Below are positions 1 to 64,000 of a stretch of DNA of 64,000 nt, in pieces. Made by a program: the position numbers and the translations under genes. Source of the DNA: an uncultured Neomegalonema sp. (lineage in GTDB: Bacteria > Pseudomonadota > Alphaproteobacteria > Rhodobacterales > Rhodobacteraceae). Position 1 is the stretch's first letter, and each line of letters begins with the position of its first letter. The DNA is taken from assembly GCA_937957975.1 (NCBI GenBank), contig CALFFK010000047.1:62001-126000 (forward strand). Reading direction: 5' to 3'. The notes below the pieces were generated by a model, which saw nothing but the letters and a program-made list of their open reading frames with translations, was not told where the DNA came from and did no database searches.

Positions 1-705
1 CGTGGTGCGCGCCTGACCAATGATTATCTGCTCTTTGTCGCTCTTTCGACTGTGGTGGCGGGGGCTGCGTTGGTCACGAACAACGTCGCTGTCCTGATCG
101 GAGCTATGGTTATCGCTCCGTTTCTTGGCCCTAATCTCGGCTTTGCGTTTGGCGCGGCGCTTGGTGATCGCACGTTGATGGCCGAGGCGGCAAAGTCACT
201 GGCGTGTGGTTTTGCGTTGGCGGTTGGCTTGTCCATCTTGGGGGCGGCGGTTATGCCCCTTGATCTCGAAGCCAAGGAATTGCTCGACCGCACACGCATT
301 GGTCTTGATGGTATGGCGGTCGCCCTTGCATCCGGTGCCTGTGCGGCCCTTGCGCTCACCAGTGGGGCCAGCGCGTCTCTTGTTGGTGTTATGGTCGCCG
401 TTGCCCTTCTACCCCCGGCGGTAGCCTTTGGCATGATGATTGGTGCGGCCCATTGGCGCGAAGCGTTGGGCGCGGCAGAGTTGTTCGCCGTTAACGTCGC
501 CAGCGTCAATCTTGCCGCCCTTGCCGTCTTTCGCTACCGGGGCGTCGAGCCGCGCCAGTGGTTGCGCAAGTTCGAGGCCCGGCAATCGCGCAGAACCGCC
601 TTTACAGTGCTGGGTGGATTGCTCGCGTTACTGGCCCTTGCCATCGTCTTCGCTGACTTCACGGGCTTCTTTACCGCGACGCCACCGCCAACCCCGACAG
701 AATAA
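1..705 (+). CDS. DUF389 family membrane protein, C-terminal part (5' end outside window)
   Basis: The reading frame is open from the first base, so the N-terminus lies outside the window; 234 residues are present, ending at TAA 703-705. The protein is strongly hydrophobic with about five to six membrane segments. It carries the glycine/proline-rich signature of DUF389 (TIGR00341) proteins, visible as 'NNVAVLIGAMVIAPFLGP' near residues 27-44 and 'VALLPPAVAFG' near 132-142. The family is widespread in bacteria and has no established biochemical role. The gene converges with the DMT transporter on the other strand and the two tails overlap by 35 bp (671-705). The family call is fairly confident; function is unknown. 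Confidence 0.82.
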   Translation, partial: RGARLTNDYLLFVALSTVVAGAALVTNNVAVLIGAMVIAPFLGPNLGFAFGAALGDRTLMAEAAKSLACGFALAVGLSILGAAVMPLDLEAKELLDRTRIGLDGMAVALASGACAALALTSGASASLVGVMVAVALLPPAVAFGMMIGAAHWREALGAAELFAVNVASVNLAALAVFRYRGVEPRQWLRKFEARQSRRTAFTVLGGLLALLALAIVFADFTGFFTATPPPTPTE

Positions 706-1555
706 GCGCACAGGCGGCCAAATCTGACCATTCCGGCGTTTCGCCTCCGAATACTACACCGGCCGCCATCGCCGTGATCGGCACGAGGTATCCTACGCCT
801 GACATGAACACTGATCCGACTGTCGTAATGATCGTTACCCGCAGGATCATGGCCAACCCCGTGGAAACCACGCCGATGGCGAGAAAAATCGTCCATGTCC
901 GTATGGATAGCGGCTCTTCCGGCCATGCCCCGATGGCAAAGGGCAGGATCAGCAAACCCCCGATGGCAAATCCCAATGCGGACAATGCGATAGGGTCCGT
1001 CTCTGGTGTTCGCCGCGTCATAATTGACCCGACCGCATAGGATAACGCGGCCCCGATACAGGCGAACTGTGCCAACCCGTTCGCTGACTCCATTGCTGTC
1101 AGGGCGTCCCACCCCATCAACACGAGAACCCCCGCAAATCCGATCAGAAATCCGACCAGTTTGCGCGTGGTCATCGTCTCACCGGGCGAGAAAACGTGGG
1201 CCAGTGGCAGCACGAATAGCGGAATCACCGCCATATAGACCCCCGTTATCCCGCTCGGCACAACCTGTTGCGCCCATGCCAGCAGCGACATGGGAACCGC
1301 AAGCGCGAAGACGCCGATAGCGACTCCTCCGATCCATCGCCCCCGCCCGCGTGGAATTTTGCGCCCCGTCAGCATTGCAAAGGGGATCAACGCCGCTCCG
1401 CCAATCAACACTCGCGCAGAGGCAACCAGCGTTGGCGATGCTTCCTCCAGCGCGAATTTCACCAACAGGAACGTCGTTCCCCAGATCAGGACCAAAGACC
1501 CGACCATGGCATAGGATGCGGGCGTTGGCGTTCGCAGTGCCTTGATCCCGCTCAT
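671..1555 (-). CDS. EamA/DMT family transporter
   Basis: A 294-residue inner-membrane protein made almost entirely of about ten hydrophobic helices in two halves. This is the usual architecture and length of EamA drug/metabolite exporters. The first helix has the family-typical 'LVLIWGTTFLLVKFAL' (about residues 17-32). The ATG at 1555 overlaps the stop of the upstream DMT gene by 4 bp (ATGA), so the two homologous transporters are translationally coupled and may act as a pair. Substrate cannot be read from the sequence; family members export amino acids, metabolites or drugs. The 3' end overlaps the convergent DUF389 gene by 35 bp. Confidence 0.88.
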   Translation of the reverse strand: MSGIKALRTPTPASYAMVGSLVLIWGTTFLLVKFALEEASPTLVASARVLIGGAALIPFAMLTGRKIPRGRGRWIGGVAIGVFALAVPMSLLAWAQQVVPSGITGVYMAVIPLFVLPLAHVFSPGETMTTRKLVGFLIGFAGVLVLMGWDALTAMESANGLAQFACIGAALSYAVGSIMTRRTPETDPIALSALGFAIGGLLILPFAIGAWPEEPLSIRTWTIFLAIGVVSTGLAMILRVTIITTVGSVFMSGVGYLVPITAMAAGVVFGGETPEWSDLAACALILSGLAVASR

Positions 1556-2463
1556 ACGGGGCGACCGCGCATCCGCGCCCAGAGGTTTTGACTGACCGCC
1601 AACCCCAGCAGGACCATCGCCAGTGCAATCCCAAGGCGTGGCGACACTTGTTCCCCAAGGAAGACTGCCCCGAAGATCACGGCCCAGACCGGCACCTGAT
1701 AATTCACCAGTGACAGAAACGGTGGCCCCGCGCTCTTAAGGATACGCAGCATCAGTAACAAAGCCCCCGCCGTTGGCCCGATGGCCAGTGCGATCAATGC
1801 CAGAGTGCTGGTCGCAGATGGCATTGCTTGTGGTGCTCCTTCGACGGTATAGGCGATCACTACCGCCATGATTGCGGCAAGGATCATCGTTGCCGCTCCA
1901 AACGCGATGGGCCGCGTTTCCGGCGCGCGTTTCATCACAATGGACCCGGTCGCATAGCAAAATGTTGCGCCCAGACATGCGATCTGTGCCAGCGCAGTCC
2001 CTTCTCCAGCCGCGATCTGGCGCAACGCATCGGCCCCGAACAGCACCAGCATCCCGCAGAACCCGATACCGAGGCCCGTTGCATTGCGCGCTGTCATGCG
2101 CTCACCAACTATGAGGAAATGACTCATGGCGAGTGACATGAATGGCATGAACGCCATGAAAACCCCCGCTACCCCGCTCGTCAGATAGGTCTGTGCCCAG
2201 GTCAACAACGCGAAGGGCAACGCATTTGAAAGCACTGCAACCCCGCCCGCAAAAATCCACACGATGGCGCGTTTGGGTAATCCGCCGCAAAGCGGATAAC
2301 TTAATGGCCACAGGATCAATGCCGCCAGCGTCAGCCGTACCGCGACGAGAGTGAATGGCTCCACATCCTCCAGCCCGACTTCGACCAGCATGAAAGCCGT
2401 ACCCCAGATAATCCCAAGGGCGGCCAACCTGACCCAGTTCAACGGATCGCCGCCATGGTTCAT
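1552..2463 (-). CDS. EamA/DMT family transporter
   Basis: A 303-residue polytopic membrane protein with the two-fold repeat of EamA transporters and the motif 'IIWGTAFMLVEVGL' in helix 1. It resembles the downstream DMT gene over its length ('GVAGVFMAFMPF' here, 'GITGVYMAVIPL' there), which points to an old tandem duplication. I place the start at ATG 2463, which has AGAAAG about 9 nt upstream. An in-frame ATG at 2499 would add 12 non-hydrophobic residues and has no visible ribosome site. Substrate is unknown; export of small metabolites is the family norm. Confidence 0.87.
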   Translation of the reverse strand: MNHGGDPLNWVRLAALGIIWGTAFMLVEVGLEDVEPFTLVAVRLTLAALILWPLSYPLCGGLPKRAIVWIFAGGVAVLSNALPFALLTWAQTYLTSGVAGVFMAFMPFMSLAMSHFLIVGERMTARNATGLGIGFCGMLVLFGADALRQIAAGEGTALAQIACLGATFCYATGSIVMKRAPETRPIAFGAATMILAAIMAVVIAYTVEGAPQAMPSATSTLALIALAIGPTAGALLLMLRILKSAGPPFLSLVNYQVPVWAVIFGAVFLGEQVSPRLGIALAMVLLGLAVSQNLWARMRGRPV

Positions 2464-2568
2464 CGCAATAAGCTTTCTGGAGAGGGTGCTGCCCTGCATT
2501 CGATGCGGGGGTCTTGATGGGCCGTGTGATTTGCCAAGCCTATTATGCAGGATAGCGACAGAGGGAAA

Positions 2569-2862
2569 TCAATCGTGATGCGTCTTCGCAAAAGCTGTTT
2601 TCTGCTCCGACGACGCTTCGGTTTGATATTTCTCACGCCATTCATCGAATGGCATCCCGTACACAATTTCCCGCGCCTGTGCCTTGCCGATCTCGATTCC
2701 ACGCTCTGCGGCGGCTTCGTCATACCAGCGGCTCAGGCAGTTCCGGCAGAACCCCGTCAGGTTCATCATGTCGATATTCTGCACATCCGTCCGCTCACGC
2801 AGATGATCGCGCAAACGGCGAAAGGCAGCAGCCTCCAGTTCAGTACGGGTCGTGTCGTCCAT
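2569..2862 (-). CDS. DUF1244 domain-containing protein
   Basis: A 97-residue soluble protein with the alphaproteobacterial/gammaproteobacterial DUF1244 pattern: an acidic N-terminal helix, 'NIDMMNLTGFCRNCLSRWY' (about residues 29-47) and 'YGMPFDEW' near residue 69. The two cysteines of FCRNC are the only ones. No biochemical role is established for the family. ATG 2862 is preferred over ATG 2868 because GGAGA sits about 7 nt before it and only 1 nt before the other. The gene lies 64 nt downstream of metG on the same strand and may be cotranscribed with it. Confidence 0.85.
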   Translation of the reverse strand: MDDTTRTELEAAAFRRLRDHLRERTDVQNIDMMNLTGFCRNCLSRWYDEAAAERGIEIGKAQAREIVYGMPFDEWREKYQTEASSEQKTAFAKTHHD

Positions 2863-2926
2863 ATCCATTCTCCGGTGCTTGTCGGTTCGAGATAGGGCAG
2901 CGGAGCGACGTTGCCGCCCCCGCCCG

Positions 2927-4642
2927 TTATTCCCCTGCGAACTGCGCTGCCCAACCTTCGCGTTCTTCGTCGGTGATTTTGCGAAACAGGTTTTCCGGTA
3001 CAGTGAACCCATGGCCGGCGGGCAGGGCCGCAAGTGCTACTTCTGCGCTTTCTGGCCATCCCGCTTGGGCATCAATCCCCATCGCGGCCACCAGTGTATC
3101 GCAAGCATCGGGAATGAAAGGTCGCGACACCGCTGCATACAAAGCCGCCAGATTGAGGGCTGTGCGCACGATCATCGCTGCTTGCTCCGGGTCGGTCTTG
3201 TAGACGGCCCAAGGCTCTGCATGTTGCAGATATTCGTTCCCCGCCACCCAGAGCGCCCGCAATTCAGATGTTGCCTTTCGCATCTCAACCGCTTCCATCG
3301 CGCTTGCATACCCATCCAGCCGCGCCTGAACCTCCGTCATCAACGCCGCTTCCGCCTCACCCGGCTGTCCGCCTTCCGGCACGACCTCCCCGAATTTCGA
3401 GCGGCAGAATTTTGTGACCCTGCTGACGAAGTTCCCCAAAACATCGGCCAGATCCTTGTTTACTCCGCCCTGAAAGCCTTCCCATGTAAAGTCACTATCG
3501 GCACTTTCCGGCGCATTCGACAGCAGCCACCAGCGCCAATAATCCGATGGCAGGATTTCCAGCGCCTGATCCATGAAGATCCCGCGCCTTTGCGAGGTCG
3601 AGAACTTGCCCCCTTGATAGGTCAGCCAGTTGAACCCCTTGAGGTAATCGACCATCTTCCACGGCTCGCCTGATCCCATGATCGTGGCGGGGAAGCCCAG
3701 TGTATGGAACGGCACGTTGTCCTTGGCCATGAATTGCAGGTAGCGCACATCTTCGGCCCCCTCATCATTCCGCCACCAGCGCCGCCAGTCGGCCTCTGAT
3801 TTTCCATTCGCATCCGCCCATTCGGCGGTCGCGGCGATGTATTCGATGGGCGCATCGAACCAGACATAGAAAACCTTGCCCTCCATTCCCGGCCATTCCG
3901 CATCACCGCGTCTGACCGGAATTCCCCAATCCAGATCGCGCGTAATCCCCCGGTCGCGCAGACCGTCACCGTCATCAAGCCATTTGCGCGCAATTGAGGT
4001 GACAAGAATGGGCCAATCCGCCTTTGTGCCGATCCAGTCACGGATACGGTCCCGCAGGGCCGATTGCTTCAGGTAAAGGTGCTTTGTTTCCTTCGCATAT
4101 ACCTCCGTAGAGCCGGAAATTGCCGAGCGCGGATCAATCAGGTCGGTCGGGTCGAGCTGCTTTGTGCAATTCTCGCACTGATCCCCCCGCGCACGGTCGT
4201 ATCCACAGCTTGGACACGTCCCTTCGATATAGCGATCCGGTAGAAAGCGTCCATCTGCCTCCGACCACATCTGTTCTTCGGACACTTCATAGATCATTCC
4301 CTGATCGGCCAGTGCCCCGGCGAAATGTTGCGTCAGTCGGTGATTGCGCTCTGACGAGGATCGCCCGAAATGATCGAAGCTGAGGCGAAACCCATCATGC
4401 AGATCGCTCTGTACTCTGGCCATCCGTGCGCAATATTCCGCTACTGGCTCCCCCGCATTGGCGGCGGCGATTTCGGCGGGCGTCCCATGTTCGTCGGTCG
4501 CACAGATGAACATCACCTCATGCCCCCGCAATCGCATGAACCGCGCATACGCATCCGCTGGCAGCATCGAGCCAACCAGATTGCCGAGATGCTTGACCCC
4601 ATTGATATAGGGAAGGGCCGAGGTGATAAGGATGCGCTGCAT
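2927..4642 (-). CDS. metG: Methionyl-tRNA synthetase
   Basis: Charges tRNA-Met with methionine in the cytoplasm. The 571-residue protein has the class I signature in the variant form HLGN at residues 18-21 and the second signature as KFSTS at 346-350, instead of the textbook HIGH and KMSKS. Four cysteines at 143, 146, 156 and 159 (CPSC...CENC) form the zinc knuckle of the MetG CP domain. The C-terminal half is the helical anticodon-binding domain; no C-terminal tRNA-binding (EMAP/Trbp111) extension is visible. ATG 4642 has CGGAGA about 8 nt upstream. It faces away from cobA, with 118 bp between the two starts. Confidence 0.96.
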
Positions 4643-4760
4643 GGCCGTGTCTCCGTTGAGTCGGGGCGGGTATACAGGAAGCCGCCCCCGCCGCCTATCG
4701 CGCGTGAGCGGTCGTTTTTCTGGCTTCGCATCGTGCCCTGAAAAGCGTAGCGTGCGAATT

Positions 4761-5627
4761 ATGGACGAACTCTATCATATGCCACGCGGTGCGGTGGAAT
4801 GGCCGGTTTTACAGCCGGGCTGGGTCTGGCTTGTGGGGGCGGGGCCGGGTGATCCGGGCTTGTTGACGCTTCACGGACTGAATGCGCTGCGGCAGGCTGA
4901 CGTGATCGTTTATGACGCCCTCGTTGGCGAAGACATCCTCGGTTGGGCGCGCCCCGGCTGCATTATCGAATATGCGGGCAAGCGCGGCGGGAAACCCTCG
5001 CCGAAGCAACGGGATATTTCCCTGCGTTTGATCGAACACGCCCGCGCGGGCAAGCGTGTCCTGCGCCTCAAGGGTGGTGATCCCTTTGTTTTCGGGCGCG
5101 GTGGCGAGGAGGCGCAGACCCTCATTGGTGCGGATATCTCTGTGCGCATCGTCCCCGGTATCAGCGCAGGGATCGGCGGTCTTGCCTATGCGGGCATCCC
5201 TGTTACCCATCGTGACGTCAATCAGGCCGTGACCTTCGTCACCGGCCACGATCAGAGCGGTACGGCCCCCAGCCGCATCGACTGGGCCGCGATGGCCAAA
5301 AGCTCGCCTGTAATTGTCTGCTATATGTCGATGAAAACCCTTCCGGCCATCGTCGAAGGCTTGTTGGCGGGTGGTCGCGATCCCCACGATCCGGTGGCCG
5401 TCGTCACCAACGCCACCCGTCCCGACATGCGCGTTGTCGAGACGACTCTTTCGACCGCCCAAAACGACATTGCACAAGCGGGCCTTGAACCCCCCGCCAT
5501 CATCTGCATCGGGCGTGTGGCCCTCATGCGACAGGCGCTTGACTGGATCGGCCAGATGGCGGGCGAGCCGGTACGTGATCTTGATCCATTGGGAGTACGC
5601 ACACTGGATCAGAGCGATACAGCGTGA
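4761..5627 (+). CDS. cobA: Uroporphyrinogen-III C-methyltransferase (SUMT)
   Basis: Transfers two methyl groups from SAM to uroporphyrinogen III to make precorrin-2, the entry to cobalamin (and siroheme) synthesis. The 288-residue protein has the SUMT SAM-binding start '[12 protein letters not shown]' (residues 25-36), the '[15 protein letters not shown]' loop and 'GIPVTHR'. There is no CysG-type dehydrogenase/chelatase domain, so it is the stand-alone CobA form. ATG 4761 is chosen because the conserved domain begins about 20 residues later; no strong ribosome site is visible. Its stop overlaps the GTG of the next gene (GTGA), making it the first gene of cobA-RidA-cobB. Confidence 0.94.
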
Positions 5628-6046
5628 GCCATACGGGATTTGATGCGCCGACTGTCTGGTGCGCGCAAGGGCGTGGGTTTTCAATGGGAACTGTCGCGCA
5701 GCAGGGGCGGTTGGTGCATTTGACGGGTCAGGTTGCGTGGGATGCCGACGAAAGATTGATCGGTAAAGGGGACGTAGCCGCACAGACCGAACAGGCGTTT
5801 CGCAATATTGCGGCCCTGCTGGAGCGGGTAGGCGGGCGGCTCGAAGACCTCGTCTCCGTGACCACATGGTTCGTGCGTGAGGGCGATCTGCCTGCGATCC
5901 AGAATGTGCGCGCCCGTTGGTTTAACGTGCCGCACCCACCCGTCAGCACATCCGTGCGCGTTGCGGGATTGGGCGATCCCGGATTTCTGGTCGAGCTGAC
6001 TCCAGTGGCCGTTATTCCCGAAGGCAGGTTGCGGATTCCGGCATGA
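5624..6046 (+). CDS. RidA/YjgF family protein inside the cob operon
   Basis: A 140-residue protein of the RidA/YjgF/UK114 fold: 'GQVAWDADERLIGKGDVAAQ' (residues 36-55), then 'QAFRNIAALLERVGGRLEDL' and a C-terminal 'LVELTPVAVIP'. Classical RidA hydrolyses reactive enamines/imines and uses an arginine in a P-x-R-S/T motif. The matching stretch here reads 'HPPVSTSV', with valine in the arginine position, so it probably belongs to a Rid subgroup without the standard imine deaminase activity (inference). Start GTG 5624 overlaps the cobA stop, and its own stop overlaps the cobB ATG, so the three genes are tightly coupled. A role in corrinoid synthesis is suggested only by position. Confidence 0.87.
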   Translation: MSHTGFDAPTVWCAQGRGFSMGTVAQQGRLVHLTGQVAWDADERLIGKGDVAAQTEQAFRNIAALLERVGGRLEDLVSVTTWFVREGDLPAIQNVRARWFNVPHPPVSTSVRVAGLGDPGFLVELTPVAVIPEGRLRIPA

Positions 6047-7338
6047 AGCGCGGTCTGGTCGTTTCTGCCCCGTCCTCCGGGGCGGGTAAAACCACCGTGA
6101 CACTGGGCCTGTTGCGCGCCCTGCGACGTCGGGGTCATGCTGTTACCTCGGCCAAGACTGGCCCGGACTATATCGACCCGGCTTTCCACGCGGCGGCGAC
6201 CGGCCATCCTTGTCTTACCCTCGATCCATGGTGTGCTGACGCCACCCAACTCCGCGCGCGGGCGGTGGGGGAGGGTGATCTGCTCGTTGTCGAGGGTGCG
6301 ATGGGCCTGTTCGATGGCGCGTCCGGTCCCGCCACGCCCCGTGGCTACGGATCAACAGCGGATGCCGCAGCGGCCCTTGCCCTGCCGGTCATTTTGGTGA
6401 TTGACGCGGCTAAAACCGCACAAACCGTGGCGGCCATCGTTGCGGGATTGTCTACCTATCGCGCTGATGTTCAGGTCGCAGGTGTTATCCTGAATCGCAT
6501 CGGCTCTCCCCGTCATGCTGCCATGATCCGCGCGGCGGTCGAGACGGTTTGTCCTGTCCTCGGTGCGATCCCGCGTGCAGAAAACCTCACCACTCCCTCC
6601 CGTCATCTTGGGCTGGTTCAGGCGCAGGAGCACGGCAATTTAAACAGTTTTATCGACGTGGCGGCGGACGCCATTGAGGCCCATTGCGATCTTGCCGCCC
6701 TTGCCGCTTTGGCCGTTCCCGTTGCCCCCGGCACATCATCACCGACCCGCTTGCGTCCTCTTGGCCAACGCATCGCCGTCGCACAGGATATCGCCTTTGG
6801 TTTTTCTTATCCGCATATGTTGGCAGATTGGCGTGCTCAAGGGGCCGAAATCCTCCCCTTCTCGCCGCTGGCCGACGAAGCCCCGGAGCCGAACGCCGAC
6901 GCAATCTTCCTCCCCGGTGGCTATCCTGAACTCCATGCGGCCACCCTCACTCAAGCCACTCGCTTTGCCGCCGGAATGCGCGCGGCGGCAAGCCGGGGAG
7001 CCACGATCCATGGGGAGTGCGGTGGCTACATGGTTCTTGGCACAGGTTTGGTCGATGTCCAGGGCATCCACTACCCCATGCTTGGCTTGCTTGATGTCGA
7101 AACCAGCTTCGCCGCCAGAAAACTACATCTCGGTTATCGCAGGATGACCCCGCGTATCCCCTTGCCATGGGGCCGTGTCTTCCGGGGCCATGAATTCCAC
7201 TATGCCACGATCCTGCAAGAGCGTGGCGAGCCGCTTTTCACCCTGCACGATTCGATGGATACCGACCTCGGCCCCGCCGGTCTGCGCGATGGCCGGATCA
7301 CTGGCACTTTCGCGCATATTGTCGAACCTATGGTTTAA
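6043..7338 (+). CDS. cobB: Cobyrinic acid a,c-diamide synthase / hydrogenobyrinate amidase
   Basis: Amidates side chains a and c of the corrin ring using glutamine and ATP. The 431-residue protein has an N-terminal dethiobiotin-synthetase-like ATPase domain with P-loop 'SAPSSGAGKTT' (residues 8-18) and a C-terminal class I glutamine amidotransferase domain with the nucleophile Cys326 in 'HGECGGYM'. The length is normal for CobB/CbiA. ATG 6043 overlaps the RidA stop (ATGA). The pairing with cobA supports active cobalamin synthesis in this organism; the remaining cob genes are outside the window. The last 11 bp overlap the convergent alcohol dehydrogenase. Confidence 0.95.
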   Translation: MKRGLVVSAPSSGAGKTTVTLGLLRALRRRGHAVTSAKTGPDYIDPAFHAAATGHPCLTLDPWCADATQLRARAVGEGDLLVVEGAMGLFDGASGPATPRGYGSTADAAAALALPVILVIDAAKTAQTVAAIVAGLSTYRADVQVAGVILNRIGSPRHAAMIRAAVETVCPVLGAIPRAENLTTPSRHLGLVQAQEHGNLNSFIDVAADAIEAHCDLAALAALAVPVAPGTSSPTRLRPLGQRIAVAQDIAFGFSYPHMLADWRAQGAEILPFSPLADEAPEPNADAIFLPGGYPELHAATLTQATRFAAGMRAAASRGATIHGECGGYMVLGTGLVDVQGIHYPMLGLLDVETSFAARKLHLGYRRMTPRIPLPWGRVFRGHEFHYATILQERGEPLFTLHDSMDTDLGPAGLRDGRITGTFAHIVEPMV

Positions 7339-8320
7339 GCACGATCTTCGCCGCTCGTACCGACCGCGCATCTAGATCAATGAACGCCTGTGCCCCGTCT
7401 TCCAGTGGTCTTTCCTCGATCCACGAGAAATCTCCGAACCGTCCGTCAAAGATTGCTTGTGCCGTCGCGCGGAAATCGTCGTTGGTATAGGTATACGTCC
7501 CGAAGAACGTGATTTCCTGCAAGGTCATCCGCCGCGTATCCAGCCCTGCGTCGCCCCCGGCCAGCCCGATATGTGCGATTACGCCCCCCGGTGCAGCCAA
7601 CCGCGTCGAAGTTGCCCGGCTTGCTTCCGACCCATAGGCATCGACCACCAGCGGCACAGATCCGTCCTCCGGCCCTTCCTCATCAGCACCATAGATTGTG
7701 AAAGGCCCTGCTTCAGACAGCATGTCCCGCCGTGCAGGGTTTGGCTCTGAAATCCATATATCCTCGATCCCATAGACCAGCGCGGCCAACGCCGTCCCCA
7801 GCCCGATGGCCCCGCCCCCCAGCACGACCAGCCGCGCATCCCCGATGGGCCGCACAAAGCTGTTCGCAGCCAGCCGCAGCGCGTGCCAACCACAGGCCAG
7901 TGGTTCGGCCAACGCAGCATGGGCGAGTGGTACGCCTTCCGGCACGACGACAAGGTTTTTGGGTGGGATCGCAACCCGCTGTGCAAAAGCCCCTTCGCGC
8001 GGTGGGATCGACAGGAGGCTGCGGTTCGGACAGAGGTTTTCGCGCTTCTCGACGCAATAGCGGCATTCCCCGCACGTCACCATCGGATTGATCGTAACCC
8101 GCTCCCCTTCCATCGATCCCGAAATAACCCGCCCCGCCGCCTCATGCCCCAATATCAACGGCGGCACCCGGCGCGGATCGGTCCCGTGATAGGCGTGCTG
8201 ATCTGACCCACAGATGCCGACAGCTTCGATCTCAACAACGGATTCCCCATCATTCGGCACCGGCTCCGGCACATCCGTCATTTCGAGGGTATTCGGTCCA
8301 GTATAAACAAGTGCGCGCAT
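7328..8320 (-). CDS. Zinc-binding alcohol dehydrogenase family protein (MDR)
   Basis: A 330-residue medium-chain dehydrogenase. Catalytic zinc ligands are visible in 'GICGSDQHAYHG' (residues 36-47) and 'GHEAAG'. The structural zinc site appears as 'CGECRYCVEKRENLC' (residues 82-96), and the Rossmann fold as 'VVLGGGAIGLGTALA'. It probably oxidises a polyol or secondary alcohol with NAD(P); the closest named relatives in layout are sorbitol/threonine dehydrogenase-like enzymes, but the substrate cannot be fixed. It is transcribed towards cobB and overlaps its end by 11 bp. It stands alone, with a 355-bp gap upstream. Confidence 0.9.
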   Translation of the reverse strand: MRALVYTGPNTLEMTDVPEPVPNDGESVVEIEAVGICGSDQHAYHGTDPRRVPPLILGHEAAGRVISGSMEGERVTINPMVTCGECRYCVEKRENLCPNRSLLSIPPREGAFAQRVAIPPKNLVVVPEGVPLAHAALAEPLACGWHALRLAANSFVRPIGDARLVVLGGGAIGLGTALAALVYGIEDIWISEPNPARRDMLSEAGPFTIYGADEEGPEDGSVPLVVDAYGSEASRATSTRLAAPGGVIAHIGLAGGDAGLDTRRMTLQEITFFGTYTYTNDDFRATAQAIFDGRFGDFSWIEERPLEDGAQAFIDLDARSVRAAKIVLKP

Positions 8321-8675
8321 GGGATGGGCCTTTCAGGATGAAGACGCTCCGTTCTGGCGTTTTACGCCGAATGAGGCAAGGGAGAGCATGACGCTTGATC
8401 GTGTTGTTGAGAGGAAGGAACGTCTATGGCGTGTCTTTCATACGGGATGTGACCACGCCACAAGGGCTTTCCTATTCGTGGAAGCCGCAGAAATAATGAG
8501 GGTTTTAGGCGGTGTGAGTTGCGATCTGATGCCGTGAGAATGTACAGAAACTGAAAACCAATTCATTTGTGATAGGGTTTTCGTAGGCTCCGGGGCGTCT
8601 GACTTTTCGTAGCCGTTGCAATCCCTTTCAGAATCCGTCTGGTGTGTGCCGCCCGATGCCCGGTAATGAAGCGGT
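8321..8675. other. 355-bp intergenic region, no supported gene
   Basis: Lies between the divergent alcohol dehydrogenase (minus) and the membrane protein at 8676 (plus), so it should hold both promoters. I see no convincing -35/-10 pair, no long inverted repeat and no RNA fold. The short open frames in it (for example 8319-8537 plus) have no recognisable composition, no good ribosome site and no family signature. Confidence 0.6.
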
Positions 8676-9437
8676 ATGGTGTTCATGGTTATCTTACGCT
8701 CACTCGTCGCTGCCGCCCTTGGAATGGCTGTTCTTGCGGTCTGGCGTCTGGGGCACGAAATCGGCTGTATCGCGCTTTGGTTCGTTCCGCTTGTTGCGCT
8801 CCCGATTGCGCTTGGTCAGTGGGAGGGGGCGATGTTCCGGCGGTGCACCCTCGTCAATGCCACCTTTCGACAGGGAACGTTGCTACATCGGCTTTTTCGT
8901 GGTGGTGCGATAACCTTCCTGATCGCCACGGCAATGGCGCTTGTCACTGGCATCATGCTTTTGCTTGATCTGATCGTGGAGGAGGGCGCGGTACTCTACG
9001 TTCTGGCGCTCGATACGGTTCTGCTGTTCCTGTTGATGACCCTGCTCGACAAGGCGCTCAGGCCCGCGTTGCATCCCCACGCCCGACGCATCGTTACGAA
9101 ATCATGGGCGTCATGGATCAATGCTGCCTTTCTGGTTGCCCTGAAGATCGCTTATGATTTCCACGCCTTGCGTGCGCCCTTGCAACAGGGTGATGGCTAC
9201 ACCACGTATTCAGGGCCACTGGAGGCGACGCATTGCGGTATTTTGTCTGCCCTTCTGGCCCTGCTCGGTCGGATCGATGGAAGGCTGCGCGTCGAAATGG
9301 AGGTCGTGGATGCCACGCTGCCGGGTCTTGTCCTGTGGATCTCGTTTCTGGCGCTCTCCGCATTCGGGGCATTCGGGTTCAGCCGCTACATGGTCGAAAT
9401 CCTCGACTGGGCGCGACGTAGAGAGAAAGATGTATGA
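8676..9437 (+). CDS. Conserved-type polytopic membrane protein, unknown function
   Basis: A 253-residue protein with hydrophobic segments at about residues 4-22, 31-48, 78-100, 104-124, 146-160 and 215-237, so roughly six membrane spans. A basic C-terminal tail ('WARRREKDV') probably lies in the cytoplasm. I do not recognise the family. ATG 8676 is used; ATG 8685 is also possible. The stop overlaps the ATG of the next gene (ATGA at 9434-9437), so the two membrane proteins are coupled and probably act together. No third gene belongs to the unit; both sides are separated by gaps or by a strand change. Confidence 0.72.
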   Translation: MVFMVILRSLVAAALGMAVLAVWRLGHEIGCIALWFVPLVALPIALGQWEGAMFRRCTLVNATFRQGTLLHRLFRGGAITFLIATAMALVTGIMLLLDLIVEEGAVLYVLALDTVLLFLLMTLLDKALRPALHPHARRIVTKSWASWINAAFLVALKIAYDFHALRAPLQQGDGYTTYSGPLEATHCGILSALLALLGRIDGRLRVEMEVVDATLPGLVLWISFLALSAFGAFGFSRYMVEILDWARRREKDV

Positions 9438-10480
9438 CGACAGCGACCCTAACCCGCCGCCGCTTTCCGGTTTTCTGGATCTTTGCGCTGCTCATCGCGA
9501 TTGGCCTTGCCCTGTTCGCCTACGAGGCGACCCGCGTGAAACACGCGTTGACCCGCGATGCCGGGGGCGCCCTTGTCGTTGCTGAACGCGCGAGCCAGAC
9601 ATATCTCAAGGGGTTGGAACCAGTCCTCGCCACTATTGATGGCTCTCTTGGCAGAGACATACGCGGCCCGCTGGCGGCAGAAATCAGCACGAGCATCGAC
9701 GCCGCTTTTGCCCCCGTTTATGCCCGCATCGACGATTATCTCGATTTCCATTACTCGCTGACAGGCGAATATACCGCGATTGCCTCGACGCTTTCGGGGC
9801 AGTTTACCGATTCCATGCAGAACCGTCTTTTTGACATTGAAACGCTTGATAGCGCGCTTACCCGTGCCGATGCCGCCATCGCGTCTCGCTTTGATGGAGC
9901 CTTGGCCGGTTCGTTCAAAACCATCAAGGCCACAGCCCGTGCAAAACTGGCGCTGACGGATACTGACATGGCGCGACTGGGCGAAGCAGGGCTGATAACG
10001 GTCGTGCAGGCCGACGCGCTTGACCGCTTTGACACAGAGCTGACTATCGCGCGCACGGCGGTTTCGGTTGCGGGAGGGGCCGCTGTAATGCGCGGAACCC
10101 GCAGGCTTGCTACACGAATGGCCCGCAAAATTGCCGCGAAAGCTGGCACCAAAGCTGCTGGGCGGCTGGCCGGGGGTAGTGGTTCAATGGCGACGGGCGC
10201 GAGCGTTGGCTCTGCCCTCGGCCCGGTTGGCGCAGTTATTGGCGGGGCTGCGGGGGCGCTGGCGGGGTGGATCGTCACCGACGCCATCATTATCGAACTC
10301 GACGAAGTGCTCAATCGCGACGATTTTGCCCGCGAGTTGGTCATTCTGATTGATGGCCAGCGCGACCAGGCCAAGGTCGCCGCGCTCACGCAATACGAAA
10401 GCCTGCTGGACGCGATTGCCATCGATCAAAAGGCTGTTTTCAGAACACCGGCAGAGCGGTTCCTGACCAGCTCTTATTGA
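9434..10480 (+). CDS. Membrane protein with N-terminal anchor and C-terminal glycine-rich hydrophobic segment, unknown function
   Basis: A 348-residue protein with one N-terminal membrane anchor (about residues 11-30) after a short basic leader. A long alpha-helical, mostly extracytoplasmic region (40-205) follows, then a Gly/Ala-rich hydrophobic stretch at about 241-285 ('SVGSALGPVGAVIGGAAGAL') with small residues spaced like a glycine zipper. After that come an acidic amphipathic part and the C-terminus. Such small-residue repeats favour tight helix packing or membrane insertion. I do not recognise a named family. It is coupled by ATGA overlap to the preceding six-span membrane protein, so a joint envelope function is likely but unproven. 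Confidence 0.72.
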   Translation: MTTATLTRRRFPVFWIFALLIAIGLALFAYEATRVKHALTRDAGGALVVAERASQTYLKGLEPVLATIDGSLGRDIRGPLAAEISTSIDAAFAPVYARIDDYLDFHYSLTGEYTAIASTLSGQFTDSMQNRLFDIETLDSALTRADAAIASRFDGALAGSFKTIKATARAKLALTDTDMARLGEAGLITVVQADALDRFDTELTIARTAVSVAGGAAVMRGTRRLATRMARKIAAKAGTKAAGRLAGGSGSMATGASVGSALGPVGAVIGGAAGALAGWIVTDAIIIELDEVLNRDDFARELVILIDGQRDQAKVAALTQYESLLDAIAIDQKAVFRTPAERFLTSSY

Positions 10481-10520
10481 TGATGTGCCGTTGCCGTAAG
10501 ACATGAACTGGACTGCGCCG

Positions 10521-11147
10521 TCAGTTGATTTCCGCACTTGGATGCCAGGTGGGTTTGTAGCCAGCCGAAAGAACATGATCCGCTATACAGGGCGGCGTAA
10601 CCAGTTCGACCTCGCCGGAAGGGGCATCGACGGGACTATAGCCATCGAGAGACCAGCGTAAAGCGCGCTTTCCGTGCCGTGCGATCCATTGCTTGCCATC
10701 GTGGATGATTGCCCCCTCTGGCACGTCATTAAATCTGCACAGAATCGGGCGAACGCCTTTGGCAGAGCACCGCTCGGTGTGCAGAACGGCATCCATTTCG
10801 GAAACTCTCATGCGCCCTTCTCCGCCCAAGCTATGTTGCCATATCTGCGAAAACTCTGTCGCTTTTGCGCGTTGGCATTCGAAGCAAGGTCGATGCCCTG
10901 CGGCGAGCGCCGTCACTTCATCAAGAAAGAAGAGCTCGGTGTAGTTACCGTGATCCATCAGGGTTCGTTTGCGCACCTTGAATTCCAACGTGCAGATGAT
11001 CCAGCTTTTTGTCTTCCAGCGTGTTCGACCGGCCAGCGTGCGCGTATCGGGGTCGTGAAACTGACCGCCCCTGTTGCCCATGAACAGACCGCGTTGAGGC
11101 GCGGCCACAATGGTTCCATCTGGGGTGACGCGATTCTGAAGTGGCAT
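10521..11147 (-). CDS. Conserved hypothetical protein with CxxC motif
   Basis: A 208-residue soluble protein without signal peptide or membrane segments. It has 'RVTPDGTIVAAPQRGLFMGN' near the N-terminus and 'GHRPCFECQRAKA' at residues 84-96, with a CxxC pair (Cys88, Cys91). Two more cysteines follow at about 130 and 141. The CxxC could bind metal or belong to an HNH-like fold, but the remaining ligands are not evident, so no function is assigned. ATG 11147 lies 4 nt after the lipocalin stop, which makes it the last gene of the minus-strand group 13813-10521. Confidence 0.75.
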   Translation of the reverse strand: MPLQNRVTPDGTIVAAPQRGLFMGNRGGQFHDPDTRTLAGRTRWKTKSWIICTLEFKVRKRTLMDHGNYTELFFLDEVTALAAGHRPCFECQRAKATEFSQIWQHSLGGEGRMRVSEMDAVLHTERCSAKGVRPILCRFNDVPEGAIIHDGKQWIARHGKRALRWSLDGYSPVDAPSGEVELVTPPCIADHVLSAGYKPTWHPSAEIN

Positions 11148-11151
11148 GGGT

Positions 11152-11694
11152 TTATTCTGTTGGTTGCGGTGTCAGGGTGATCTGCGACAAATCGTACCCG
11201 GCTTCGCGCAGGACCGAGTAACCCCAGTCCAGACGCGCTTCAGAGATCTGCGGTTGCCGCGCCAGTACCCACCCGGCAATGCCATCAGGGTTTCCGACCA
11301 CCACCGTCTGATAATCCGCATCTATATCGAGAATCCAGTAATCCCCCGCCGTGAACGGAATATACGGTACGAAATCGACTTTCAGCTTTGCATTGCTCGC
11401 ATCTACCGCCTCGGCAGTCGCTTCCGCCGAGCGTGGCGTGGCGGCAAGGCTGCCCTCCCGGCATGTATTGACCACCTTAACGGTCCCGTCGGGATTGATT
11501 GTGTATTCCGCCGTGACCCCCACGCAGCCTTCCTCGAAGAACACCGGAAAGCGTGCAATTTCGTACCAAAGCCCCTGATAGCGATTCAGATCAATCTGCA
11601 TGGCCGTCGGGATTGGCACGCTGGTGTCGCGAAACGAGGGGCCAATCGCACAGGCCGTGGCGAGCAGAGGCAGGGCGAGCACAAGGCGTTTCAT
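11152..11694 (-). CDS. Outer-membrane lipocalin (Blc-like lipoprotein)
   Basis: A 180-residue lipoprotein with signal peptide and lipobox LATAC (acylated Cys15). The lipocalin GxW signature follows in 'YQGLWYEIARFPVFFEEGC' (residues 39-57), and 'AGDYWILDIDADYQTVVVG' is the second conserved strand block. Length and layout match the bacterial Blc family, which binds fatty acids or lysophospholipids at the outer membrane and is often stress-induced. The ATG overlaps the SDR stop by 4 bp (11691-11694). Its place in an oxidoreductase/BKACE operon does not indicate a specific ligand. Confidence 0.9.
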   Translation of the reverse strand: MKRLVLALPLLATACAIGPSFRDTSVPIPTAMQIDLNRYQGLWYEIARFPVFFEEGCVGVTAEYTINPDGTVKVVNTCREGSLAATPRSAEATAEAVDASNAKLKVDFVPYIPFTAGDYWILDIDADYQTVVVGNPDGIAGWVLARQPQISEARLDWGYSVLREAGYDLSQITLTPQPTE

Positions 11695-12449
11695 GGTGCA
11701 AGGGTCTCCGTGTGGCCATCTACAGGGATGACCTGTCCTGAGATGCGACGCGCGGCGGGCGAAGCAAGGAACAGCGCTGTTGCCGCAATGTCTTCCGCCG
11801 TGACCCAGGCGCGCATCGAGACACCTTTCACATATTGCTGACGCATCTCCTCGACGGGCCGATTATGCGCCGTGGCCTCCGCCGCCAATACCCGCTCCAT
11901 CCGATCCCCTTCTACAGCCCCCGGCGCGATGGCGTTGACCCGGATACCGTCTTGCCCAAGTTCCATGGCCAGCGTCTTTGTCATCCCCGTCAAAGCCCAT
12001 TTCGCCGCATTATACGGCCCTCGCCCCGGATAGCCGAACAGCCCGGCGGATGATGACGTGAACAGAAGCAGCGGGTTCTCCCCCGCCCGCAAATGTGGAA
12101 TCGCGTATTTCGCCGTGAGGAAGGCCCCCGTCAAATTCACGTCGATACAGGCCCGCCACTCTGCCACATCCAGCGTTTCCAACGGTCCCGCTGGCCCACC
12201 AGTTCCCGCATTGGCGCAGACCACATCCAGCCCTCTGAACGCCTCTGCTGCCTGATTTACAGCTCCCGCAATCGCAGGTTCATCGGTGACATTCGCCTCG
12301 ATGGCCAGTGCCTTGGGATATTCTGCCCGGAACGCGATCAAAGCCTCCCGGTCAATATCCGTAACCGCAACCTGCGCTCCCATATTCAGGAACGCCCGCG
12401 CATAAGCGCGCCCGATTCCGGCAGCTCCGGCAGTTATAAAAACGCGCAT
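11691..12449 (-). CDS. SDR family oxidoreductase
   Basis: A 252-residue classical short-chain dehydrogenase. The cofactor motif reads 'TAGAAGIGRAYA' (residues 6-17), 'NAGTGG' follows near 79, the catalytic Ser is in 'LFTSSSAG', and Tyr/Lys are in 'YNAAKWAL' (YxxxK). The acidic residue in 'VTDID' after strand 2 favours NAD over NADP. The C-terminal 'SGQVIPVDGHTETL' is typical. Substrate is unknown. The gene lies 29 nt downstream of the BKACE gene; in carnitine-type catabolic operons a dehydrogenase often makes the beta-keto acid that BKACE cleaves, so such a partnership is plausible here (inference). Confidence 0.9.
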   Translation of the reverse strand: MRVFITAGAAGIGRAYARAFLNMGAQVAVTDIDREALIAFRAEYPKALAIEANVTDEPAIAGAVNQAAEAFRGLDVVCANAGTGGPAGPLETLDVAEWRACIDVNLTGAFLTAKYAIPHLRAGENPLLLFTSSSAGLFGYPGRGPYNAAKWALTGMTKTLAMELGQDGIRVNAIAPGAVEGDRMERVLAAEATAHNRPVEEMRQQYVKGVSMRAWVTAEDIAATALFLASPAARRISGQVIPVDGHTETLAP

Positions 12450-12478
12450 CAGGAAGTCTCCGCTCCTTCAGTATCAGC

Positions 12479-13393
12479 TTACCCTGCTGGCATCCGCTTT
12501 TCCAGTTTCAGTCGCTCACGCACATCATCTGGGCCGATCACACGCGCCCCCATGCCTTCGAGGATCGTGACGGCCCGCTCGACCAGTTGTTCATTCGTCG
12601 CCAATACGCCTTTTGACAAATACAGGTTATCTTCCAGCCCCACCCGCACATTTCCGCCATGCAGGGCCATCGCGGCCACATAGGGCAATTCATCGCGACC
12701 GATGGAGAACCCGGAATAGACCCAGTCTTCGGGTATCGCGGCGACCATTGCGCCCAGTGTCGCCATGTCGTTCGGCGCACCCCAAGGGATACCCATGCAA
12801 AGCTGCACGAGCGCCGGAGCGTCGATCAGTCCTTCTTTCGCCAATTGCTTGGCCAGCCACAGATGCCCGGTATCGAACGCTTCGATCTCTGGTTTGACCC
12901 CCAGATCGCGCATTCCGGCGGCCATGGCGCGCAGCATCGCAGGGGTATTCGTCATCACGTAATCCCCCTCACCAAAATTCATGGTTCCGCAATCGAGGGT
13001 GCAGATTTCGGGCAGGCATTCCGCAATATGCGCCAGCCGCTCGGTCGCCCCGGCCATATCCGTTCCTGCCTCATCCACGGGTAATGGCTGCTCCACCGAT
13101 CCCAACGTCAGGTCGCCCCCCATTCCGGCAGTCAGGTTCAGCACCACATCCGTATCGGATGCCCGGATACGATCTGTTACCTCCCGAAACAGCCCTACAT
13201 CGCGCGAGGGCGCGCCGGTTTCAGGATCGCGGACATGACAATGCACAATGGCCGCCCCAGCCTTAGCCGCCTCTATCGCACTATTGGCGATCTGCTCCGG
13301 CGTGATCGGCACAAGGTTGGATTTATCAGTGGTCGCGCCTGACCCGGTAATGGCGGCAGTGATGAAGACTTCTCGATTCATTGGGCGGTTCAT
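12479..13393 (-). CDS. Beta-keto acid cleavage enzyme (BKACE, 3-keto-5-aminohexanoate cleavage family)
   Basis: A 304-residue protein of the BKACE (DUF849) family, which condenses a beta-keto acid with acetyl-CoA and splits it to acetoacetate plus a new acyl-CoA. The zinc ligands are visible in 'GAAIVHCHVRD' (His51, His53), with 'LNLTAGMGGD', 'CTLDCGTMNFG' and 'LCMGIPWGAP' as further family blocks. Family members differ in substrate (3-keto-5-aminohexanoate, dehydrocarnitine, others), and this cannot be read here. The neighbouring SDR may supply the keto acid. Start ATG 13393 has a GGACGGAAAG stretch upstream; ATG 13381 is an alternative. Confidence 0.92.
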   Translation of the reverse strand: MNRPMNREVFITAAITGSGATTDKSNLVPITPEQIANSAIEAAKAGAAIVHCHVRDPETGAPSRDVGLFREVTDRIRASDTDVVLNLTAGMGGDLTLGSVEQPLPVDEAGTDMAGATERLAHIAECLPEICTLDCGTMNFGEGDYVMTNTPAMLRAMAAGMRDLGVKPEIEAFDTGHLWLAKQLAKEGLIDAPALVQLCMGIPWGAPNDMATLGAMVAAIPEDWVYSGFSIGRDELPYVAAMALHGGNVRVGLEDNLYLSKGVLATNEQLVERAVTILEGMGARVIGPDDVRERLKLEKRMPAG

Positions 13394-13474
13394 GGCGGGC
13401 TTTCCGTCCTGAGGATTGCATTGCCACCAGCCTTGCGATGGATTGCGCCTCTGGACAATCGGAATTTTTCGCTG

Positions 13475-13813
13475 TCAGCTTTCCGTCCAGACCGCCATCT
13501 CAGCGCCACCAGGTTCGCGAAACTGAAACCGTCTCCCGCCGGGAAACTCAAAAATATCCTTCGTAATCTCTGCCCCTGCCTCCTTCACGTGTTTGAATGC
13601 GGCTTCCAGATCATCGGTTTTCAGCACGATGAGCGGCGCGCGTGCTTGCCCCCGCTCGATCCCGCCTCCGGTCCCCGCATCCCGAATATCGCGATAATCC
13701 GGCCCGTATTCTACGAATGACCACCCAAACGCCTCCGCAAAAAACGCTTGTGTCTTCTCCAGTTCGGGCGAAGTGAACTCGATATAGTCGATGGGAAGGG
13801 TGCTGGTTGTCAT
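13475..13813 (-). CDS. VOC (glyoxalase/bleomycin-resistance) family protein
   Basis: A 112-residue single-domain vicinal-oxygen-chelate protein. It shows 'IDYIEFTSPELEKTQAFF' near the N-terminus, 'FGWSFVEYGPDY', and a C-terminal 'FQFREPGGAEMAVW' that places the usual metal-region glutamate. Start ATG 13813 has AAAGG about 8 nt upstream; ATG 13819 would sit directly on that site. It probably dimerises to form the complete VOC fold. The substrate or function is unknown. It is transcribed towards the BKACE gene, with 81 nt between them, and may lead the operon. Confidence 0.88.
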   Translation of the reverse strand: MTTSTLPIDYIEFTSPELEKTQAFFAEAFGWSFVEYGPDYRDIRDAGTGGGIERGQARAPLIVLKTDDLEAAFKHVKEAGAEITKDIFEFPGGRRFQFREPGGAEMAVWTES

Positions 13814-13969
13814 AATCATACCTTTCGCCAATGAAATCTGACCGAATCCTATCGGTCCGGGGCGATGGAATCGATCTGAAATAGCCATTCCATCATCCGG
13901 CATTGCAAAACGAGCATATTGCACGCACCGCCCCCCCGTGCATGATTGATCCCAAACGGGGAGGCCATC

Positions 13970-14938
13970 TTGGACGCGATACCGGCACAGGACATCACAG
14001 CACAGCGATTGCACACGCTCAACGATCATCTGGCGGCGGGGCTGATCGCCCGTGAAGCCGTCGTCGAGCGACTGCTTGTGGCTCTGCTTTGCGGCGGGCA
14101 TTTGCTGCTGGAGGGTGCGCCGGGGCTGGCCAAGACCCGCGCGGTCAAGCTGCTCGCCAACGGCCTCTCCACCCCCTTCTCGCGCATCCAATGCACTCCT
14201 GATCTGATGCCAGCCGACCTCACCGGCACCCCCGTCTTCCGGCAGGACACCGGCAACTTCGAGTTCATGCGCGGTCCCGTCTTCGCCTCCCTCGTGCTGG
14301 TGGATGAGATCAACCGCGCCCCACCAAAAGTTCAATCCGCCTTGCTTGAAGCCATGGGCGAAGGGCAGGTCACGGCGGGGGGAACCACCTATTCACTGCC
14401 TGATCCTTTCATGGTGGTCGCCACCCAAAACCCCATCGAACATGAAGGTACATTTCCACTGCCAGAGGCTCAACTCGACCGCTTCCTCCTGCATGTCGTG
14501 ATCGACCCCCCCGGCGCCGAAGATGAATTGCGCATCCTCGATCTGGTTGAGAATGAAACCTCTGGCACTGGATCGCCGCCCGCCGAGCCGATCACCGGGG
14601 CTGATATCCTCGCTGCACGGCAAGGGGCAAGGGCCGTGCATCTGTCACCCGCCCTGAAGGACTATATCGTCCGCCTTGTCACTGCCACGCGGGAGGGCGA
14701 GGGGATTGCGTCTTCAATCGAGCACCCCGTCTCTCCGCGTGGCACGTTGGCGTTGGCCGCTGGAGCAAAGGCCCGCGCTTATCTGCATGGGCGCGATTAT
14801 GCGGTGCCTGAAGACGTTTCCGAATTGGCGGCGGATGCGCTGGCGCATCGGATGGTTGTCACATGGCGCGCCTCTGCCGAGGGTGAGACAGCACGTGGTA
14901 TCGTCACGCAGCTCCTTGCCGGGATTGAGCCGCTGTGA
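13970..14938 (+). CDS. MoxR-type AAA+ ATPase
   Basis: A 322-residue AAA+ ATPase of the MoxR group, thought to act as a chaperone that matures or activates partner proteins with VWA domains. Walker A is 'GAPGLAKT' (residues 49-56) and Walker B 'VDEINR' (111-116), followed by 'VVATQNPIEHEGTFPLPEAQ' with the MoxR-typical sensor region. I choose TTG 13970 because a strong GGGGAGG lies 5 nt upstream at 13958-13964; a TTG at 13946 has none. It is the first gene of a seven-gene operon, and its stop overlaps the next start (GTGA). Confidence 0.93.
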   Translation: MDAIPAQDITAQRLHTLNDHLAAGLIAREAVVERLLVALLCGGHLLLEGAPGLAKTRAVKLLANGLSTPFSRIQCTPDLMPADLTGTPVFRQDTGNFEFMRGPVFASLVLVDEINRAPPKVQSALLEAMGEGQVTAGGTTYSLPDPFMVVATQNPIEHEGTFPLPEAQLDRFLLHVVIDPPGAEDELRILDLVENETSGTGSPPAEPITGADILAARQGARAVHLSPALKDYIVRLVTATREGEGIASSIEHPVSPRGTLALAAGAKARAYLHGRDYAVPEDVSELAADALAHRMVVTWRASAEGETARGIVTQLLAGIEPL

Positions 14939-15822
14939 GTGTGGTTGTGGCCAGACCCGGTATCGACCTCACGGCGGAGCATCTGCTGTCCCTGCGCCAC
15001 TTCCTGCGTCGGATGCCACCCCCGCGTTTGTCTGATAACGCGCTCCCCGGAGGCATGGTCAACAAGCGGCGCGGGCGGGGGCTGGAGGCCGCCGACATCC
15101 GGCATTTTGTGGAGGGCGATGACATCCGCCTGATCGACCGCAACGCGACCGCTCGTACCGGAAAGTTGCATGTCCGCACTGTCCACGATGAGCGCGACCG
15201 CACCGCGTTGCTAATGGCTGATTTCCGCGCTTCGATGTTATGGGGAACCCGCCGTGCCCTGCGCTCGGTCGCTGCTGCCGAAGCCCTGACGCTGCTTGGC
15301 TGGCGCGTCATCGCGGCGGGTGGGCGTGTCGCGTTGTTGGCCTTTGGGGCGGGAGAGCCGGTTATCATCGCCCCACGCGGGCGCGACCGGGGTATGGTTG
15401 CTGTGATCGGGGGATTGGTTCGCGCGCACCGGGCAGCATTGGCTCACCCCGATGCTCAGGAGCCACCCCTTCGCGACGCCCTTACCTTCGCAAGGCGGAT
15501 GATGTCCTCTGGTTCCAGCATCTTCCTCGCTTCTGCCCTTGATGCCCCCGAAGATCTTGATCGCGATGCCCTTGGCGCGTTGCATGACCGTTGCCCGCTC
15601 ACGGTGCTGCATATGCGTGATGCCTTCGAGATTGCCGCACCGGGGGGGGCATATCCTTTTCGTTTGGCCAGCGGCGCGGGCGGAGTGTCGCGCATGGCCG
15701 AGGCCCATCACGACGAAGCCATCCGCAGCACCCTGCAAGGTTGGCGTATTGGCGCCGCTGAACTCGACGCCTCTCTCGCGCCCGAAGCGATGGCGGATGC
15801 TTTGGGGTATGCCGGTGTCTGA
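14935..15822 (+). CDS. DUF58 domain-containing protein
   Basis: A 295-residue protein with the DUF58 signature 'RRGRGLEAADIRHFVEGDDI' (residues 46-65) followed by 'IDRNATARTGKLHVR'. The rest has a VWA-like fold arrangement, and the protein lacks the two N-terminal membrane helices found in many DUF58 proteins. DUF58 proteins nearly always sit next to MoxR ATPases and are presumed partners or substrates. GTG 14935 overlaps the moxR stop. No enzymatic activity is known. Confidence 0.9.
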   Translation: MSVVVARPGIDLTAEHLLSLRHFLRRMPPPRLSDNALPGGMVNKRRGRGLEAADIRHFVEGDDIRLIDRNATARTGKLHVRTVHDERDRTALLMADFRASMLWGTRRALRSVAAAEALTLLGWRVIAAGGRVALLAFGAGEPVIIAPRGRDRGMVAVIGGLVRAHRAALAHPDAQEPPLRDALTFARRMMSSGSSIFLASALDAPEDLDRDALGALHDRCPLTVLHMRDAFEIAAPGGAYPFRLASGAGGVSRMAEAHHDEAIRSTLQGWRIGAAELDASLAPEAMADALGYAGV

Positions 15823-16177
15823 CGATATTGTCCTCAACGCTCTTGCCGACATCCGCCAGCCTTCGCTGTTCGGGGGGGCACTCTGGAGCGAGGCGCTGCT
15901 GGCGCTTGGTATTGGCATGGTACTGGCCCTCGCTGTCGCAGCCATCTTGCGGATCGCCTCCGAACCCCGCGCGGCGAAGCAACGCCCTATTGGGGAACGC
16001 ATCGCGGCACTTGCGGACCTCTCTCTCTCCGGGCGTCTTGCTGCCCTCGCACGCCTCGCCCAAGAGAACGGAACCCCTTTGCCCGAAGACATCCGCACGG
16101 CCCTCTACCGCCCGATGCCGGAGTCTGAACTTGCCGGTTACGTCAATCGTCTCGAAACTGACCTCCTGAGCCGCTGA
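15809..16177 (+). CDS. DUF4381 domain-containing membrane protein
   Basis: A 122-residue protein with one membrane helix at about residues 25-45 followed by a basic, helical cytoplasmic domain ('RAAKQRPIGERIAALADLSL'). This is the DUF4381 layout, found between DUF58 and VWA genes in MoxR operons. It begins inside the DUF58 gene (ATG 15809, 14 bp overlap); GTG 15815 is an alternative start. It ends 1 nt before the next gene. It probably scaffolds the membrane-bound VWA proteins, by analogy with its place in the operon. Confidence 0.82.
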   Translation: MPVSDDIVLNALADIRQPSLFGGALWSEALLALGIGMVLALAVAAILRIASEPRAAKQRPIGERIAALADLSLSGRLAALARLAQENGTPLPEDIRTALYRPMPESELAGYVNRLETDLLSR

Positions 16178-16178
16178 T

Positions 16179-17216
16179 ATGTGGAGTCTCGCTGACCCTC
16201 TCGCCCTCTTGCTCCTGCCAGTGCCGATATTGGTTCGGTATTTCTGGCGCAGTGGTCGCACAGGGCAGGGCGGTGACGCCCTTGTCGTTCCGGCGGGTAT
16301 TGGTGCGCGACTGGCACGGGGCGGTGCTGGCACGGGAGGGCTTGGCAATGGCTTCTTCCTGCCTTCCCTTGCATGGATCACCCTCGTCCTTGCCCTCGCC
16401 GGACCACAAAAACTGACCGCCAACCTCGCTGCCCCTGTATCTGGTCGCGAACTCGTCCTCGCCCTTGATCTCTCTGGCTCGATGGTGCGCGAAGATTTCG
16501 GGATCGACGGCCAGACCGTCTCGCGCATCGACGCGGTTCGCCATGTTGCTACACGCTTTGTGAAGGGCCGTACCGGCGACCGTGTTGCTCTCGTCCTTTT
16601 TGGCTCGACCGCCTATTTCGCGACTCCGCAGACATGGGATGTGAATGCCGTCGCCCGCGCCATTGATGAGGCGACCATCGGCATCTCTGGCCGTGCAACC
16701 GCCATTTCCGAGGCGCTGGGCATTGCGATGAAGCGTCTTGTCCCATCCCCGGCAACCTCGAAGGTTATCGTCCTGCTGTCCGATGGTGTGAATAACGCCG
16801 GACCCGTCCGCCCTCGCGCCGCCGCCCGTCTTGCTGCCACCCATGGCATCCGTATCCACACCATTGCGATGGGGCCGAAGGAGTTGGATGAGAATACGAT
16901 CAACCGTGATGCGGTTGATACCGCCACCCTTGCCGCTATCGCTGATCTCAGCGGCGGAGAAACCTTCCGCGTTCGCACGACCGAAGACCTTGAGCAGGTT
17001 GCTACAGCAATCGACCGGTTGGAGGCCGATGAAGATGACGGCCCCGCCGCCGATCTGCACCGCGAATACTGGGCATGGCCCGCCGGAATAGGGTTGGTTG
17101 CGTTGTCCATGATCCTTCTTGGCAGCGTAGGGTTCCGTATCCCCCGGCCTGGGACAGAGGCCAGGATGATGAACGGACCATTGCGCGCAGGGCCACAGGG
17201 GGGCGCGTCGCCATGA
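16179..17216 (+). CDS. VWA domain membrane protein (BatA-like)
   Basis: A 345-residue protein with an N-terminal hydrophobic segment (about 6-23), a second one (62-75), a VWA domain (about 92-285) and a C-terminal membrane helix (about 303-322). The metal-ion-dependent adhesion site is intact: 'DLSGS' at residues 97-101, with a downstream threonine and 'LLSDGVNNAG'. This matches the BatA (aerotolerance) family topology, with the VWA domain outside the cytoplasmic membrane. Partner of the MoxR/DUF58 proteins upstream; its ligand is unknown. Its stop overlaps the next ATG. Confidence 0.9.
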   Translation: MWSLADPLALLLLPVPILVRYFWRSGRTGQGGDALVVPAGIGARLARGGAGTGGLGNGFFLPSLAWITLVLALAGPQKLTANLAAPVSGRELVLALDLSGSMVREDFGIDGQTVSRIDAVRHVATRFVKGRTGDRVALVLFGSTAYFATPQTWDVNAVARAIDEATIGISGRATAISEALGIAMKRLVPSPATSKVIVLLSDGVNNAGPVRPRAAARLAATHGIRIHTIAMGPKELDENTINRDAVDTATLAAIADLSGGETFRVRTTEDLEQVATAIDRLEADEDDGPAADLHREYWAWPAGIGLVALSMILLGSVGFRIPRPGTEARMMNGPLRAGPQGGASP

Positions 17217-18112
17217 CTGATTTCATCCTCCTGCGCCCTTGGTGGCTGACCGCCATCCCAGTTCTTGTGGCGCTGGCCTTCCTCGCCCGTCGTAATGCGC
17301 GCAGTCTGGGCGCATGGAATCGTGCGATGGACCTGCATCTTATGCAGGCCATGCGTGCCATGGGCCGTGTTGTTCCCGGCAAGGGAGGTGGTATAATCCT
17401 GCCCTTCCTTGCGGCTTTCGCCATAATACTGGCCCTCACCGGCCCTGCCAGGCAGACCCGCGAGGCCAGCGGCTATCGCAATCTTGATGCGATCCTGCTG
17501 GTTGTAGACATCTCCCGCTCGATGGTAACAGACCCCGGCTTTCCGCAAACCATCGTCGCCGCCCGTACCCTCGCCGCTACTGCCGGATCAAGACAGATTG
17601 GCCTCGTTGTCTTTGCCGGGGATGCGTATCTCGCCAGCGCGATGACCACTGATTCCCGCGCATTGAGCAACACCCTTGCCTTGCTTGATGCCGAAACCGC
17701 CCCGGATGCGGGCAGCGATGTTACCCGCGCCCTTGCCTTGGCCGGGCAGGTTATCGCCGAAGCTGACATCGCGTTTGCCGACATCGTTCTCGTCACTGAT
17801 GGCGGAGGTCTCTCCGGCGTTGTGATCGCCGAAGCAACCCGCCTTGCCGACCGCGATATTGCTCTCTCTGTACTCTATGCCCCCGCTGCTCAGGGCGGCC
17901 CGCCTGATGCCGCCCGAGCTCTCGCAAAGGCGGGCAAAGGCATATTCGCCACGGTTGCTGATCCTTTCCCCATTGCCGATGCACTCACCGCCCGTGTCGC
18001 TTCGGCTCTGGCCCAGACCGATTACGCGCTGATTCTGATGCGTGATTATGGCCGCTATCTTCTGTTGCTTGCTCTCTTGCCGCTGATGCTGATGTTCAGG
18101 AGGGCCGCGTGA
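17213..18112 (+). CDS. VWA domain membrane protein (BatB-like)
   Basis: A 299-residue protein homologous in layout to the preceding gene: N-terminal helix (8-24), second helix (61-78), VWA domain and C-terminal helix (about 278-295). The MIDAS motif is 'DISRS' (residues 99-103), so the usual DxSxS holds, and 'LVTDGGG' supplies the third element. ATG 17213 overlaps the upstream stop (ATGA). Two adjacent VWA proteins of this type normally form the BatA/BatB pair of Bat operons. The exact role (envelope integrity, stress tolerance) is not settled for the family. Confidence 0.88.
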   Translation: MTDFILLRPWWLTAIPVLVALAFLARRNARSLGAWNRAMDLHLMQAMRAMGRVVPGKGGGIILPFLAAFAIILALTGPARQTREASGYRNLDAILLVVDISRSMVTDPGFPQTIVAARTLAATAGSRQIGLVVFAGDAYLASAMTTDSRALSNTLALLDAETAPDAGSDVTRALALAGQVIAEADIAFADIVLVTDGGGLSGVVIAEATRLADRDIALSVLYAPAAQGGPPDAARALAKAGKGIFATVADPFPIADALTARVASALAQTDYALILMRDYGRYLLLLALLPLMLMFRRAA

Positions 18113-18798
18113 AACGCCAAACCTCCTTTATCGCCGGTGCGCTTGTGGTTCTTGCTGTCGCGTTGCTCATTGGCGGCAGGGACGCCGCTGGCCGTCTCGC
18201 CTTGCGCGCAGGGTTGCCGGACCTTGCCGCCCCCTTCCTGACCGACCCGCAATGGCAAGGTATTGCCGCTTACCGCGCAGGCGACTGGGATAGTGCTGCC
18301 GCTCGTTTTGCCGCTGCCGACAGCCCCTACGACCTTGGCAATGCCCATGCCCGCGCGCATCGCTATGCCGAAGCCCTGATTGCTTATGACGAAGCCCTTG
18401 CCCGCAACCCGAACGACGGTGACGCCCTGCGTAATGCTGAACTCGTCACCGAGCTATATGGCGGCACGAAGATCGACGGAATTCCACTGCGTTTCGCTCT
18501 GCCCGAACGTGAGGGGGATACATTTGCGGCCCCTGAAGGGCAGAGCGGCGCTCGCGCGCAGGGAACCGGAGACGAGGCCACCAATACCGGAACTTCCTTT
18601 GATGCCCCACAGCTGAAGACCGATGGGTTACGCCGGATTTCCCGCACTTTTGACGACAAATACATCGCCGCAAGCGACCGTTGGCTAACCGCCATGCCCG
18701 ACGAGCCAGCGGCTTATCTTCGCGCCCGTCTTGCCGCTGAATACAAACGCCGCAAGAAACTCGGCCTCGCTCCCATCACGGAGAAGGACGCATGGTGA
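18109..18798 (+). CDS. TPR-containing membrane protein (BatC-like)
   Basis: A 229-residue protein with an N-terminal membrane anchor (about residues 6-23) and one to two tetratricopeptide units at about 45-105 ('RYAEALIAYDEALARNPNDG'). A polar, low-complexity linker and a basic C-terminal helix ('LAAEYKRRKKLGLAP') follow. BatC proteins of this kind sit between BatB and BatD. Start GTG 18109 overlaps the upstream stop and has AGGAGGG just upstream. It probably bridges the VWA proteins in the periplasm (inference from operon position). Confidence 0.84.
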   Translation: MKRQTSFIAGALVVLAVALLIGGRDAAGRLALRAGLPDLAAPFLTDPQWQGIAAYRAGDWDSAAARFAAADSPYDLGNAHARAHRYAEALIAYDEALARNPNDGDALRNAELVTELYGGTKIDGIPLRFALPEREGDTFAAPEGQSGARAQGTGDEATNTGTSFDAPQLKTDGLRRISRTFDDKYIAASDRWLTAMPDEPAAYLRARLAAEYKRRKKLGLAPITEKDAW

Positions 18799-20051
18799 TC
18801 TTTCGTGTTCTTTTGCTCATGCTGGCCTTTGTCCTCCCGGCTCATGCTGAAATGGCCATAGCCCCCGATGATTTGCGTTTGCGGATCGAAGTCGAACCCC
18901 GTTCCAACACGCCCTATACCGGGGAAATGATCCTCATCCGCATTCGCGGAACCTACAAAATCCCCATCACCCTCGAAAACATGAAACAACCACCTCTCGA
19001 TGGCTTTGGCTGGATGCAGCTTGGCCCTGACCGCTGGTTTCATTCCCGCGAGCGTGGCCAGAAGGTGCTGGAACTCGAACGGATCATGGCCCTTTTCCCG
19101 GAGCGCGCCGGAACGCTGACCATCGCTCCCTTCACCCATGAATTGACCCTCAGTGAGCCGGATGGCACTCGCTTCACCCATGCCCTTGAATCGGAACCTG
19201 TCGAAATCGAGATTGCCGAAGCTCCCGGCCCACCCGAAACATGGCTGCCCGTCCGCAAGATCAGGGTCGAGGATCGCTGGAGTAACGCCCCGGAGCAGCT
19301 TGCCCCCGGTGCGGCTGCCCTGCGGCTTGTTACCGTCACTATCAACGGTGTACAGCCTGAAACGATGCCTCCCATGCCCGAAATGACTGGCGCTGGGGTG
19401 TTTATCCTCTCTCATCCCGAACGGCGTCTGACCGAGTTGCGTGCGACCGGCCCTATCACCCGTGTCTTCTGGCGCTGGAGTATCCGCCCGGATCGGGGGC
19501 GCAGCGGTTATGTCGATCCGCTCACTTTTCCCTATTATGACGCCGAAGACCGCGAGCCACGCTCAATTACGCTGTCTGCCCAAAAGGTTGCTTATGCTGG
19601 AACTGATTTGCCCTTGGGCGAACATTCCGGCAAAAACCCCGCGCCTGTTGCTCAGGTCGCTCCACGCAGTACCGCGCATATTGCCAGCGCCCTGATTACC
19701 GTTGCCCCGATTGCCGGTTTCCTTGGTGGGCTTGTTCTTTTGCTAAGTGGCACTCGCCTTGCCTCCCGCGATACATTTCGGCGTAAATGGCAGAGCCTCA
19801 TTGGCACTCCCGATGAACGCGCTTTCCGCCGTAGCACACGTGCGGACCATGCCGCAGCGGCAAGGCATCATGCCTGCCGCATCATCGATGCTGATCTCTC
19901 CGCCGCACTCTATAGCGCGGTTGAGGCTGATAATATCTACACACCGCTTTTTGCGCCCCTTGATGCAGGGCTTTATGGCAAGGGTGAAAACGCCAGATTG
20001 TCTGATTTCGCGAAGGCTTTTAAAGCTGCCCGCCGCACCCTGCGCCGATAA
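18792..20051 (+). CDS. BatD-like secreted/membrane protein
   Basis: A 419-residue protein with a signal peptide (cleavage near 'LPAHAEM', residue 19), a beta-rich extracytoplasmic part (20-295), one membrane helix (about 297-318) and a cytoplasmic C-terminal tail. It shares the overall plan of BatD ('oxygen tolerance') proteins and closes the operon, overlapping the TPR gene by 7 bp. Sequence similarity to canonical BatD is not obvious from reading alone, so the family name rests mainly on topology and context. Nothing indicates catalytic activity. Confidence 0.75.
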   Translation: MVIFRVLLLMLAFVLPAHAEMAIAPDDLRLRIEVEPRSNTPYTGEMILIRIRGTYKIPITLENMKQPPLDGFGWMQLGPDRWFHSRERGQKVLELERIMALFPERAGTLTIAPFTHELTLSEPDGTRFTHALESEPVEIEIAEAPGPPETWLPVRKIRVEDRWSNAPEQLAPGAAALRLVTVTINGVQPETMPPMPEMTGAGVFILSHPERRLTELRATGPITRVFWRWSIRPDRGRSGYVDPLTFPYYDAEDREPRSITLSAQKVAYAGTDLPLGEHSGKNPAPVAQVAPRSTAHIASALITVAPIAGFLGGLVLLLSGTRLASRDTFRRKWQSLIGTPDERAFRRSTRADHAAAARHHACRIIDADLSAALYSAVEADNIYTPLFAPLDAGLYGKGENARLSDFAKAFKAARRTLRR

Positions 20052-20060
20052 GGCCCCGCG

Positions 20061-20855
20061 TTATCCTGCGGTCCATTCTGCCTTGCGCTTTTCGAAAAAT
20101 GCCGCAATCCCCTCGCGCGCGTCTTCCGTCTCCCAGGTATCGGCCAAACGTCGAACAGTGTCATCAATCACCGCTGCGTCGATTACTGGCCCAAGGCTTC
20201 GCACAAGCGCCTTTGATGCCGCTACTGCCACGGACGAGGCGACCAGATATGGCGCAACTTCCCGCTCTACCGCTGCATCCAGTGCTTCGGGTATGACCAC
20301 ACGCGCCAGCAACCCCAGATCCTTCGCTTCCACCGCTTCAAACAGGCGCGCCGACATGAACACCCGTCGCGCTCGCGCCTCGCCCATCCGCGCGATTACA
20401 TATGGCCCGATGGTTGCGGGGATCAGCCCCAGTCGGGTTTCCGTCAGCCCAAACTTTGACCCTTCGATACCGATGGCCACATCGCAAACACTCATCATGC
20501 CGATGCCGCCGCCAAAGGCATTGCCGCAAATCTTTCCGATCACGGGTTTTGGTAGCGTATTGAGCGCCCCCAGCATATCGGCCAGTCCCCGCGCTTCCCG
20601 CATCCGCGTTTCACGATCCGCTGCCATCTGCTCGCGCATCCAGCCCAGATCAGCTCCCGCACAGAACGATGTTCCCTCATGTCCCCCTGCCAGCACCAAA
20701 ACCCGGACGGCATCATCCGCCGCAACTTGTGTGCAGGCGGCAGAAATCTCCGCAATCATCGCCGCGTTCATCGCGTTGTGTTTTTCGGGCCGGTTCAGCG
20801 TCAGCGTCGCGACACCCCGCGCATCGGTTTCCAGTGAGATTGTCTCAAAATCCAT
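20061..20855 (-). CDS. Crotonase family protein (enoyl-CoA / methylglutaconyl-CoA hydratase-like)
   Basis: A 264-residue crotonase. Oxyanion-hole loops are visible as 'SFCAGADLGWM' (about residues 63-73) and 'GNAFGGGIGMMSVCD'. The catalytic glutamate region is 'GLTETRLGLIPATIGPYV', a form common in methylglutaconyl-CoA hydratases of leucine breakdown. The protein probably hydrates an enoyl-CoA, but no other leucine-degradation genes are nearby, so the exact substrate is open. It lies 86 nt downstream of recQ on the same strand and converges with the BatD-like gene. Confidence 0.88.
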   Translation of the reverse strand: MDFETISLETDARGVATLTLNRPEKHNAMNAAMIAEISAACTQVAADDAVRVLVLAGGHEGTSFCAGADLGWMREQMAADRETRMREARGLADMLGALNTLPKPVIGKICGNAFGGGIGMMSVCDVAIGIEGSKFGLTETRLGLIPATIGPYVIARMGEARARRVFMSARLFEAVEAKDLGLLARVVIPEALDAAVEREVAPYLVASSVAVAASKALVRSLGPVIDAAVIDDTVRRLADTWETEDAREGIAAFFEKRKAEWTAG

Positions 20856-20885
20856 AATTGTCTGTCCCCCAATACAATGCGTCTT

Positions 20886-20912
20886 GTCGCCCCCTGCCTT
20901 CGCAGGAGTGAC
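20886..20912. repeat. Small GTCRCCCCC-type hairpin
   Basis: GTCGCCCCCTGC (20886-20897) and GCAGGAGTGAC (20902-20912) form an imperfect hairpin with a CTTC loop, between recQ and the crotonase gene. The left arm resembles the hairpin arm at 30951, and GTCGCCCCCTG recurs at 22936-22946. It could be a weak terminator for recQ or a dispersed intergenic repeat; there is no T tract on either side. Confidence 0.4.
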
Positions 20913-20941
20913 ATAAAACTCAGATCACCCACCTAGTGGCA

Positions 20942-22768
20942 TCACGCCGATGTTCCGGCAACGCTTCTGATTTTATCGAGGAACGCCTCGCCAAAGCTTT
21001 CCAGCTTGCGTCCTCCGACCCCGTGAATCTGCCCCAGCGCCTCGCGGTCACGGGGCAGGGCGGTTGCCATTTCGATCAGCGTCCGGTCGGGAAAAATCAC
21101 ATAAGCGGGCACGTTCCGCTCTTTCGCCAGCCCAACCCGCAAAGCCTTTAGCGCCGCCAGCACCGCCTCATCCGCCCCGCTCGTATCGACCGGCGCGCGC
21201 GCTGTGCGCTCGGATGATTTTGTACGCGACGGCTTGCGTAACGTCACTGTCTCTTCACCCTTGAGCACTTTCCAGCCCGCCTCGGTCACGGCCCAACGAT
21301 TGAATTCGTCCGGCAATACCTGCGCCAGACCCCCCGCATCAAGTTGGCGAAAGATCGAACGCCAGTTGGCCTTGGTCACATCGGCTCCGACCCCAAAGGT
21401 CGGTAAATCATCATGCCCGTGCCTCGTGACACCTTCGGTTCTGTCGCCCCGCAAGACGGCGATCAGATGCTCCATCCCGAACCGTTCACGCGTTCGGACC
21501 ATGGCTGATAGCGCCTTTTGCGCCTCAACGGTTCCCTCAACTGTCTCAACCTCGCCCCGGCAGAGATCGCAATTACCGCAAGAACCAGCCTCCTCGCCAA
21601 AATAACGAAGCAGAGTTACCCGCCGACAGGTCAACGCCTCGCAAAACGCAACCAGCGTGGCCAGTTTTCCCCGCTCGATCCGCTTTTGCTCGTCCGGGGC
21701 GTCGCCCTCATCTATCCATTGCCGGTATTGCCGCACTTCCCCCATCCCATAAAGACCATGCGCGGCGGCGGGCAGGCCGTCACGTCCCGCCCGCCCGATT
21801 TCCTGATAATAACCTTCGATATTTTTCGGCAGGTCCATATGAAAGACAAAGCGCACATCCGGCTTGTCGATCCCCATCCCGAAGGCAACCGTGGCGACCA
21901 CGACCACGCCATCCTCGCGTAGAAAGCGATCCTGCACAGCATTGCGGTCATTTGGCGGAAACCCGGCATGATAGGCGGCGGCATCCACGCCTTCCGACAT
22001 CAGGAAGGCCGCTGTTTCCTCCACCCGACGGCGGGACTGGCAATAGACGATCCCGCTCTCGCCCCGATGTGCCTTGAGGAAATCCAGCAATTGCTTGCGT
22101 CCATTGGCTCTGGGAGTCATGGCGAGGCTGATATTGGGTCGGTCGAATCCCCGCAAAAACACATGCGGCGGAGCAGGGAACAGCCGCCCCTCAATATCCT
22201 CACGCGTCAGCGCATCGGCGGTGGCGGTAAAGGCCAGCACCTGCACCCCGTCTAGCTGTTCGCGCACCCCCCCGATGGCCCGGTATTCGGGCCTGAAGTC
22301 ATGCCCCCACTGACTGACGCAATGGGCTTCGTCCACGGCAATCGCCGTTACCCCCACCCGGCGCAGCATCGCCACCGTACCGGGCCGCGCCAGTCGCTCC
22401 GGCGATAGATAGAGCAGCCGCAATTCCCCGGCTTCCGCTTCCTGAATCGCCAGTGCGTTCTCGCCATCGTCATTGGCCGAGTTCAGTGATCGCGCCGCGA
22501 TCCCCAATTCCCGCATCTGCGCGACCTGCCCCCGCATCAAAGCGATGAGTGGAGAGATGACGACCGTTATTCCGCCTCGCAACAAGGCCGGAAGCTGATA
22601 ACACAGCGACTTGCCGCCCCCTGTCGGCATGATGGCCAGCACGTCCTCGCCCGCCATCGCCGCGCGCACGATTTCTTCCTGACCAGGGCGAAAGCCGTCG
22701 AATCCAAAAACTTCCCGCAGTTTTTCTGTCGCTGCGTCCATCTGCCCCCCGGCCCCAACTGTGTTCAT
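20942..22768 (-). CDS. recQ: ATP-dependent DNA helicase RecQ
   Basis: A 608-residue 3'-5' DNA helicase for recombination and fork repair. Motif I 'TGGGKS' is at residues 49-54 and the DEAH box '[18 protein letters not shown]' follows from 145. The helicase C domain has 'GRAGRDG', four zinc-ligand cysteines ('[10 protein letters not shown]' and 'CGNCDLC') introduce the RQC domain, and a C-terminal HRDC domain is present (about 525-600). Length is standard. ATG 22741 has a GGGGGG ribosome site and gives a nine-residue shorter protein starting MDAATEK; it may be the true start. Confidence 0.95.
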
Positions 22769-23102
22769 GGCATGTTCATGCAGGTTTGACCAAGCAGGTT
22801 TTCAGAAAAGTGGACACTGATTTTCGGTTAAAATCTGCAAAGTCAAAGCAAGGAATTCTCTGCCACCGTCAGGAAAGGCTTGCTTATGCGTCAGGATTCA
22901 CCGTGTCAAACCCTGTCAGGGAGTGAAACTGTCAGGTCGCCCCCTGATAGGGCAAGGCGTTGCATTTACTTGCGTCGTTCGATCAAAATCGCCGTGCTCT
23001 GCCGGACTGATTGTCATTGGCGTATCGCTGCTGGCAAAGGGGGAACATCTGTTACGCCCATTATTGGTCAATGAAACGCCAGTGAGGCATGTCTGTTGTT
23101 GC
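22769..23102. other. 334-bp intergenic region between recQ and yidD, no supported gene
   Basis: Contains AT-richer sequence at 22800-22860 that could hold the recQ promoter, and two short hairpin-forming stretches (CCCTGTCAGGG at 22913-22923 and CCCCTGATAGGG at 22941-22952). Several open frames of 60-90 codons exist on both strands but lack family signatures and ribosome sites. In many relatives yidC follows yidD; it does not here. Confidence 0.55.
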
Positions 23103-23345
23103 CTACATTCTGTCCTTGATCTCTGGCACAGGATCATGCCCGGACCCTCCCCCTGGGTGGCACCGCGTGATGCGTCGCAAGGTTAGCGCCGTCCCCCGGA
23201 TCGCCCCGTGTTTCTCCAACGCTTCCAACGCATAGGCCGAGCAGGTTGGCTGAAACCGGCAATTCGCGCCCAGCATCGGAGAGATGGCATAGCGATATAT
23301 ATGGAATGGGGCTTGAAGCACCCGAATGGCCAGCCGCCGGATCAC
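23103..23345 (-). CDS. yidD: Membrane protein insertion efficiency factor YidD
   Basis: An 80-residue protein with the full YidD pattern: an amphipathic N-terminal helix ('[19 protein letters not shown]'), the cysteine motif '[15 protein letters not shown]' (from residue 29) and '[17 protein letters not shown]' near the C-terminus. YidD sits at the inner face of the cytoplasmic membrane and assists YidC-dependent insertion. ATG 23345 overlaps the rnpA stop by 4 bp, the usual rpmH-rnpA-yidD arrangement. yidC is not the next gene here; recQ is. Confidence 0.95.
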
Positions 23346-23686
23346 TTGGCCAGCTTGCGCAGCGCATATTCGAGATCGCTGCGCAGCGCCTCGTAAGGAC
23401 GCTCGATTGTTGAACCTGAGCGCGCGATCAGCACGTAATCAATGCCATCTGCTTCAGCCTTGCCCAGCACATCACGCGCGACAGCACGCATCCGGCGTTT
23501 GGCACGGTTGCGGAAGACGGCGTTGCCGACTTTCTTTGAAGCGGTATAGCCTACCCGTATGATCGGTTGTTCGGTCTCGTCCGCGCGCCGCACGCGGCGC
23601 TGTACGATCATACCCGTCGTAACCGCCTTCCCCGCACGGGCAGCGGCGAGGAAGTCACGTCGATTCTTCAGGGTTTCGAGTGTCAC
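23342..23686 (-). CDS. rnpA: Ribonuclease P protein component
   Basis: A 114-residue basic protein that binds RNase P RNA and helps it cut 5' leaders from pre-tRNAs. The RNR signature is present as '[13 protein letters not shown]' (about residues 58-70), and the N-terminal '[17 protein letters not shown]' matches the family. It overlaps yidD by ATGA and follows rpmH by 17 nt on the same transcript, the conserved gene order. Confidence 0.94.
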
Positions 23687-23703
23687 CCGGAAACCCTGTT
23701 GGA

Positions 23704-23838
23704 TCAGGCGGTCAGCTTGTGACGGCCCTGACGACGGCGACGGTTAATGATCTTGCGACCGTTTTTCGTTGCCATGCGGGCGCGAAAGCCGTGGCGGTTC
23801 TTGCGAACGCGATTGGAAGGCTGGAAAGTACGTTTCAC
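23704..23838 (-). CDS. rpmH: 50S ribosomal protein L34
   Basis: Read directly from the reverse strand: a 44-residue, strongly basic protein starting [20 protein letters not shown] and ending 'RQGRHKLTA', which is L34 over its whole length. The start codon is GTG (23836-23838), with GAGGAGCG about 7 nt upstream, so the gene uses a non-ATG start. It heads the rpmH-rnpA-yidD operon and is preceded by a clear sigma-70 type promoter at 23912-23941. Confidence 0.96.
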
Positions 23839-23911
23839 GGGTCTCGCTCCTCGGAACGGAAGGGGTTTTGATAACGCGACAGGCCCGAAGACCCCGGCTC
23901 GCGAGAGCGCG

Positions 23912-23941
23912 TATATAGGTGTCCTGCGCGTTGCCTGTCAA
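23912..23941 (-). promoter_or_regulatory. Sigma-70 type promoter of rpmH-rnpA-yidD
   Basis: On the minus strand a perfect TTGACA (23941-23936) is followed after 18 bp by TATATA (23917-23912). Transcription would start about 70 bp upstream of the rpmH GTG. It is the best promoter match in the window, as expected for a ribosomal protein gene. Confidence 0.8.
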
Positions 23942-24156
23942 TTATGTATCGCCACTATCAGGACTGTTGGCGGTAAAAATCCGTCAGCAAGCCAATTCCA
24001 CACTTAAGGATCGTGCGTTTTGGGATCGCAAACCCTCTTTCTTGTAATTTGACAAAGGAAAAACTGTAAATCTCAATCAAAGGGCAACACGTTCCATTGC
24101 CTTCAGGCGCATCGGGGGCGATACCGGGTGCAGAGGGTGGTATTTCGGAATACGCG

Positions 24157-24798
24157 ATGGACAGGAAATTCTGGCTCGAAAGATGGGACCGCAACGAAAT
24201 TGGGTTCCACAAGGACACAGAGCATCCCGCCCTTGTCTTTCATCTCGATCGCTTGATGTTGACGCAGGGTGCGCGCGTCTTTCTCCCGCTTTGTGGCAAG
24301 ACCCGCGATATAGGTTGGCTTTTATCACAGGGTTATCGTGTGGCCGGGGCCGAACTCAGCGGCAAGGCAGTCAAACAGCTTTTTGATGATCTGGGGATTA
24401 GACCAACGCGCGAGGAACGTGGCCCTCTTACCTTGTTCAGGGCACCCGGCATCGACATCTTTGTTGGCGATATCTTCGATCTTGGTCCCGTTGATCTTGG
24501 TTTGGTTGATGCCACGTATGACCGCGCGGCGCTCATCGCTTTGCCTGACGGGACACGTCATCGCTATGCAGAGCATCTCACCGGCATAACCGGAGCCGCG
24601 CCGCAGCTTTTGATTTGTCTGGAATACGACCAGTCGGTGATGAACGGCCCCCCCTTTGCGGTGGATGAATTACAGGTGCGCCGTTTCTATGCGGGCATCT
24701 ACGATACCACCCTGCTGGCCAGTGAGCCGATTGAGGGTGGCCTGAAAGGACGATGCGAGGCGCTGGAAACGGTCTGGCTGCTCCAGCGAGAGGATTGA
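24157..24798 (+). CDS. tpm: Thiopurine S-methyltransferase family protein
   Basis: A 213-residue SAM-dependent methyltransferase of the bacterial TPMT family: 'MDRKFWLERWDRNEIGFH' at the N-terminus, 'LPLCGKTRDIGWLLSQGYRV' (residues 46-65, motif I region), then 'DATYDRAALIALPDG'. Bacterial TPMTs methylate thiopurines and selenium or tellurium oxyanions. ATG 24157 is chosen because the family N-terminus begins exactly there; GGAA lies about 7 nt upstream. It ends 2 nt before hemF, so the two are probably cotranscribed. Confidence 0.9.
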   Translation: MDRKFWLERWDRNEIGFHKDTEHPALVFHLDRLMLTQGARVFLPLCGKTRDIGWLLSQGYRVAGAELSGKAVKQLFDDLGIRPTREERGPLTLFRAPGIDIFVGDIFDLGPVDLGLVDATYDRAALIALPDGTRHRYAEHLTGITGAAPQLLICLEYDQSVMNGPPFAVDELQVRRFYAGIYDTTLLASEPIEGGLKGRCEALETVWLLQRED

Positions 24799-24800
24799 GC

Positions 24801-25718
24801 ATGAATAACGACATGGACGTCAGCGGCGTTCTGGATAATGCCGACGCACGCAAGACCCGCGCCGCCGCATGGTTTCGCGAATTGCGCAACGCTATCTGCG
24901 CCCGGTTCGAGGGGATCGAGGATGCTTATACCGAAGGGGCATTTTCCGACCTGTCCGCCGGTCGCTTTGCCCGCTCCGAAACACACCGGCAGGGGGAGGA
25001 AGGTGAAGACGCGGGTGGCGGCGAGATGGCCGTTATGCGCGGTGGCCGCGTGTTCGAGAAGGTCGGCGTTAATATCTCTACCGTTCACGGGACACTGGCC
25101 CCCCGCGCGCAAACCATGATGGCCTCGCGCGGTATTCCCGGTGTGGCCGAAGACCCGCGCTTCTGGGCGTCGGGTATTTCGCTTGTCGCTCATATGCGTT
25201 CGCCTAAAGTGCCGGCGGTCCATATGAATACGCGCCATTTCTGGACTCCGTCTGCGTGGTGGTTCGGCGGCGGCGGTGATCTTAACCCCATGGTTCCGAA
25301 CGACGATGACACCGCCTTCTTTCACGCCGCCTACAAGGTCGCCTGTGACAGGCACGGCCCGGATTATTATGATCGTTATAAGGCATGGGCCGACGACTAC
25401 TTTATGATAAGGCATCGCGGTTTTGCGCGCGGCGTTGGCGGCATTTTCTATGACGATCACAATACGGGCGATTGGGAGGCTGATTTCGCTCTTACCCATG
25501 ATGTCGGCGCGGCCTTCCTTGATGCGTATCCGCCCCTCGTTGAGAAACACATGCATCGCGACTGGACCGAAGAAGATCGCGCCCACCAGCTTGTGCGCCG
25601 GGGCTATTATGCCGAGTTCAATCTCGTCTATGACCGGGGTACCAAATTTGGGTTGGAGACGGGCCATAATATCGAAGCCGTTCTGATGTCCATGCCTCCG
25701 GTTGCAACCTGGCCGTGA
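24801..25718 (+). CDS. hemF: Oxygen-dependent coproporphyrinogen-III oxidase
   Basis: Oxidatively decarboxylates coproporphyrinogen III to protoporphyrinogen IX using O2, in heme (and chlorophyll) synthesis. The 305-residue protein shows the HemF blocks 'NISTVHGTLAPRAQ', 'HMNTRHFWT', 'WWFGGGGDLNP' (about residues 154-164), 'RGVGGIFYDDHNTGDW' and the C-terminal 'RRGYYAEFNLVYDRGTKFGL'. ATG 24801 follows the tpm stop by 2 nt. Presence of the aerobic enzyme indicates life with oxygen; the anaerobic HemN is not in the window. Confidence 0.96.
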   Translation: MNNDMDVSGVLDNADARKTRAAAWFRELRNAICARFEGIEDAYTEGAFSDLSAGRFARSETHRQGEEGEDAGGGEMAVMRGGRVFEKVGVNISTVHGTLAPRAQTMMASRGIPGVAEDPRFWASGISLVAHMRSPKVPAVHMNTRHFWTPSAWWFGGGGDLNPMVPNDDDTAFFHAAYKVACDRHGPDYYDRYKAWADDYFMIRHRGFARGVGGIFYDDHNTGDWEADFALTHDVGAAFLDAYPPLVEKHMHRDWTEEDRAHQLVRRGYYAEFNLVYDRGTKFGLETGHNIEAVLMSMPPVATWP

Positions 25719-25830
25719 TCGAATGAATAAAAAATACCGGAAAACGGGCTATTCGTCGTATAGTTAAGACCGGGATGCACTGGTTTCCCGTGTCAGAGTA
25801 AACCGGAATCGATTACAGGGAGGAAAACCC

Positions 25831-26340
25831 ATGGCTTTTACGAAATGGATGATGGCGGCAACGACCGCGATGACGACAACGATGGTGGCGGGCAGTGCGC
25901 TGGCATTGAGCTGCCTCCCGCCGTCCATCGAAGGCGCTTTCAAGGGTTGGGCTGATGCGCCGGAGAGGTATTTCATCGTTGCGGGGTCACTGACTGCGGT
26001 TTCACCGCTGCCACCTATCCCGTCTCCGGGTGTGCCGAATCCTGGAACTGATACTCCTGACCTGCGCGCCGTCTATCGTGTGCAGGGCGAGGACATTCGT
26101 GGTTTCACCAGTCTGCCTATCGACCATTACATATGGGTTCGCGTTGGATGTGCGGGGCCATGGTGTGGTCAGTTCCCGACAACTGGAACCTCCGGCGTTA
26201 TGGGCCTCAAGCAATTGCCTGACGGAACGCTTGAACTTGGTATCGGGGCATGCCCTGGCAGTATCTTTGATGATTCCGCCAAGGCCCGTGTGCAGCAATG
26301 CATGACCTCTGGCTGTACGCCCCCGGTCCCGAACCGCTAA
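25831..26340 (+). CDS. Secreted hypothetical protein
   Basis: A 169-residue protein with a clear signal peptide (basic start, hydrophobic stretch, cleavage near 'AGSALALSC', about residue 26). The mature part is rich in proline, glycine and cysteine (about six Cys, for example 'VRVGCAGPWCGQFP'), which suggests disulfides in the periplasm. I do not recognise a family. GGGAGGAAAACCC lies just before ATG 25831. It stands alone between hemF (112 bp away) and mdh. Composition resembles neighbouring genes, so there is no sign of transfer. Confidence 0.7.
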   Translation: MAFTKWMMAATTAMTTTMVAGSALALSCLPPSIEGAFKGWADAPERYFIVAGSLTAVSPLPPIPSPGVPNPGTDTPDLRAVYRVQGEDIRGFTSLPIDHYIWVRVGCAGPWCGQFPTTGTSGVMGLKQLPDGTLELGIGACPGSIFDDSAKARVQQCMTSGCTPPVPNR

Positions 26341-26415
26341 ACTTGCTTTCAGAAAAAGCGGGTGTCGGATAGCAGAAACATGGCCCGTCCTCACCGGACG
26401 GATGGCTGTATTTGA

Positions 26416-27450
<1,035 letters not shown>

Positions 27451-27471
27451 AAGGCGAGCTGTAACGGCTTT

Positions 27472-27501
27472 ACTCCCGCCGCTGTATTTTTCGGCGGGAG
27501 T
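27472..27501 (+). terminator. GC-rich hairpin after mdh
   Basis: A perfect 10-bp inverted repeat, ACTCCCGCCG (27472-27481) and CGGCGGGAGT (27492-27501), with loop CTGTATTTTT, lies 21 bp after the mdh stop. There is no U-tract behind it, so it may be a weak terminator or an RNA-stabilising stem at the mdh 3' end. Confidence 0.55.
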
Positions 27502-27536
27502 TCGTGTCTCGTATGGATTTTTCCAGGGGAGCAGGA

Positions 27537-28484
27537 ATGGTTTTCAGATACGCATTGGCCCTGCTGGCCTTTTGTGGTGTGGCAGGGCAAGCCATCGCCG
27601 CAGACATGCGTTTCGTTGCGCTGGGCGATATGCCTTATGGCAAGCCCACAAAGGTTTATCCGCTCTACGAGGCGCTGATCGCACAGATCAATGCCCAGAA
27701 CCCTGATCTCGTTATCCATGTCGGCGACACAAAATCGGGCGGCGCGCCCTGCACTAACACCTACCTTGATGAGCAGCTTGCTTATCTTGACAGCTTTCAG
27801 GCTCCCACTCTCTACACTCCCGGCGACAACGAATGGACCGATTGCCACCGCAAGAAAGCGGGTGCATTCGACCCGTTGGACCGTCTGAAACGTATCCGCT
27901 CGACCTATTTCGACAAACCCGACGTTACCTTCGGCAAGACCAAATCCACCCTTGCGCATCAAGGGGAGCGGGGTTTTCCAGAAAATACCCGCCTCATGCT
28001 CAATGATGTGATGTTTGTTACCGCCCATGTTGTCGGCTCCAATAACGGTTTCGAGCCGCGATCCCTGTCCGCAGTCAACGAATTCTTCAAACGCGACGAA
28101 GCGAATATTGCCTGGATCAAGGAAGGCTTTGATGCGGCTGAGGCCAGCGATGCCGACGCCCTTGTCCTCGCCATCCATGCCGATATGTTCGAGTTTGATT
28201 TCAACGACGGCAAAAAGCGCAAATGGCTGCGCCATTCAGGATTTCGCAAATTCGGTAAGGCGTTCCGCAAGCGCGCGGGAGAGTTTGGCAAACCGGTTCT
28301 CATCGTCTTTGGCGATAGTCACCGCCACCGCGTCTTTCGGCCTTTCCCGAAAAAAGCCCCCAATGTAACCGCGCTGGAAGTTTTCGGTGCCAAGGATATG
28401 CACGCTGTCGAAGTCATCGCCCGGCGCGTAAACGACGGTACAATCCGCTTTCAAATCAATCCTCTTCTCAATCCGGCGCTGTGA
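27537..28484 (+). CDS. Secreted calcineurin-like metallophosphoesterase family protein
   Basis: A 315-residue protein with a signal peptide (cleavage near 'AGQAIAADM', about residue 22). The motifs of a two-metal phosphoesterase follow in order: 'LGDMPYG', 'HVGDTKSGG', 'TPGDNEWTDC', a histidine in 'AIHADMF' and 'FGDSHRHR' for the final GxH/HxH element. It should act in the periplasm; the substrate is unknown. ATG 27537 is preferred because GGGGAGCAGGA directly precedes it. The gene sits between mdh and sucC but has no evident TCA role. Confidence 0.8.
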   Translation: MVFRYALALLAFCGVAGQAIAADMRFVALGDMPYGKPTKVYPLYEALIAQINAQNPDLVIHVGDTKSGGAPCTNTYLDEQLAYLDSFQAPTLYTPGDNEWTDCHRKKAGAFDPLDRLKRIRSTYFDKPDVTFGKTKSTLAHQGERGFPENTRLMLNDVMFVTAHVVGSNNGFEPRSLSAVNEFFKRDEANIAWIKEGFDAAEASDADALVLAIHADMFEFDFNDGKKRKWLRHSGFRKFGKAFRKRAGEFGKPVLIVFGDSHRHRVFRPFPKKAPNVTALEVFGAKDMHAVEVIARRVNDGTIRFQINPLLNPAL

Positions 28485-28562
28485 GACTTTGCACCTTTAC
28501 GCCATGTGGTGTAGCAGACGGCAACATCCGATTCCGCGCCACTCGAACCTTGGAGACTCCGA

Positions 28563-29753
28563 ATGAATATCCATGAATATCAGGCCAAGGCGCTGCTCAA
28601 GGAATACGGCGCGCTCGTTTCCGAAGGTCGCGCAATCATGGACGCTGGCGACGCAAAAGCTGCCGCTGAAGAATTGGGTGGCCCTATCTGGGTGGTCAAA
28701 TCCCAGATTCATGCGGGCGGTCGCGGCAAGGGCAAGTTCAAGGGTAACGAAGATGGAGCTGGCGGTGTTCGCGTTGTCAAATCCGTTGACGATGTCGTGT
28801 CCAACGCCAGGGAAATGCTTGGTGAGACCCTTGTGACGCATCAGACCGGCCCCATCGGAAAACAGGTCAATCGCCTCTATATCGAAGATGGCGCGGACAT
28901 CAAAACCGAGCTGTACCTTTCGCTCCTCGTGGACCGCGAGACATCGCGTATCGCCTTTATCGCCTCCACCGAGGGCGGGATGGACATTGAGCAGGTCGCC
29001 GAGGCGACGCCCGAAAAGATCATCACTGTCCATATCGACCCGCTGACCGGCATCCGCAATTTCCACGGAATGCGTATCGCGCAGGCGCTCGGCCTCGAAG
29101 GCCAGCAGGTCAAACAATGCGTGAAGCTTTGCGCGATCCTCTACAAGTTCTTCACCGAGAAGGACTGCGCGATGCTGGAAATCAACCCCCTAATCGTGGA
29201 CGGCAATGACGACGTACGGGTGCTGGACGCGAAGGTCAGCTTCGACGGCAACGCCATGTACCGCCACCCGAAGATCGCTGAACTGCGCGACGAGACCGAG
29301 GAAGACCCCAAAGAGCTGGCTGCCTCGAAATATGACCTCAACTATATCGCTCTTGATGGCGAAATCGGCTGCATGGTTAATGGTGCGGGCCTTGCCATGG
29401 CGACGATGGACATCATCAAGCTCTACGGCTCCTCCCCCGCCAACTTCCTTGATGTGGGCGGCGGTGCGACGAAGGAGAAAGTGACGGAAGCCTTCAAGAT
29501 CATCCTCTCCGATGACAACGTGAAAGGCATCCTCGTCAATATCTTCGGCGGGATCATGCGCTGTGACATCATCGCTGAAGGCGTTGTCTCGGCGGCCCGC
29601 GAGAACGAAATTTCCGTTCCTCTCGTCGTTCGCCTCGAAGGCACGAATGTCGAGCAGGGCAAGAAAATCATGGCAGAGAGCGGCTTGCCCATCATCCCCG
29701 CTGATAACCTTGCGGACGCAGCAGACAAGATCGTGAAGGCCGTGAAGGGGTAA
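28563..29753 (+). CDS. sucC: Succinyl-CoA ligase (ADP-forming), beta subunit
   Basis: Beta subunit of the TCA enzyme that couples succinyl-CoA cleavage to nucleotide phosphorylation. The 396-residue protein has the ATP-grasp start '[16 protein letters not shown]', '[14 protein letters not shown]' (residues 43-56), metal ligands in 'EINPLIVDG', and the C-terminal ligase domain with '[19 protein letters not shown]' and '[10 protein letters not shown]'. The length is standard. It is followed after 10 nt by a small membrane gene and then sucD, instead of by sucD directly. Confidence 0.97.
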
Positions 29754-29763
29754 GGACAGGGAT

Positions 29764-30036
29764 ATGAAATATCTCTACCTCTTTGGCGGGATTGCCCTTG
29801 TTGCTGCTGTGTGTGCCATAGCCTTGGGTCGAGCCACGCGGGTCTGGCTGGTGTTCTGGCTTGGTATCCTCAGCACGATCCTCGCGATCGTGGGCTTCGT
29901 TCTGAACAAGAGCGATTCCGTGGATGATACCTTTGCCGAACAATTGGCGACTTTCGTGCCGCCGCTCATCTCTTTCTCATGCGTTATCGGCTGGTGGGTC
30001 GGTTACGTGATTATCCGCTTCATTCGCCGCCGCTAA
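29764..30036 (+). CDS. Small membrane protein between sucC and sucD, unknown function
   Basis: A 90-residue, highly hydrophobic protein with membrane segments at about residues 4-21, 27-46 and 64-86, a short acidic loop ('[12 protein letters not shown]') between the last two and a basic end ('RFIRRR'). AGGACAGGGAT lies just before the ATG. The gaps (10 nt to sucC, 23 nt to sucD) mean it must be on the same mRNA as both enzyme subunits. I do not recognise a named family. A role in placing or regulating the ligase at the membrane is only speculation from position. Confidence 0.78.
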
Positions 30037-30059
30037 CTGAACCTGACAGGAATAAACCC

Positions 30060-30941
30060 ATGGCCGTACTCGTCGATGAAAATACAAAGGTGATCTGTCA
30101 GGGCCTCACCGGCTCTCAGGGCACCTTCCATTCCGAACAGGCCGTTGCCTATGGCACGAAGATGGTCGGTGGCGTTACCCCCGGCAAAGGCGGTACGACG
30201 CATATTGGCCTACCTATGTTTGACAGCGTTCACGAGGCTATGCACACGACCGGCGCGAATGCCTCGGCGATCTATGTTCCGCCCCCCTTCGCGGCGGATG
30301 CGATTCTGGAGGCCATCGACGCAGGGATGCCTCTGATCGTCTGCATCACCGAGGGCATCCCTGTCCTCGACATGATGCGCGTCAAGCGCGCCCTCGTCGG
30401 ATCGGCATCGCGCCTGATTGGCCCGAACTGCCCTGGCGTCATTACCCCCGACGCCTGCAAAATCGGCATCATGCCGGGTCATATCCACAAGCGCGGTTCT
30501 GTCGGAATCGTCTCGCGCTCTGGTACGCTCACCTATGAGGCCGTCGCGCAGACCACTGCCATCGGCAAAGGCCAGAGCACCTGCATCGGTATCGGCGGCG
30601 ACCCCATCAAGGGCACTGAGCATATTGACGCCCTCGACCTGCTGTTGGGCGATGATGAAACCCAGTCGATTATTATGATTGGTGAAATCGGTGGCAGCGC
30701 CGAAGAAGACGCCGCGCAGTTCATCAAGGATGAAGCCGCAAAAGGCCGCAAGAAGCCCGTCGCAGGCTTCATTGCTGGCCGCACGGCCCCTCCGGGCCGC
30801 ACCATGGGCCACGCGGGCGCTATTGTTTCGGGCGGCAAGGGGGGCGCAGAAGACAAGATCGAAGCCATGCGTTCCGCCGGGATCATCGTCTCCGAAAACC
30901 CCGCAGGATTGGGCGAGGCACTGATCGAAGCGATTGGGTAA
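30060..30941 (+). CDS. sucD: Succinyl-CoA ligase (ADP-forming), alpha subunit
   Basis: Alpha subunit, which carries the phosphohistidine and binds CoA. The 293-residue protein shows '[19 protein letters not shown]' (residues 10-28, CoA-binding Rossmann part), '[14 protein letters not shown]', 'IGPNCPGVI' and the active-site histidine near '[19 protein letters not shown]'. ATG 30060 follows the small membrane gene by 23 nt. It ends the sucC-sucD transcript, with a hairpin 9 bp after the stop. Confidence 0.97.
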
Positions 30942-30950
30942 TCAAAAGAC

Positions 30951-30980
30951 CGTCACCCCCCTGCTTTTGTGGGGGTGACG
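30951..30980. terminator. Bidirectional terminator between sucD and metZ
   Basis: CGTCACCCCC (30951-30960) and GGGGGTGACG (30971-30980) form a perfect 10-bp stem with loop CTGCTTTTGT. It lies 9 bp after the sucD stop and 5 bp before the end of convergent metZ. Short T-rich runs follow on both strands (CTTTG on plus, TCTTTTG on minus), consistent with ending both transcripts. Confidence 0.72.
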
Positions 30981-30985
30981 CTTTG

Positions 30986-32161
30986 CTAAACTGCCCCCAG
31001 GCCTCGATCCAGATCTGCAATCAGATCTTCCTCAGCCTCCAACCCCACTGACAACCTGATCAACCCCTGCGTGATCCCCAGCGATAGACGATCTTCCTCG
31101 GTCAAACGCTGATGTGTCGTGGTGGCCGGATGGGTTACGATGGTCTTTGCATCACCGAGATTGTTGGAAATCTTCGCAATCTTCAATCTGTTCAAAAACC
31201 TGAACGCCGCGCCTTTATCCGCCAGTTCCAGCGCCACCACCGTGCCGCCCCGCTCCATCTGTGACATCGCCAGATCATGCTGTGGGTGGTCTGGCAGGGC
31301 AGGGTAGAGCGCCCGCTTTACCCGTCCGTTCCCGGCCAGAAAACGGGCAATCGCCTCCGCACTGCGCGCCTGTGCATCGCAGCGCAGATACAGCGTTTCC
31401 AGCCCCTTGAGCATGACCCAGGCATTGAACGGCGACATCGCCGCCCCCGTATGCTTCATGTATTCCAGCACCGGCCCGCCGATCATCTCCCTGTTCGCCA
31501 GCAATGCCCCCCCCAGACAACGCCCCTGACCGTCGATATGCTTGGTGGTCGAATACATCACCATATCCGCCCCCAGTTCCAGCGGGCGTTGATAGCAGGG
31601 CGTCGCGAACACGTTGTCCACGACCAGCTTTGCCCCCGCCGCATGGGCGATCTCCGCCACCCCGGCAATATCAATGATTTCCAGCGTTGGATTAGAGGGT
31701 GTTTCCAGAAAGCACAGGACGGTTCCATCGCGCACAGCCGCGCGCCATTGGTCGAGGTCTGTTCCGTTCACCAGCGTCGTTTCGACACCATAGCGTGGCA
31801 GCAAATTGTCGATGATATAATGGCACGATCCAAACAGCGCCCGTGCAGCCACCACATGGTCCCCCGCCTTTAATTGCGAGAACATCGCCGCGTTCATTGC
31901 CGCCATGCCGGAGGCCGTGGCAAAGCACGCTTGCGCCCCCTCAAGCGAGGCCAGCCGTTCCTCAAACATCGCGACCGTAGGGTTCCCGTAGCGCGCATAG
32001 ACGAAACCCGGATCAGTGCCATCGAACCGGGCTTCTGCTTCTTCGGCGCTCGCATAGGCGAAGCCCTGCGTCAGATACAGTGCTTCCGACATTTCGCCAA
32101 AGGCACGACGGTCAGAGCCATCATGGATCATGCGAGTGCGGGGGTGCAGTCGGTCGGTCAC
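30986..32161 (-). CDS. metZ: O-succinylhomoserine sulfhydrylase
   Basis: Makes homocysteine from O-succinylhomoserine and sulfide (methionine synthesis). The 391-residue PLP enzyme belongs to the Cys/Met metabolism family: 'YARYGNPTVAMFEERLASLE' near residues 54-73, and the PLP lysine in 'YSTTKHIDGQGRCLGG'. The start is GTG 32161, with GAGGAGG 8 nt upstream; this ribosome site is the 3' end of a SAM-II riboswitch (32170-32254), which fits control of metZ by SAM at translation. A longer in-frame extension to 32254 is excluded because it would translate the riboswitch. Confidence 0.93.
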   Translation of the reverse strand: MTDRLHPRTRMIHDGSDRRAFGEMSEALYLTQGFAYASAEEAEARFDGTDPGFVYARYGNPTVAMFEERLASLEGAQACFATASGMAAMNAAMFSQLKAGDHVVAARALFGSCHYIIDNLLPRYGVETTLVNGTDLDQWRAAVRDGTVLCFLETPSNPTLEIIDIAGVAEIAHAAGAKLVVDNVFATPCYQRPLELGADMVMYSTTKHIDGQGRCLGGALLANREMIGGPVLEYMKHTGAAMSPFNAWVMLKGLETLYLRCDAQARSAEAIARFLAGNGRVKRALYPALPDHPQHDLAMSQMERGGTVVALELADKGAAFRFLNRLKIAKISNNLGDAKTIVTHPATTTHQRLTEEDRLSLGITQGLIRLSVGLEAEEDLIADLDRGLGAV

Positions 32162-32169
32162 GCCGGAAT

Positions 32170-32254
32170 CCTCCTCTTTAGCAGGTTTGTTTTGGGGGCG
32201 CCCGACATGGCACAATTCCCGCGCAGCCCGCAATCCGGTAACAAATCGCTGCAC
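32170..32254 (-). promoter_or_regulatory. SAM-II riboswitch controlling metZ
   Basis: On the minus strand, P1 is GUGCAGC (32254-32248) paired with GCUGCGC (32227-32221). The first loop reads GAUUUGUUACCGGAUUGC (from 32247), which keeps the SAM-II consensus GAUUU...ACCG.AUUGC. The 3' block CUGCUAAAGAGG (32183-32173) carries the invariant GCUAAA and runs straight into the ribosome site GAGGAGG of metZ. SAM binding would close the pseudoknot and hide that site. The linker between P1 and the 3' block is about 38 nt, far longer than in compact members, and holds a GGGCGCCC palindrome. SAM-II before metA/metX/metZ is typical of alphaproteobacteria. Confidence 0.88.
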
Positions 32255-32261
32255 TATTGGC

Positions 32262-32291
32262 GTGTTAGGGGGAAATCCGGCTGATGGTCAA
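32262..32291 (-). promoter_or_regulatory. Probable metZ promoter
   Basis: TTGACC (32291-32286) and TAACAC (32267-32262) on the minus strand are separated by 18 bp. The expected start at about 32255 coincides with the first base of the riboswitch P1 helix, which supports both calls. Confidence 0.6.
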
Positions 32292-32297
32292 GCATAG

Positions 32298-32320
32298 AGA
32301 CCATTCCGGGAGAGTGGTCT
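32298..32320. repeat. Inverted repeat upstream of the metZ promoter
   Basis: AGACCA (32298-32303) and TGGTCT (32315-32320) flank an 11-bp spacer just upstream of the metZ -35 box. On the plus strand it is followed by TTTT, but no plus-strand gene ends here. It could be an operator or the end of the secreted-protein transcript; no assignment is possible. Confidence 0.35.
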
Positions 32321-32397
32321 TTTACATCTTTTTGGGGGTGTCAGCCGCCACCGATGCTCGCAGGGCTGTGCGCCCCGCAAAATCCGGGTTCACAATC

Positions 32398-33114
32398 TCA
32401 GACCGGTGGGGGAGCCAAGCGGTCATAGCGGCCCGGCAAGGGGCGCGGATCAATGGGTTGCTCCAGCTTCGGGTCGTGGACGAGGCGTAACTCCAATGTG
32501 ACAGCGTTGGCCCAGTCGCGCTTGATGGCACCGGTAGTGCCGAAACGCTGGTCGGACTCGCCGCTGAGGCCGGTGACGCCCGCGCCAAGGCGGGATTGGG
32601 AGGGGGGGCTTGTCTTGCTGCGCGCGCCGTATTGTGCCGAAGGGGCGGCGTCGTTGGCAAGTTCCTGATCCGGGGCATAGCGGTTTGTGGGAGCGTACGG
32701 CGTTGGTGTGGGATAGTGACGCTCGATTTCCGGGATGAATCGGACTGAGATGCGGCCCTTGTCAGAGCGCGCAACCTGGCCGGACCCTACCGCATAACCC
32801 TCTGAACTATCGGCGCGGTAGAAAGTGAATTGGCCGGTATCGGCAACAGGTCGATCCACACAGGCGCTGCGGTGGGGCGTCAACCGCCATGTTCCCATTG
32901 GCAGCCCGTCAATGGAGACTTCCGCATCTACTGCACGGCCCAGATTGTTGCGGAAACAGATGGCGTAGGTTGTGGCGTGGATCATGCGAACATAACCGCG
33001 CCCGTCCTCATCCTGATTCTGGATTGAAAGCGAGAACCCCCCTCCTGAAATCGCAAATGCTTCGCTGGCGACGAGGGCGATGGCGGCTGCGCCGAGGCAT
33101 GTCCTGACATTCAT
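32398..33114 (-). CDS. Secreted hypothetical protein
   Basis: A 238-residue protein with a signal peptide (cleavage near 'VASEAFAIS', about residue 21). A beta-type domain follows (about 25-130: 'GRGYVRMIHATTYAICFRNN', 'AVDAEVSIDGLPMGTWRL') and then a long proline/serine-rich tail (about 135-238) of low complexity. The first part could be a small beta-sandwich with one disulfide (two Cys). I do not recognise a family. Start ATG 33114 has AAGGA about 7 nt upstream; ATG 33144 lacks a signal-like beginning. It lies downstream of truB on the same strand (69 bp gap). Confidence 0.7.
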   Translation of the reverse strand: MNVRTCLGAAAIALVASEAFAISGGGFSLSIQNQDEDGRGYVRMIHATTYAICFRNNLGRAVDAEVSIDGLPMGTWRLTPHRSACVDRPVADTGQFTFYRADSSEGYAVGSGQVARSDKGRISVRFIPEIERHYPTPTPYAPTNRYAPDQELANDAAPSAQYGARSKTSPPSQSRLGAGVTGLSGESDQRFGTTGAIKRDWANAVTLELRLVHDPKLEQPIDPRPLPGRYDRLAPPPV

Positions 33115-33183
33115 GGAGTTTCCTTCCGTAAGGGGATTTTCCATGAATGCTTTAAATATGGGCAGGGATAGGGCGAAACCGGG

Positions 33184-34095
33184 TCACGATACCAGTACGC
33201 GCGAAGGGTGCAACATCCCGGCCCTGTAAGTACCGATGGCCACTGGCTCTCCATCGAGTGCGCCCCAGCAGGATTCACCATAGGCCAGCGAGACGCCCCG
33301 CGCCTCCACCGGGTTGCCATTATTCAATCGTGTGGCCTCGCTTTCATGCACATCAACGCGCGGAATATGCGACAGGGCGGTGGCGATGGGGAGAAGATCG
33401 ACAGATGCTTCCCCCGCCCGTACGGCATCGAAGATGTCCCACGAGACGCCGTCTGCCACGTTGAATGGCCCGGTTGAGAGACGCCGCAAGGCGGTGACAT
33501 GACCATAACAACCCAATGCCTCGCCCAGATCACGGGCGATCGAGCGCACGTAGCCGCCCTTGCCACAAGTGAAGGCGAAGCTCGCGCTGTCTATGTCTGC
33601 CTCCAGCAGATCAAGCGTTTCCACATGCAGGGGGCGCGCGACAAGTTCTGGTATTTTTCCGGCCCGCGCCATCTTGTAGGCGCGTGTTCCGCCTAGCTTG
33701 ACTGCTGAATAGACGGGTGGAACCTGCTCAATAGTGCCGCGAAATGCGGGCAGGGCAGCGAGGATCGCTTCGCGGTCAGGGCGCATTTGCGACTCTTCCA
33801 CCGTTTCGCCTTCAGTATCATCAGTGGCCGTGGCACGGCCCCAGGCTACGGTGAACTCATATCGCTTGGCCCCGTCCATGACATAGGGAACTGTCTTCGT
33901 GGCTTCGCCAAAGGCCACCGCCAACGCACCGCTCGCCAGCGGGTCGAGTGTGCCCGCATGGCCCGCCTTCTGCGCCCGCAAGGCCCAGCGCGCCTTTGAT
34001 ACCACATTCGTTGACCCAATCCCGACAGGCTTGTCCACAATCAGCCAGCCATGGACCGGATCTCCCTTTCTGCGCCGCGCCATCCCAACCCCCAT
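33184..34095 (-). CDS. truB: tRNA pseudouridine(55) synthase TruB
   Basis: Converts U55 of tRNAs to pseudouridine in the T-loop. The 303-residue protein has 'GWLIVDKPVGIGSTNVV', the catalytic aspartate in 'GHAGTLDPLASGAL' (about residues 46-59), 'YEFTVAWGRATATDDTEG' and 'GYVRSIARDLG'. The C-terminal region is the short PUA-like type. ATG 34095 has GGAGG about 9 nt upstream; ATG 34083 would also work. The expected neighbours rbfA or rpsO are not adjacent in this window. Confidence 0.95.
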   Translation of the reverse strand: MGVGMARRRKGDPVHGWLIVDKPVGIGSTNVVSKARWALRAQKAGHAGTLDPLASGALAVAFGEATKTVPYVMDGAKRYEFTVAWGRATATDDTEGETVEESQMRPDREAILAALPAFRGTIEQVPPVYSAVKLGGTRAYKMARAGKIPELVARPLHVETLDLLEADIDSASFAFTCGKGGYVRSIARDLGEALGCYGHVTALRRLSTGPFNVADGVSWDIFDAVRAGEASVDLLPIATALSHIPRVDVHESEATRLNNGNPVEARGVSLAYGESCWGALDGEPVAIGTYRAGMLHPSRVLVS

Positions 34096-34249
34096 GAAGT
34101 GCTGCCTCCTGCTATCGTGGTGAGCCGTGGGGGTCCAGTTCCTCTGACCTGATAGTGGTGAATGGCTTGTGAAAGTTATGCAAAACCGCTAACCACACGC
34201 ACAAGGGGCGCTTAAAACTGGTTCAATTGTGCCAGATACGGAGAAATCC

Positions 34250-34816
34250 ATGAAAAGCACGCTTCTCACCCCCGTTATCTTTCTTGCTCTTGGTGCCTGC
34301 GCAGCAGATGGCACATCGCTGAATGGTACAACGACGGCGGCGACTGCTGCGCCTGTGACGTCGCCTGCAGCTGCAACAGTCGCCACCACTCCGACCACTG
34401 CGGCGGCCTCTACCATTGCCACAACGCCTGTCGAAACAGTGCCTGTCGCAACAGCGGTTCCGGCCACGAATATCGGGCAGATCGTTCTTGTAGAGCCGGT
34501 CGCTCCGGTCAGCCAACGTGGCGGCAATGCCCTACTGAGCATCGGGTCGTCTGTTGTCGGCGCATTGATCCCCGGTCCCTGGGGTAGCGTTGCGGGTGTT
34601 GCGGCAGGGCAGGTAGGTAATCTTGCGATTACGAATGCCGATACCGCAAGCGCACGTTATCACGTTCGAATGGCAAATGGGACGATCGAGACGATCACGC
34701 AATCGGGCGGAATATCCCTTCCAGTCGGGACGTCAGTGCAAATTCTGACGCTTGGCGATGGTAGCCGCGCGTTGGTGCAGACCGGGACTCCGGCGGCAGT
34801 GACGGCACCGATCTGA
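34250..34816 (+). CDS. Low-complexity lipoprotein, unknown function
   Basis: A 188-residue lipoprotein: basic start, hydrophobic stretch and lipobox 'LALGAC' (acylated Cys16). Residues 20-75 are almost only Thr, Ala, Pro and Val, a mucin-like linker. The globular part (about 90-188) has a Gly-rich hydrophobic stretch ('VVGALIPGPWGSVAGVAAGQ') and a beta-type end 'VGTSVQILTLGDGSRALVQ', which resembles glycine-zipper outer-membrane lipoproteins (SlyB/Pcp-like). I assign no function. ATG 34250 has GGAG about 8 nt upstream. A strong hairpin follows at 34836. Confidence 0.75.
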   Translation: MKSTLLTPVIFLALGACAADGTSLNGTTTAATAAPVTSPAAATVATTPTTAAASTIATTPVETVPVATAVPATNIGQIVLVEPVAPVSQRGGNALLSIGSSVVGALIPGPWGSVAGVAAGQVGNLAITNADTASARYHVRMANGTIETITQSGGISLPVGTSVQILTLGDGSRALVQTGTPAAVTAPI

Positions 34817-34835
34817 CTTGATTGCCTATATTTTG

Positions 34836-34882
34836 ATCACGCAGAAATATATGCCTGTATTTTTGGCATATTTCTGCGTGAT
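34836..34882 (+). terminator. Long hairpin between the lipoprotein gene and glnK
   Basis: ATCACGCAGAAATATATGCC (34836-34855) pairs with GGCATATTTCTGCGTGAT (34865-34882), about 18 bp with one 2-nt bulge and a 9-nt loop, and is followed by TTTTAAA. It ends the lipoprotein transcript in all likelihood. The following 34883-34970 is the most AT-rich stretch of the window and probably carries the glnK promoter, but no clear promoter pair can be chosen. Confidence 0.68.
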
Positions 34883-34972
34883 TTTAAATGCAACCATGTA
34901 TATTTTTTATAAATATTGTTTTAAAATTAAATAGATAGAGTAATTTGCCTCGTTTGGCGCACTTCTTGATAG

Positions 34973-35362
<390 letters not shown>

Positions 35363-35385
35363 ACTCGCCATTGGAGTATACCATA

Positions 35386-36750
35386 ATGACAAGAACCCTA
35401 TCCCTAGTGGCCATGCTGGCCCTTGTGGCATCGCCTGTACTTGCGCAGGAGGCCGGAACGGGCCTGCCGGCCGATGGCATCTGGATTCTCAACACGTTGC
35501 TGTTCCTGATGGGCGGCTTTCTGGTCATGTTCATGGCCGCCGGATTTTGTATGCTTGAAGTCGGCCTTGTGCGGACGAAAAACGTGTCGATGCAATGCAC
35601 CAAGAACGTCGCGCTCTTCGCGCTGGCAGGTGTCGGTTATTACCTGCTAGGTTACATGCTGATGTATCCGGGCGATGCATGGATGTATTCTGCAACCACC
35701 ACCATTGATGGTGAGGAAAAAGTTCTCGGCTATGTCGGGGCCATAGGAACGGCAGTTCTGGAGAAAGTCGGCCTGGCTGATGGAGCGGATGCTGCCGATT
35801 ATGCCTCAACTGGATCGGATTTCTTTTTTCAGTTGATGTTCTGCGCGGCGACCGCCTCCATAGTATCCGGCGCACTGGCAGAACGGATCAAGCTTTGGCC
35901 GTTCCTGATTTTTACCTTCATCCTGACTGCGATTATCTACCCCATTCAGGCGAGCTGGAAATGGGGCGGTGGGTTCCTCGATACACAATATGGGTTTCTT
36001 GATTTCGCCGGTTCGACCGTTGTTCACTCGGTCGGCGGTTGGGCCGCGCTTGCAGGGGCACTGCTGCTTGGGCCGCGTTTGGGTAAATATGCAAATGGCC
36101 GCGTCAACCCGATTCCTGGCTCCTCCATGCCGCTTGCCACACTCGGCATGTTTATTCTGTGGCTCGGTTGGTTTGGCTTCAATGGCGGATCGCAGCTTGC
36201 GATGGGCACGTTGGGTGATGCCGGGGATATCAGTCGCATCTTCGCCAACACCAATGCCGCCGCTGCCGGGGGAGTGCTCGCCGCAGTCGTGTTGACGCAG
36301 GTACTCTATGGCAAGGTTGATCTGACCATGGTGCTCAACGGGGCGCTGGCCGGTCTTGTTTCGATCACTGCGGAGCCTTTGACCCCGACGCTGGGCGTGG
36401 CGACCCTGATCGGTTCCATTGGTGGCGTGATTGTGGTGTTTGCCATCCCGTTACTCGACAAATTACGGATTGATGATGTGGTTGGTGCGATCCCTGTGCA
36501 TCTTTTTGCCGGTATATGGGGAACCATGGCGGTGTTGCTGACGAATGGTGATGCAACTTTGATGGGTCAGATCGTTCCGATTGCTATCGTTGGAGTCTTC
36601 ACTTTCGTCGCGTCCTTCGTTGTCTGGTTGGTGTTGAAAATCACCATCGGCATCCGCGTGACCGAAGAAGAAGAAATGATGGGTCTGGATGCCGCCGAAA
36701 TTGGCATCGAAGCCTATCCTGAGTTTGGCAAGGGATCGCAGTTCATGTGA
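35386..36750 (+). CDS. amtB: Ammonium transporter AmtB
   Basis: A 454-residue ammonium channel of the inner membrane, 11 helices after a cleavable signal peptide ('LVASPVLAQEAG'). The twin pore histidines are in 'STVVHSVGGWAAL' and 'GAIPVHLFAGIWGTMA', and the S1-site region 'FMAAGFCMLEVGLVR' is present. ATG 35386 follows glnK by 23 bp with TTGGAGT upstream. GlnK would plug the cytoplasmic side in ammonium-replete cells. An intrinsic terminator follows at 36772. Confidence 0.97.
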   Translation: MTRTLSLVAMLALVASPVLAQEAGTGLPADGIWILNTLLFLMGGFLVMFMAAGFCMLEVGLVRTKNVSMQCTKNVALFALAGVGYYLLGYMLMYPGDAWMYSATTTIDGEEKVLGYVGAIGTAVLEKVGLADGADAADYASTGSDFFFQLMFCAATASIVSGALAERIKLWPFLIFTFILTAIIYPIQASWKWGGGFLDTQYGFLDFAGSTVVHSVGGWAALAGALLLGPRLGKYANGRVNPIPGSSMPLATLGMFILWLGWFGFNGGSQLAMGTLGDAGDISRIFANTNAAAAGGVLAAVVLTQVLYGKVDLTMVLNGALAGLVSITAEPLTPTLGVATLIGSIGGVIVVFAIPLLDKLRIDDVVGAIPVHLFAGIWGTMAVLLTNGDATLMGQIVPIAIVGVFTFVASFVVWLVLKITIGIRVTEEEEMMGLDAAEIGIEAYPEFGKGSQFM

Positions 36751-36771
36751 TACTTCGCGCTGAATTTTCTG

Positions 36772-36804
36772 AAAGCCCGGATTGTAATGATCCGGGCTTT
36801 TTTT
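36772..36804 (+). terminator. Intrinsic terminator of glnK-amtB
   Basis: AAAGCCCGGAT (36772-36782) and ATCCGGGCTTT (36790-36800) form an 11-bp stem with a 7-nt loop, followed by a T run to 36804. It is a textbook rho-independent terminator 21 bp after the amtB stop, and it just touches the end of the convergent MBL gene. Confidence 0.93.
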
Positions 36805-37678
36805 ATGGCAAGGCTGTATGCAGAATATTGTGCTGTGTGATTCCGGGCAGGACGAGCGAGACGGGACAGTTGATCCCCCGCTCTGCGCATCCCTCTCGCA
36901 CTGCATTCCCGATAGAGGTGGCGGTGTAGCGGCCCGAAAAATGGCCGAGCACCAGATGACCGATTTTCATTCCGGCCACCATATCCAGCACATCGACCAG
37001 AACCGAGTGACGGAACCGGGTTGGATCATCCACACTATCGTCGGCGGCATCGATGAAAGTTGCTTCGTGGATCAGAACCTCCGCGCCCTCATAGCGTCCG
37101 TCGTCGAGAACGCTGGTATCCCCGGAATAGGCGAATACGAGATCGTGCTGCTCCTGCGTGATCGCATCTTCTTCGTAGCTATGGCGCAATGCCGCGATCT
37201 CCGCACCTGGCTTGCCATGATGTTCTGGCCGCAATTTGCGTTTCCTTCGCGTTATAAAATAGCTCAGTGACCGGATACCCGGTTTGATCCCCCGGATATG
37301 ATTGTTCTCCATCGCCCGTACCGACAGCCCTTTTCCAATTGGTACGGTCTGGCCATCAGAGATCGGTCGCCACGTCGTTCCGCGAATATGTGGATCGAAG
37401 TCACGGCAGAATGCGGCAAGAGGCGGAAACGATCCACTGTCTATGGGATAATGGATGGTCAAGCCTGGTCCACCATATAGCTGCTGAAATGCTAGGATTC
37501 CGGCGATGTGGTCGCGATCCGCGTGACTCAGGAAAAGATGGCGGACCTTGCGTGCCTTGTGCATCAGAGCCGCGCTTGCGCCGTCGCCGCAATCGAACAT
37601 TACGCCATATTGCTCGGCAAAATACCATGTTGAAAACAGGGCCGTGGACGCACCGTGAAGTGTTATTGCCCCACTCAT
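36803..37678 (-). CDS. MBL-fold metallo-hydrolase (RNase Z-like)
   Basis: A 291-residue metallo-beta-lactamase-fold protein with the overall plan of the RNase Z/ElaC branch. The metal motif reads 'LSHADRDHIAG' (about residues 50-60), so the usual HxHxDH is HxDxDH with the second histidine replaced by aspartate. Further ligands appear in 'FAYSGDTSVLDDG', 'LIHEATFI' and 'LVLGHFSGRY'. The substitution makes true tRNase Z activity doubtful; a phosphodiesterase-type or other hydrolase role is possible. ATG 37678 overlaps the stop of the upstream HCCA-isomerase-like gene (ATGA). Confidence 0.85.
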   Translation of the reverse strand: MSGAITLHGASTALFSTWYFAEQYGVMFDCGDGASAALMHKARKVRHLFLSHADRDHIAGILAFQQLYGGPGLTIHYPIDSGSFPPLAAFCRDFDPHIRGTTWRPISDGQTVPIGKGLSVRAMENNHIRGIKPGIRSLSYFITRRKRKLRPEHHGKPGAEIAALRHSYEEDAITQEQHDLVFAYSGDTSVLDDGRYEGAEVLIHEATFIDAADDSVDDPTRFRHSVLVDVLDMVAGMKIGHLVLGHFSGRYTATSIGNAVREGCAERGINCPVSLVLPGITQHNILHTALP

Positions 37679-38262
37679 TCTTCTTTCCTGAACAATGCTG
37701 GTTCTTTCAGAAAATCGAGCATCATCGGTAAGGCATCATCGCCCCAGAACAACTCGCCTTCGATGTCGAAGGTCGGTACGCCATAGACGCCTCGTGCGAT
37801 GGCTGCGTCTGTATTCGCGTGGAGTTTTGCCTTTACGGCTGGGTCAGCGATCCGTTCTTCCCAATCAGATATGCCAAGTTTTGCGGCGAGGGCGGATAGG
37901 CTGTCCGGTGTATCCCCGGCATTGCCTTCGCCCCAGATATGCTCTGCGATGGTTCGCACGGTGGCAAGGTCACTGCCCATTGAGATAGTCAACCGCAAGA
38001 GGGAAAGCGGATTGAAGGGATGGGTAGGCGGCATCTGAAAGGGGATGTTGCGTTGCATCGCTGTCCAGCGGGCCATGCGGAAGGTTTGAACCCTTTTTGC
38101 AGAGATTTCCGCTGGTCCCTTATGGCCCCAATGCCTGAGAAGCCCGGCAAAGACCACCGGCACCGGGTGTATTTTGAAATTGTCCTGCAAATGATTGAAC
38201 CGTGAGAGTGCGATCCAGGGGAAAGGGGAGATGTAATCGAAATACCAGTCTGCCCGCCGCAT
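37675..38262 (-). CDS. DsbA-like / 2-hydroxychromene-2-carboxylate isomerase family protein
   Basis: A 195-residue thioredoxin-fold protein of the kappa-GST/HCCA isomerase type. 'DWYFDYISPFPWIALSRF' (residues 5-22) has the serine that replaces the redox cysteines, 'FNPLSLLRL' is in the helical insertion, and 'ARGVYGVPTFDIEGELFWGDD' holds the cis-proline and conserved C-terminal block. It lacks a CxxC motif and signal peptide, so a glutathione-dependent isomerase in the cytoplasm is more likely than a disulfide oxidase. The substrate is unknown. It is coupled to the MBL gene by a 4-bp overlap. Confidence 0.88.
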   Translation of the reverse strand: MRRADWYFDYISPFPWIALSRFNHLQDNFKIHPVPVVFAGLLRHWGHKGPAEISAKRVQTFRMARWTAMQRNIPFQMPPTHPFNPLSLLRLTISMGSDLATVRTIAEHIWGEGNAGDTPDSLSALAAKLGISDWEERIADPAVKAKLHANTDAAIARGVYGVPTFDIEGELFWGDDALPMMLDFLKEPALFRKEE

Positions 38263-38716
38263 TGGCCGCTCCCGTTTTTGTATTAAAATGTGAAGAATGA
38301 TCGCCTATCGCGCATTTTGGTCAACCTCGCCGCATACAAGCGAAAAAACATACAACCGGATCGTTTTTCCTACTGGACACATTGAACCTGAACAATAGTC
38401 TCAAGATTGAGATGGGAAATCGGGGGCGGAACAATGGGATTATTTTTAAGGAGATGGTTTGGGCATCGCAATGCAGAGAACGAGGATGTTATCCTCGGTT
38501 GTGACATGGTTCCAGCATCCTCTGTGCTTTCGATCCTGAGCGATCAATCTATGGGTGAGGCGGTGGCGATGCCGGTTCCGTCTTCTTCGGTAGGACCGTT
38601 TACCACGATGGCAGAAGCTCCGATCCGCGACAGTTGACTCGCTGCGCGACCCCTTGCATGTGTGGCGTATTCCTGCCGTTGATGTTGAGCCGGATTAAAA
38701 GGGGAGACTCTGCATC
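38263..38716. other. 454-bp region before the ABC transporter, at most one doubtful small ORF
   Basis: Lies between the divergent HCCA-isomerase-like gene and the ABC ATPase. A 67-codon frame at 38434-38637 (starting MGLFLRRWFGHRN) has only a weak ribosome site (GGCGGAACA) and no recognisable family; its proline/serine-rich end resembles the extension of the next protein, but it is in another frame. I see no clear promoter pair or RNA fold. The binding protein gene expected at this position is absent. Confidence 0.5.
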
Positions 38717-40633
38717 GTGGAGATTGAGAAGCCGCATTCCGCTGTCTCCATTTCCTATTCGCTGAGTCCACAGGAGCGACCAGCCAGCCGCTTTGAGACT
38801 TTTCAGATACCCCCGGCTTTTCATGCGATTAGCGCGCGGTATGCGCCAACCCCCATCCGCCCCAGCCGCCTTCTTGCATCGCTAACCGGTGTTGGGCGTT
38901 TTCGCCCAGCCGACTCCCGGCGAACGACATCTATCCGCCCTCGACCGCCACGCCCACCAGTGCGTCAGGCGCCGCCAGTGATGACATCCGGGCCGATGCC
39001 AGTGGTGACAGCAATACCGCTTGCTGCCGCTGTTTCGACGCCATCTGTTGCCGTAAAAGCCGATCTGCAATCGGGTGTATCCCTATCCGAACCCGTCAGC
39101 ATGAAACCTGACCTGCCGTCAGTGGCAAAAACTCCTCCACCTGAAAATACCGCTTCCGCGCCGCTGCTCTCTGTCAGGGGCGTCAGTAAATCTTTCGGCC
39201 CCGTGCGCGCTGTGGATGCCGTATCCCTTGATCTAAGGTCTGGCGAGAAGCACGCGCTTCTGGGGGAGAATGGTGCGGGAAAATCGACTCTCGTGAAGAT
39301 GATCTACGGTGTCCTGCAACCCGATTCAGGCACAATCTCCCTTGATGGTCGCGCCCTGCGAATTGATAGCCCGTCAATGGCGCGGAGGCAGGGAATCGGG
39401 ATGGTCTTTCAGCATTTTTCGACTTTTGAAGCCCTGAGCGTTGCGGAGAACCTTGCTGTCGTCCTGCCTGATCGCTCGTTGCGTGATATACGCCGTGATG
39501 TGAAGCGGATTGGCGGGGAATATGGTCTTGGAATCGAACCGGATCGCCGCCTTGTCGATCTGTCGGCTGGCGAGCGCCAACGGGTAGAGATTATCCGGTG
39601 TCTGCTTCAAAATCCGCGTTTGCTGATTATGGATGAGCCAACCTCCGTTTTGACGCCACAGGAGGCCGAAGCCCTGTTCGTCGTCTTGAATCGGCTGGCC
39701 GGGGAAGGCTGTGCGATCCTTTATATATCGCATCGTCTGGAGGATGTTCGCGCGCTCTGCACCAGCGCGACAGTCATGCGTCGGGGTAAGGTCGTCGCGA
39801 CCTGTGATCCGCGTGAACAAACCGCTGCATCCTTGGCTAAAATGATGATCGGATCGACAGTGGAACACCCACGCAAACAGGCGGCTTATATCGGAAAACC
39901 CCTGTTGGAGGTAAGCGACCTTTCTGTGCCGTCCACAAACGGTATGGCACTGGATGGCATTACCTTCGCTGCGCGCAAGGGCGAAATCCTAGGTATTGCC
40001 GGGGTTGCAGGGGAAGGGCAGTCAGAACTGTTTGCTGCCCTGAGCGGCGAGCGCATCCTGCGCCGTAACGATACAATCCGGGTGGATGGTCGCGCGGTCG
40101 GGAAATTCGATTCGACCCGCCGCAGACGTGCGGGTATGGCCTTTGCGCCGGAGCGCCGCATTGGACATTCGGCCATCGGAGATATGCGCCTCTCGGAAAA
40201 TTTTCGCCTGACTCATAATGCGACGGGCATCGGGCGCAATGGTGCGCAGCAAATCCGTGAGGATTTTGATGTGCGGGCCGAGGGACGTGATCCGTTTGCC
40301 TCTGCGCTTTCGGGCGGCAATCTCCAGAAATTCGTTATCGGTCGAGAGATTATGCGCGATCCCGCCGTGCTGATCGTTGAACAACCAACATGGGGTGTGG
40401 ACGCTGGCGCGGCGGCTACGATTCATGAGGCGTTGATGGCGCTTTCCGCAAAGGGCGCGGCCATCGTTGTAATCTCGCAGGATCTGGATGAAATCTTCGC
40501 CATCTGCGATCGGGTTGCGGTGCTGCATCGCGGAAGGCTTTCGGAACCGCAGGTGACGGGTACGGTCACGGCGGAGGCGCTGGGCTTGCTCATGGGCGGT
40601 GTCGAACCGACCGCACTGGCCGAGGCGATCTGA
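38717..40633 (+). CDS. ABC transporter ATP-binding protein (nucleoside/BMP-type, two ABC domains) with long N-terminal extension
   Basis: A 638-residue protein with tandem ABC domains like NupO/RbsA. The first domain has Walker A 'LLGENGAGKSTLVKMIYG' (about 182-199), signature 'LSAGERQRVEI' and Walker B 'LLIMDEPTSVL'. The second has a degenerate Walker A ('GIAGVAGEGQSELFAAL') and signature 'LSGGNLQKFVIGRE'. The ABC part starts only near residue 149. Before it lies a proline/serine/alanine-rich stretch absent from ordinary members, which are 500-530 residues long. GTG 38717 is the start if GGGGAG at 11 nt is used; internal ATGs at 38981, 38996 or 39101 would shorten it but lack good ribosome sites. 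Confidence 0.88.
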   Translation: MEIEKPHSAVSISYSLSPQERPASRFETFQIPPAFHAISARYAPTPIRPSRLLASLTGVGRFRPADSRRTTSIRPRPPRPPVRQAPPVMTSGPMPVVTAIPLAAAVSTPSVAVKADLQSGVSLSEPVSMKPDLPSVAKTPPPENTASAPLLSVRGVSKSFGPVRAVDAVSLDLRSGEKHALLGENGAGKSTLVKMIYGVLQPDSGTISLDGRALRIDSPSMARRQGIGMVFQHFSTFEALSVAENLAVVLPDRSLRDIRRDVKRIGGEYGLGIEPDRRLVDLSAGERQRVEIIRCLLQNPRLLIMDEPTSVLTPQEAEALFVVLNRLAGEGCAILYISHRLEDVRALCTSATVMRRGKVVATCDPREQTAASLAKMMIGSTVEHPRKQAAYIGKPLLEVSDLSVPSTNGMALDGITFAARKGEILGIAGVAGEGQSELFAALSGERILRRNDTIRVDGRAVGKFDSTRRRRAGMAFAPERRIGHSAIGDMRLSENFRLTHNATGIGRNGAQQIREDFDVRAEGRDPFASALSGGNLQKFVIGREIMRDPAVLIVEQPTWGVDAGAAATIHEALMALSAKGAAIVVISQDLDEIFAICDRVAVLHRGRLSEPQVTGTVTAEALGLLMGGVEPTALAEAI

Positions 40634-40636
40634 TCC

Positions 40637-41704
40637 ATGCTCGAACGCCGCGTTGCTCCATCGCCTGTCCTTGCGATCCTGTCGCCCATCATTGCTGTGG
40701 TGCTAACGATCCTTGCCGGGTTCGCCCTGTTTGCGGCGCTGGGGAAAGACCCGGTGAAGGCGATGGAAATCTACTTTTTATCGCCCTTTGCCGATGCCTA
40801 TAATCGGTCAGAATTGCTGGTGAAGGCGATCCCGCTTGCACTGATTGGTTCAGGGCTGGCGATCTGTTTCCGGGCGGGTGTCTTCAATATCGGCGCTCCG
40901 GGGCAATATACGCTGGGTGCAATTTTTGCCGGAGGCGTTGCGCTTCATGCGCCGGAGAATGCGGCGATGATCTGGCTATTGCCGTTATGTTTGGCCGCCG
41001 GGTTTGTGGGCGGAATGCTGTGGGGGTGGATACCGGCGATCCTGCGCAATCTGGCCGGGGCGAATGTGATTCTCGTCAGCCTGATGCTGACTTATGTCGC
41101 TGCATTACTGCTCGATTGGCTGGTGCGGGGACCATGGGCTGACCCGCTAGGGCGGGGTTTTCCGAAGACGGCAACCTTCCCGGATGGAGCGTTGATGCCG
41201 AACCTTCTGGCAGGGACGCGGCTGCATTGGGGGTTGGTCCTTGCGGTAATCGCGGCATTGGCGCTTGCATGGATGTTGTTTCGGACCCGCCGGGGCTTTG
41301 GTATCCGCGCGATGGGGCTTGCGCCGAAGGCGGCGGCATTCGGCGGCTTTTCCGAAGCGAAGACTGTCACGTATGTGCTGTTGGTTTCAGGCGGGCTGGC
41401 GGGGCTGGCCGGAGCAGTGGAGGCGACGGCGACGATTCAACAACTCCAGCCTGATATTGCCGCTGGCTATGGCTTTGCAGCAATCATTGTTGCCTTTCTC
41501 GGACGGTTGAATCCCATAGGGGCGCTGATTGCGGCATTGGCACTGGCCGTGACCTATATTGGTGGGGAGAACGCGCAGATTTTGCTGAAATTACCGAAGA
41601 ATGCCGCATTCGTGTTTCAGGGGATGCTGCTATTCTTCCTGCTCGCCTGTGACACGCTGATCCATTACCGCATTCGATTGTATCGCCGGGCAGGGATAGC
41701 CTAG
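40637..41704 (+). CDS. ABC transporter permease (nucleoside-type, branched-chain permease family)
   Basis: A 355-residue inner-membrane permease with about nine to ten helices and the family block 'FRAGVFNIGAPGQYTLGAI' (about residues 76-94), followed by 'GGMLWGWIPAILRN' and 'RAMGLAPKAAAFGGF', the coupling region to the ATPase. It resembles NupP/YufP. It starts 3 nt after the ATPase stop and ends directly before the second permease. The substrate is probably a nucleoside or purine, judged from the family; not provable here. Confidence 0.9.
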   Translation: MLERRVAPSPVLAILSPIIAVVLTILAGFALFAALGKDPVKAMEIYFLSPFADAYNRSELLVKAIPLALIGSGLAICFRAGVFNIGAPGQYTLGAIFAGGVALHAPENAAMIWLLPLCLAAGFVGGMLWGWIPAILRNLAGANVILVSLMLTYVAALLLDWLVRGPWADPLGRGFPKTATFPDGALMPNLLAGTRLHWGLVLAVIAALALAWMLFRTRRGFGIRAMGLAPKAAAFGGFSEAKTVTYVLLVSGGLAGLAGAVEATATIQQLQPDIAAGYGFAAIIVAFLGRLNPIGALIAALALAVTYIGGENAQILLKLPKNAAFVFQGMLLFFLLACDTLIHYRIRLYRRAGIA

Positions 41705-42610
41705 ATGGAAGCCTTTATCGTCAGCATGATCGTTGCTGCTACTCCGTTGCTACTCGCTGCGACGGGGGAACTGGTTGCTGAACGCTCCGGCGTTCTCAAT
41801 CTTGGTGTCGAAGGCATGATGTTGCTTGGGGCTGTTGCGGCCTTTGCCGTGACCCTTTCCACGGGTTCCAGCGCGCTAGGGTTTGTTGCCGGGGCTGGAG
41901 CCGGAGTAGGCGCGGCGGCTCTATTTGCTCTGGTGGCGTTGGGCTTTACGGCCAATCAGGCGGCGACGGGATTGGCGCTGGCGATCTTTGGAACAGGAGT
42001 TTCCGGGTTGATAGGGCAGAGCTATGTCGGCAATGCCATCGACCCTCTGGCGCCGGTTTTGGCAGCAGGGAAGCTACCGGATAATCCGGCGTTGCGTGTG
42101 ATCCTTGGGCAGGATGCGATGGTCTATTTTGCACTGCTGCTTGCATTTGGAGTGTGGTTTTACCTCAGTCGCACCCGCTCTGGCCTGAAACTGCGTGCCA
42201 TTGGCGATGATGCCGTCTCGGCCCATGCGGTTGGCCTGAAAGTGCTAGGCTCGCGGACGGCGGCGGTGTTGTTTGGTGGAGCCTGTGCTGGGCTTGCAGG
42301 GGCATATTTGTCGCTGGTTTATACGCCGCTATGGGGAGAGAACATGACGGCAGGGCGGGGATGGATTGCGCTGGCGCTAGTGGTCTTTGCCGGTTGGGGA
42401 CCAGTCCGCGTGATTTTTGGCGCATATCTCTTTGCCGCCGCGTCCCTGTCACAGTTCTATGGCGGGGTGTTGGGCCTCTCTATCCCTTCGCAGTTTCTCG
42501 CCATGACACCGTATCTGGCAACAATCCTTGCGCTGGTTGTTATCTCCGCCGCCGGAGCGAGGCGTAATGCTCCGGCGATGCTGGGGCTACCGTTCAGGCC
42601 AGACCGTTGA
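41705..42610 (+). CDS. ABC transporter permease (nucleoside-type, second subunit)
   Basis: A 301-residue permease homologous to the preceding one (NupQ/YufQ type): 'AERSGVLNLGVEGMMLLGAV' at about residues 26-45 and the coupling block 'LRAIGDDAVSAHAVGL'. It starts on the base after the upstream stop (ATG 41705), so the ATPase and both permeases are one translational unit. No BMP-family substrate-binding protein lies within the window, so that component must be encoded elsewhere. The last 17 bp overlap the convergent aminotransferase. Confidence 0.9.
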   Translation: MEAFIVSMIVAATPLLLAATGELVAERSGVLNLGVEGMMLLGAVAAFAVTLSTGSSALGFVAGAGAGVGAAALFALVALGFTANQAATGLALAIFGTGVSGLIGQSYVGNAIDPLAPVLAAGKLPDNPALRVILGQDAMVYFALLLAFGVWFYLSRTRSGLKLRAIGDDAVSAHAVGLKVLGSRTAAVLFGGACAGLAGAYLSLVYTPLWGENMTAGRGWIALALVVFAGWGPVRVIFGAYLFAAASLSQFYGGVLGLSIPSQFLAMTPYLATILALVVISAAGARRNAPAMLGLPFRPDR

Positions 42611-43757
42611 GCCGACCGCTAAGCTGCGCAATCACGTCGCAATCGGCATTTGCAAAGGCAAGGCGCAGGTAATCGTCCTGTCCCTCGCCAAAAAACGCGC
42701 CGGGGATTGAGGACACACCCGCTTCGCGCGCCAATCGTTTTGCGACCTCGACCGATCCTGTGCCGGTGAACGGATGGCGCAGGAAAACGAAATACGCCCC
42801 CATCGCACCAATTTGCCACGCAGGAGCCTCCGCCAGCGTGGCGCGCAAGGCATCAGCACGTCGGCCAATCTCGGCCCGGTTCGCCGCGCGCCAGTCGGTC
42901 AGAGGCTCAATGGCTTTTGCTACTGCGATCTGCGCTGCGCGGGGAGGGCAGATTTGCAAATTGTCCATGATCTTTGCTGCCGCCCCGATGATCCGCTCGC
43001 CGCCAACGATTGCGCCGAGGCGGTGGCCGGGGATGCAGAAGCTTTTGGAAAAACTGTAAAGCTGGATCAGATTATCACGCCAACCGGGGCGGGATAATAA
43101 TTCGTGCCGATCCTTGCTTTCCGAAAAATCGCGATATGTTTCGTCGAGTATCAACCACACGCCCGCTTCCTGGCAGAGATCAAGGATCGCACTGAGTAAG
43201 GCCGGAGGGTAGACGCTGCCCGTGGGGTTGTTGGGCGAGACGACCGCAAATGCCCGCACTTCCGGCGTCAAAGCCGCGCGTATAGCCTCGATTTGAGGCA
43301 GAAAGCCATCTTCCGGGCGACATGCTACGAAGCGGGTGCCGATGCCCAGCATCGACAGTGTGGCCTCGTGGTTGAAATAGCAGGGATTGGTCATCAGGAT
43401 TGCATCACCCGCTCCTGCAACGGCCATCACTGCGCTGACGAAAGCCTGATTGCAGCCGGAGGTAATGTGTGTTTCCGCCGCTGAAACCGGGGCATCATAG
43501 AGGGCCGCGACATGGGCGGCATAGGCCTTGCGCAGGGCTGGCTCTCCCTCAATATCCCCGTAATTGGTGGCCTGTGTCGATCCCGCCGCTTCGCCCAGCC
43601 AGCCGAGCATTTCGGGAGGGGGGGGATACCCCGGCACAGCCTGAGACAGGTCGAGCAATGGCCCCCGTGTGCCATCATATTCCTGCGCCCAGGCCTGAAC
43701 AGCCGGGATTGCCGGAAGCGCCAGATTATCAACAGCGGGATTCAGGGGAAGTTTCAT
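42594..43757 (-). CDS. Class I/II pyridoxal-phosphate aminotransferase
   Basis: A 387-residue fold-type I aminotransferase: 'YGDIEGEPALRKAYAAHV' near residue 66, 'SPNNPTGSVYP' (Asn for PLP), 'LILDETYRDF', and the PLP lysine in 'YSFSKSFCIPGHRLGAIVGG' (about residue 238). A C-terminal arginine in 'YLRLAFANAD' is positioned to bind the substrate carboxylate. The amino donor/acceptor pair is not evident; aspartate-, alanine- or MalY-like activities are all possible. It is convergent with the ABC permease and divergent from recR. Confidence 0.9.
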   Translation of the reverse strand: MKLPLNPAVDNLALPAIPAVQAWAQEYDGTRGPLLDLSQAVPGYPPPPEMLGWLGEAAGSTQATNYGDIEGEPALRKAYAAHVAALYDAPVSAAETHITSGCNQAFVSAVMAVAGAGDAILMTNPCYFNHEATLSMLGIGTRFVACRPEDGFLPQIEAIRAALTPEVRAFAVVSPNNPTGSVYPPALLSAILDLCQEAGVWLILDETYRDFSESKDRHELLSRPGWRDNLIQLYSFSKSFCIPGHRLGAIVGGERIIGAAAKIMDNLQICPPRAAQIAVAKAIEPLTDWRAANRAEIGRRADALRATLAEAPAWQIGAMGAYFVFLRHPFTGTGSVEVAKRLAREAGVSSIPGAFFGEGQDDYLRLAFANADCDVIAQLSGRLNGLA

Positions 43758-43865
43758 CGGTGCGCTCCAAGTTTACAGCACACTTCCCCATCATGCACGC
43801 TCTGTCAAAATGCGAAGTGACGTATTATCAGTTGGAAATCCGTTTTGATCGAGGAAGCTCCCCCC

Positions 43866-44471
43866 GTGAATTCCAACCATAGCGGCGACGAAATTCAGCG
43901 CCTGATTGATTTGTTGGCAAAGCTGCCCGGTCTTGGCCCTAGGTCGGGGCGGCGGGCGGCACTGGCACTGATCCGCAAGCGTGAGACGTTGTTGAAACCA
44001 CTGGCGAAGGCAATGGCAGATGTGGCGGAGACTGTGACGGAATGTTCGGTCTGTGGTGCGGTCGATACGCGTGATCCCTGTGGAATTTGCTGCGATCCCT
44101 CACGTAGCAATGCGATTCTTTGCGTGGTCGAACAAGCGGGCGATCTGTGGGCCATGGAGCGGGGCGGCGCGTTCAAGGGCCGGTATCATGTGCTGGGTGG
44201 TGTTCTGTCGGCGCTCGATGGGATATCACCCGAAGATTTGCGCATCCCCGATCTCGCACATCGGGTTCGCAGCGAGGGTGTTGAAGAAGTGGTTCTTGCC
44301 CTCAACGCCACCATTGATGGAAGTACGACCTCGCATTACATCGCAGACGCGCTGGAAGATACCGGCGTTGCCCTCACCACGCTGGCACAGGGCGTTCCCA
44401 TTGGCGGCGAACTCGATTATCTGGATGATGGTACGATTTCCGCCGCCCTTCGGGCGCGTAAGGGATTTTGA
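43866..44471 (+). CDS. recR: Recombination protein RecR
   Basis: A 201-residue RecFOR-pathway protein that loads RecA at gaps. It has the N-terminal HhH '[20 protein letters not shown]' (about residues 16-35), a C4 zinc finger '[18 protein letters not shown]', the Toprim domain with '[20 protein letters not shown]', and '[11 protein letters not shown]'. GTG 43866 is preferred, with GAGGAAG 8 nt upstream; the TTG at 43845 has no such site. The usual partner gene for YbaB/EbfC is not adjacent here. Confidence 0.96.
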
Positions 44472-44477
44472 GTGAGC

Positions 44478-46034
44478 CTACTGCACCACCACAAAATTTC
44501 CGCCATCCGTTGTGCGGAGCGTATTCCCATTCACCGAAGAGAGCGGCGCACCGCTTCTTAAAATCTGCACTGGCGTTTCGATGGCTGTCCCGGTTTCAAG
44601 ATCAACGAATGGAATATCGATTGGTACTGCCTCGGTGGCCGAGGCCGGAATTGTCGTGAGCGATGGAGTTTCGACATAAGGTATTGTTGGCAGGACCGTG
44701 AAGGCAGGTGCGGATTGCGAAATGGCCCCTGGCGTTGTGGTCGCTTCCGCTGGAACGTCGGGAGCCTGAACGTAAGGCACTGCCTCAGATACGGCAGGCA
44801 ATACCTGTACAAGGGGCGCTGATTGCACAGGAGTTGTTTGTATCGGGGGCACCTGAACAGGCGTAACTTGAGTTGGGATTGTCTGAACAGATGTGGCCAG
44901 TACAGATGTCGCCTGAATGGGGGCAGGGTTCACGCGTGCCGGGGCCGTTTGTGAGATCACCTGTACGGTAGGATTACTTGTCTCGCTCAGAAGAACGGAC
45001 AGGAAAACGCGCGTTCCGTCTGTTGCTGCCCCAATCCCGGCGCGATTGTAGTCGGGTATAAGGATGTCCTGTAGACTCGCCCCCTGTTTGCGCCACGAGG
45101 CCAGCGCGGCGCGGGCCAGGGCATCGCCTTGCCAGGCGATACGATTGGTTGCTTCCCATACGATCATTGTCAGACGGCTCGTAAGGTTTGCCGGATTACC
45201 CAGTACCCGACGCAATACAGGATCGCCTTCGCGCGCAGCGGCGGATATGCCACCCGCCGCAAGAGTGGACTCAGCGTGAAGGCGGGCTTCCCGTGACAGC
45301 GCGCCATCTACTGCGAGCGAGGGCAGGGCCAACTCTCCCCGCGCAATGTTCAGGGTTTGGAGTGCCGAGCGTTCAAGATCGGTCGTTAGCCCGTAAAGAT
45401 CTGCCGGTGGTGTCCCGTAGATTGATGCAAGCCGTGCTGATGCCGCATCAACCTGCGGGCGGGCGTAGAGCATCGTAATGTAAACACGATCCAAATCGAC
45501 GGAAACGCCGACTCCGGCAACGTCATATTCAGGCTTCAACAGATTGTCGCGGTGGCTGGGGCTGAGGATCCAATCCTCGGTTGCCTGTGCCGACAGGCTC
45601 GTTGCCCGCCAATCGAGCGCGCCCTGACCGGACCAAAGGTTCTCGCCAAGCTGTGCGTAGCGGAATTTCAAATCTGCAGGTAGCCGCTGGCCCAGACTTT
45701 CACCGTCTGGTGCGTCGTGGGAAAAGAAAGCAAGATCGCGCATCTTCTGACTGTATCGCTGTGCTGAAATGGCAAGATCCGGGTCGGGATCGAGGGGCCG
45801 TAACCCTACTTCAATTCGACGGGCATTGCCTTCCCGCAGGACGGCATCGGCAAGAGCCTGTTCCAGCGCACGTGGATCAGCGGGGCGAGGGGCGTGGCGT
45901 GCGACCTGCTCGGGAGTCAGGGACAGCTCACGAATGAAGAGATCGCCTTCGGCCAGCGCGGAACCGCCACCAACCATCAGCATCATCGCCGCGACGGCGA
46001 CTGAACGGAATGTGTTAACCATGCTGATTCCCAT
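44478..46034 (-). CDS. Secreted protein with two CAP/SCP-like domains and a PVQ-rich repeat tail
   Basis: A 518-residue protein with a signal peptide (cleavage near 'GGSALAEGD', about residue 29). A full bacterial CAP domain follows at about 60-190 ('LRPLDPDPDLAISAQRYSQK', 'FFSHDAPDGESLGQRL', 'GENLWSGQGA', 'SPSHRDNLLKPEY'). A second, degenerate copy at about 210-350 keeps 'AALASWRKQG' but has lost the histidines. A low-complexity repeat region (about 365-460) made of 'PVQ-x-x-x-x-Q-T-T' units ends the protein. CAP proteins of bacteria are extracytoplasmic with unclear substrates. ATG 46034 has AAGGGGAG 9 nt upstream. Confidence 0.85.
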   Translation of the reverse strand: MGISMVNTFRSVAVAAMMLMVGGGSALAEGDLFIRELSLTPEQVARHAPRPADPRALEQALADAVLREGNARRIEVGLRPLDPDPDLAISAQRYSQKMRDLAFFSHDAPDGESLGQRLPADLKFRYAQLGENLWSGQGALDWRATSLSAQATEDWILSPSHRDNLLKPEYDVAGVGVSVDLDRVYITMLYARPQVDAASARLASIYGTPPADLYGLTTDLERSALQTLNIARGELALPSLAVDGALSREARLHAESTLAAGGISAAAREGDPVLRRVLGNPANLTSRLTMIVWEATNRIAWQGDALARAALASWRKQGASLQDILIPDYNRAGIGAATDGTRVFLSVLLSETSNPTVQVISQTAPARVNPAPIQATSVLATSVQTIPTQVTPVQVPPIQTTPVQSAPLVQVLPAVSEAVPYVQAPDVPAEATTTPGAISQSAPAFTVLPTIPYVETPSLTTIPASATEAVPIDIPFVDLETGTAIETPVQILRSGAPLSSVNGNTLRTTDGGNFVVVQ

Positions 46035-46195
46035 ACACTATGCTCCCCTTACCGTGCAAGGATGACGCCATCTGATGCCGCTCACGACTTGGCGAACACC
46101 CAAGTGAAGTGAAAAATCAAACCCTTGGCTATAGGCAGGCGAACCCCTTTGGGGGCAAAGAGTATGTGCATGGCGGCCGCACCAGCCATTGGATA

Positions 46196-46891
46196 TTATA
46201 TCAACCCCAACGCCCGGAAACTCGCATCGTTTTCGCGCCCGATGATGATGTGGTCATGGACGGTGACGCCAAGGGGTTTGGCGCTGTCGATTATCAGCTT
46301 GGTCATTTCGATGTCAGCGCGTGAGGGGGTGGGGTCGCCGCTGGGGTGATTGTGTACAAGTATGATGGCGGTGGCATTCAGTTCCAGCGCACGTTTGACC
46401 ACCTCGCGTGGATAGACCGGCACATGATCCACAGTTCCCCGTCCCTGTGCTTCATCCGCGATCAGGCGATTCTTGCGATCAAGGAAAAGCAAGTGAAATT
46501 CCTCGTGCTCCAGCCGCCCCATGCGGGCCTTGCAATAGGCCATGAGGGCCGACCAGCTCGACAGAACAGGTTTTTCGATCACGCTGTTACGGGCCAGCCG
46601 GGTGGCGCTGGCCTCTACGATCTTGATTTCCTGAACTGCCCGATCCTTTAGTCCGGCTTCGCGCAGTCGGTCGGGATGCGCGGCGAGAACACCCGCATAA
46701 TCGCCAAACCGGGCAATCAGTGTCTTGGCAAGTGGTTTGACGTCCACGCGGGGGATGGCGTTGAAGAGAACAAGCTCCAGCATCTCATAATCCACCAGGG
46801 CGTCCGGCCCCGCTTGCATGAACCGTTCACGCAAGCGTTGGCGATGGCCGGTATGGGAGGGGGTCATCGCCTTTGGCGGAGCCTCCCGCAT
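46196..46891 (-). CDS. radC: RadC family JAB-domain protein (UPF0758)
   Basis: A 231-residue protein with the N-terminal helix-hairpin-helix region ('[20 protein letters not shown]') and a C-terminal JAMM/MPN domain. The zinc ligands are clear in '[17 protein letters not shown]' (about residues 178-194), and '[15 protein letters not shown]' is the strand before it. The name RadC is historical; a role in recombinational repair is no longer supported, and the domain suggests an isopeptidase- or metal-hydrolase-like activity. It starts 4 nt after the map stop, so it is cotranscribed with map. Confidence 0.93.
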
Positions 46892-46895
46892 TGGA

Positions 46896-47708
46896 TCAGG
46901 CCGCGTCGCGCCACGGATGGAATTTGCCTGTGGGAGAGAGGGTGAAAATCTCGCACCCTTCTTCCGTCACACCAACCGAATGTTCGAACTGTGCCGAAAG
47001 CGAGCGGTCGCGCGTCACTGCCGTCCAGCCGTCGGACAGGATTTTCGTCCCTGCCTTGCCGAGATTGACCATTGGCTCGATGGTGAAAAACATACCCGGA
47101 CGCAGCATCGCACCGGTTCCGGGCTTGCCGTAATGCAGCACGTTCGGCGCATCGTGGAAGACACGGCCCAACCCATGACCACAGAAGTCGCGCACCACGG
47201 AACAGCGTTGTCCTTCGGCATAGCTCTGGATTGCGTGGCCGATGTCGCCGAACCGATCACCCGGCTTTACCGCATCCAGCGCATGCATCAGGGAATCATG
47301 GGTGACGTCGATCAGGCGTTCGGCCCTGCGGTTCGGAGTGCCCGCCACGAACATGCGCGAGGTATCACCGTACCATCCATCAAGGATCACTGTAACGTCG
47401 ATATTGAGGATGTCCCCGTCGCGCAGCGCCTTTGGCCCTGGTATCCCGTGGCAGACGACATGGTTCAGTGAGATACAGCTTGCATGGCGATAGCCGCGAT
47501 AGCCAATGGTTGCAGAGGTCGCATTGTGGTCTTCGACGAACTTCTCGATCAGTGCATCCAGGTGCTCGGTGGTAGTGCCGACCTGCACTTCAGGGCCGAT
47601 CATGTCGAGCGTTTCTGCGGCCAACCTTCCGGCACGGCGCATCCCCTCGAAATCCTCGACCGGGTGTATCTTGATCCCTTCGGGGGTACGATTGACGGTA
47701 TCTTTCAT
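46896..47708 (-). CDS. map: Methionine aminopeptidase, type I
   Basis: Removes the initiator methionine from nascent proteins. The 270-residue enzyme has all five metal ligands in context: two Asp in '[20 protein letters not shown]', His in '[17 protein letters not shown]', and Glu in 'FTIEPMV' and 'AQFEHSV'. The substrate-contacting His is in 'CHGIPGP'. There is no N-terminal zinc finger. ATG 47708 ([11 protein letters not shown]) is preferred, with CGGA upstream; the in-frame GTG 47729 has no ribosome site. radC follows 4 nt after the stop. Confidence 0.94.
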
Positions 47709-48000
47709 AGAATATCCGGGCTCGCTCACAGGTAATTAGGGTTAGCGGCACTTTGGGCGATCCGGGGACTCCAATCAAGGGTCACAAAGGCACAATAGCA
47801 TCAGGACACCAATTTCGGCTTGATCAGTGGTCTGTATCGGGAGTGCAGACATGAACTACTCCTCATTTTCAGGATGGCCGATGCATTATGTGTAACGAAA
47901 CTTATAGAAGGAAACTTGTATAAGACTCTTCACAAAACACTGTGGATGACCGATACCCCACTCAGAACATTCGATTCGTATTCCGGGGGAGAACGACACC

Positions 48001-49311
48001 ATGGCCATCGAACACCTGAAGACAGCAACCAAGACATCAGCAACAGGCGCGGACGATGTTCGCGATACTGTGCAGAAAATCCTCAATGAGATTGAGGCGG
48101 GTGGCGATGATGCCGCGAAAAAATATGCCGCCCAGTTCGATAAATACGAGGGCGATATTGTCGTTTCACGCGGTGAACTTGATGATGCCGCCGCAAAGGT
48201 TCCGCAGAAGCTCAAGGACGATATTCAATTCGCTCATGATAACGTGCGCCGCTTTGCCGAGGCGCAGAAAGGCACTATTCAGGATATGCAGATGGAGGTC
48301 ATTCCCGGTCTCGTCTGTGGCCAGAAGGCGATACCTGTTGATGCCGCTGGATGTTATGCGCCGGGGGGGCGTTACGCCCATATCGCCAGTGCGATGATGA
48401 CGGTCACGACGGCGAAGGTTGCCGGAGTCAAGCATATCGCGGCGTGTTCACCACCGCGCCCGGACACTGGCGTTCATCCCGCTATTCTTTATACCGCCGA
48501 CATATGTGGGGCCGATACAATTCTTGCGCTTGGCGGCGTACAGGGCGTGGCGGCGATGGCATTCGGGCTGTTCGGGTTGCCGAAAGCCGACATACTTGTT
48601 GGGCCGGGAAATCAGTTTGTTGCCGAGGCCAAGCGCATTCTGTTCGGGCGCGTAGGCATTGATATGTTCGCGGGGCCGACTGACAGCCTGATCCTTGCCG
48701 ATGAGACCGCTGATCCGTTCATCGTTGCGTGGGATCTGGTGGGGCAGGCAGAGCATGGCTATAACTCGCCGGTCTGGCTTGCCACAACACACCGTCCGTT
48801 GGCCGAAAAGGTCATGGAACTGGTGCCGGGAATGATTGAGAGCCTGCCGGAACTGAACCGCGATAATGCTTTTGCTGCATGGCGCGATTATGCCGAAGTG
48901 ATCGTTTGTGACACGCGCGAGGAAGTGGCGCAGGTATCGGATAATATCGCTCCTGAGCATCTGACCGTACAGGCCGAAGACCTAGACTGGTGGCTTGGTC
49001 GGCTGACGTCCTACGGCTCGTTGTTCCTCGGTGAAGAAACCACGGTGGCGTTCGGTGACAAGGCGTCAGGGACGAACCATGTGCTGCCGACATCCGGCGC
49101 GGCGCGGTACACGGGTGGCCTGTCGGTTCATAAATACATGAAGCTGGTGACATGGCAGCGCGCAACCCGTGAAGCCGCCCGCCCCGTGGCCGAAGCCACC
49201 GCCCGCATCTCGCGGCTGGAGGGCATGGAAGGCCATGCCCGTACCGCCGATATTCGGCTGGAGAAATACTTTCCGGGTGTGAACTTCGATCTCAGCGCTG
49301 CGGGAGAGTAA
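48001..49311 (+). CDS. Histidinol dehydrogenase family protein, sulfopropanediol dehydrogenase (HpsN)-like
   Basis: A 436-residue zinc/NAD dehydrogenase of the HisD family. Zinc and catalytic residues are visible in 'GQAEHGYNSP', 'APEHL', 'GDKASGTNHVLPT' and 'EGMEGHARTADIR'. It starts with the short 'MAIEHLKTA' and has 'GCYAPGGRYAHIASA' and 'TSYGSLFLGEETTVAFGDK'. As I remember the families, these match the marine HpsN branch (oxidation of 2,3-dihydroxypropane-1-sulfonate) better than biosynthetic HisD. It stands alone, far from other his genes, which supports a catabolic paralogue. GGGGGAGAACGACACC precedes the ATG. The exact substrate is unproven. Confidence 0.85.
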   Translation: MAIEHLKTATKTSATGADDVRDTVQKILNEIEAGGDDAAKKYAAQFDKYEGDIVVSRGELDDAAAKVPQKLKDDIQFAHDNVRRFAEAQKGTIQDMQMEVIPGLVCGQKAIPVDAAGCYAPGGRYAHIASAMMTVTTAKVAGVKHIAACSPPRPDTGVHPAILYTADICGADTILALGGVQGVAAMAFGLFGLPKADILVGPGNQFVAEAKRILFGRVGIDMFAGPTDSLILADETADPFIVAWDLVGQAEHGYNSPVWLATTHRPLAEKVMELVPGMIESLPELNRDNAFAAWRDYAEVIVCDTREEVAQVSDNIAPEHLTVQAEDLDWWLGRLTSYGSLFLGEETTVAFGDKASGTNHVLPTSGAARYTGGLSVHKYMKLVTWQRATREAARPVAEATARISRLEGMEGHARTADIRLEKYFPGVNFDLSAAGE

Positions 49312-49347
49312 AGCAAAACTGGCTATGCCGGGGCCATGTTTTAACAG

Positions 49348-49378
49348 GCATGGCATCCCCACTGATAGGATGCCATGC
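49348..49378. terminator. Hairpin between the HpsN-like gene and DUF2125
   Basis: GCATGGCATCC (49348-49358) and GGATGCCATGC (49368-49378) form a perfect 11-bp stem with a 9-nt loop in the 88-bp gap between two convergent genes. T tracts are short on both sides, so it is probably a bidirectional terminator of moderate strength. Confidence 0.65.
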
Positions 49379-49399
49379 AAAACCTGAAAGCCCTTGTGC

Positions 49400-50794
49400 C
49401 TATCGTGGCAGGGTCGGCGCTTCACCGATAGGGATGGAGTTGACGTACATCGTGCCGTCTTTTGCCTCAAAATCGAAGCGCACGGTTTTTTCGTCTTCAT
49501 CCATCTTGCCAAAGCTCTCGACCATTAACTGTACGACCATCGCCTGTTGTGGCGGAATGCGACCACTTTTAACGAGGGAGTTCATCAGGGTTGGGAAACC
49601 TTCGATGGCCAGCGCCGCTGTTCCCTCCGGCACATCGTTTTCAAGCGTTCCCTCTCCTTTGCCGCTCGCTTTCAGGCCAATCGCATCAACGGTAAGGTCA
49701 TTAAGGCGCAGGGTTTTAACGTCGATGGGCAGGCCGTTTTCCATCGCCTTGGCAAAGGCTTCGGCATTCGAGGGGGTGGCGGTGAATACGGCAGTGCCAT
49801 CCATGTCGATGGTCAGGGCGTTGATTTCCCTAACGTAAGCTTTCTGCGAGTCAATCATCGTCCAGATGAGGTCTGCGAGGCTAATATCCTCAATTCCGAT
49901 TTTATACTCGAAAGCCTGTGGGCCGGGTGCTGGATCGCTAGGCATCCGGGTCGTAGTTGCGATCTTGCCGATTGTTATGTCGAGTGGCTGATTTCCGAAC
50001 TGGGCAAGCTGAAAGCTTGCGACAATATCATTGAGCGTCGCTGTCCCTGTTGTCTCTGTACCCAATGAGTTGCTTTCAGCGGCGACCTTTCCGCCGGTTA
50101 GATTAATCTTACCACCGGGCTTTTCCGTGCTTCCTGCAACAACCGTCGTGCCGTCGAAACCATCTATGGAATAGGTCATGGCAAACTGTGGAGGCTTTGT
50201 ATCGGTCTGTTTCTGCGGAAACTTGCCGGACGTTTGCAATGCGCGCATCGCATAGGTAATTTCAATTTTGCCTGATTTCTCGGTATCCTGCGAAAGGCTC
50301 CCACTGATCGCCGTGGCACCGCCCCGAAAGAGGATGTCGTCGCCGCTGCGTTCCGTCGTGAATTTCATATCCTTCGATGCCACCGAAACAGGAAGTGGCC
50401 CGCCTTCCATTTCGGGCAGTTCGAGCAGAACTTCCTGCGTCTCAGGGAAGATAAACTCGACTGAATTGGGGGCCATCACATCTGCGCTTGCCTCAATCCA
50501 GGGCGCGGACCATGTAAAGACTGATTGCGCGAAGCCTCCGCTGCTACGGTCCGGCATTTCCCTTGTCATGGAAAACTTCGGGTCGGTAATCCGCCCTGTA
50601 TATCCGAACGGAAAGCCGCTGATTTCTATCGCGTCAAAAGCGGCATCACCGCCTTTTTTGCGGATCAATTGCGCTTGCGTTTTGATTTCCTCAGCGATGC
50701 GACCCTTGCCGTAGAACCAGAGGCCAGACCATGCTGCCGCAGCAACTGCAACCACGCCGGTGAGTATTACCAGAATCTTACGCATGAGGGTCAT
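49400..50794 (-). CDS. DUF2125 domain-containing exported/anchored protein
   Basis: A 464-residue protein with an N-terminal signal/anchor helix (about residues 6-25, 'ILVILTGVVAVAAAAWSGLWFY'-like stretch). A large beta-rich extracytoplasmic domain follows, with the DUF2125 start 'ISGFPFGYTGRITDPKFSM' (about 58-76). The family is common in alphaproteobacteria and resembles large beta-taco/AsmA-like envelope proteins, but no function is established. An ATG at 50785 could also be used. It converges with the HpsN-like gene and is divergent from the ChaC-like gene. Confidence 0.85.
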   Translation of the reverse strand: MTLMRKILVILTGVVAVAAAAWSGLWFYGKGRIAEEIKTQAQLIRKKGGDAAFDAIEISGFPFGYTGRITDPKFSMTREMPDRSSGGFAQSVFTWSAPWIEASADVMAPNSVEFIFPETQEVLLELPEMEGGPLPVSVASKDMKFTTERSGDDILFRGGATAISGSLSQDTEKSGKIEITYAMRALQTSGKFPQKQTDTKPPQFAMTYSIDGFDGTTVVAGSTEKPGGKINLTGGKVAAESNSLGTETTGTATLNDIVASFQLAQFGNQPLDITIGKIATTTRMPSDPAPGPQAFEYKIGIEDISLADLIWTMIDSQKAYVREINALTIDMDGTAVFTATPSNAEAFAKAMENGLPIDVKTLRLNDLTVDAIGLKASGKGEGTLENDVPEGTAALAIEGFPTLMNSLVKSGRIPPQQAMVVQLMVESFGKMDEDEKTVRFDFEAKDGTMYVNSIPIGEAPTLPR

Positions 50795-50943
50795 CTTTCC
50801 TGAAAAACATGGTGCGACCGAATAGGGCCGTCGCGTTCAAACCTAGTTAAGAGCACCGGCAATCGCAGAATGAGTGCGAATTCCGATTCTGCACGAATGC
50901 GAAGACAGTCTATATATCCCCTCAAACGAGGAAGAAACGTGAC

Positions 50944-51486
50944 ATGACTAAAGAATTCTGGGTTTTTGGATACGGTTCGCTGATGTGGAATCCCGGATTT
51001 GTTTATGCCGAGCGCGTGAATGCCGAGCTTGATGGCTATCAGCGCAGCTTCTGTCTTGCGTCTGTTCGGTATCGTGGAACAAAGGATTTTCCTGGTCTCG
51101 TTCTCGCGCTTGAACCAATTAAAGGGGCATGTTGCAGAGGCGTGGCATTCCGTGTTCCATCAGAACACGCGATCGAGGCGCTGGATTATCTGCGTGAACG
51201 CGAGCTTGTCACAGAAGCCTATTTGGAAAAGCGCCTTCCGCTGAAATTGTTGGGTAATGGCGAAACAATTCAGGCCATTTGCTATGTCATGGATGTGGCG
51301 CATGAACAATATCGCGGCCATCTTGATATGGAAGAGCGCGCAACGATCATAGCAAATGCGATTGGCCCCGCTGGAACCAATCGCGAATATCTTTCAAAGA
51401 CAGTCGAGAATCTCAAAGACCTCAATGTCGATGAACCGGCGATCAGGAAGTTGGCCAATCTGGTCGCCGGTATGAATCAAGCCTGA
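50944..51486 (+). CDS. Gamma-glutamylcyclotransferase (ChaC-like)
   Basis: A 180-residue protein of the ChaC family, which splits glutathione to 5-oxoproline and Cys-Gly in the cytoplasm. The substrate loop 'VFGYGSLMWNPGF' (residues 7-19) and the catalytic glutamate in 'LDYLREREL' (about residues 80-88) are present. 'VMDVAHEQYRGHLDMEERA' is the conserved C-terminal block. AGGAAGAAACGTGAC precedes the ATG. Its stop lies 5 bp from the end of the convergent PAS-like gene. Confidence 0.93.
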   Translation: MTKEFWVFGYGSLMWNPGFVYAERVNAELDGYQRSFCLASVRYRGTKDFPGLVLALEPIKGACCRGVAFRVPSEHAIEALDYLRERELVTEAYLEKRLPLKLLGNGETIQAICYVMDVAHEQYRGHLDMEERATIIANAIGPAGTNREYLSKTVENLKDLNVDEPAIRKLANLVAGMNQA

Positions 51487-51491
51487 TTGGC

Positions 51492-52022
51492 TTAATCCTT
51501 CAGCTCGATAAAGGTTTCGGCGGCGACGATGGCGAGGCGTAACCGGGCATGGTTATTTGCAAACATCGGAAAGACGCCGCGATATTGCATGATAAACGAC
51601 CGCTCCAAAGATGGAACTGCGCCGCGCGAGAACATAGGTTTGCGCAGGATCGAGGCGGTGACGCACTCGTGGTAGCGCGAAGCAACGAAACCTTCGTCAA
51701 CCGATTCGCTCATCCAGTTGCCGCGAAGATACTCCTCGTTCGACATCGAGAATGCCTCGCCGGGGCTGAGGACATAAAAGTCTACATGCCCGCCCAGTTC
51801 GACAGGTTCGACATGATCCATCCAGCAGGACAATGCGCGAACCAATTCATCCTTGAGCAACAGGCGTTCGTCAGGAATGAAATGGCCTTCGGTCATTTCC
51901 TGGTAACGCGTTGCAAATGCTGACACCGGGTGCCGGTTTGGCACATTGACGAGAGCGATGGGTTCGAGCGCGAAGGTATTCTCTTCGATTTCATCGGGAG
52001 CAACAGCTTGTTCAGCGTGCAT
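51492..52022 (-). CDS. PAS-like (PAS_5 type) protein, tentative
   Basis: A 176-residue soluble protein. The pattern 'GHFIPDERLLLKDELVRALSCWMDHV' (in parts), 'DFYVLSPGEAF', 'LRGNWMSESVDEGFVASRYHEC' (in parts), 'MQYRGVFPM' and 'RLRLAIVAAE' resembles the alphaproteobacterial PAS_5 layout: positioned proline/arginine, a short G-rich motif, then a yrg-lPL-like motif and a final strand. The match is loose. Start ATG 52022 has GGAGAAAAGAAG directly upstream; ATG 52043 has none. No partner gene is nearby; it may sense a small molecule or be a degenerate PAS domain. Confidence 0.65.
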   Translation of the reverse strand: MHAEQAVAPDEIEENTFALEPIALVNVPNRHPVSAFATRYQEMTEGHFIPDERLLLKDELVRALSCWMDHVEPVELGGHVDFYVLSPGEAFSMSNEEYLRGNWMSESVDEGFVASRYHECVTASILRKPMFSRGAVPSLERSFIMQYRGVFPMFANNHARLRLAIVAAETFIELKD

Positions 52023-52133
52023 CTTCTTTTCTCCACCATGCACTTTCGATACACAAAAATTACGGGTAATCTTCTAAGAAACGGTTATCTTCCGGGTGTC
52101 GTTTATTCTTGTACAACCATAAGGTTTTATTTG

Positions 52134-52634
52134 GTGAGTGTTGCATTTCCCTTGGCCGTTAATGTGCTTGGCGCATCGGATGCACCCCCGTCCACTGCAA
52201 CGCTGCATCTCATAAAATTGTCTGTGGGGTCGGAAAGTGTCGACTCGCTTGCACAATGGCAAAGCGCGAGAATGATGGAGCGTGCAGCTTTGGGCCTAGA
52301 CCCGCGCCCGCGTCACGTCACGCGTATGACGCCACGTAGGGGAGGGGAACTGGTTCCCGGCGGTTCGATCTACTGGGTAATTCAGCGGCGTATACAGGCC
52401 CGTCAACCACTTGCCGCACTGGAGCCAGTAACGGGCGAGGACGGGATTGCCCGGTGTGCATTGATTCTGGAGCCGGTTCTTTACCGTACGGTCCATCGGC
52501 CAAGGCGACCTTTTCAGGGGTGGCGTTACCTAACGGTCGAGGATGCCCCGGCGGATACTGATACAAGCCCGGAAATGTTGGCTGATATGCCCGATGACAT
52601 GCGCGAAGAACTGGAGCGTATGGGACTGATATAA
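52134..52634 (+). CDS. DUF1489 family protein
   Basis: About 166 residues in this reading. The conserved part starts at 'LHLIKLSVGSESVDSLAQWQ' and continues with 'RHVTRMTPRRGGELVPGGSI', 'YWVIQRRIQARQPL', 'LILEPVLYRTVHRPRRPFQG' and 'WRYLTVEDAP', which is the DUF1489 family of alphaproteobacteria (unknown function). The start is uncertain: no ATG lies close before the conserved part. GTG 52134 has AAGG about 9 nt upstream, and GTG 52164 is closer to the family N-terminus. The stop is 2 nt before the end of the convergent sensor kinase gene. Confidence 0.82.
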   Translation: MSVAFPLAVNVLGASDAPPSTATLHLIKLSVGSESVDSLAQWQSARMMERAALGLDPRPRHVTRMTPRRGGELVPGGSIYWVIQRRIQARQPLAALEPVTGEDGIARCALILEPVLYRTVHRPRRPFQGWRYLTVEDAPADTDTSPEMLADMPDDMREELERMGLI

Positions 52635-52636
52635 CC

Positions 52637-53914
52637 TTACGCGGACAAGACCCTGTCTCGCGTTGTGGCCTTGCGAGGCACAGCTGGCGCAATTTCGGTG
52701 AACCGGGGAAGCCGGGCTTCGGTTCTGGGCAGAACAACGGAAACTACCGCGCCCCCCTCTGGTCGATTGCCGAGTTCCAGTTTACCACCATGTTGTCGCA
52801 TGAGGCTTTCGACAATCGACAGGCCGAGGCCGACCCCGTCGCTCATGCTGTCGCCCTGGGTAAACGGTTCTCGCAAGCGATGGAGGTCTTTTGTGTCAAA
52901 GCCGCTGCCGCAATCCTCTACGAGGATACGAACGGCATCCGAGCTATCGACAACGCGAACTGTGATTGGCCCGGCATTGCCTGCGTACTTGACCGCGTTC
53001 ACTGTTAGGTTCGCCACTATTCGCTTTATCGATATGCTATCGATCAGTAATTCCGGGTCAAACTTATGTTCTGGAGCAACCATCCTGATTGTCGCTTCTG
53101 GCTGCGCCACGCGCACTTCTGCAAGCGTTTCGTCCAGTATATCAATGATGTCTTCGGGGGCAGGGTTGTGCGGTACGCGACCATGATGGATATTCGAGAA
53201 ATCGAGCAGGTCATCAATCATTGTGAGCAGATGCCGCCCGCTGCGGGCGATATGATCGACGTATTCTTCCTGCTTCACTGATTTGAAAGTCCCGAATATG
53301 CCGGTGAGCATGGCCTCCGAGAACCCGATGATGGCGTTTAGTGGAGTGCGGAGGTCATGGCTCATGGCCGCGAGAAAATTGTCTTTCGCTGCATCGGCTT
53401 CCTTGGCGCGGTCAAGTGCAATGCTTAATTCCGTTTCGCGGATTCGTAGATTGCTTTCGATCTCTGCGCGGTATTTGATTTCTTCTTCAGCCCGTCGGCG
53501 ACCTTCCATTTCGCTGGAAAGAAGTTGATACTGATGCTTTATTTGCGCGCCGGAAGGATATTGGAGTATTTGTGGCAACATACGCCAAATCACGATTGCC
53601 GCTGTAATTGAGATGCCTGAGACTGTTAGTTTCAGAAGACCCTGAATCCCATATATAGGATACCAGAGCGTAAGCATCCCGACCAGATGTGTGATTCCGC
53701 ATCCAAACACGAAAGCCGCCGAAACCAATGCAATCGGGCTGTACCTGTATTCCGGGCGATGTGCAGTGAAACGCCAGATTGCCAGAGCAATTGCCGTATA
53801 TGCCATAAAGGTCAGCATATCGCCACCGACATGCATTGCCACGAGGTCAGGTCGCCAAAGAAGACAATACCCATGCGGTACATAAGAGGCTGAACCAAAA
53901 AGATAGTCGAGCAT
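52637..53914 (-). CDS. Sensor histidine kinase with ethylene-receptor-like membrane domain
   Basis: A 425-residue kinase from ATG 53914 (GGGA about 9 nt upstream; ATG 54067 has no ribosome site and would add 51 polar residues). Three membrane helices fill residues about 25-105. They contain Asp32, Tyr39, Ile42, Cys72 and His76 ('FGCGITHLVG'). These positions and spacings equal ETR1 Asp25, Tyr32, Ile35, Cys65 and His69 (copper and ethylene binding); ETR1 Pro36 is Ala here. A coiled-coil linker (about 125-175), HisKA with His186 ('AMSHDLRTPLNAIIGFS') and HATPase ('EDCGSGFDTKDL', 'GVGLGLSIV') follow. No receiver domain or response regulator is adjacent, so it is an orphan. Confidence 0.92.
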   Translation of the reverse strand: MLDYLFGSASYVPHGYCLLWRPDLVAMHVGGDMLTFMAYTAIALAIWRFTAHRPEYRYSPIALVSAAFVFGCGITHLVGMLTLWYPIYGIQGLLKLTVSGISITAAIVIWRMLPQILQYPSGAQIKHQYQLLSSEMEGRRRAEEEIKYRAEIESNLRIRETELSIALDRAKEADAAKDNFLAAMSHDLRTPLNAIIGFSEAMLTGIFGTFKSVKQEEYVDHIARSGRHLLTMIDDLLDFSNIHHGRVPHNPAPEDIIDILDETLAEVRVAQPEATIRMVAPEHKFDPELLIDSISIKRIVANLTVNAVKYAGNAGPITVRVVDSSDAVRILVEDCGSGFDTKDLHRLREPFTQGDSMSDGVGLGLSIVESLMRQHGGKLELGNRPEGGAVVSVVLPRTEARLPRFTEIAPAVPRKATTRDRVLSA

Positions 53915-54119
53915 ATCAGATTTTCCCAACGTTCTAGGATAATCGTGCGCCAGTAGGGTAAAGAAAGGCTTAAAAGCAGCAAAAAACCTATTAATTGCAT
54001 AATGGGCGTGATCGGGAATTCGATGGATTCTTGCTATCGTGAAATAGCCTGAATAATTTTTGGGCATTTGTGATTCTGATAATAAATCAGGCGTTGGAAG
54101 CGCTGTATTTGAAAAGGTT

Positions 54120-55043
54120 TCAGCTTTTCGGCGGCTTCCCGCGTCCGAAATTTGGGTGTGCCGTGTCTTGCCCCGCTTCTACAATACCGCGCCGGATCGC
54201 GCGGGTTTCGGAAAACCTTTTGAACAGCGTATCACCATCCCCCCACCGAATTGCACGTTGAAGGGCAAAGAGATCTTCGGTCACGCGGCCCAATACCTCA
54301 AGCGTTGCTTCCTTGTTGTGCAGAAATACGTCGCGCCACATTGTCGGGTCAGAAGCAGCGATTCGGGTAAAATCGCGGAAACCGGAGGCGGAATACTTGA
54401 CCACCTCGCTTTTGGTGACGGTTTCCAGATCGCTGGCCGTGCCGACGATGGAATAAGCGATGAGATGCGGGATATGCGAGGTTACGGCCAGCACCTGATC
54501 GTGATGTGCCGCGTCCATGGTATCGACCTGCGATCCCAGACCTTCCCAGAATGCCCGGATGCGGGCCACTTGCTCCGGTGGATTGGTCGGCAGCGGAGTA
54601 ATGATGCACCACCGATTGTCGAACAACTCCGCGAACCCGGATTCAGGGCCGGATTGCTCGGTACCTGCCAGCGGGTGAGCCGGTATAAGGTGAGCATGAT
54701 CGGGCATATGCGGCAAGGCCTGTGCGATGACCGATGCCTTGACCGACCCGACATCACTGAGAATGGTGCCCTGTGCCAGAGAGGTCGCGATTTGCTCTGT
54801 CACAGCGCCGATTGCCCCAACAGGAACGCACAGGATCACGCAATCTGCCCCTTTGACCGCTTCCTCGGCGGTATCGGCAACGCGATCAAGAAAACCGAGT
54901 TTTGCGGCAGTCTCGCGCGTCTCAGGTGAGCGGGCATAACCGACGATCTCGTTTGCCAGCCCTGCACGTCGTGTCGCATGAGCAATGGATGATCCGATCA
55001 GGCCCAGCCCGATGAGCGCGAGCCGTTCAAACATCGCACTCAT
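54120..55043 (-). CDS. tyrC: Prephenate/arogenate dehydrogenase (TyrA family)
   Basis: Oxidatively decarboxylates prephenate and/or arogenate in tyrosine synthesis. The 307-residue protein has the NAD fold 'LALIGLGLIGSSIAHATRRA' (residues 8-27), 'VGSVKASVI' and the catalytic-site blocks 'HPLAGTEQSGPESGF' and 'VTSHIPHLIAYSIV'. There is no chorismate mutase or ACT domain; the mutase is a separate gene upstream. Its ATG overlaps the hisC stop by 4 bp. It is the last gene of methyltransferase-chorismate mutase-hisC-tyrC. Confidence 0.94.
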   Translation of the reverse strand: MSAMFERLALIGLGLIGSSIAHATRRAGLANEIVGYARSPETRETAAKLGFLDRVADTAEEAVKGADCVILCVPVGAIGAVTEQIATSLAQGTILSDVGSVKASVIAQALPHMPDHAHLIPAHPLAGTEQSGPESGFAELFDNRWCIITPLPTNPPEQVARIRAFWEGLGSQVDTMDAAHHDQVLAVTSHIPHLIAYSIVGTASDLETVTKSEVVKYSASGFRDFTRIAASDPTMWRDVFLHNKEATLEVLGRVTEDLFALQRAIRWGDGDTLFKRFSETRAIRRGIVEAGQDTAHPNFGRGKPPKS

Positions 55044-56140
55044 GCAACAAAATCCTGCAATGCGCTAATCAGGAGGCCGTTTTCTTCCGCCGTACCTATG
55101 GAAATTCGTAGATGGGCGGGCAAGCCATAGCTTTCCATGCGCCGGATGAGAATGCCACGCTTTTGCAGAAATTCGTCGGCGGCGGCGGCGGAACGGGGGC
55201 CACCTTCACCGAATTCCGCGAGGACGAAATTGCCATGGGAGGGGGCGACCGTGAAGCCCAGTTGCTCCAGTGCCGTTGTTACCCGCGCGCGCTCGACCCT
55301 GTTGCCGTCACGCGCATGGGTGATGAACCTGTCATCGGCAATGGCTTCTGTTCCAGCTGCAAGGGCAGGGGCCGCGACGTTGAAAGGGCCGCGCACCCGG
55401 TTCAGCGCGTCCACGACGCCCGCAGGACCATAACCCCAACCAAGGCGCAGGGCGGCCAATCCGTGGATTTTCGAAAAAGTGCGCGTCATCACCGTGTCTT
55501 GGCGTTGTTCCACCAGCCGCGCGCCCGTCTCGTAATCGGGATCATCCACATATTCGGCATAGGCCGCGTCGATTACCAGCAGCGTATGCGCAGGCAAGCC
55601 CTCGCGCAGTCGGCGGATTTCGGTATCGGGAATCATCGTGCCTGTCGGGTTGTTCGGGTTTGCGAGGAAAACAATTTTTGTTTTCTCGTTTGCCGCTGCG
55701 ATCATCGCGTCGATATCTGCCGTCAGATCTTGTTCAGGGATACTGACTGGCTCTGCCCCCACCGCCAACGTGGAAAGGCGGTACATCAGGAAACCATGGG
55801 CGGAATGCATGACTTCATCTCCCGGCCCTGCATAGGCGAGGCAGAGAAGCGAGAGGATTTCATCCGATCCCGCTCCGCAGACAATGCGTTCCGAATTCAA
55901 CCCTTCGGCCTTTGCAATCGCTTCGCGCAAGGCGGTCGCGCCACCATCCGGGTAGAGCGCCAGCGTATCCCCTGCTTCGCGAAAGGCCGCGATGGCGGCA
56001 GGGCTGGCCCCATAGGGATTTTCGTTCGAAGAGAGCTTAACAACCCGATTCACGCCGCCGATGCTCGCCTTGCCGCCGACATAGGGCGCGATGCGAAGGG
56101 GGCCGGGCCGGGGTGTGGGAAGGGTCGGTTGATCGGTCAT
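55040..56140 (-). CDS. hisC: Histidinol-phosphate aminotransferase
   Basis: A 366-residue PLP aminotransferase of the HisC branch: 'KLSSNENPYGASPAAIAAF' (about residues 36-54), 'ANPNNPTGTMI', 'VIDAAYAEYVDDPDY' and the PLP lysine in 'RTFSKIHGLAALRLGWGYG'. In alphaproteobacteria, HisC-type enzymes next to tyrC and chorismate mutase also transaminate aromatic keto acids, so it may serve both histidine and tyrosine/phenylalanine synthesis. It is coupled by ATGA overlaps to the mutase gene upstream and to tyrC downstream. Confidence 0.94.
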   Translation of the reverse strand: MTDQPTLPTPRPGPLRIAPYVGGKASIGGVNRVVKLSSNENPYGASPAAIAAFREAGDTLALYPDGGATALREAIAKAEGLNSERIVCGAGSDEILSLLCLAYAGPGDEVMHSAHGFLMYRLSTLAVGAEPVSIPEQDLTADIDAMIAAANEKTKIVFLANPNNPTGTMIPDTEIRRLREGLPAHTLLVIDAAYAEYVDDPDYETGARLVEQRQDTVMTRTFSKIHGLAALRLGWGYGPAGVVDALNRVRGPFNVAAPALAAGTEAIADDRFITHARDGNRVERARVTTALEQLGFTVAPSHGNFVLAEFGEGGPRSAAAADEFLQKRGILIRRMESYGLPAHLRISIGTAEENGLLISALQDFVA

Positions 56141-56823
56141 GGCTGCAAAAGTCCGGTCTTGAGGGGGACGGGATAACCCCCCAGGGCGATTCCATCGGAA
56201 GGTGCGTTGTCGAAGCCCGGTATATGATGCAGGGTTCCGTCCTGCGCCAAGGTCAGGGTCACGTCCTCGCCGCTTGGCTCAGGCGCACCCATGGTAACGC
56301 ACCATGCTGTGATCCCGGCTCCGGCGAAGGGAGCAGCAGCGACGACCTTTCCGCCGCTGTCGATTACCGCTTGCCAGTTGATCCCGTCAGCGGGCAACAG
56401 GGCGATTGTTCCCGGTTTCTGCGCCATGATACCCAGACAATCGCCGGGGGAAGGCGCAATGGTGAGAGCGGCCTGCACGCCGAAGGTATCACGGGCCAGT
56501 GCGGCGGTTTCTGCCACAGTTTCGACCGAGAGGGGAACCTGCGCCGCCGTGAAGCCGGAGATAATCTCACGCCAGACGGCGAAGACAGTTGCGAAGGCCA
56601 ATGGATCTCGTGTGCGCTCGTAAAGGCTGCGCATCATGGCGATTTCGCGGGCTGGCCGGAAGGCGCTGGTTGCCCCGGTTCCACCGCTCTCACGCTTTAA
56701 CCGCCCGACATGCTCGACCACGCGCGCCCGTGCGTGCAGCAGGTCGAGCAAGGTTCCGTCGATTTCATCAATCCGCTCGCGGGCTTCGTCCAGCGAGCGT
56801 GGCGACCAATCAGCGTCATCCAT
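56137..56823 (-). CDS. Chorismate mutase with extra C-terminal domain
   Basis: A 228-residue protein. Residues about 10-95 form an AroQ-type chorismate mutase: 'LDEARERIDEIDGTLLDLLH', then 'RVVEHVGRLK', 'FRPAREIAMMRSLY' and a third helix. This converts chorismate to prephenate. Residues about 110-228 ('QAALTIAPSPGDCLGIMAQK' onward) are not part of any mutase. They faintly recall a prephenate-dehydratase-like half but lack its TRF motif. ATG 56823 overlaps the methyltransferase gene by 8 bp, and the stop overlaps hisC. The mutase call is firm; the second half is of unknown function. Confidence 0.87.
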   Translation of the reverse strand: MDDADWSPRSLDEARERIDEIDGTLLDLLHARARVVEHVGRLKRESGGTGATSAFRPAREIAMMRSLYERTRDPLAFATVFAVWREIISGFTAAQVPLSVETVAETAALARDTFGVQAALTIAPSPGDCLGIMAQKPGTIALLPADGINWQAVIDSGGKVVAAAPFAGAGITAWCVTMGAPEPSGEDVTLTLAQDGTLHHIPGFDNAPSDGIALGGYPVPLKTGLLQP

Positions 56824-57595
56824 TGCCTTGCTCCTGCGCGGCGACATCGCCTTTGGATGTTGCACCGACGGGGCGAGGCAGCACCCGGATCGGTTGGAGA
56901 ACGCTTCCCACGCTCTCTCGTTTGCCTTTGGGTAAGGCATAAATGCGTTTTGTCGCTTCAACCAGCAAGGCTCCTGCAACCCGTTGTGCGTCGATCCTGA
57001 GACCAAATCGCTCCATCGCGCGGGCGGAGCGGAGCCAGAACCGCTTTTCGCTTGGTGGGGCATAGAGGGCGGCGGCGCGGGAAACGGGGGTCAGATCGTG
57101 ATCCTTCATCATTCGTTCGAGCTGTCCATAGGAGAAGGTGCGCCCGACCCCGAAGGGCGTCGAATCAGCACGTGCCCAGATGCCGGATCGGTTGGGGGCA
57201 ATCACGACGACCCGGCCTTCCGGTGCAAGGACGCGCCCGATTTCCTCGAACAAATCATCGAGATGTACTTCTGTCTCGATGGCATGGGCGACGATGAGGC
57301 GGTCGATGAAGCCATTCGCAATGGGCCAACGTCCACCATCGACCAAAGCGGCGGTATTCTGCGCGTCATGCGGCCAGTGCATCACCCCTTGCCGCGCGGG
57401 CATAAGGCACAGCGTACGTGCGGCCTCGCCCATGAACGGGCGCAGGAAGGGCGCTGCAAAGCCGTAACCGGCCATCGTCATGCCCTTGCAGTTGGGCCAG
57501 ATCTCGCGGAGTGCCTGTTGCAGGTTTGCCTGCGCCGAGCGACCCAACTCGCTGGCGTAGTAGAAACCCGACAAGGATGTCACATCATGGTGCAC
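56816..57595 (-). CDS. SAM-dependent methyltransferase family protein
   Basis: A 259-residue class I methyltransferase-like protein. The usual glycine-rich motif I is weak ('TMAGYGFAAPFLRPFMG', residues about 40-56). Later motifs are clear: 'IDRLIVAHAIETEVHLDDLF', 'EIGRVLAPEGRVVVIAPNR' and 'FGVGRTFSYGQLERMM'. It is the first gene of the chorismate mutase-hisC-tyrC operon and divergent from gloB. A linked methyltransferase-gloB pair is common in alphaproteobacteria, but the substrate is unknown. Confidence 0.87.
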   Translation of the reverse strand: MHHDVTSLSGFYYASELGRSAQANLQQALREIWPNCKGMTMAGYGFAAPFLRPFMGEAARTLCLMPARQGVMHWPHDAQNTAALVDGGRWPIANGFIDRLIVAHAIETEVHLDDLFEEIGRVLAPEGRVVVIAPNRSGIWARADSTPFGVGRTFSYGQLERMMKDHDLTPVSRAAALYAPPSEKRFWLRSARAMERFGLRIDAQRVAGALLVEATKRIYALPKGKRESVGSVLQPIRVLPRPVGATSKGDVAAQEQGNG

Positions 57596-57649
57596 TTAAG
57601 GCTACCTTGCTATACGTTAACGGAAAAGATGTACCCATGAGGAACCCCC

Positions 57650-58456
57650 ATGTCCAACGCCCTCTCCACCCTTGAAACGACAGAGGCGGGTGAACTGGAG
57701 ATTGTCTCCGTCCCCTGCCTCAACGACAATTTTGCTTATCTGGTGCGTGACAGGGCAAGTGGCAATGTCGCCCTGATCGATGCGCCGGAAGCCGGGCCTG
57801 TCGAAGCGGCACTGCATGTGCTTGGCTGGACGCTGACGCATATCTTCATCACGCACCACCATGGCGACCATATCGATGGGGTCGAAGCGTTGCGTTCGTT
57901 TGGGAATGTGACGGTTATTGGCTCGTCTGCGGATGCGCGGCGTTTGCCGGTTCTGTCCGAAGCTGTGACACCCGGCGAGAGCTTTCTTTGGGGCAATGTC
58001 GAGGTGCAGGTGATCGACACGCCAGGGCACACGGTCGGGCATATCGTCTATTATATGCCAGGGCCGGGGGTGTTGTTCAGTGGTGATACCCTGTTCGCGA
58101 TGGGCTGTGGGCGGTTGTTCGAAGGCACGGCGCAGCAGATGTGGGGCGGCCTGAGTACGCTTGCGACTCTTCCCGACGAAACAATGGTTTTCTTCGGGCA
58201 TGAATACACGGCAACGAATGCCGATTTTGCGCTGACTGTTGATCCGCATAACGAAATACTGCACCGCCGGGTACATGACGTGATCGACGCGCTGGAATCG
58301 GGTGGGCGCACGACGCCGACGACTATCGGTCTGGAAAAGGCCACGAACCCCTTCCTGCGCGCCATCTCGCCGGATGTGGCGCGAGAGGTCGGCTTGCCCG
58401 GTGCAGACCCGGAAATTGTGTTCGCAGAAGTACGGCGGCGCAAGGACGCGGCCTGA
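57650..58456 (+). CDS. gloB: Hydroxyacylglutathione hydrolase (glyoxalase II)
   Basis: Hydrolyses S-lactoylglutathione to lactate and glutathione, the second step of methylglyoxal detoxification. The 268-residue MBL-fold enzyme has the intact 'THHHGDHIDG' motif (about residues 68-77), 'TPGHTVGHIVYY', 'SGDTLFAMGCGRLFEGT' and 'FGHEYTATN', plus the C-terminal glyoxalase II helical domain ending in 'NPFLRA'. Length is normal. It is divergent from the methyltransferase gene; a small membrane ORF follows 9 nt downstream. Confidence 0.95.
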   Translation: MSNALSTLETTEAGELEIVSVPCLNDNFAYLVRDRASGNVALIDAPEAGPVEAALHVLGWTLTHIFITHHHGDHIDGVEALRSFGNVTVIGSSADARRLPVLSEAVTPGESFLWGNVEVQVIDTPGHTVGHIVYYMPGPGVLFSGDTLFAMGCGRLFEGTAQQMWGGLSTLATLPDETMVFFGHEYTATNADFALTVDPHNEILHRRVHDVIDALESGGRTTPTTIGLEKATNPFLRAISPDVAREVGLPGADPEIVFAEVRRRKDAA

Positions 58457-58465
58457 AAGGCAGAA

Positions 58466-58681
58466 ATGATGATAAAGCGCGTCCTTCTGATCGCCATCGT
58501 GATCTATATCGCGTCATATGCTGTTTTTCGCACGATGAACGCGGAGGTCTGGGCGAATGACGGGCAGACTTATGTGATCTTTCCTGAAGACGTGCCTGCC
58601 CTTTACTACGCTTATCGCCCCTTGTCCTACCTCGACAGTGCGCTCACCGGGATGCGGTTCCATATTGGGCCGCATCGTTAA
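58466..58681 (+). CDS. Small single-span membrane protein, unknown function
   Basis: A 71-residue protein with one N-terminal membrane helix (about residues 5-22, 'VLLIAIVIYIASYAVFR') and a short extracytoplasmic part rich in Tyr, Pro and Asp ('YVIFPEDVPALYYAYRPLSY'). AAAGG lies about 6 nt before the ATG. It starts 9 nt after the gloB stop and is probably translated from the gloB mRNA. I do not recognise a family; its composition is protein-like and unlike random open frames. Confidence 0.65.
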   Translation: MMIKRVLLIAIVIYIASYAVFRTMNAEVWANDGQTYVIFPEDVPALYYAYRPLSYLDSALTGMRFHIGPHR

Positions 58682-58706
58682 GGTATCCGTTGTGATCAAG
58701 CAGGAT

Positions 58707-58823
58707 TTACTGTCCAGTGGTAATTGACGCGATAATACCGAAACCGATCCCAAATATGATGATGACCGCACCCAAGGATAACCAGCTAGGAAGTACTGCA
58801 ACGATAGTGTCGTCGTTATCCAT
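58707..58823 (-). CDS. Possible 38-residue single-span membrane protein after thrS
   Basis: Read from the reverse strand: ATG 58823 begins 11 nt after the thrS stop and encodes 38 residues, an acidic start (MDNDDTIVAVLPSW) and one hydrophobic helix of about 20 residues rich in Ile and Gly, ending at TAA 58707. The helix and the position right behind thrS suggest a real small protein translated by reinitiation, but there is no clear ribosome site and no known family. Confidence 0.4.
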   Translation of the reverse strand: MDNDDTIVAVLPSWLSLGAVIIIFGIGFGIIASITTGQ

Positions 58824-58834
58824 CTTGGGAAACG

Positions 58835-60775
58835 TCACCCCGGCATCTCTGCTTCATCCCGCAGCATGGCAATCGCTTCGTCCAGCCGCATAACCTTTTG
58901 GCCCTTTTCGCCCAGCTTGCGAACCGCCACTGTATGCTCCTCCACCTCGTTGCGCCCCACGGCGAGGATATAGGGAACGGCCTGATCCGAGTGTTCGCGG
59001 ACCTTGTAGTTGATCTTCTCGTTCCGCAAATCCGCTTCCGCCCGCAGGCCCACAGTCCGCAGGGCCGCGACGACGCTTTCCGCGTATTCATCCGCATCTG
59101 ATACGATGGTCGTCACCACCACCTGACGCGGTGACATCCACAAGGGGAAACGCGCGGCGGTGTTTTCGATCAGGATACCGATGAACCGCTCGAATGAGCC
59201 GAGGATCGCCCGGTGCATCATCACGGGCCGTTTCTTGGACCCGTCTTCAGCCACATATTCCGCGCCCAGTCGCTCCGGCAGATTGAAATCTGCCTGCAAC
59301 GTTCCGCATTGCCATTCGCGCCCGATGGCATCGGTTAGCTTGAAGTCCAGCTTCGGCCCGTAGAACGCCCCTTCGCCGGGGTCGATCTCGTAATCGTTCG
59401 TGACCTGCTGCACGGCCCGTTCCAGGGCGTTCTCTGCCTTGTCCCAGACTTCATCCGAACCAACACGGGTTTCGGGCCGGGTCGAGAATTTGATGTCGAA
59501 TTTCTCGAAACCGAGATCTTTATACACGCTCGACAACAGCCCGATGAACGCCGCAGTCTCTGCTTCGATTTGATCCTCGGTACAGAAGATATGCGCGTCA
59601 TCCTGCACGAACCCTCGCACCCGCATCAGGCCCGACAATGAACCGGACGGCTCATAGCGATGACACGACCCGAACTCGGCCAGCCGTAGCGGCAAATCAC
59701 GATATGATTTCAGCCCCTGATTATACACCTGTACATGACAAGGGCAGTTCATCGGTTTGAGGGCGTTCACGCGTTTTTCGTTTGCATGTTCCTCATCGAT
59801 CTCGGTGATGAACATGTTTTCGCGGTATTTGTCCCAGTGGCCCGACGCTTCCCATAGCTTTCGGTCCACCACTTGTGGCGTGCGGATTTCCTTGTAATCA
59901 GCGGCAGTCAGGCGTTTGCGCATGTAATCTTCCAGCGCGCGATAAATCGCCCAGCCGTTGGGATGCCAGAACACCATTCCCGGCGCTTCGTCCTGAAAGT
60001 GAAACAGTTCCAGTGCTTTGCCGAGCTTGCGATGGTCGCGTTTCTCTGCTTCTGCGCGCTGATGCAGATAGGCGTCGAGGTCTTTCTTGTTCAGAAACGC
60101 CACGCCATAGATACGTTGCAGCATCGCCCGGCTGGAATCCCCGCGCCAATACGCCCCGGCAACCGAGGTTAGCTTGAACGCATCGGCAGGCACTTGCCCG
60201 GTATGGGCCAGATGCGGTCCCCGGCACAGATCCTGCCAGTCGCCATGCCAATACATCCGTAGCGGCTCATCGCCCGGAATACCCTCAATCAACTCCACCT
60301 TGTACGGCTCGCCATTGTCTTCGTAATGCTTGATCGCGCGCGGTCGGTCCCACACTTCGGTGCGTACCGGATCGCGAAGGGCAATAATCTTGCGCATCTT
60401 CTTTTCGATGGCGTCGAGATCTTCGGTCGAAAACGGTTCGGCCCGGTCGAAATCGTAATAGAATCCGTTTTCAATCACTGGCCCGATGGTCACTTTGGTA
60501 TCAGGCCAGATTTCCTGCACTGCCCGCGCCATGATATGCGCGCAGTCATGGCGCACCAGCTCAAGCGCATCATCGGTATCCTTTGCGGTGACGATACCAA
60601 ATTTATGGTCCGTCTCCATCGGGATCGACAGATCAGACAGCGCGCCATCAATCCGGCAGGCAATCGCTGCCTTGGCGAGCGATTTCGATATATCCGCCGC
60701 CACATCCGCCCCTGTCGTGCCGGACGGATAGGTGCGGGTGGCTCCGTCTGGCAGGGTCAGGGTGATGTCGTTCAT
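58835..60775 (-). CDS. thrS: Threonyl-tRNA synthetase
   Basis: A 646-residue class II synthetase with the usual four parts: TGS domain ('[20 protein letters not shown]' at residues 4-23), the editing domain (zinc/editing motif '[11 protein letters not shown]' and '[15 protein letters not shown]'), and the catalytic core with Zn ligand Cys in '[10 protein letters not shown]' and motif 2 '[17 protein letters not shown]'. The C-terminal anticodon domain starts near '[15 protein letters not shown]'. ATG 60775 has GAGGA 7 nt upstream. It follows acnA after 147 bp with a terminator in between, so it has its own promoter. Confidence 0.97.
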
Positions 60776-60870
60776 CGGAATGTCCTCGGATTGCAGTTCG
60801 CGCCCCTTTTCGCGAAGGGGGGGCATGGGGTCAAGGGCGACGCGTCATTGATGCAGTGTACGCCCATGAA

Positions 60871-60903
60871 AAAGGCTCCGCATCGGAGGGATGCGGAGCC
60901 TTT
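60871..60903 (-). terminator. Intrinsic terminator of acnA
   Basis: A perfect 14-bp stem, AAAGGCTCCGCATC (60871-60884) and GATGCGGAGCCTTT (60890-60903), with a 5-nt loop. Read on the minus strand, it starts 19 bp after the acnA stop and is followed by a TTTTT run, a classic rho-independent terminator. Confidence 0.93.
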
Positions 60904-60922
60904 GTTATCGGTTTCGCGGCGC

Positions 60923-63628
60923 TTACTGCGCGGCGATTTTTTCGTCGCTTGCGAGATCGCGCAGCACGTAATGCAGCACGCCGCCATTCTTGACGTAATC
61001 AATCTCTGTCGCCGTATCGATACGGCAGAGCAAATCGATCTCTTTCGTCTTGCCGTCTGCGTATTCGATCGTCGCTTTCACCGTTGCGCGGGGGGTGACG
61101 TCGGACAGGCCTGCGACGCTAATGATCTCCTCACCTGTCAGGCCCAGCGATTCGCGCCCGTCTTCGCCCGTGAATTGCAGCGGCACGACACCCATACCCA
61201 CGAGGTTTGAACGGTGGATACGTTCATAGCTTTCCGCAATCACCGCTGTCACGCCAAGCAGGGCGGTTCCTTTCGCGGCCCAGTCGCGTGAGGAACCAGT
61301 CCCGTATTCCTTGCCCGCAATGACGACCAGTTGCGTCCCTTCTTCCTTGTATTTCGCTGAGGCATCGAAGATCGGCATGACTTCGCCCGATGGGATATGC
61401 TTCGTGACGCCGCCTTCGGTGCCTGGGGCCATAAGGTTGCGGATGCGGATATTCCCGAAAGTTCCGCGCATCATCACCTGATGGTTGCCGCGCCGCGCAC
61501 CATAGGAGTTGAAGTCGCGCACTCTGACCTGATGTTCCTGAAGGTACTCGGCGGCTGGCGAGGTCTTGGCGATGGAACCGGCGGGCGAGATATGGTCGGT
61601 CGTGATTGAATCGCCCAGCAAGGCGAGGATGCGTGCTTTCTCGACGTTATTGATTTCGCCGACTTCGGGGGTGATCCCCTCAAAATAGGGCGGGTTTTGC
61701 ACATAGGTCGATGCCGCAGGCCAGCCATAGGTATCGCCGCCTTCCGTATCGATGCCCTGCCATTTTTCGTCACCGGCGAAGACATTGGCATATTGCGACT
61801 GAAAGGCTTCGCGCGTCACTGTTTCATCGACCAGTTTGTTGATCTCTGCCTGAGTGGGCCAGATGTCTTTCAGGAAGACGTCGTTACCTTCCTTGTCCTG
61901 CCCCAGGGCGACGGTTGTGATGTCTTCGGTCATGGTGCCGAGCAGTGAGTAGGCCACAACCAGTGGTGGCGAAGCGAGGTAGTTGGCCCGCACGTCAGGG
62001 TTTACGCGGCCCTCGAAATTGCGGTTGCCAGACAGCACCGAACACGCCACCAGATCACCTTCATTGATTGCTTCGGAGACTGGTTCGGGCAGTGGGCCGG
62101 AGTTGCCGATACAGGTCGTGCAGCCATAGCCGACGAGATCATAGCCGATTTCATCCAGCGCTTTTTGCACCCCGGAATTAACCAGATATTCCGTTACCAC
62201 CTTAGAGCCGGGCGCGAGGGATGTCTTGACCCACGGCTTCGGCTTCAGGCCTTTTTCCACGGCTTTTTGTGCTACCAAACCGGCCCCGATCATCACATAG
62301 GGGTTGGAGGTGTTGGTACAGGAGGTGATTGCCGCGATAACGATATGACCATCGCGCATCTCGTAATCGGCGTCGCGCACGGCGGTTGCTTTTGCATCAC
62401 CCTCGCGCATGTCGGTTATCATGGTATTGAAGGCATTCGAGGCGTCGTCCAGCAGGATGCGATCCTGAGGGCGTTTCGGGCCGGAAATCGCGGGACGAAC
62501 CGTGCCGATATCCAGATCGAGTGTTGAGGAGAACACCGGATCGGGCGTCTTGCTGTCGCGCCACAAGCCTTGCACCTTTGCATAGGCTTCGACCAGTGAA
62601 ATGCGCGTCTCATCCCGGCCTGTGGTGCGCAGATAGCGCAGCGTCTCGCGGTCCACCGGGAAGAACCCGCAGGTTGCGCCGTATTCCGGGGCCATGTTCG
62701 AGATCGTAGCCCGGTCGGCGAGAGACAGATCCTCCAGCCCGTCGCCATAGAATTCCACGAACTTGCCCACCACGCCATGCTCGCGCAGCATTTCGACCAC
62801 GCGCAGCACCAGATCGGTTGCCGTGACACCTTCGGTCATGCGGCCCATCAGCTTGAAGCCCACGACTTCAGGGATCAGCATCGAGATGGGCTGGCCGAGC
62901 ATCGCTGCTTCCGCTTCAATGCCGCCAACACCCCAGCCCAACACTGCAAGTGCATTCACCATGGTTGTGTGGCTGTCCGTCCCGACGAGGGTATCGGGAT
63001 AGGCAATGCGGTTGCCGTCCTTGTCTTCGTCTGTCCAGATCGTCTGGGACAGGTACTCAAGATTCACCTGGTGGCAAATGCCGGTTCCGGGGGGGACAAC
63101 GCGGAAATTATCAAACGCACCCTGACCCCATTTCAGGAACTCATAGCGTTCACCATTACGTTCGTATTCGCGCTCAACGTTGGCTTTGAAGGCATGGGGG
63201 GTGCCGAACTGATCGACCATAACCGAATGGTCGATAACCAGATCGACGGGGGAGAGGGGGTTGATCTTCTGCGGGTCGCCGCCCAGCGTTTTCATCGCAT
63301 CGCGCATTGCGGCCAGATCAACCACGGCGGGAACGCCGGTGAAGTCCTGCATCAAAACGCGGGCAGGGCGATAGGCGATCTCGCGGTTGGTCCTGCCTCC
63401 ATTGGCAACCCAGTCCGCGAAGGCCGCAATATCGTCTTTTGTAACGGTTTCACCGTCTTCATTGCGTAGCAGGTTTTCGAGGATTACCCGTAATGAGGAA
63501 GGCAGGCGCTTGAGCGATCCAATACCCTCCGCTTCGGCGGCGTCAATGGAGTAGAACTGATATTCTTCCTTGGCGACCGTCAGCTTGCGTTTTGTGCCGA
63601 GCGAGTCGTGACCAGTGGAAACCGTCAT
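60923..63628 (-). CDS. acnA: Aconitate hydratase A
   Basis: Isomerises citrate to isocitrate in the TCA cycle. The 901-residue protein is of the AcnA/IRP type with the 4Fe-4S cysteines in 'ITSCTNTSNPYVM' and 'GCTTCIGNSGPL', and active-site blocks 'VGTDSHTTMVNALAVLGWGV', 'GSSRDWAAKGTALLG' and 'NLVGMGVVPLQF'. ATG 63628 is preferred, with GAGGGATT about 10 nt upstream; the in-frame TTG 63637 sits on top of that site. It is monocistronic, with its own terminator. Relatives can act as iron-dependent RNA-binding regulators. Confidence 0.97.
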   Translation of the reverse strand: MTVSTGHDSLGTKRKLTVAKEEYQFYSIDAAEAEGIGSLKRLPSSLRVILENLLRNEDGETVTKDDIAAFADWVANGGRTNREIAYRPARVLMQDFTGVPAVVDLAAMRDAMKTLGGDPQKINPLSPVDLVIDHSVMVDQFGTPHAFKANVEREYERNGERYEFLKWGQGAFDNFRVVPPGTGICHQVNLEYLSQTIWTDEDKDGNRIAYPDTLVGTDSHTTMVNALAVLGWGVGGIEAEAAMLGQPISMLIPEVVGFKLMGRMTEGVTATDLVLRVVEMLREHGVVGKFVEFYGDGLEDLSLADRATISNMAPEYGATCGFFPVDRETLRYLRTTGRDETRISLVEAYAKVQGLWRDSKTPDPVFSSTLDLDIGTVRPAISGPKRPQDRILLDDASNAFNTMITDMREGDAKATAVRDADYEMRDGHIVIAAITSCTNTSNPYVMIGAGLVAQKAVEKGLKPKPWVKTSLAPGSKVVTEYLVNSGVQKALDEIGYDLVGYGCTTCIGNSGPLPEPVSEAINEGDLVACSVLSGNRNFEGRVNPDVRANYLASPPLVVAYSLLGTMTEDITTVALGQDKEGNDVFLKDIWPTQAEINKLVDETVTREAFQSQYANVFAGDEKWQGIDTEGGDTYGWPAASTYVQNPPYFEGITPEVGEINNVEKARILALLGDSITTDHISPAGSIAKTSPAAEYLQEHQVRVRDFNSYGARRGNHQVMMRGTFGNIRIRNLMAPGTEGGVTKHIPSGEVMPIFDASAKYKEEGTQLVVIAGKEYGTGSSRDWAAKGTALLGVTAVIAESYERIHRSNLVGMGVVPLQFTGEDGRESLGLTGEEIISVAGLSDVTPRATVKATIEYADGKTKEIDLLCRIDTATEIDYVKNGGVLHYVLRDLASDEKIAAQ

Positions 63629-63799
63629 GGATGCCAATCCCTCATAAAACTGGGGGGGCGCAGGTCAGATCGCACCGATTCTCTGGATACGGTCGGCTTC
63701 CGCCCCCGGAAAGTGCAGAACAATAGATGTTCGTACAGGAGTTTGCCCGCTCCTAGCCTTATATGGCGCGGAAATCAATTCTTGGGACGCACCGATTTG

Positions 63800-64000
63800 T
63801 CAGCCAAATTTTCGGTTGTCTGATTTGTGCGATAAATGAGCCGCCTTCTGACCATATGCCCTGCGCGCCAATTCCGGCAATGTCTGGCGATGGATTTTAA
63901 GGGGTGCGGAAAGGCGGGCCAGTGCAATGGGGTCGAAATGGAAGACCACGAACAACCGGTTCACTTTTCCGTCGTTCCCTGCAAAGGGCAGAATCAAGCG
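63800..64000 (-). CDS. C-terminal part of a PAS-like protein (5' end outside window), tentative
   Basis: The minus-strand frame is open to the edge of the window and ends at TGA 63800-63802, giving 66 residues. The start 'RLILPFAGNDGKVNRLFVVF' looks like the last strands of alphaproteobacterial PAS_5-type proteins, and a basic tail follows. It is distant in sequence from the PAS-like gene at 51492 but of similar style. The identification is weak because most of the protein is missing. It lies upstream of acnA on the same strand, with 171 bp between them. Confidence 0.5.
   Translation of the reverse strand, partial: RLILPFAGNDGKVNRLFVVFHFDPIALARLSAPLKIHRQTLPELARRAYGQKAAHLSHKSDNRKFG

Follow-up and report, generated by a model that had tools for sequence, protein, structure and literature searches.

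A sensor histidine kinase with an ETR1-type membrane domain in Neomegalonema keeps a predicted copper site among genus-wide substitutions

The window, i.e., the whole stretch of 64,000 nucleotides that was analysed, encodes a sensor histidine kinase which almost certainly belongs to the ETR1-type (ethylene-binding-domain) receptor family. We think it likely that this protein is a copper-dependent receptor kinase of the ETR1 type with a remodelled pocket that signals in trans, with the copper, the ligand, and the partner predicted from sequence comparison. Bacterial ethylene receptors are an already known kind, the ETR1-type family itself is not new, and many proteobacteria and cyanobacteria are reported to carry genes predicted to encode ethylene-binding domains (PMC7700396). 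A genus-wide swap of Pro36, Phe58, and Thr101 (ETR1 numbering) around a kept copper site had no earlier description among the literature matches listed, and those listed for ethylene receptors in Rhodobacter/Roseobacter and Rhodobacterales held nothing on the present clade.

The kinase gene (Table 1) is a complete ORF with intact kinase boxes, and Pfam places its domains in the order ETR1_N, HisKA, HATPase_c; a HisKA domain with its phospho-acceptor histidine and a HATPase_c domain with N, G1, and G2 boxes make the product a two-component sensor histidine kinase. An alternative upstream in-frame ATG would give a 476 aa product. This start is disfavoured, since the first start codon of the frame is the Met of the 425 aa form in four of the six genus homologues (L055, L056, L058, and L059), which makes 425 aa the better choice. 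As for the other two, L057 permits a 14-residue extension, and the frame of L054 leaves its contig one codon upstream.

Table 1. Features of the kinase gene and its flanks, with positions in the window. Counts out of 78 refer to the ETR1_N sequence set, and counts out of 55 to its intact-site members outside the genus, as described in the text.
Feature	Position	Strand	Basis
ETR1_N sensor histidine kinase gene, 425 aa	52637..53914	-	ETR1_N 85.8, HATPase_c 83.4, HisKA 70.4 bits, each above the Pfam cut-off
ETR1_N (ethylene-receptor-type) membrane domain, residues 24-118, three TM helices	53561..53845	-	Pfam range, hydropathy, AlphaFold2
Asp32 = ETR1 Asp25; predicted role in placing the copper-ligand His and in pairing with Lys	53819..53821	-	D in 69/78 ETR1_N sequences; role from PMC11819568
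Ala43 at the ETR1 Pro36 position; A or S in 7/7 genus sequences	53786..53788	-	P in 53/55 other intact-site sequences
Ser65 at the ETR1 Phe58 position; S in 7/7 genus sequences	53720..53722	-	F in 54/55 other intact-site sequences
Cys72 = ETR1 Cys65, predicted Cu(I) ligand	53699..53701	-	C in 69/78; 7/7 in genus
His76 = ETR1 His69, predicted Cu(I) ligand	53687..53689	-	H in 74/78; 7/7 in genus
Lys95 = ETR1 Lys91 / AzoEtr1 Lys98, predicted signal-coupling partner of Asp	53630..53632	-	K in 69/78; D-to-K spacing 63 as in AzoEtr1 (D35, K98)
HisKA domain, phospho-acceptor His186 in SHDLRTPL	53180..53389	-	Pfam, residue inspection
HATPase_c domain; N (NLTVNAVKY), G1 (DCGSGF), G2 (GVGLGL) boxes	52721..53041	-	Pfam, residue inspection
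Flanking prephenate dehydrogenase gene (tyrA), outside the system; marks the insertion site	54120..55043	-	Pfam/profile matches, genus comparison
Flanking DUF1489 gene, convergent, outside the system; adjoins tyrA in three genus genomes without the kinase there	51930..52634	+	Genus comparison

The sensor region (residues 24-118) aligns with positions 2-96 of the 97 in profile PF25487 at E 2.4e-24 and 85.8 bits, the Pfam cut-off being 27, and the ETR1_N model matched none of 14 control genomes and once in the window's own genome; the match is thus far above chance. The original prediction had likened this membrane domain to that of the plant ethylene receptor, and both the Pfam match and the tree described below bear this out. 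The profile search returned no unrelated sensor family, a candidate that is ruled out because ETR1_N is the sole family above the Pfam cut-off in the sensor region. The best 25 of 88 NCBIfam matches all begin at residue 135 at least and fall below their own cut-offs, the eight loci from the contig scan align from residue 132 onward only and leave the sensor domain unmatched, and the best 60 of 67 phmmer matches to solved structures all begin at residue 140 at least, with no sensor relative among the matches listed.

ETR1_N is present in 7 of 14 genus genomes (5/8 of the more complete ones). At higher ranks, with the window's own genome counted in every sample, it occurs in 10/295 genomes sampled from the family (9 above cut-off), 28/385 from the class, and 29/398 from the phylum (28 above cut-off). 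The function is dispensable, given that 7/14 genus genomes (3/8 of the more complete ones) have no match. The earlier remark that related domains exist in cyanobacteria holds but understates this spread, which includes a proteobacterium, Azospirillum brasilense, whose AzoEtr1 is reported to bind ethylene with high affinity (PMC11819568). From the genus, family, class, and phylum samples and six of 18 plasmid records, we took 78 domain sequences for comparison, excluding seven matches without a locus.

Each of the residues named in the original prediction (D32, Y39, I42, A43, C72, and H76) lies at the position given there, with FGCGITHL at residues 70-77, and the match to ETR1 extends past that list to K95, S102, P114, and A38. 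The aligned equivalents (window = ETR1) are D32=D25, Y39=Y32, I42=I35, C72=C65, H76=H69, K95=K91, S102=S98, and P114=P110; A38, at ETR1 A31, is conserved, and V69 at ETR1 I62 is a conservative change. The D-to-C, D-to-H, and D-to-K spacings of 40, 44, and 63 in the window kinase equal those of AzoEtr1 D35, C75, H79, and K98 (letters checked on its gene, L125). The loop before K95 is presumably three residues shorter than in ETR1, and is of the same length as in AzoEtr1.

D25, Y32, I35 (I, V, or M), C65, H69, and K91 are all present in 62 of the 78 ETR1_N sequences (the intact-site sequences), including the window and six genus relatives, and the copper and coupling positions 25, 31, 32, 35, 65, 69, 91, 98, and 110 are unchanged in 7/7 genus sequences, the window's Asp25 and Lys91 equivalents among them. 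With Cys72 and His76 conserved in all seven, the predicted Cu(I) site appears intact, as had been proposed, and we consider it very likely that a copper site is present, with Cu(I) as its predicted load. Cys or His has been lost in 11 of the 16 sequences that lack an intact site. One published mutagenesis result concerns a conserved aspartate, unnumbered there, which we take to be Asp25. Its change to Asn is reported to lower affinity about 100-fold with the receptor still functional, in a source that also describes the native arrangement and coupling of the ETR1-type domain as unresolved (PMC13012798), and AzoEtr1 D35A and C75A are reported not to rescue biofilm formation (PMC11819568).

Degenerate ETR1_N proteins also occur, i.e., L119 and L120, in which His69 is Arg and Pro36 is Ala with the Cys kept, and L039, with Thr for Cys65; judging by these residues, the three may be descendants that hold no metal. 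Immediately ahead of helix 1, an HGxC motif (HGYC, residues 14-17 of the window kinase) occurs in 59 of the 62 intact-site sequences and in 2 of the 16 others, and is presumably absent from ETR1. Its presence tracks that of the copper site, and the motif may serve as an entry site or a second metal site.

AzoEtr1 resembles the window protein in its N-terminal ETR1_N domain, the equal Asp-Cys-His-Lys spacing, the histidine kinase output, and its alphaproteobacterial origin, and the window sensor aligns with that of strain Sp 7 at 35.0% identity over 99% of the query. The AzoEtr1 gene (L125, on a plasmid of that strain) encodes 525 residues, with D35, Y42, I45, P46, C75, H79, and K98, and its end is overlapped by a 135-residue receiver, in agreement with PMC11819568, where a PAS domain and a receiver gene overlapping the stop codon are described; the window protein has neither. 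AzoEtr1 retains Pro36, Phe58, Thr94, and Thr101, whereas the window protein retains none of these. With Arabidopsis ETR1 the window protein shares the three helices and equivalents of D25, A31, Y32, I35, C65, H69, K91, S98, and P110, whereas F33, P36, F58, I62, L64, T94, and T101 are replaced. Arabidopsis ETR1 is described as having GAF and receiver domains (PMC6586836), and plant receptors as signalling mainly without kinase activity (PMC11819568). SynEtr1 of Synechocystis, compared by description only and not by sequence, is likewise a bacterial ethylene receptor kinase; it is reported to signal through a receiver protein and to be a light receptor as well (PMC11819568). Within the family, the ETR1_N kinases L008-L014 share this sensor domain and retain Pro36, Phe58, and the copper site, and other relatives carry other kinase types (HWE-like in L060, L062, and L065), as judged by eye and unscored.

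The residues around the copper site set the genus apart. Against the other 55 intact-site sequences, the seven genus sequences have A4/S3 vs P53/S2 at position 36 (P 53, S 5, A 4 over all 62), S7 vs F54/A1 at position 58, A7 vs T51/A4 at position 101, V6/I1 vs I54/V1 at position 62, V6/T1 vs T in 53 at position 94, and G6/F1 vs mainly A (31) and L (15) at position 64. At position 33 the genus has T5/S2 vs mainly F (33) and Y (11); we give this position little weight because three relatives of the same family (L010, L012, and L013) also have a small residue there, A or S, with Pro36 retained. In ETR1, Pro36 and Ile62 are reported to be essential for ethylene binding, besides Ile35, Cys65, and His69, with a moderate role in binding for Ser98, and Thr94 is assigned by the same source to signal transmission only and not to binding (PMC6586836). 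Ile35 is kept in the window, but Pro36 is Ala and Ile62 is Val, for which reason we class the kinase only as a member of the domain family and not as a functional ethylene receptor. The original prediction had added the caveat that Ala at the Pro36 position could change the ligand; this now carries more weight than first given to it, with Pro36 absent genus-wide and positions 58 and 101 (7/7) and 62 and 94 (6/7) also changed.

Loss of Pro36 is not confined to the genus. The nine intact-site sequences without it are the seven genus sequences plus L111 and L115, from two genomes of one other genus in the phylum sample; this pair, unrelated to the genus clade, combines P36S with Ala at Thr101, an intact copper site, and a retained Phe58. 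Of the 16 sequences that lack an intact site, 5 have P at position 36. Ala101 is found in 9/9 intact-site sequences without Pro36 vs 2/53 with it, which is suggestive of coupled losses of Pro36 and Thr101 but no proof, as only two independent clades are involved. No Pro36-Phe58 covariation was seen outside the genus, where Ser36 sequences from a viral collection (IMG/VR, see below) have F or Y at position 58 and L111 and L115 have Phe58. Since P36S with an otherwise intact site and Phe58 kept occurs in L111 and L115 and in the viral-collection sequences L160/L161, loss of Pro36 alone need not imply a new ligand.

These observations bear on how the pocket may work. It is possible, if somewhat doubtful, that the protein binds ethylene with high affinity, as an ordinary receptor of the AzoEtr1 or SynEtr1 kind, in which the changes at Pro36, Phe58, and Thr101 would be neutral or mutually compensating. 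Pro36 and Ile62, reported as essential in ETR1 (PMC6586836), are both replaced in 6/7 genus sequences, along with 58, 94, and 101, which weighs against such a receptor; yet every copper-site and coupling residue is conserved, P36S with an intact site recurs elsewhere, Ala101 accompanies Pro36 loss in both bacterial clades, as compensation would, and AzoEtr1, with equal spacing, is reported to bind ethylene with high affinity (PMC11819568). We lean towards a functionally altered pocket, and, by the aligned residues, the kinase probably departs from ETR1 and AzoEtr1 in its affinity for ethylene or in its choice of ligand. That ethylene is the physiological ligand is well possible, though short of likely. 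We regard as rather unlikely the further proposal that the pocket was rebuilt, with Pro36, Phe58, and Thr101 giving way to small residues and the copper and coupling residues frozen, so that a different or bulkier Cu(I)-binding molecule would be sensed via an orphan kinase; the options for such a ligand would be another alkene or alkyne, CO, an isonitrile, or a thioether.

Selection on the sensor was compared over the seven genus genes. Sensor pN (0.08-0.31) is far below pS (0.52-0.85) in 21/21 pairs, and in 21/21 pairs it is also lower than pN in the remainder of the protein, the values being given here as proportions and not as ratios because synonymous sites are near saturation. This points to selection and not to decay: the genus clade is under purifying selection, and a decaying pseudogene is ruled out by the open frame, the kinase boxes, and pN < pS in every pair, near-saturated as the synonymous sites are. 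The tree of 71 rows has 116 columns, few enough to leave many forks open; in it, the genus makes up one side of a branch with support 100/100, nested in a 97/94 group with 6/8 family rows (L009-L014), two more rows from the class, and two plasmid records from alphaproteobacteria, with L008, L015, and AzoEtr1 outside. The genus variant is thus old and maintained, as the 100/100 clade and the purifying selection in the sensor indicate.

Two further alternatives concern the signal itself and the loss of binding. It is quite unlikely that the kinase senses copper (or silver) itself, with the Cu(I) site as signal input and no gas involved: the metal ligands and their partners are indeed kept where other conserved residues changed, but the ETR1 ligand-perception residues Asp25 and Ser98 are retained as well, the metal-sensor kinase model TIGR01386 reaches 84.9 bits, far below its cut-off of 292.55, from residue 160 on only, and no copper gene (nor any ethylene gene) was found by Pfam among nine neighbouring proteins (five from the window and four from genus relatives; one matched no family). 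The second alternative draws on the tomato receptor Nr, whose P36 we take to be ETR1 position 36. An Nr mutation at P36 is reported among ethylene-insensitive tomato mutants (PMC9911886) and Pro36 is reported essential for binding in ETR1 (PMC6586836), so that the genus proteins could have lost ligand binding and be held in one locked signalling state like such plant mutants, the domain acting as anchor and dimeriser. We hold this to be very unlikely, since a mere anchor would hardly keep Cys72, His76, Asp32, Tyr39, and Lys95 in 7/7 sequences with sensor pN far below pS, and Cys or His has been lost in most of the sequences without an intact site.

Hydropathy places the three membrane segments of the sensor at about residues 29-47, 61-79, and 92-110, and AlphaFold2, given the window domain with 16 viral-collection relatives (17 sequences), predicted long helices at 22-51, 60-82, and 88-117 with a mean pLDDT of 86.4 and a pTM of 0.75; from a single sequence the prediction was poor (pLDDT 61.0). 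Foldseek returned no match at E <= 0.001 in BFVD or PDB, and we know of no solved structure of an ETR1_N domain. The best VIA-align Z, 9.0 to complex I subunits, is within chance for helical bundles, and nothing was drawn from it. Going by helix direction, position 36 in helix 1, positions 58 and 62 in helix 2, and positions 94 and 101 in helix 3 would be level with the copper or closer to the cytoplasm than it is, where binding information would have to pass towards the kinase. Helix periodicity suggests that the changed residues sit beside the copper and line the pocket.

In the copper-dependent receptor with a remodelled pocket that we favour, a Cu(I) ion would be held by Cys72 and His76 of helix 2, with Asp32 (helix 1) and Lys95 (helix 3) closing the copper site, and a small Cu(I)-binding ligand would enter from the membrane phase and bind at the copper. 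Binding would shift helix 3 and thereby change autophosphorylation of His186, the direction of the response being presumed, and the phosphate would then pass from His186 to a receiver encoded elsewhere. The changes at ETR1 positions 36, 58, 62, 64, 94, and 101, several of them to smaller side chains, would act on the pocket with the copper site and the Asp-Lys-Ser98-Pro110 coupling kept.

Within the genus, the kinase gene is found at three unrelated sites, i.e., between DUF1489 and tyrA (the window, G013, and G002), between genes for an Ldh_2-type dehydrogenase and a trypsin-like peptidase (G006 and G005), and, in G004, downstream of the gene for adenylosuccinate synthetase; G009 has the other neighbours of this third site, and its contig ends at the kinase gene. 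We located tyrA in 13 genus genomes, of which three have the kinase at the first site, three have DUF1489 directly by tyrA without an intervening kinase (G004, G009, and G012), and seven have neither arrangement within the 1.5 kb covered; G012 has no ETR1_N match anywhere. Three occupied sites together with empty ones suggest that the kinase gene seems to move or be lost alone, without a fixed partner.

No response regulator adjoins the kinase, as had been noted from the sequence. The genome has 30 receiver-domain matches (29 above cut-off), none of them inside the window (C47:62001-126000), and the only one on the contig is at C47:162794; by eye, no receiver gene was found among the listed flanking genes of the six genus relatives, four neighbours having been scanned with Pfam. 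Candidate partners are a pair on C101, which from its domain layout we take to be DivK-like (C101:22738) and PleD-like, and several single-domain orphan receivers. Co-occurrence was tried for two candidates over genomes that are incomplete. The 130 aa orphan receiver at G000 C104:31019 was rejected, its best match in the kinase-bearing G005 being 35% and G012 (89%) and G001 (82%) lacking the kinase. The receiver at G000 C124:8007 has a match of at least 47% in 7/7 genomes with the kinase vs 3/7 without (Fisher one-sided 0.035, with the threshold picked afterwards), and at 40% identity in 7/7 vs 6/7, a weak association that makes it a lead only.

Some relatives may have linked partners, unlike the window kinase: in L063 and L066, both of the family, the ETR1_N kinase lies near a second kinase and receiver-containing genes, as judged by eye. 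The single-domain receivers L169-L180, which carry an LMED motif close to their start, have a match of at least 47% in 10/14 genus genomes at several unrelated sites, two of them close together in L171 and again in L178.

Natural family members that keep the copper site without residues reported as essential for ethylene binding offer a ready experiment on ligand choice. Seven natural A/S36 + S58 sequences and their P/F relatives would permit swaps that tell copper loading, ligand binding, and signalling apart. Should ethylene still bind, the role accepted for Pro36 would depend on context; should it not, a second ligand for the copper-olefin receptor would become a testable question. The genus-wide replacement thus turns a loose analogy into a specific test.

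ETR1_N relatives are also encoded on 24 contigs of the IMG/VR viral collection (L145-L168; e.g., L146:3959-4378, L148, L149, L155, L156, and L160), picked by a pattern that favours the copper motif, and 6/6 tested pass the Pfam ETR1_N cut-off at 73.6-122.1 bits, with 0/6 matching PHROG at E 0.01. In 14/24 the domain lies in a short frame (120-189 aa) that does not also encode a kinase, where contig ends and frameshifts are possible, and one sits on a 349,660-base contig. A literature search found no paper on ethylene receptors in phages, as judged by title and abstract start, and a phage-carried membrane domain of the ethylene-receptor type has no obvious role. Ser at position 36 with Cys and His kept is found in 6/24 of these sequences; at position 101 the six carry A (L149 and L152), T (L160, L161, and L162), or V (L164). 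L160 and L161, which share one sequence, keep D25, Y32, I35, C65, H69, and K91, and this conserved site, with Ser36 in the other viral-collection sequences, indicates that loss of Pro36 is tolerated in more than one setting.

Elsewhere in the window, positions 48001-49311 encode a hisD-family dehydrogenase (TIGR00069, 449 bits, cut-off 243.8); hisD-type copies in marine bacteria can be sulfopropanediol dehydrogenases.
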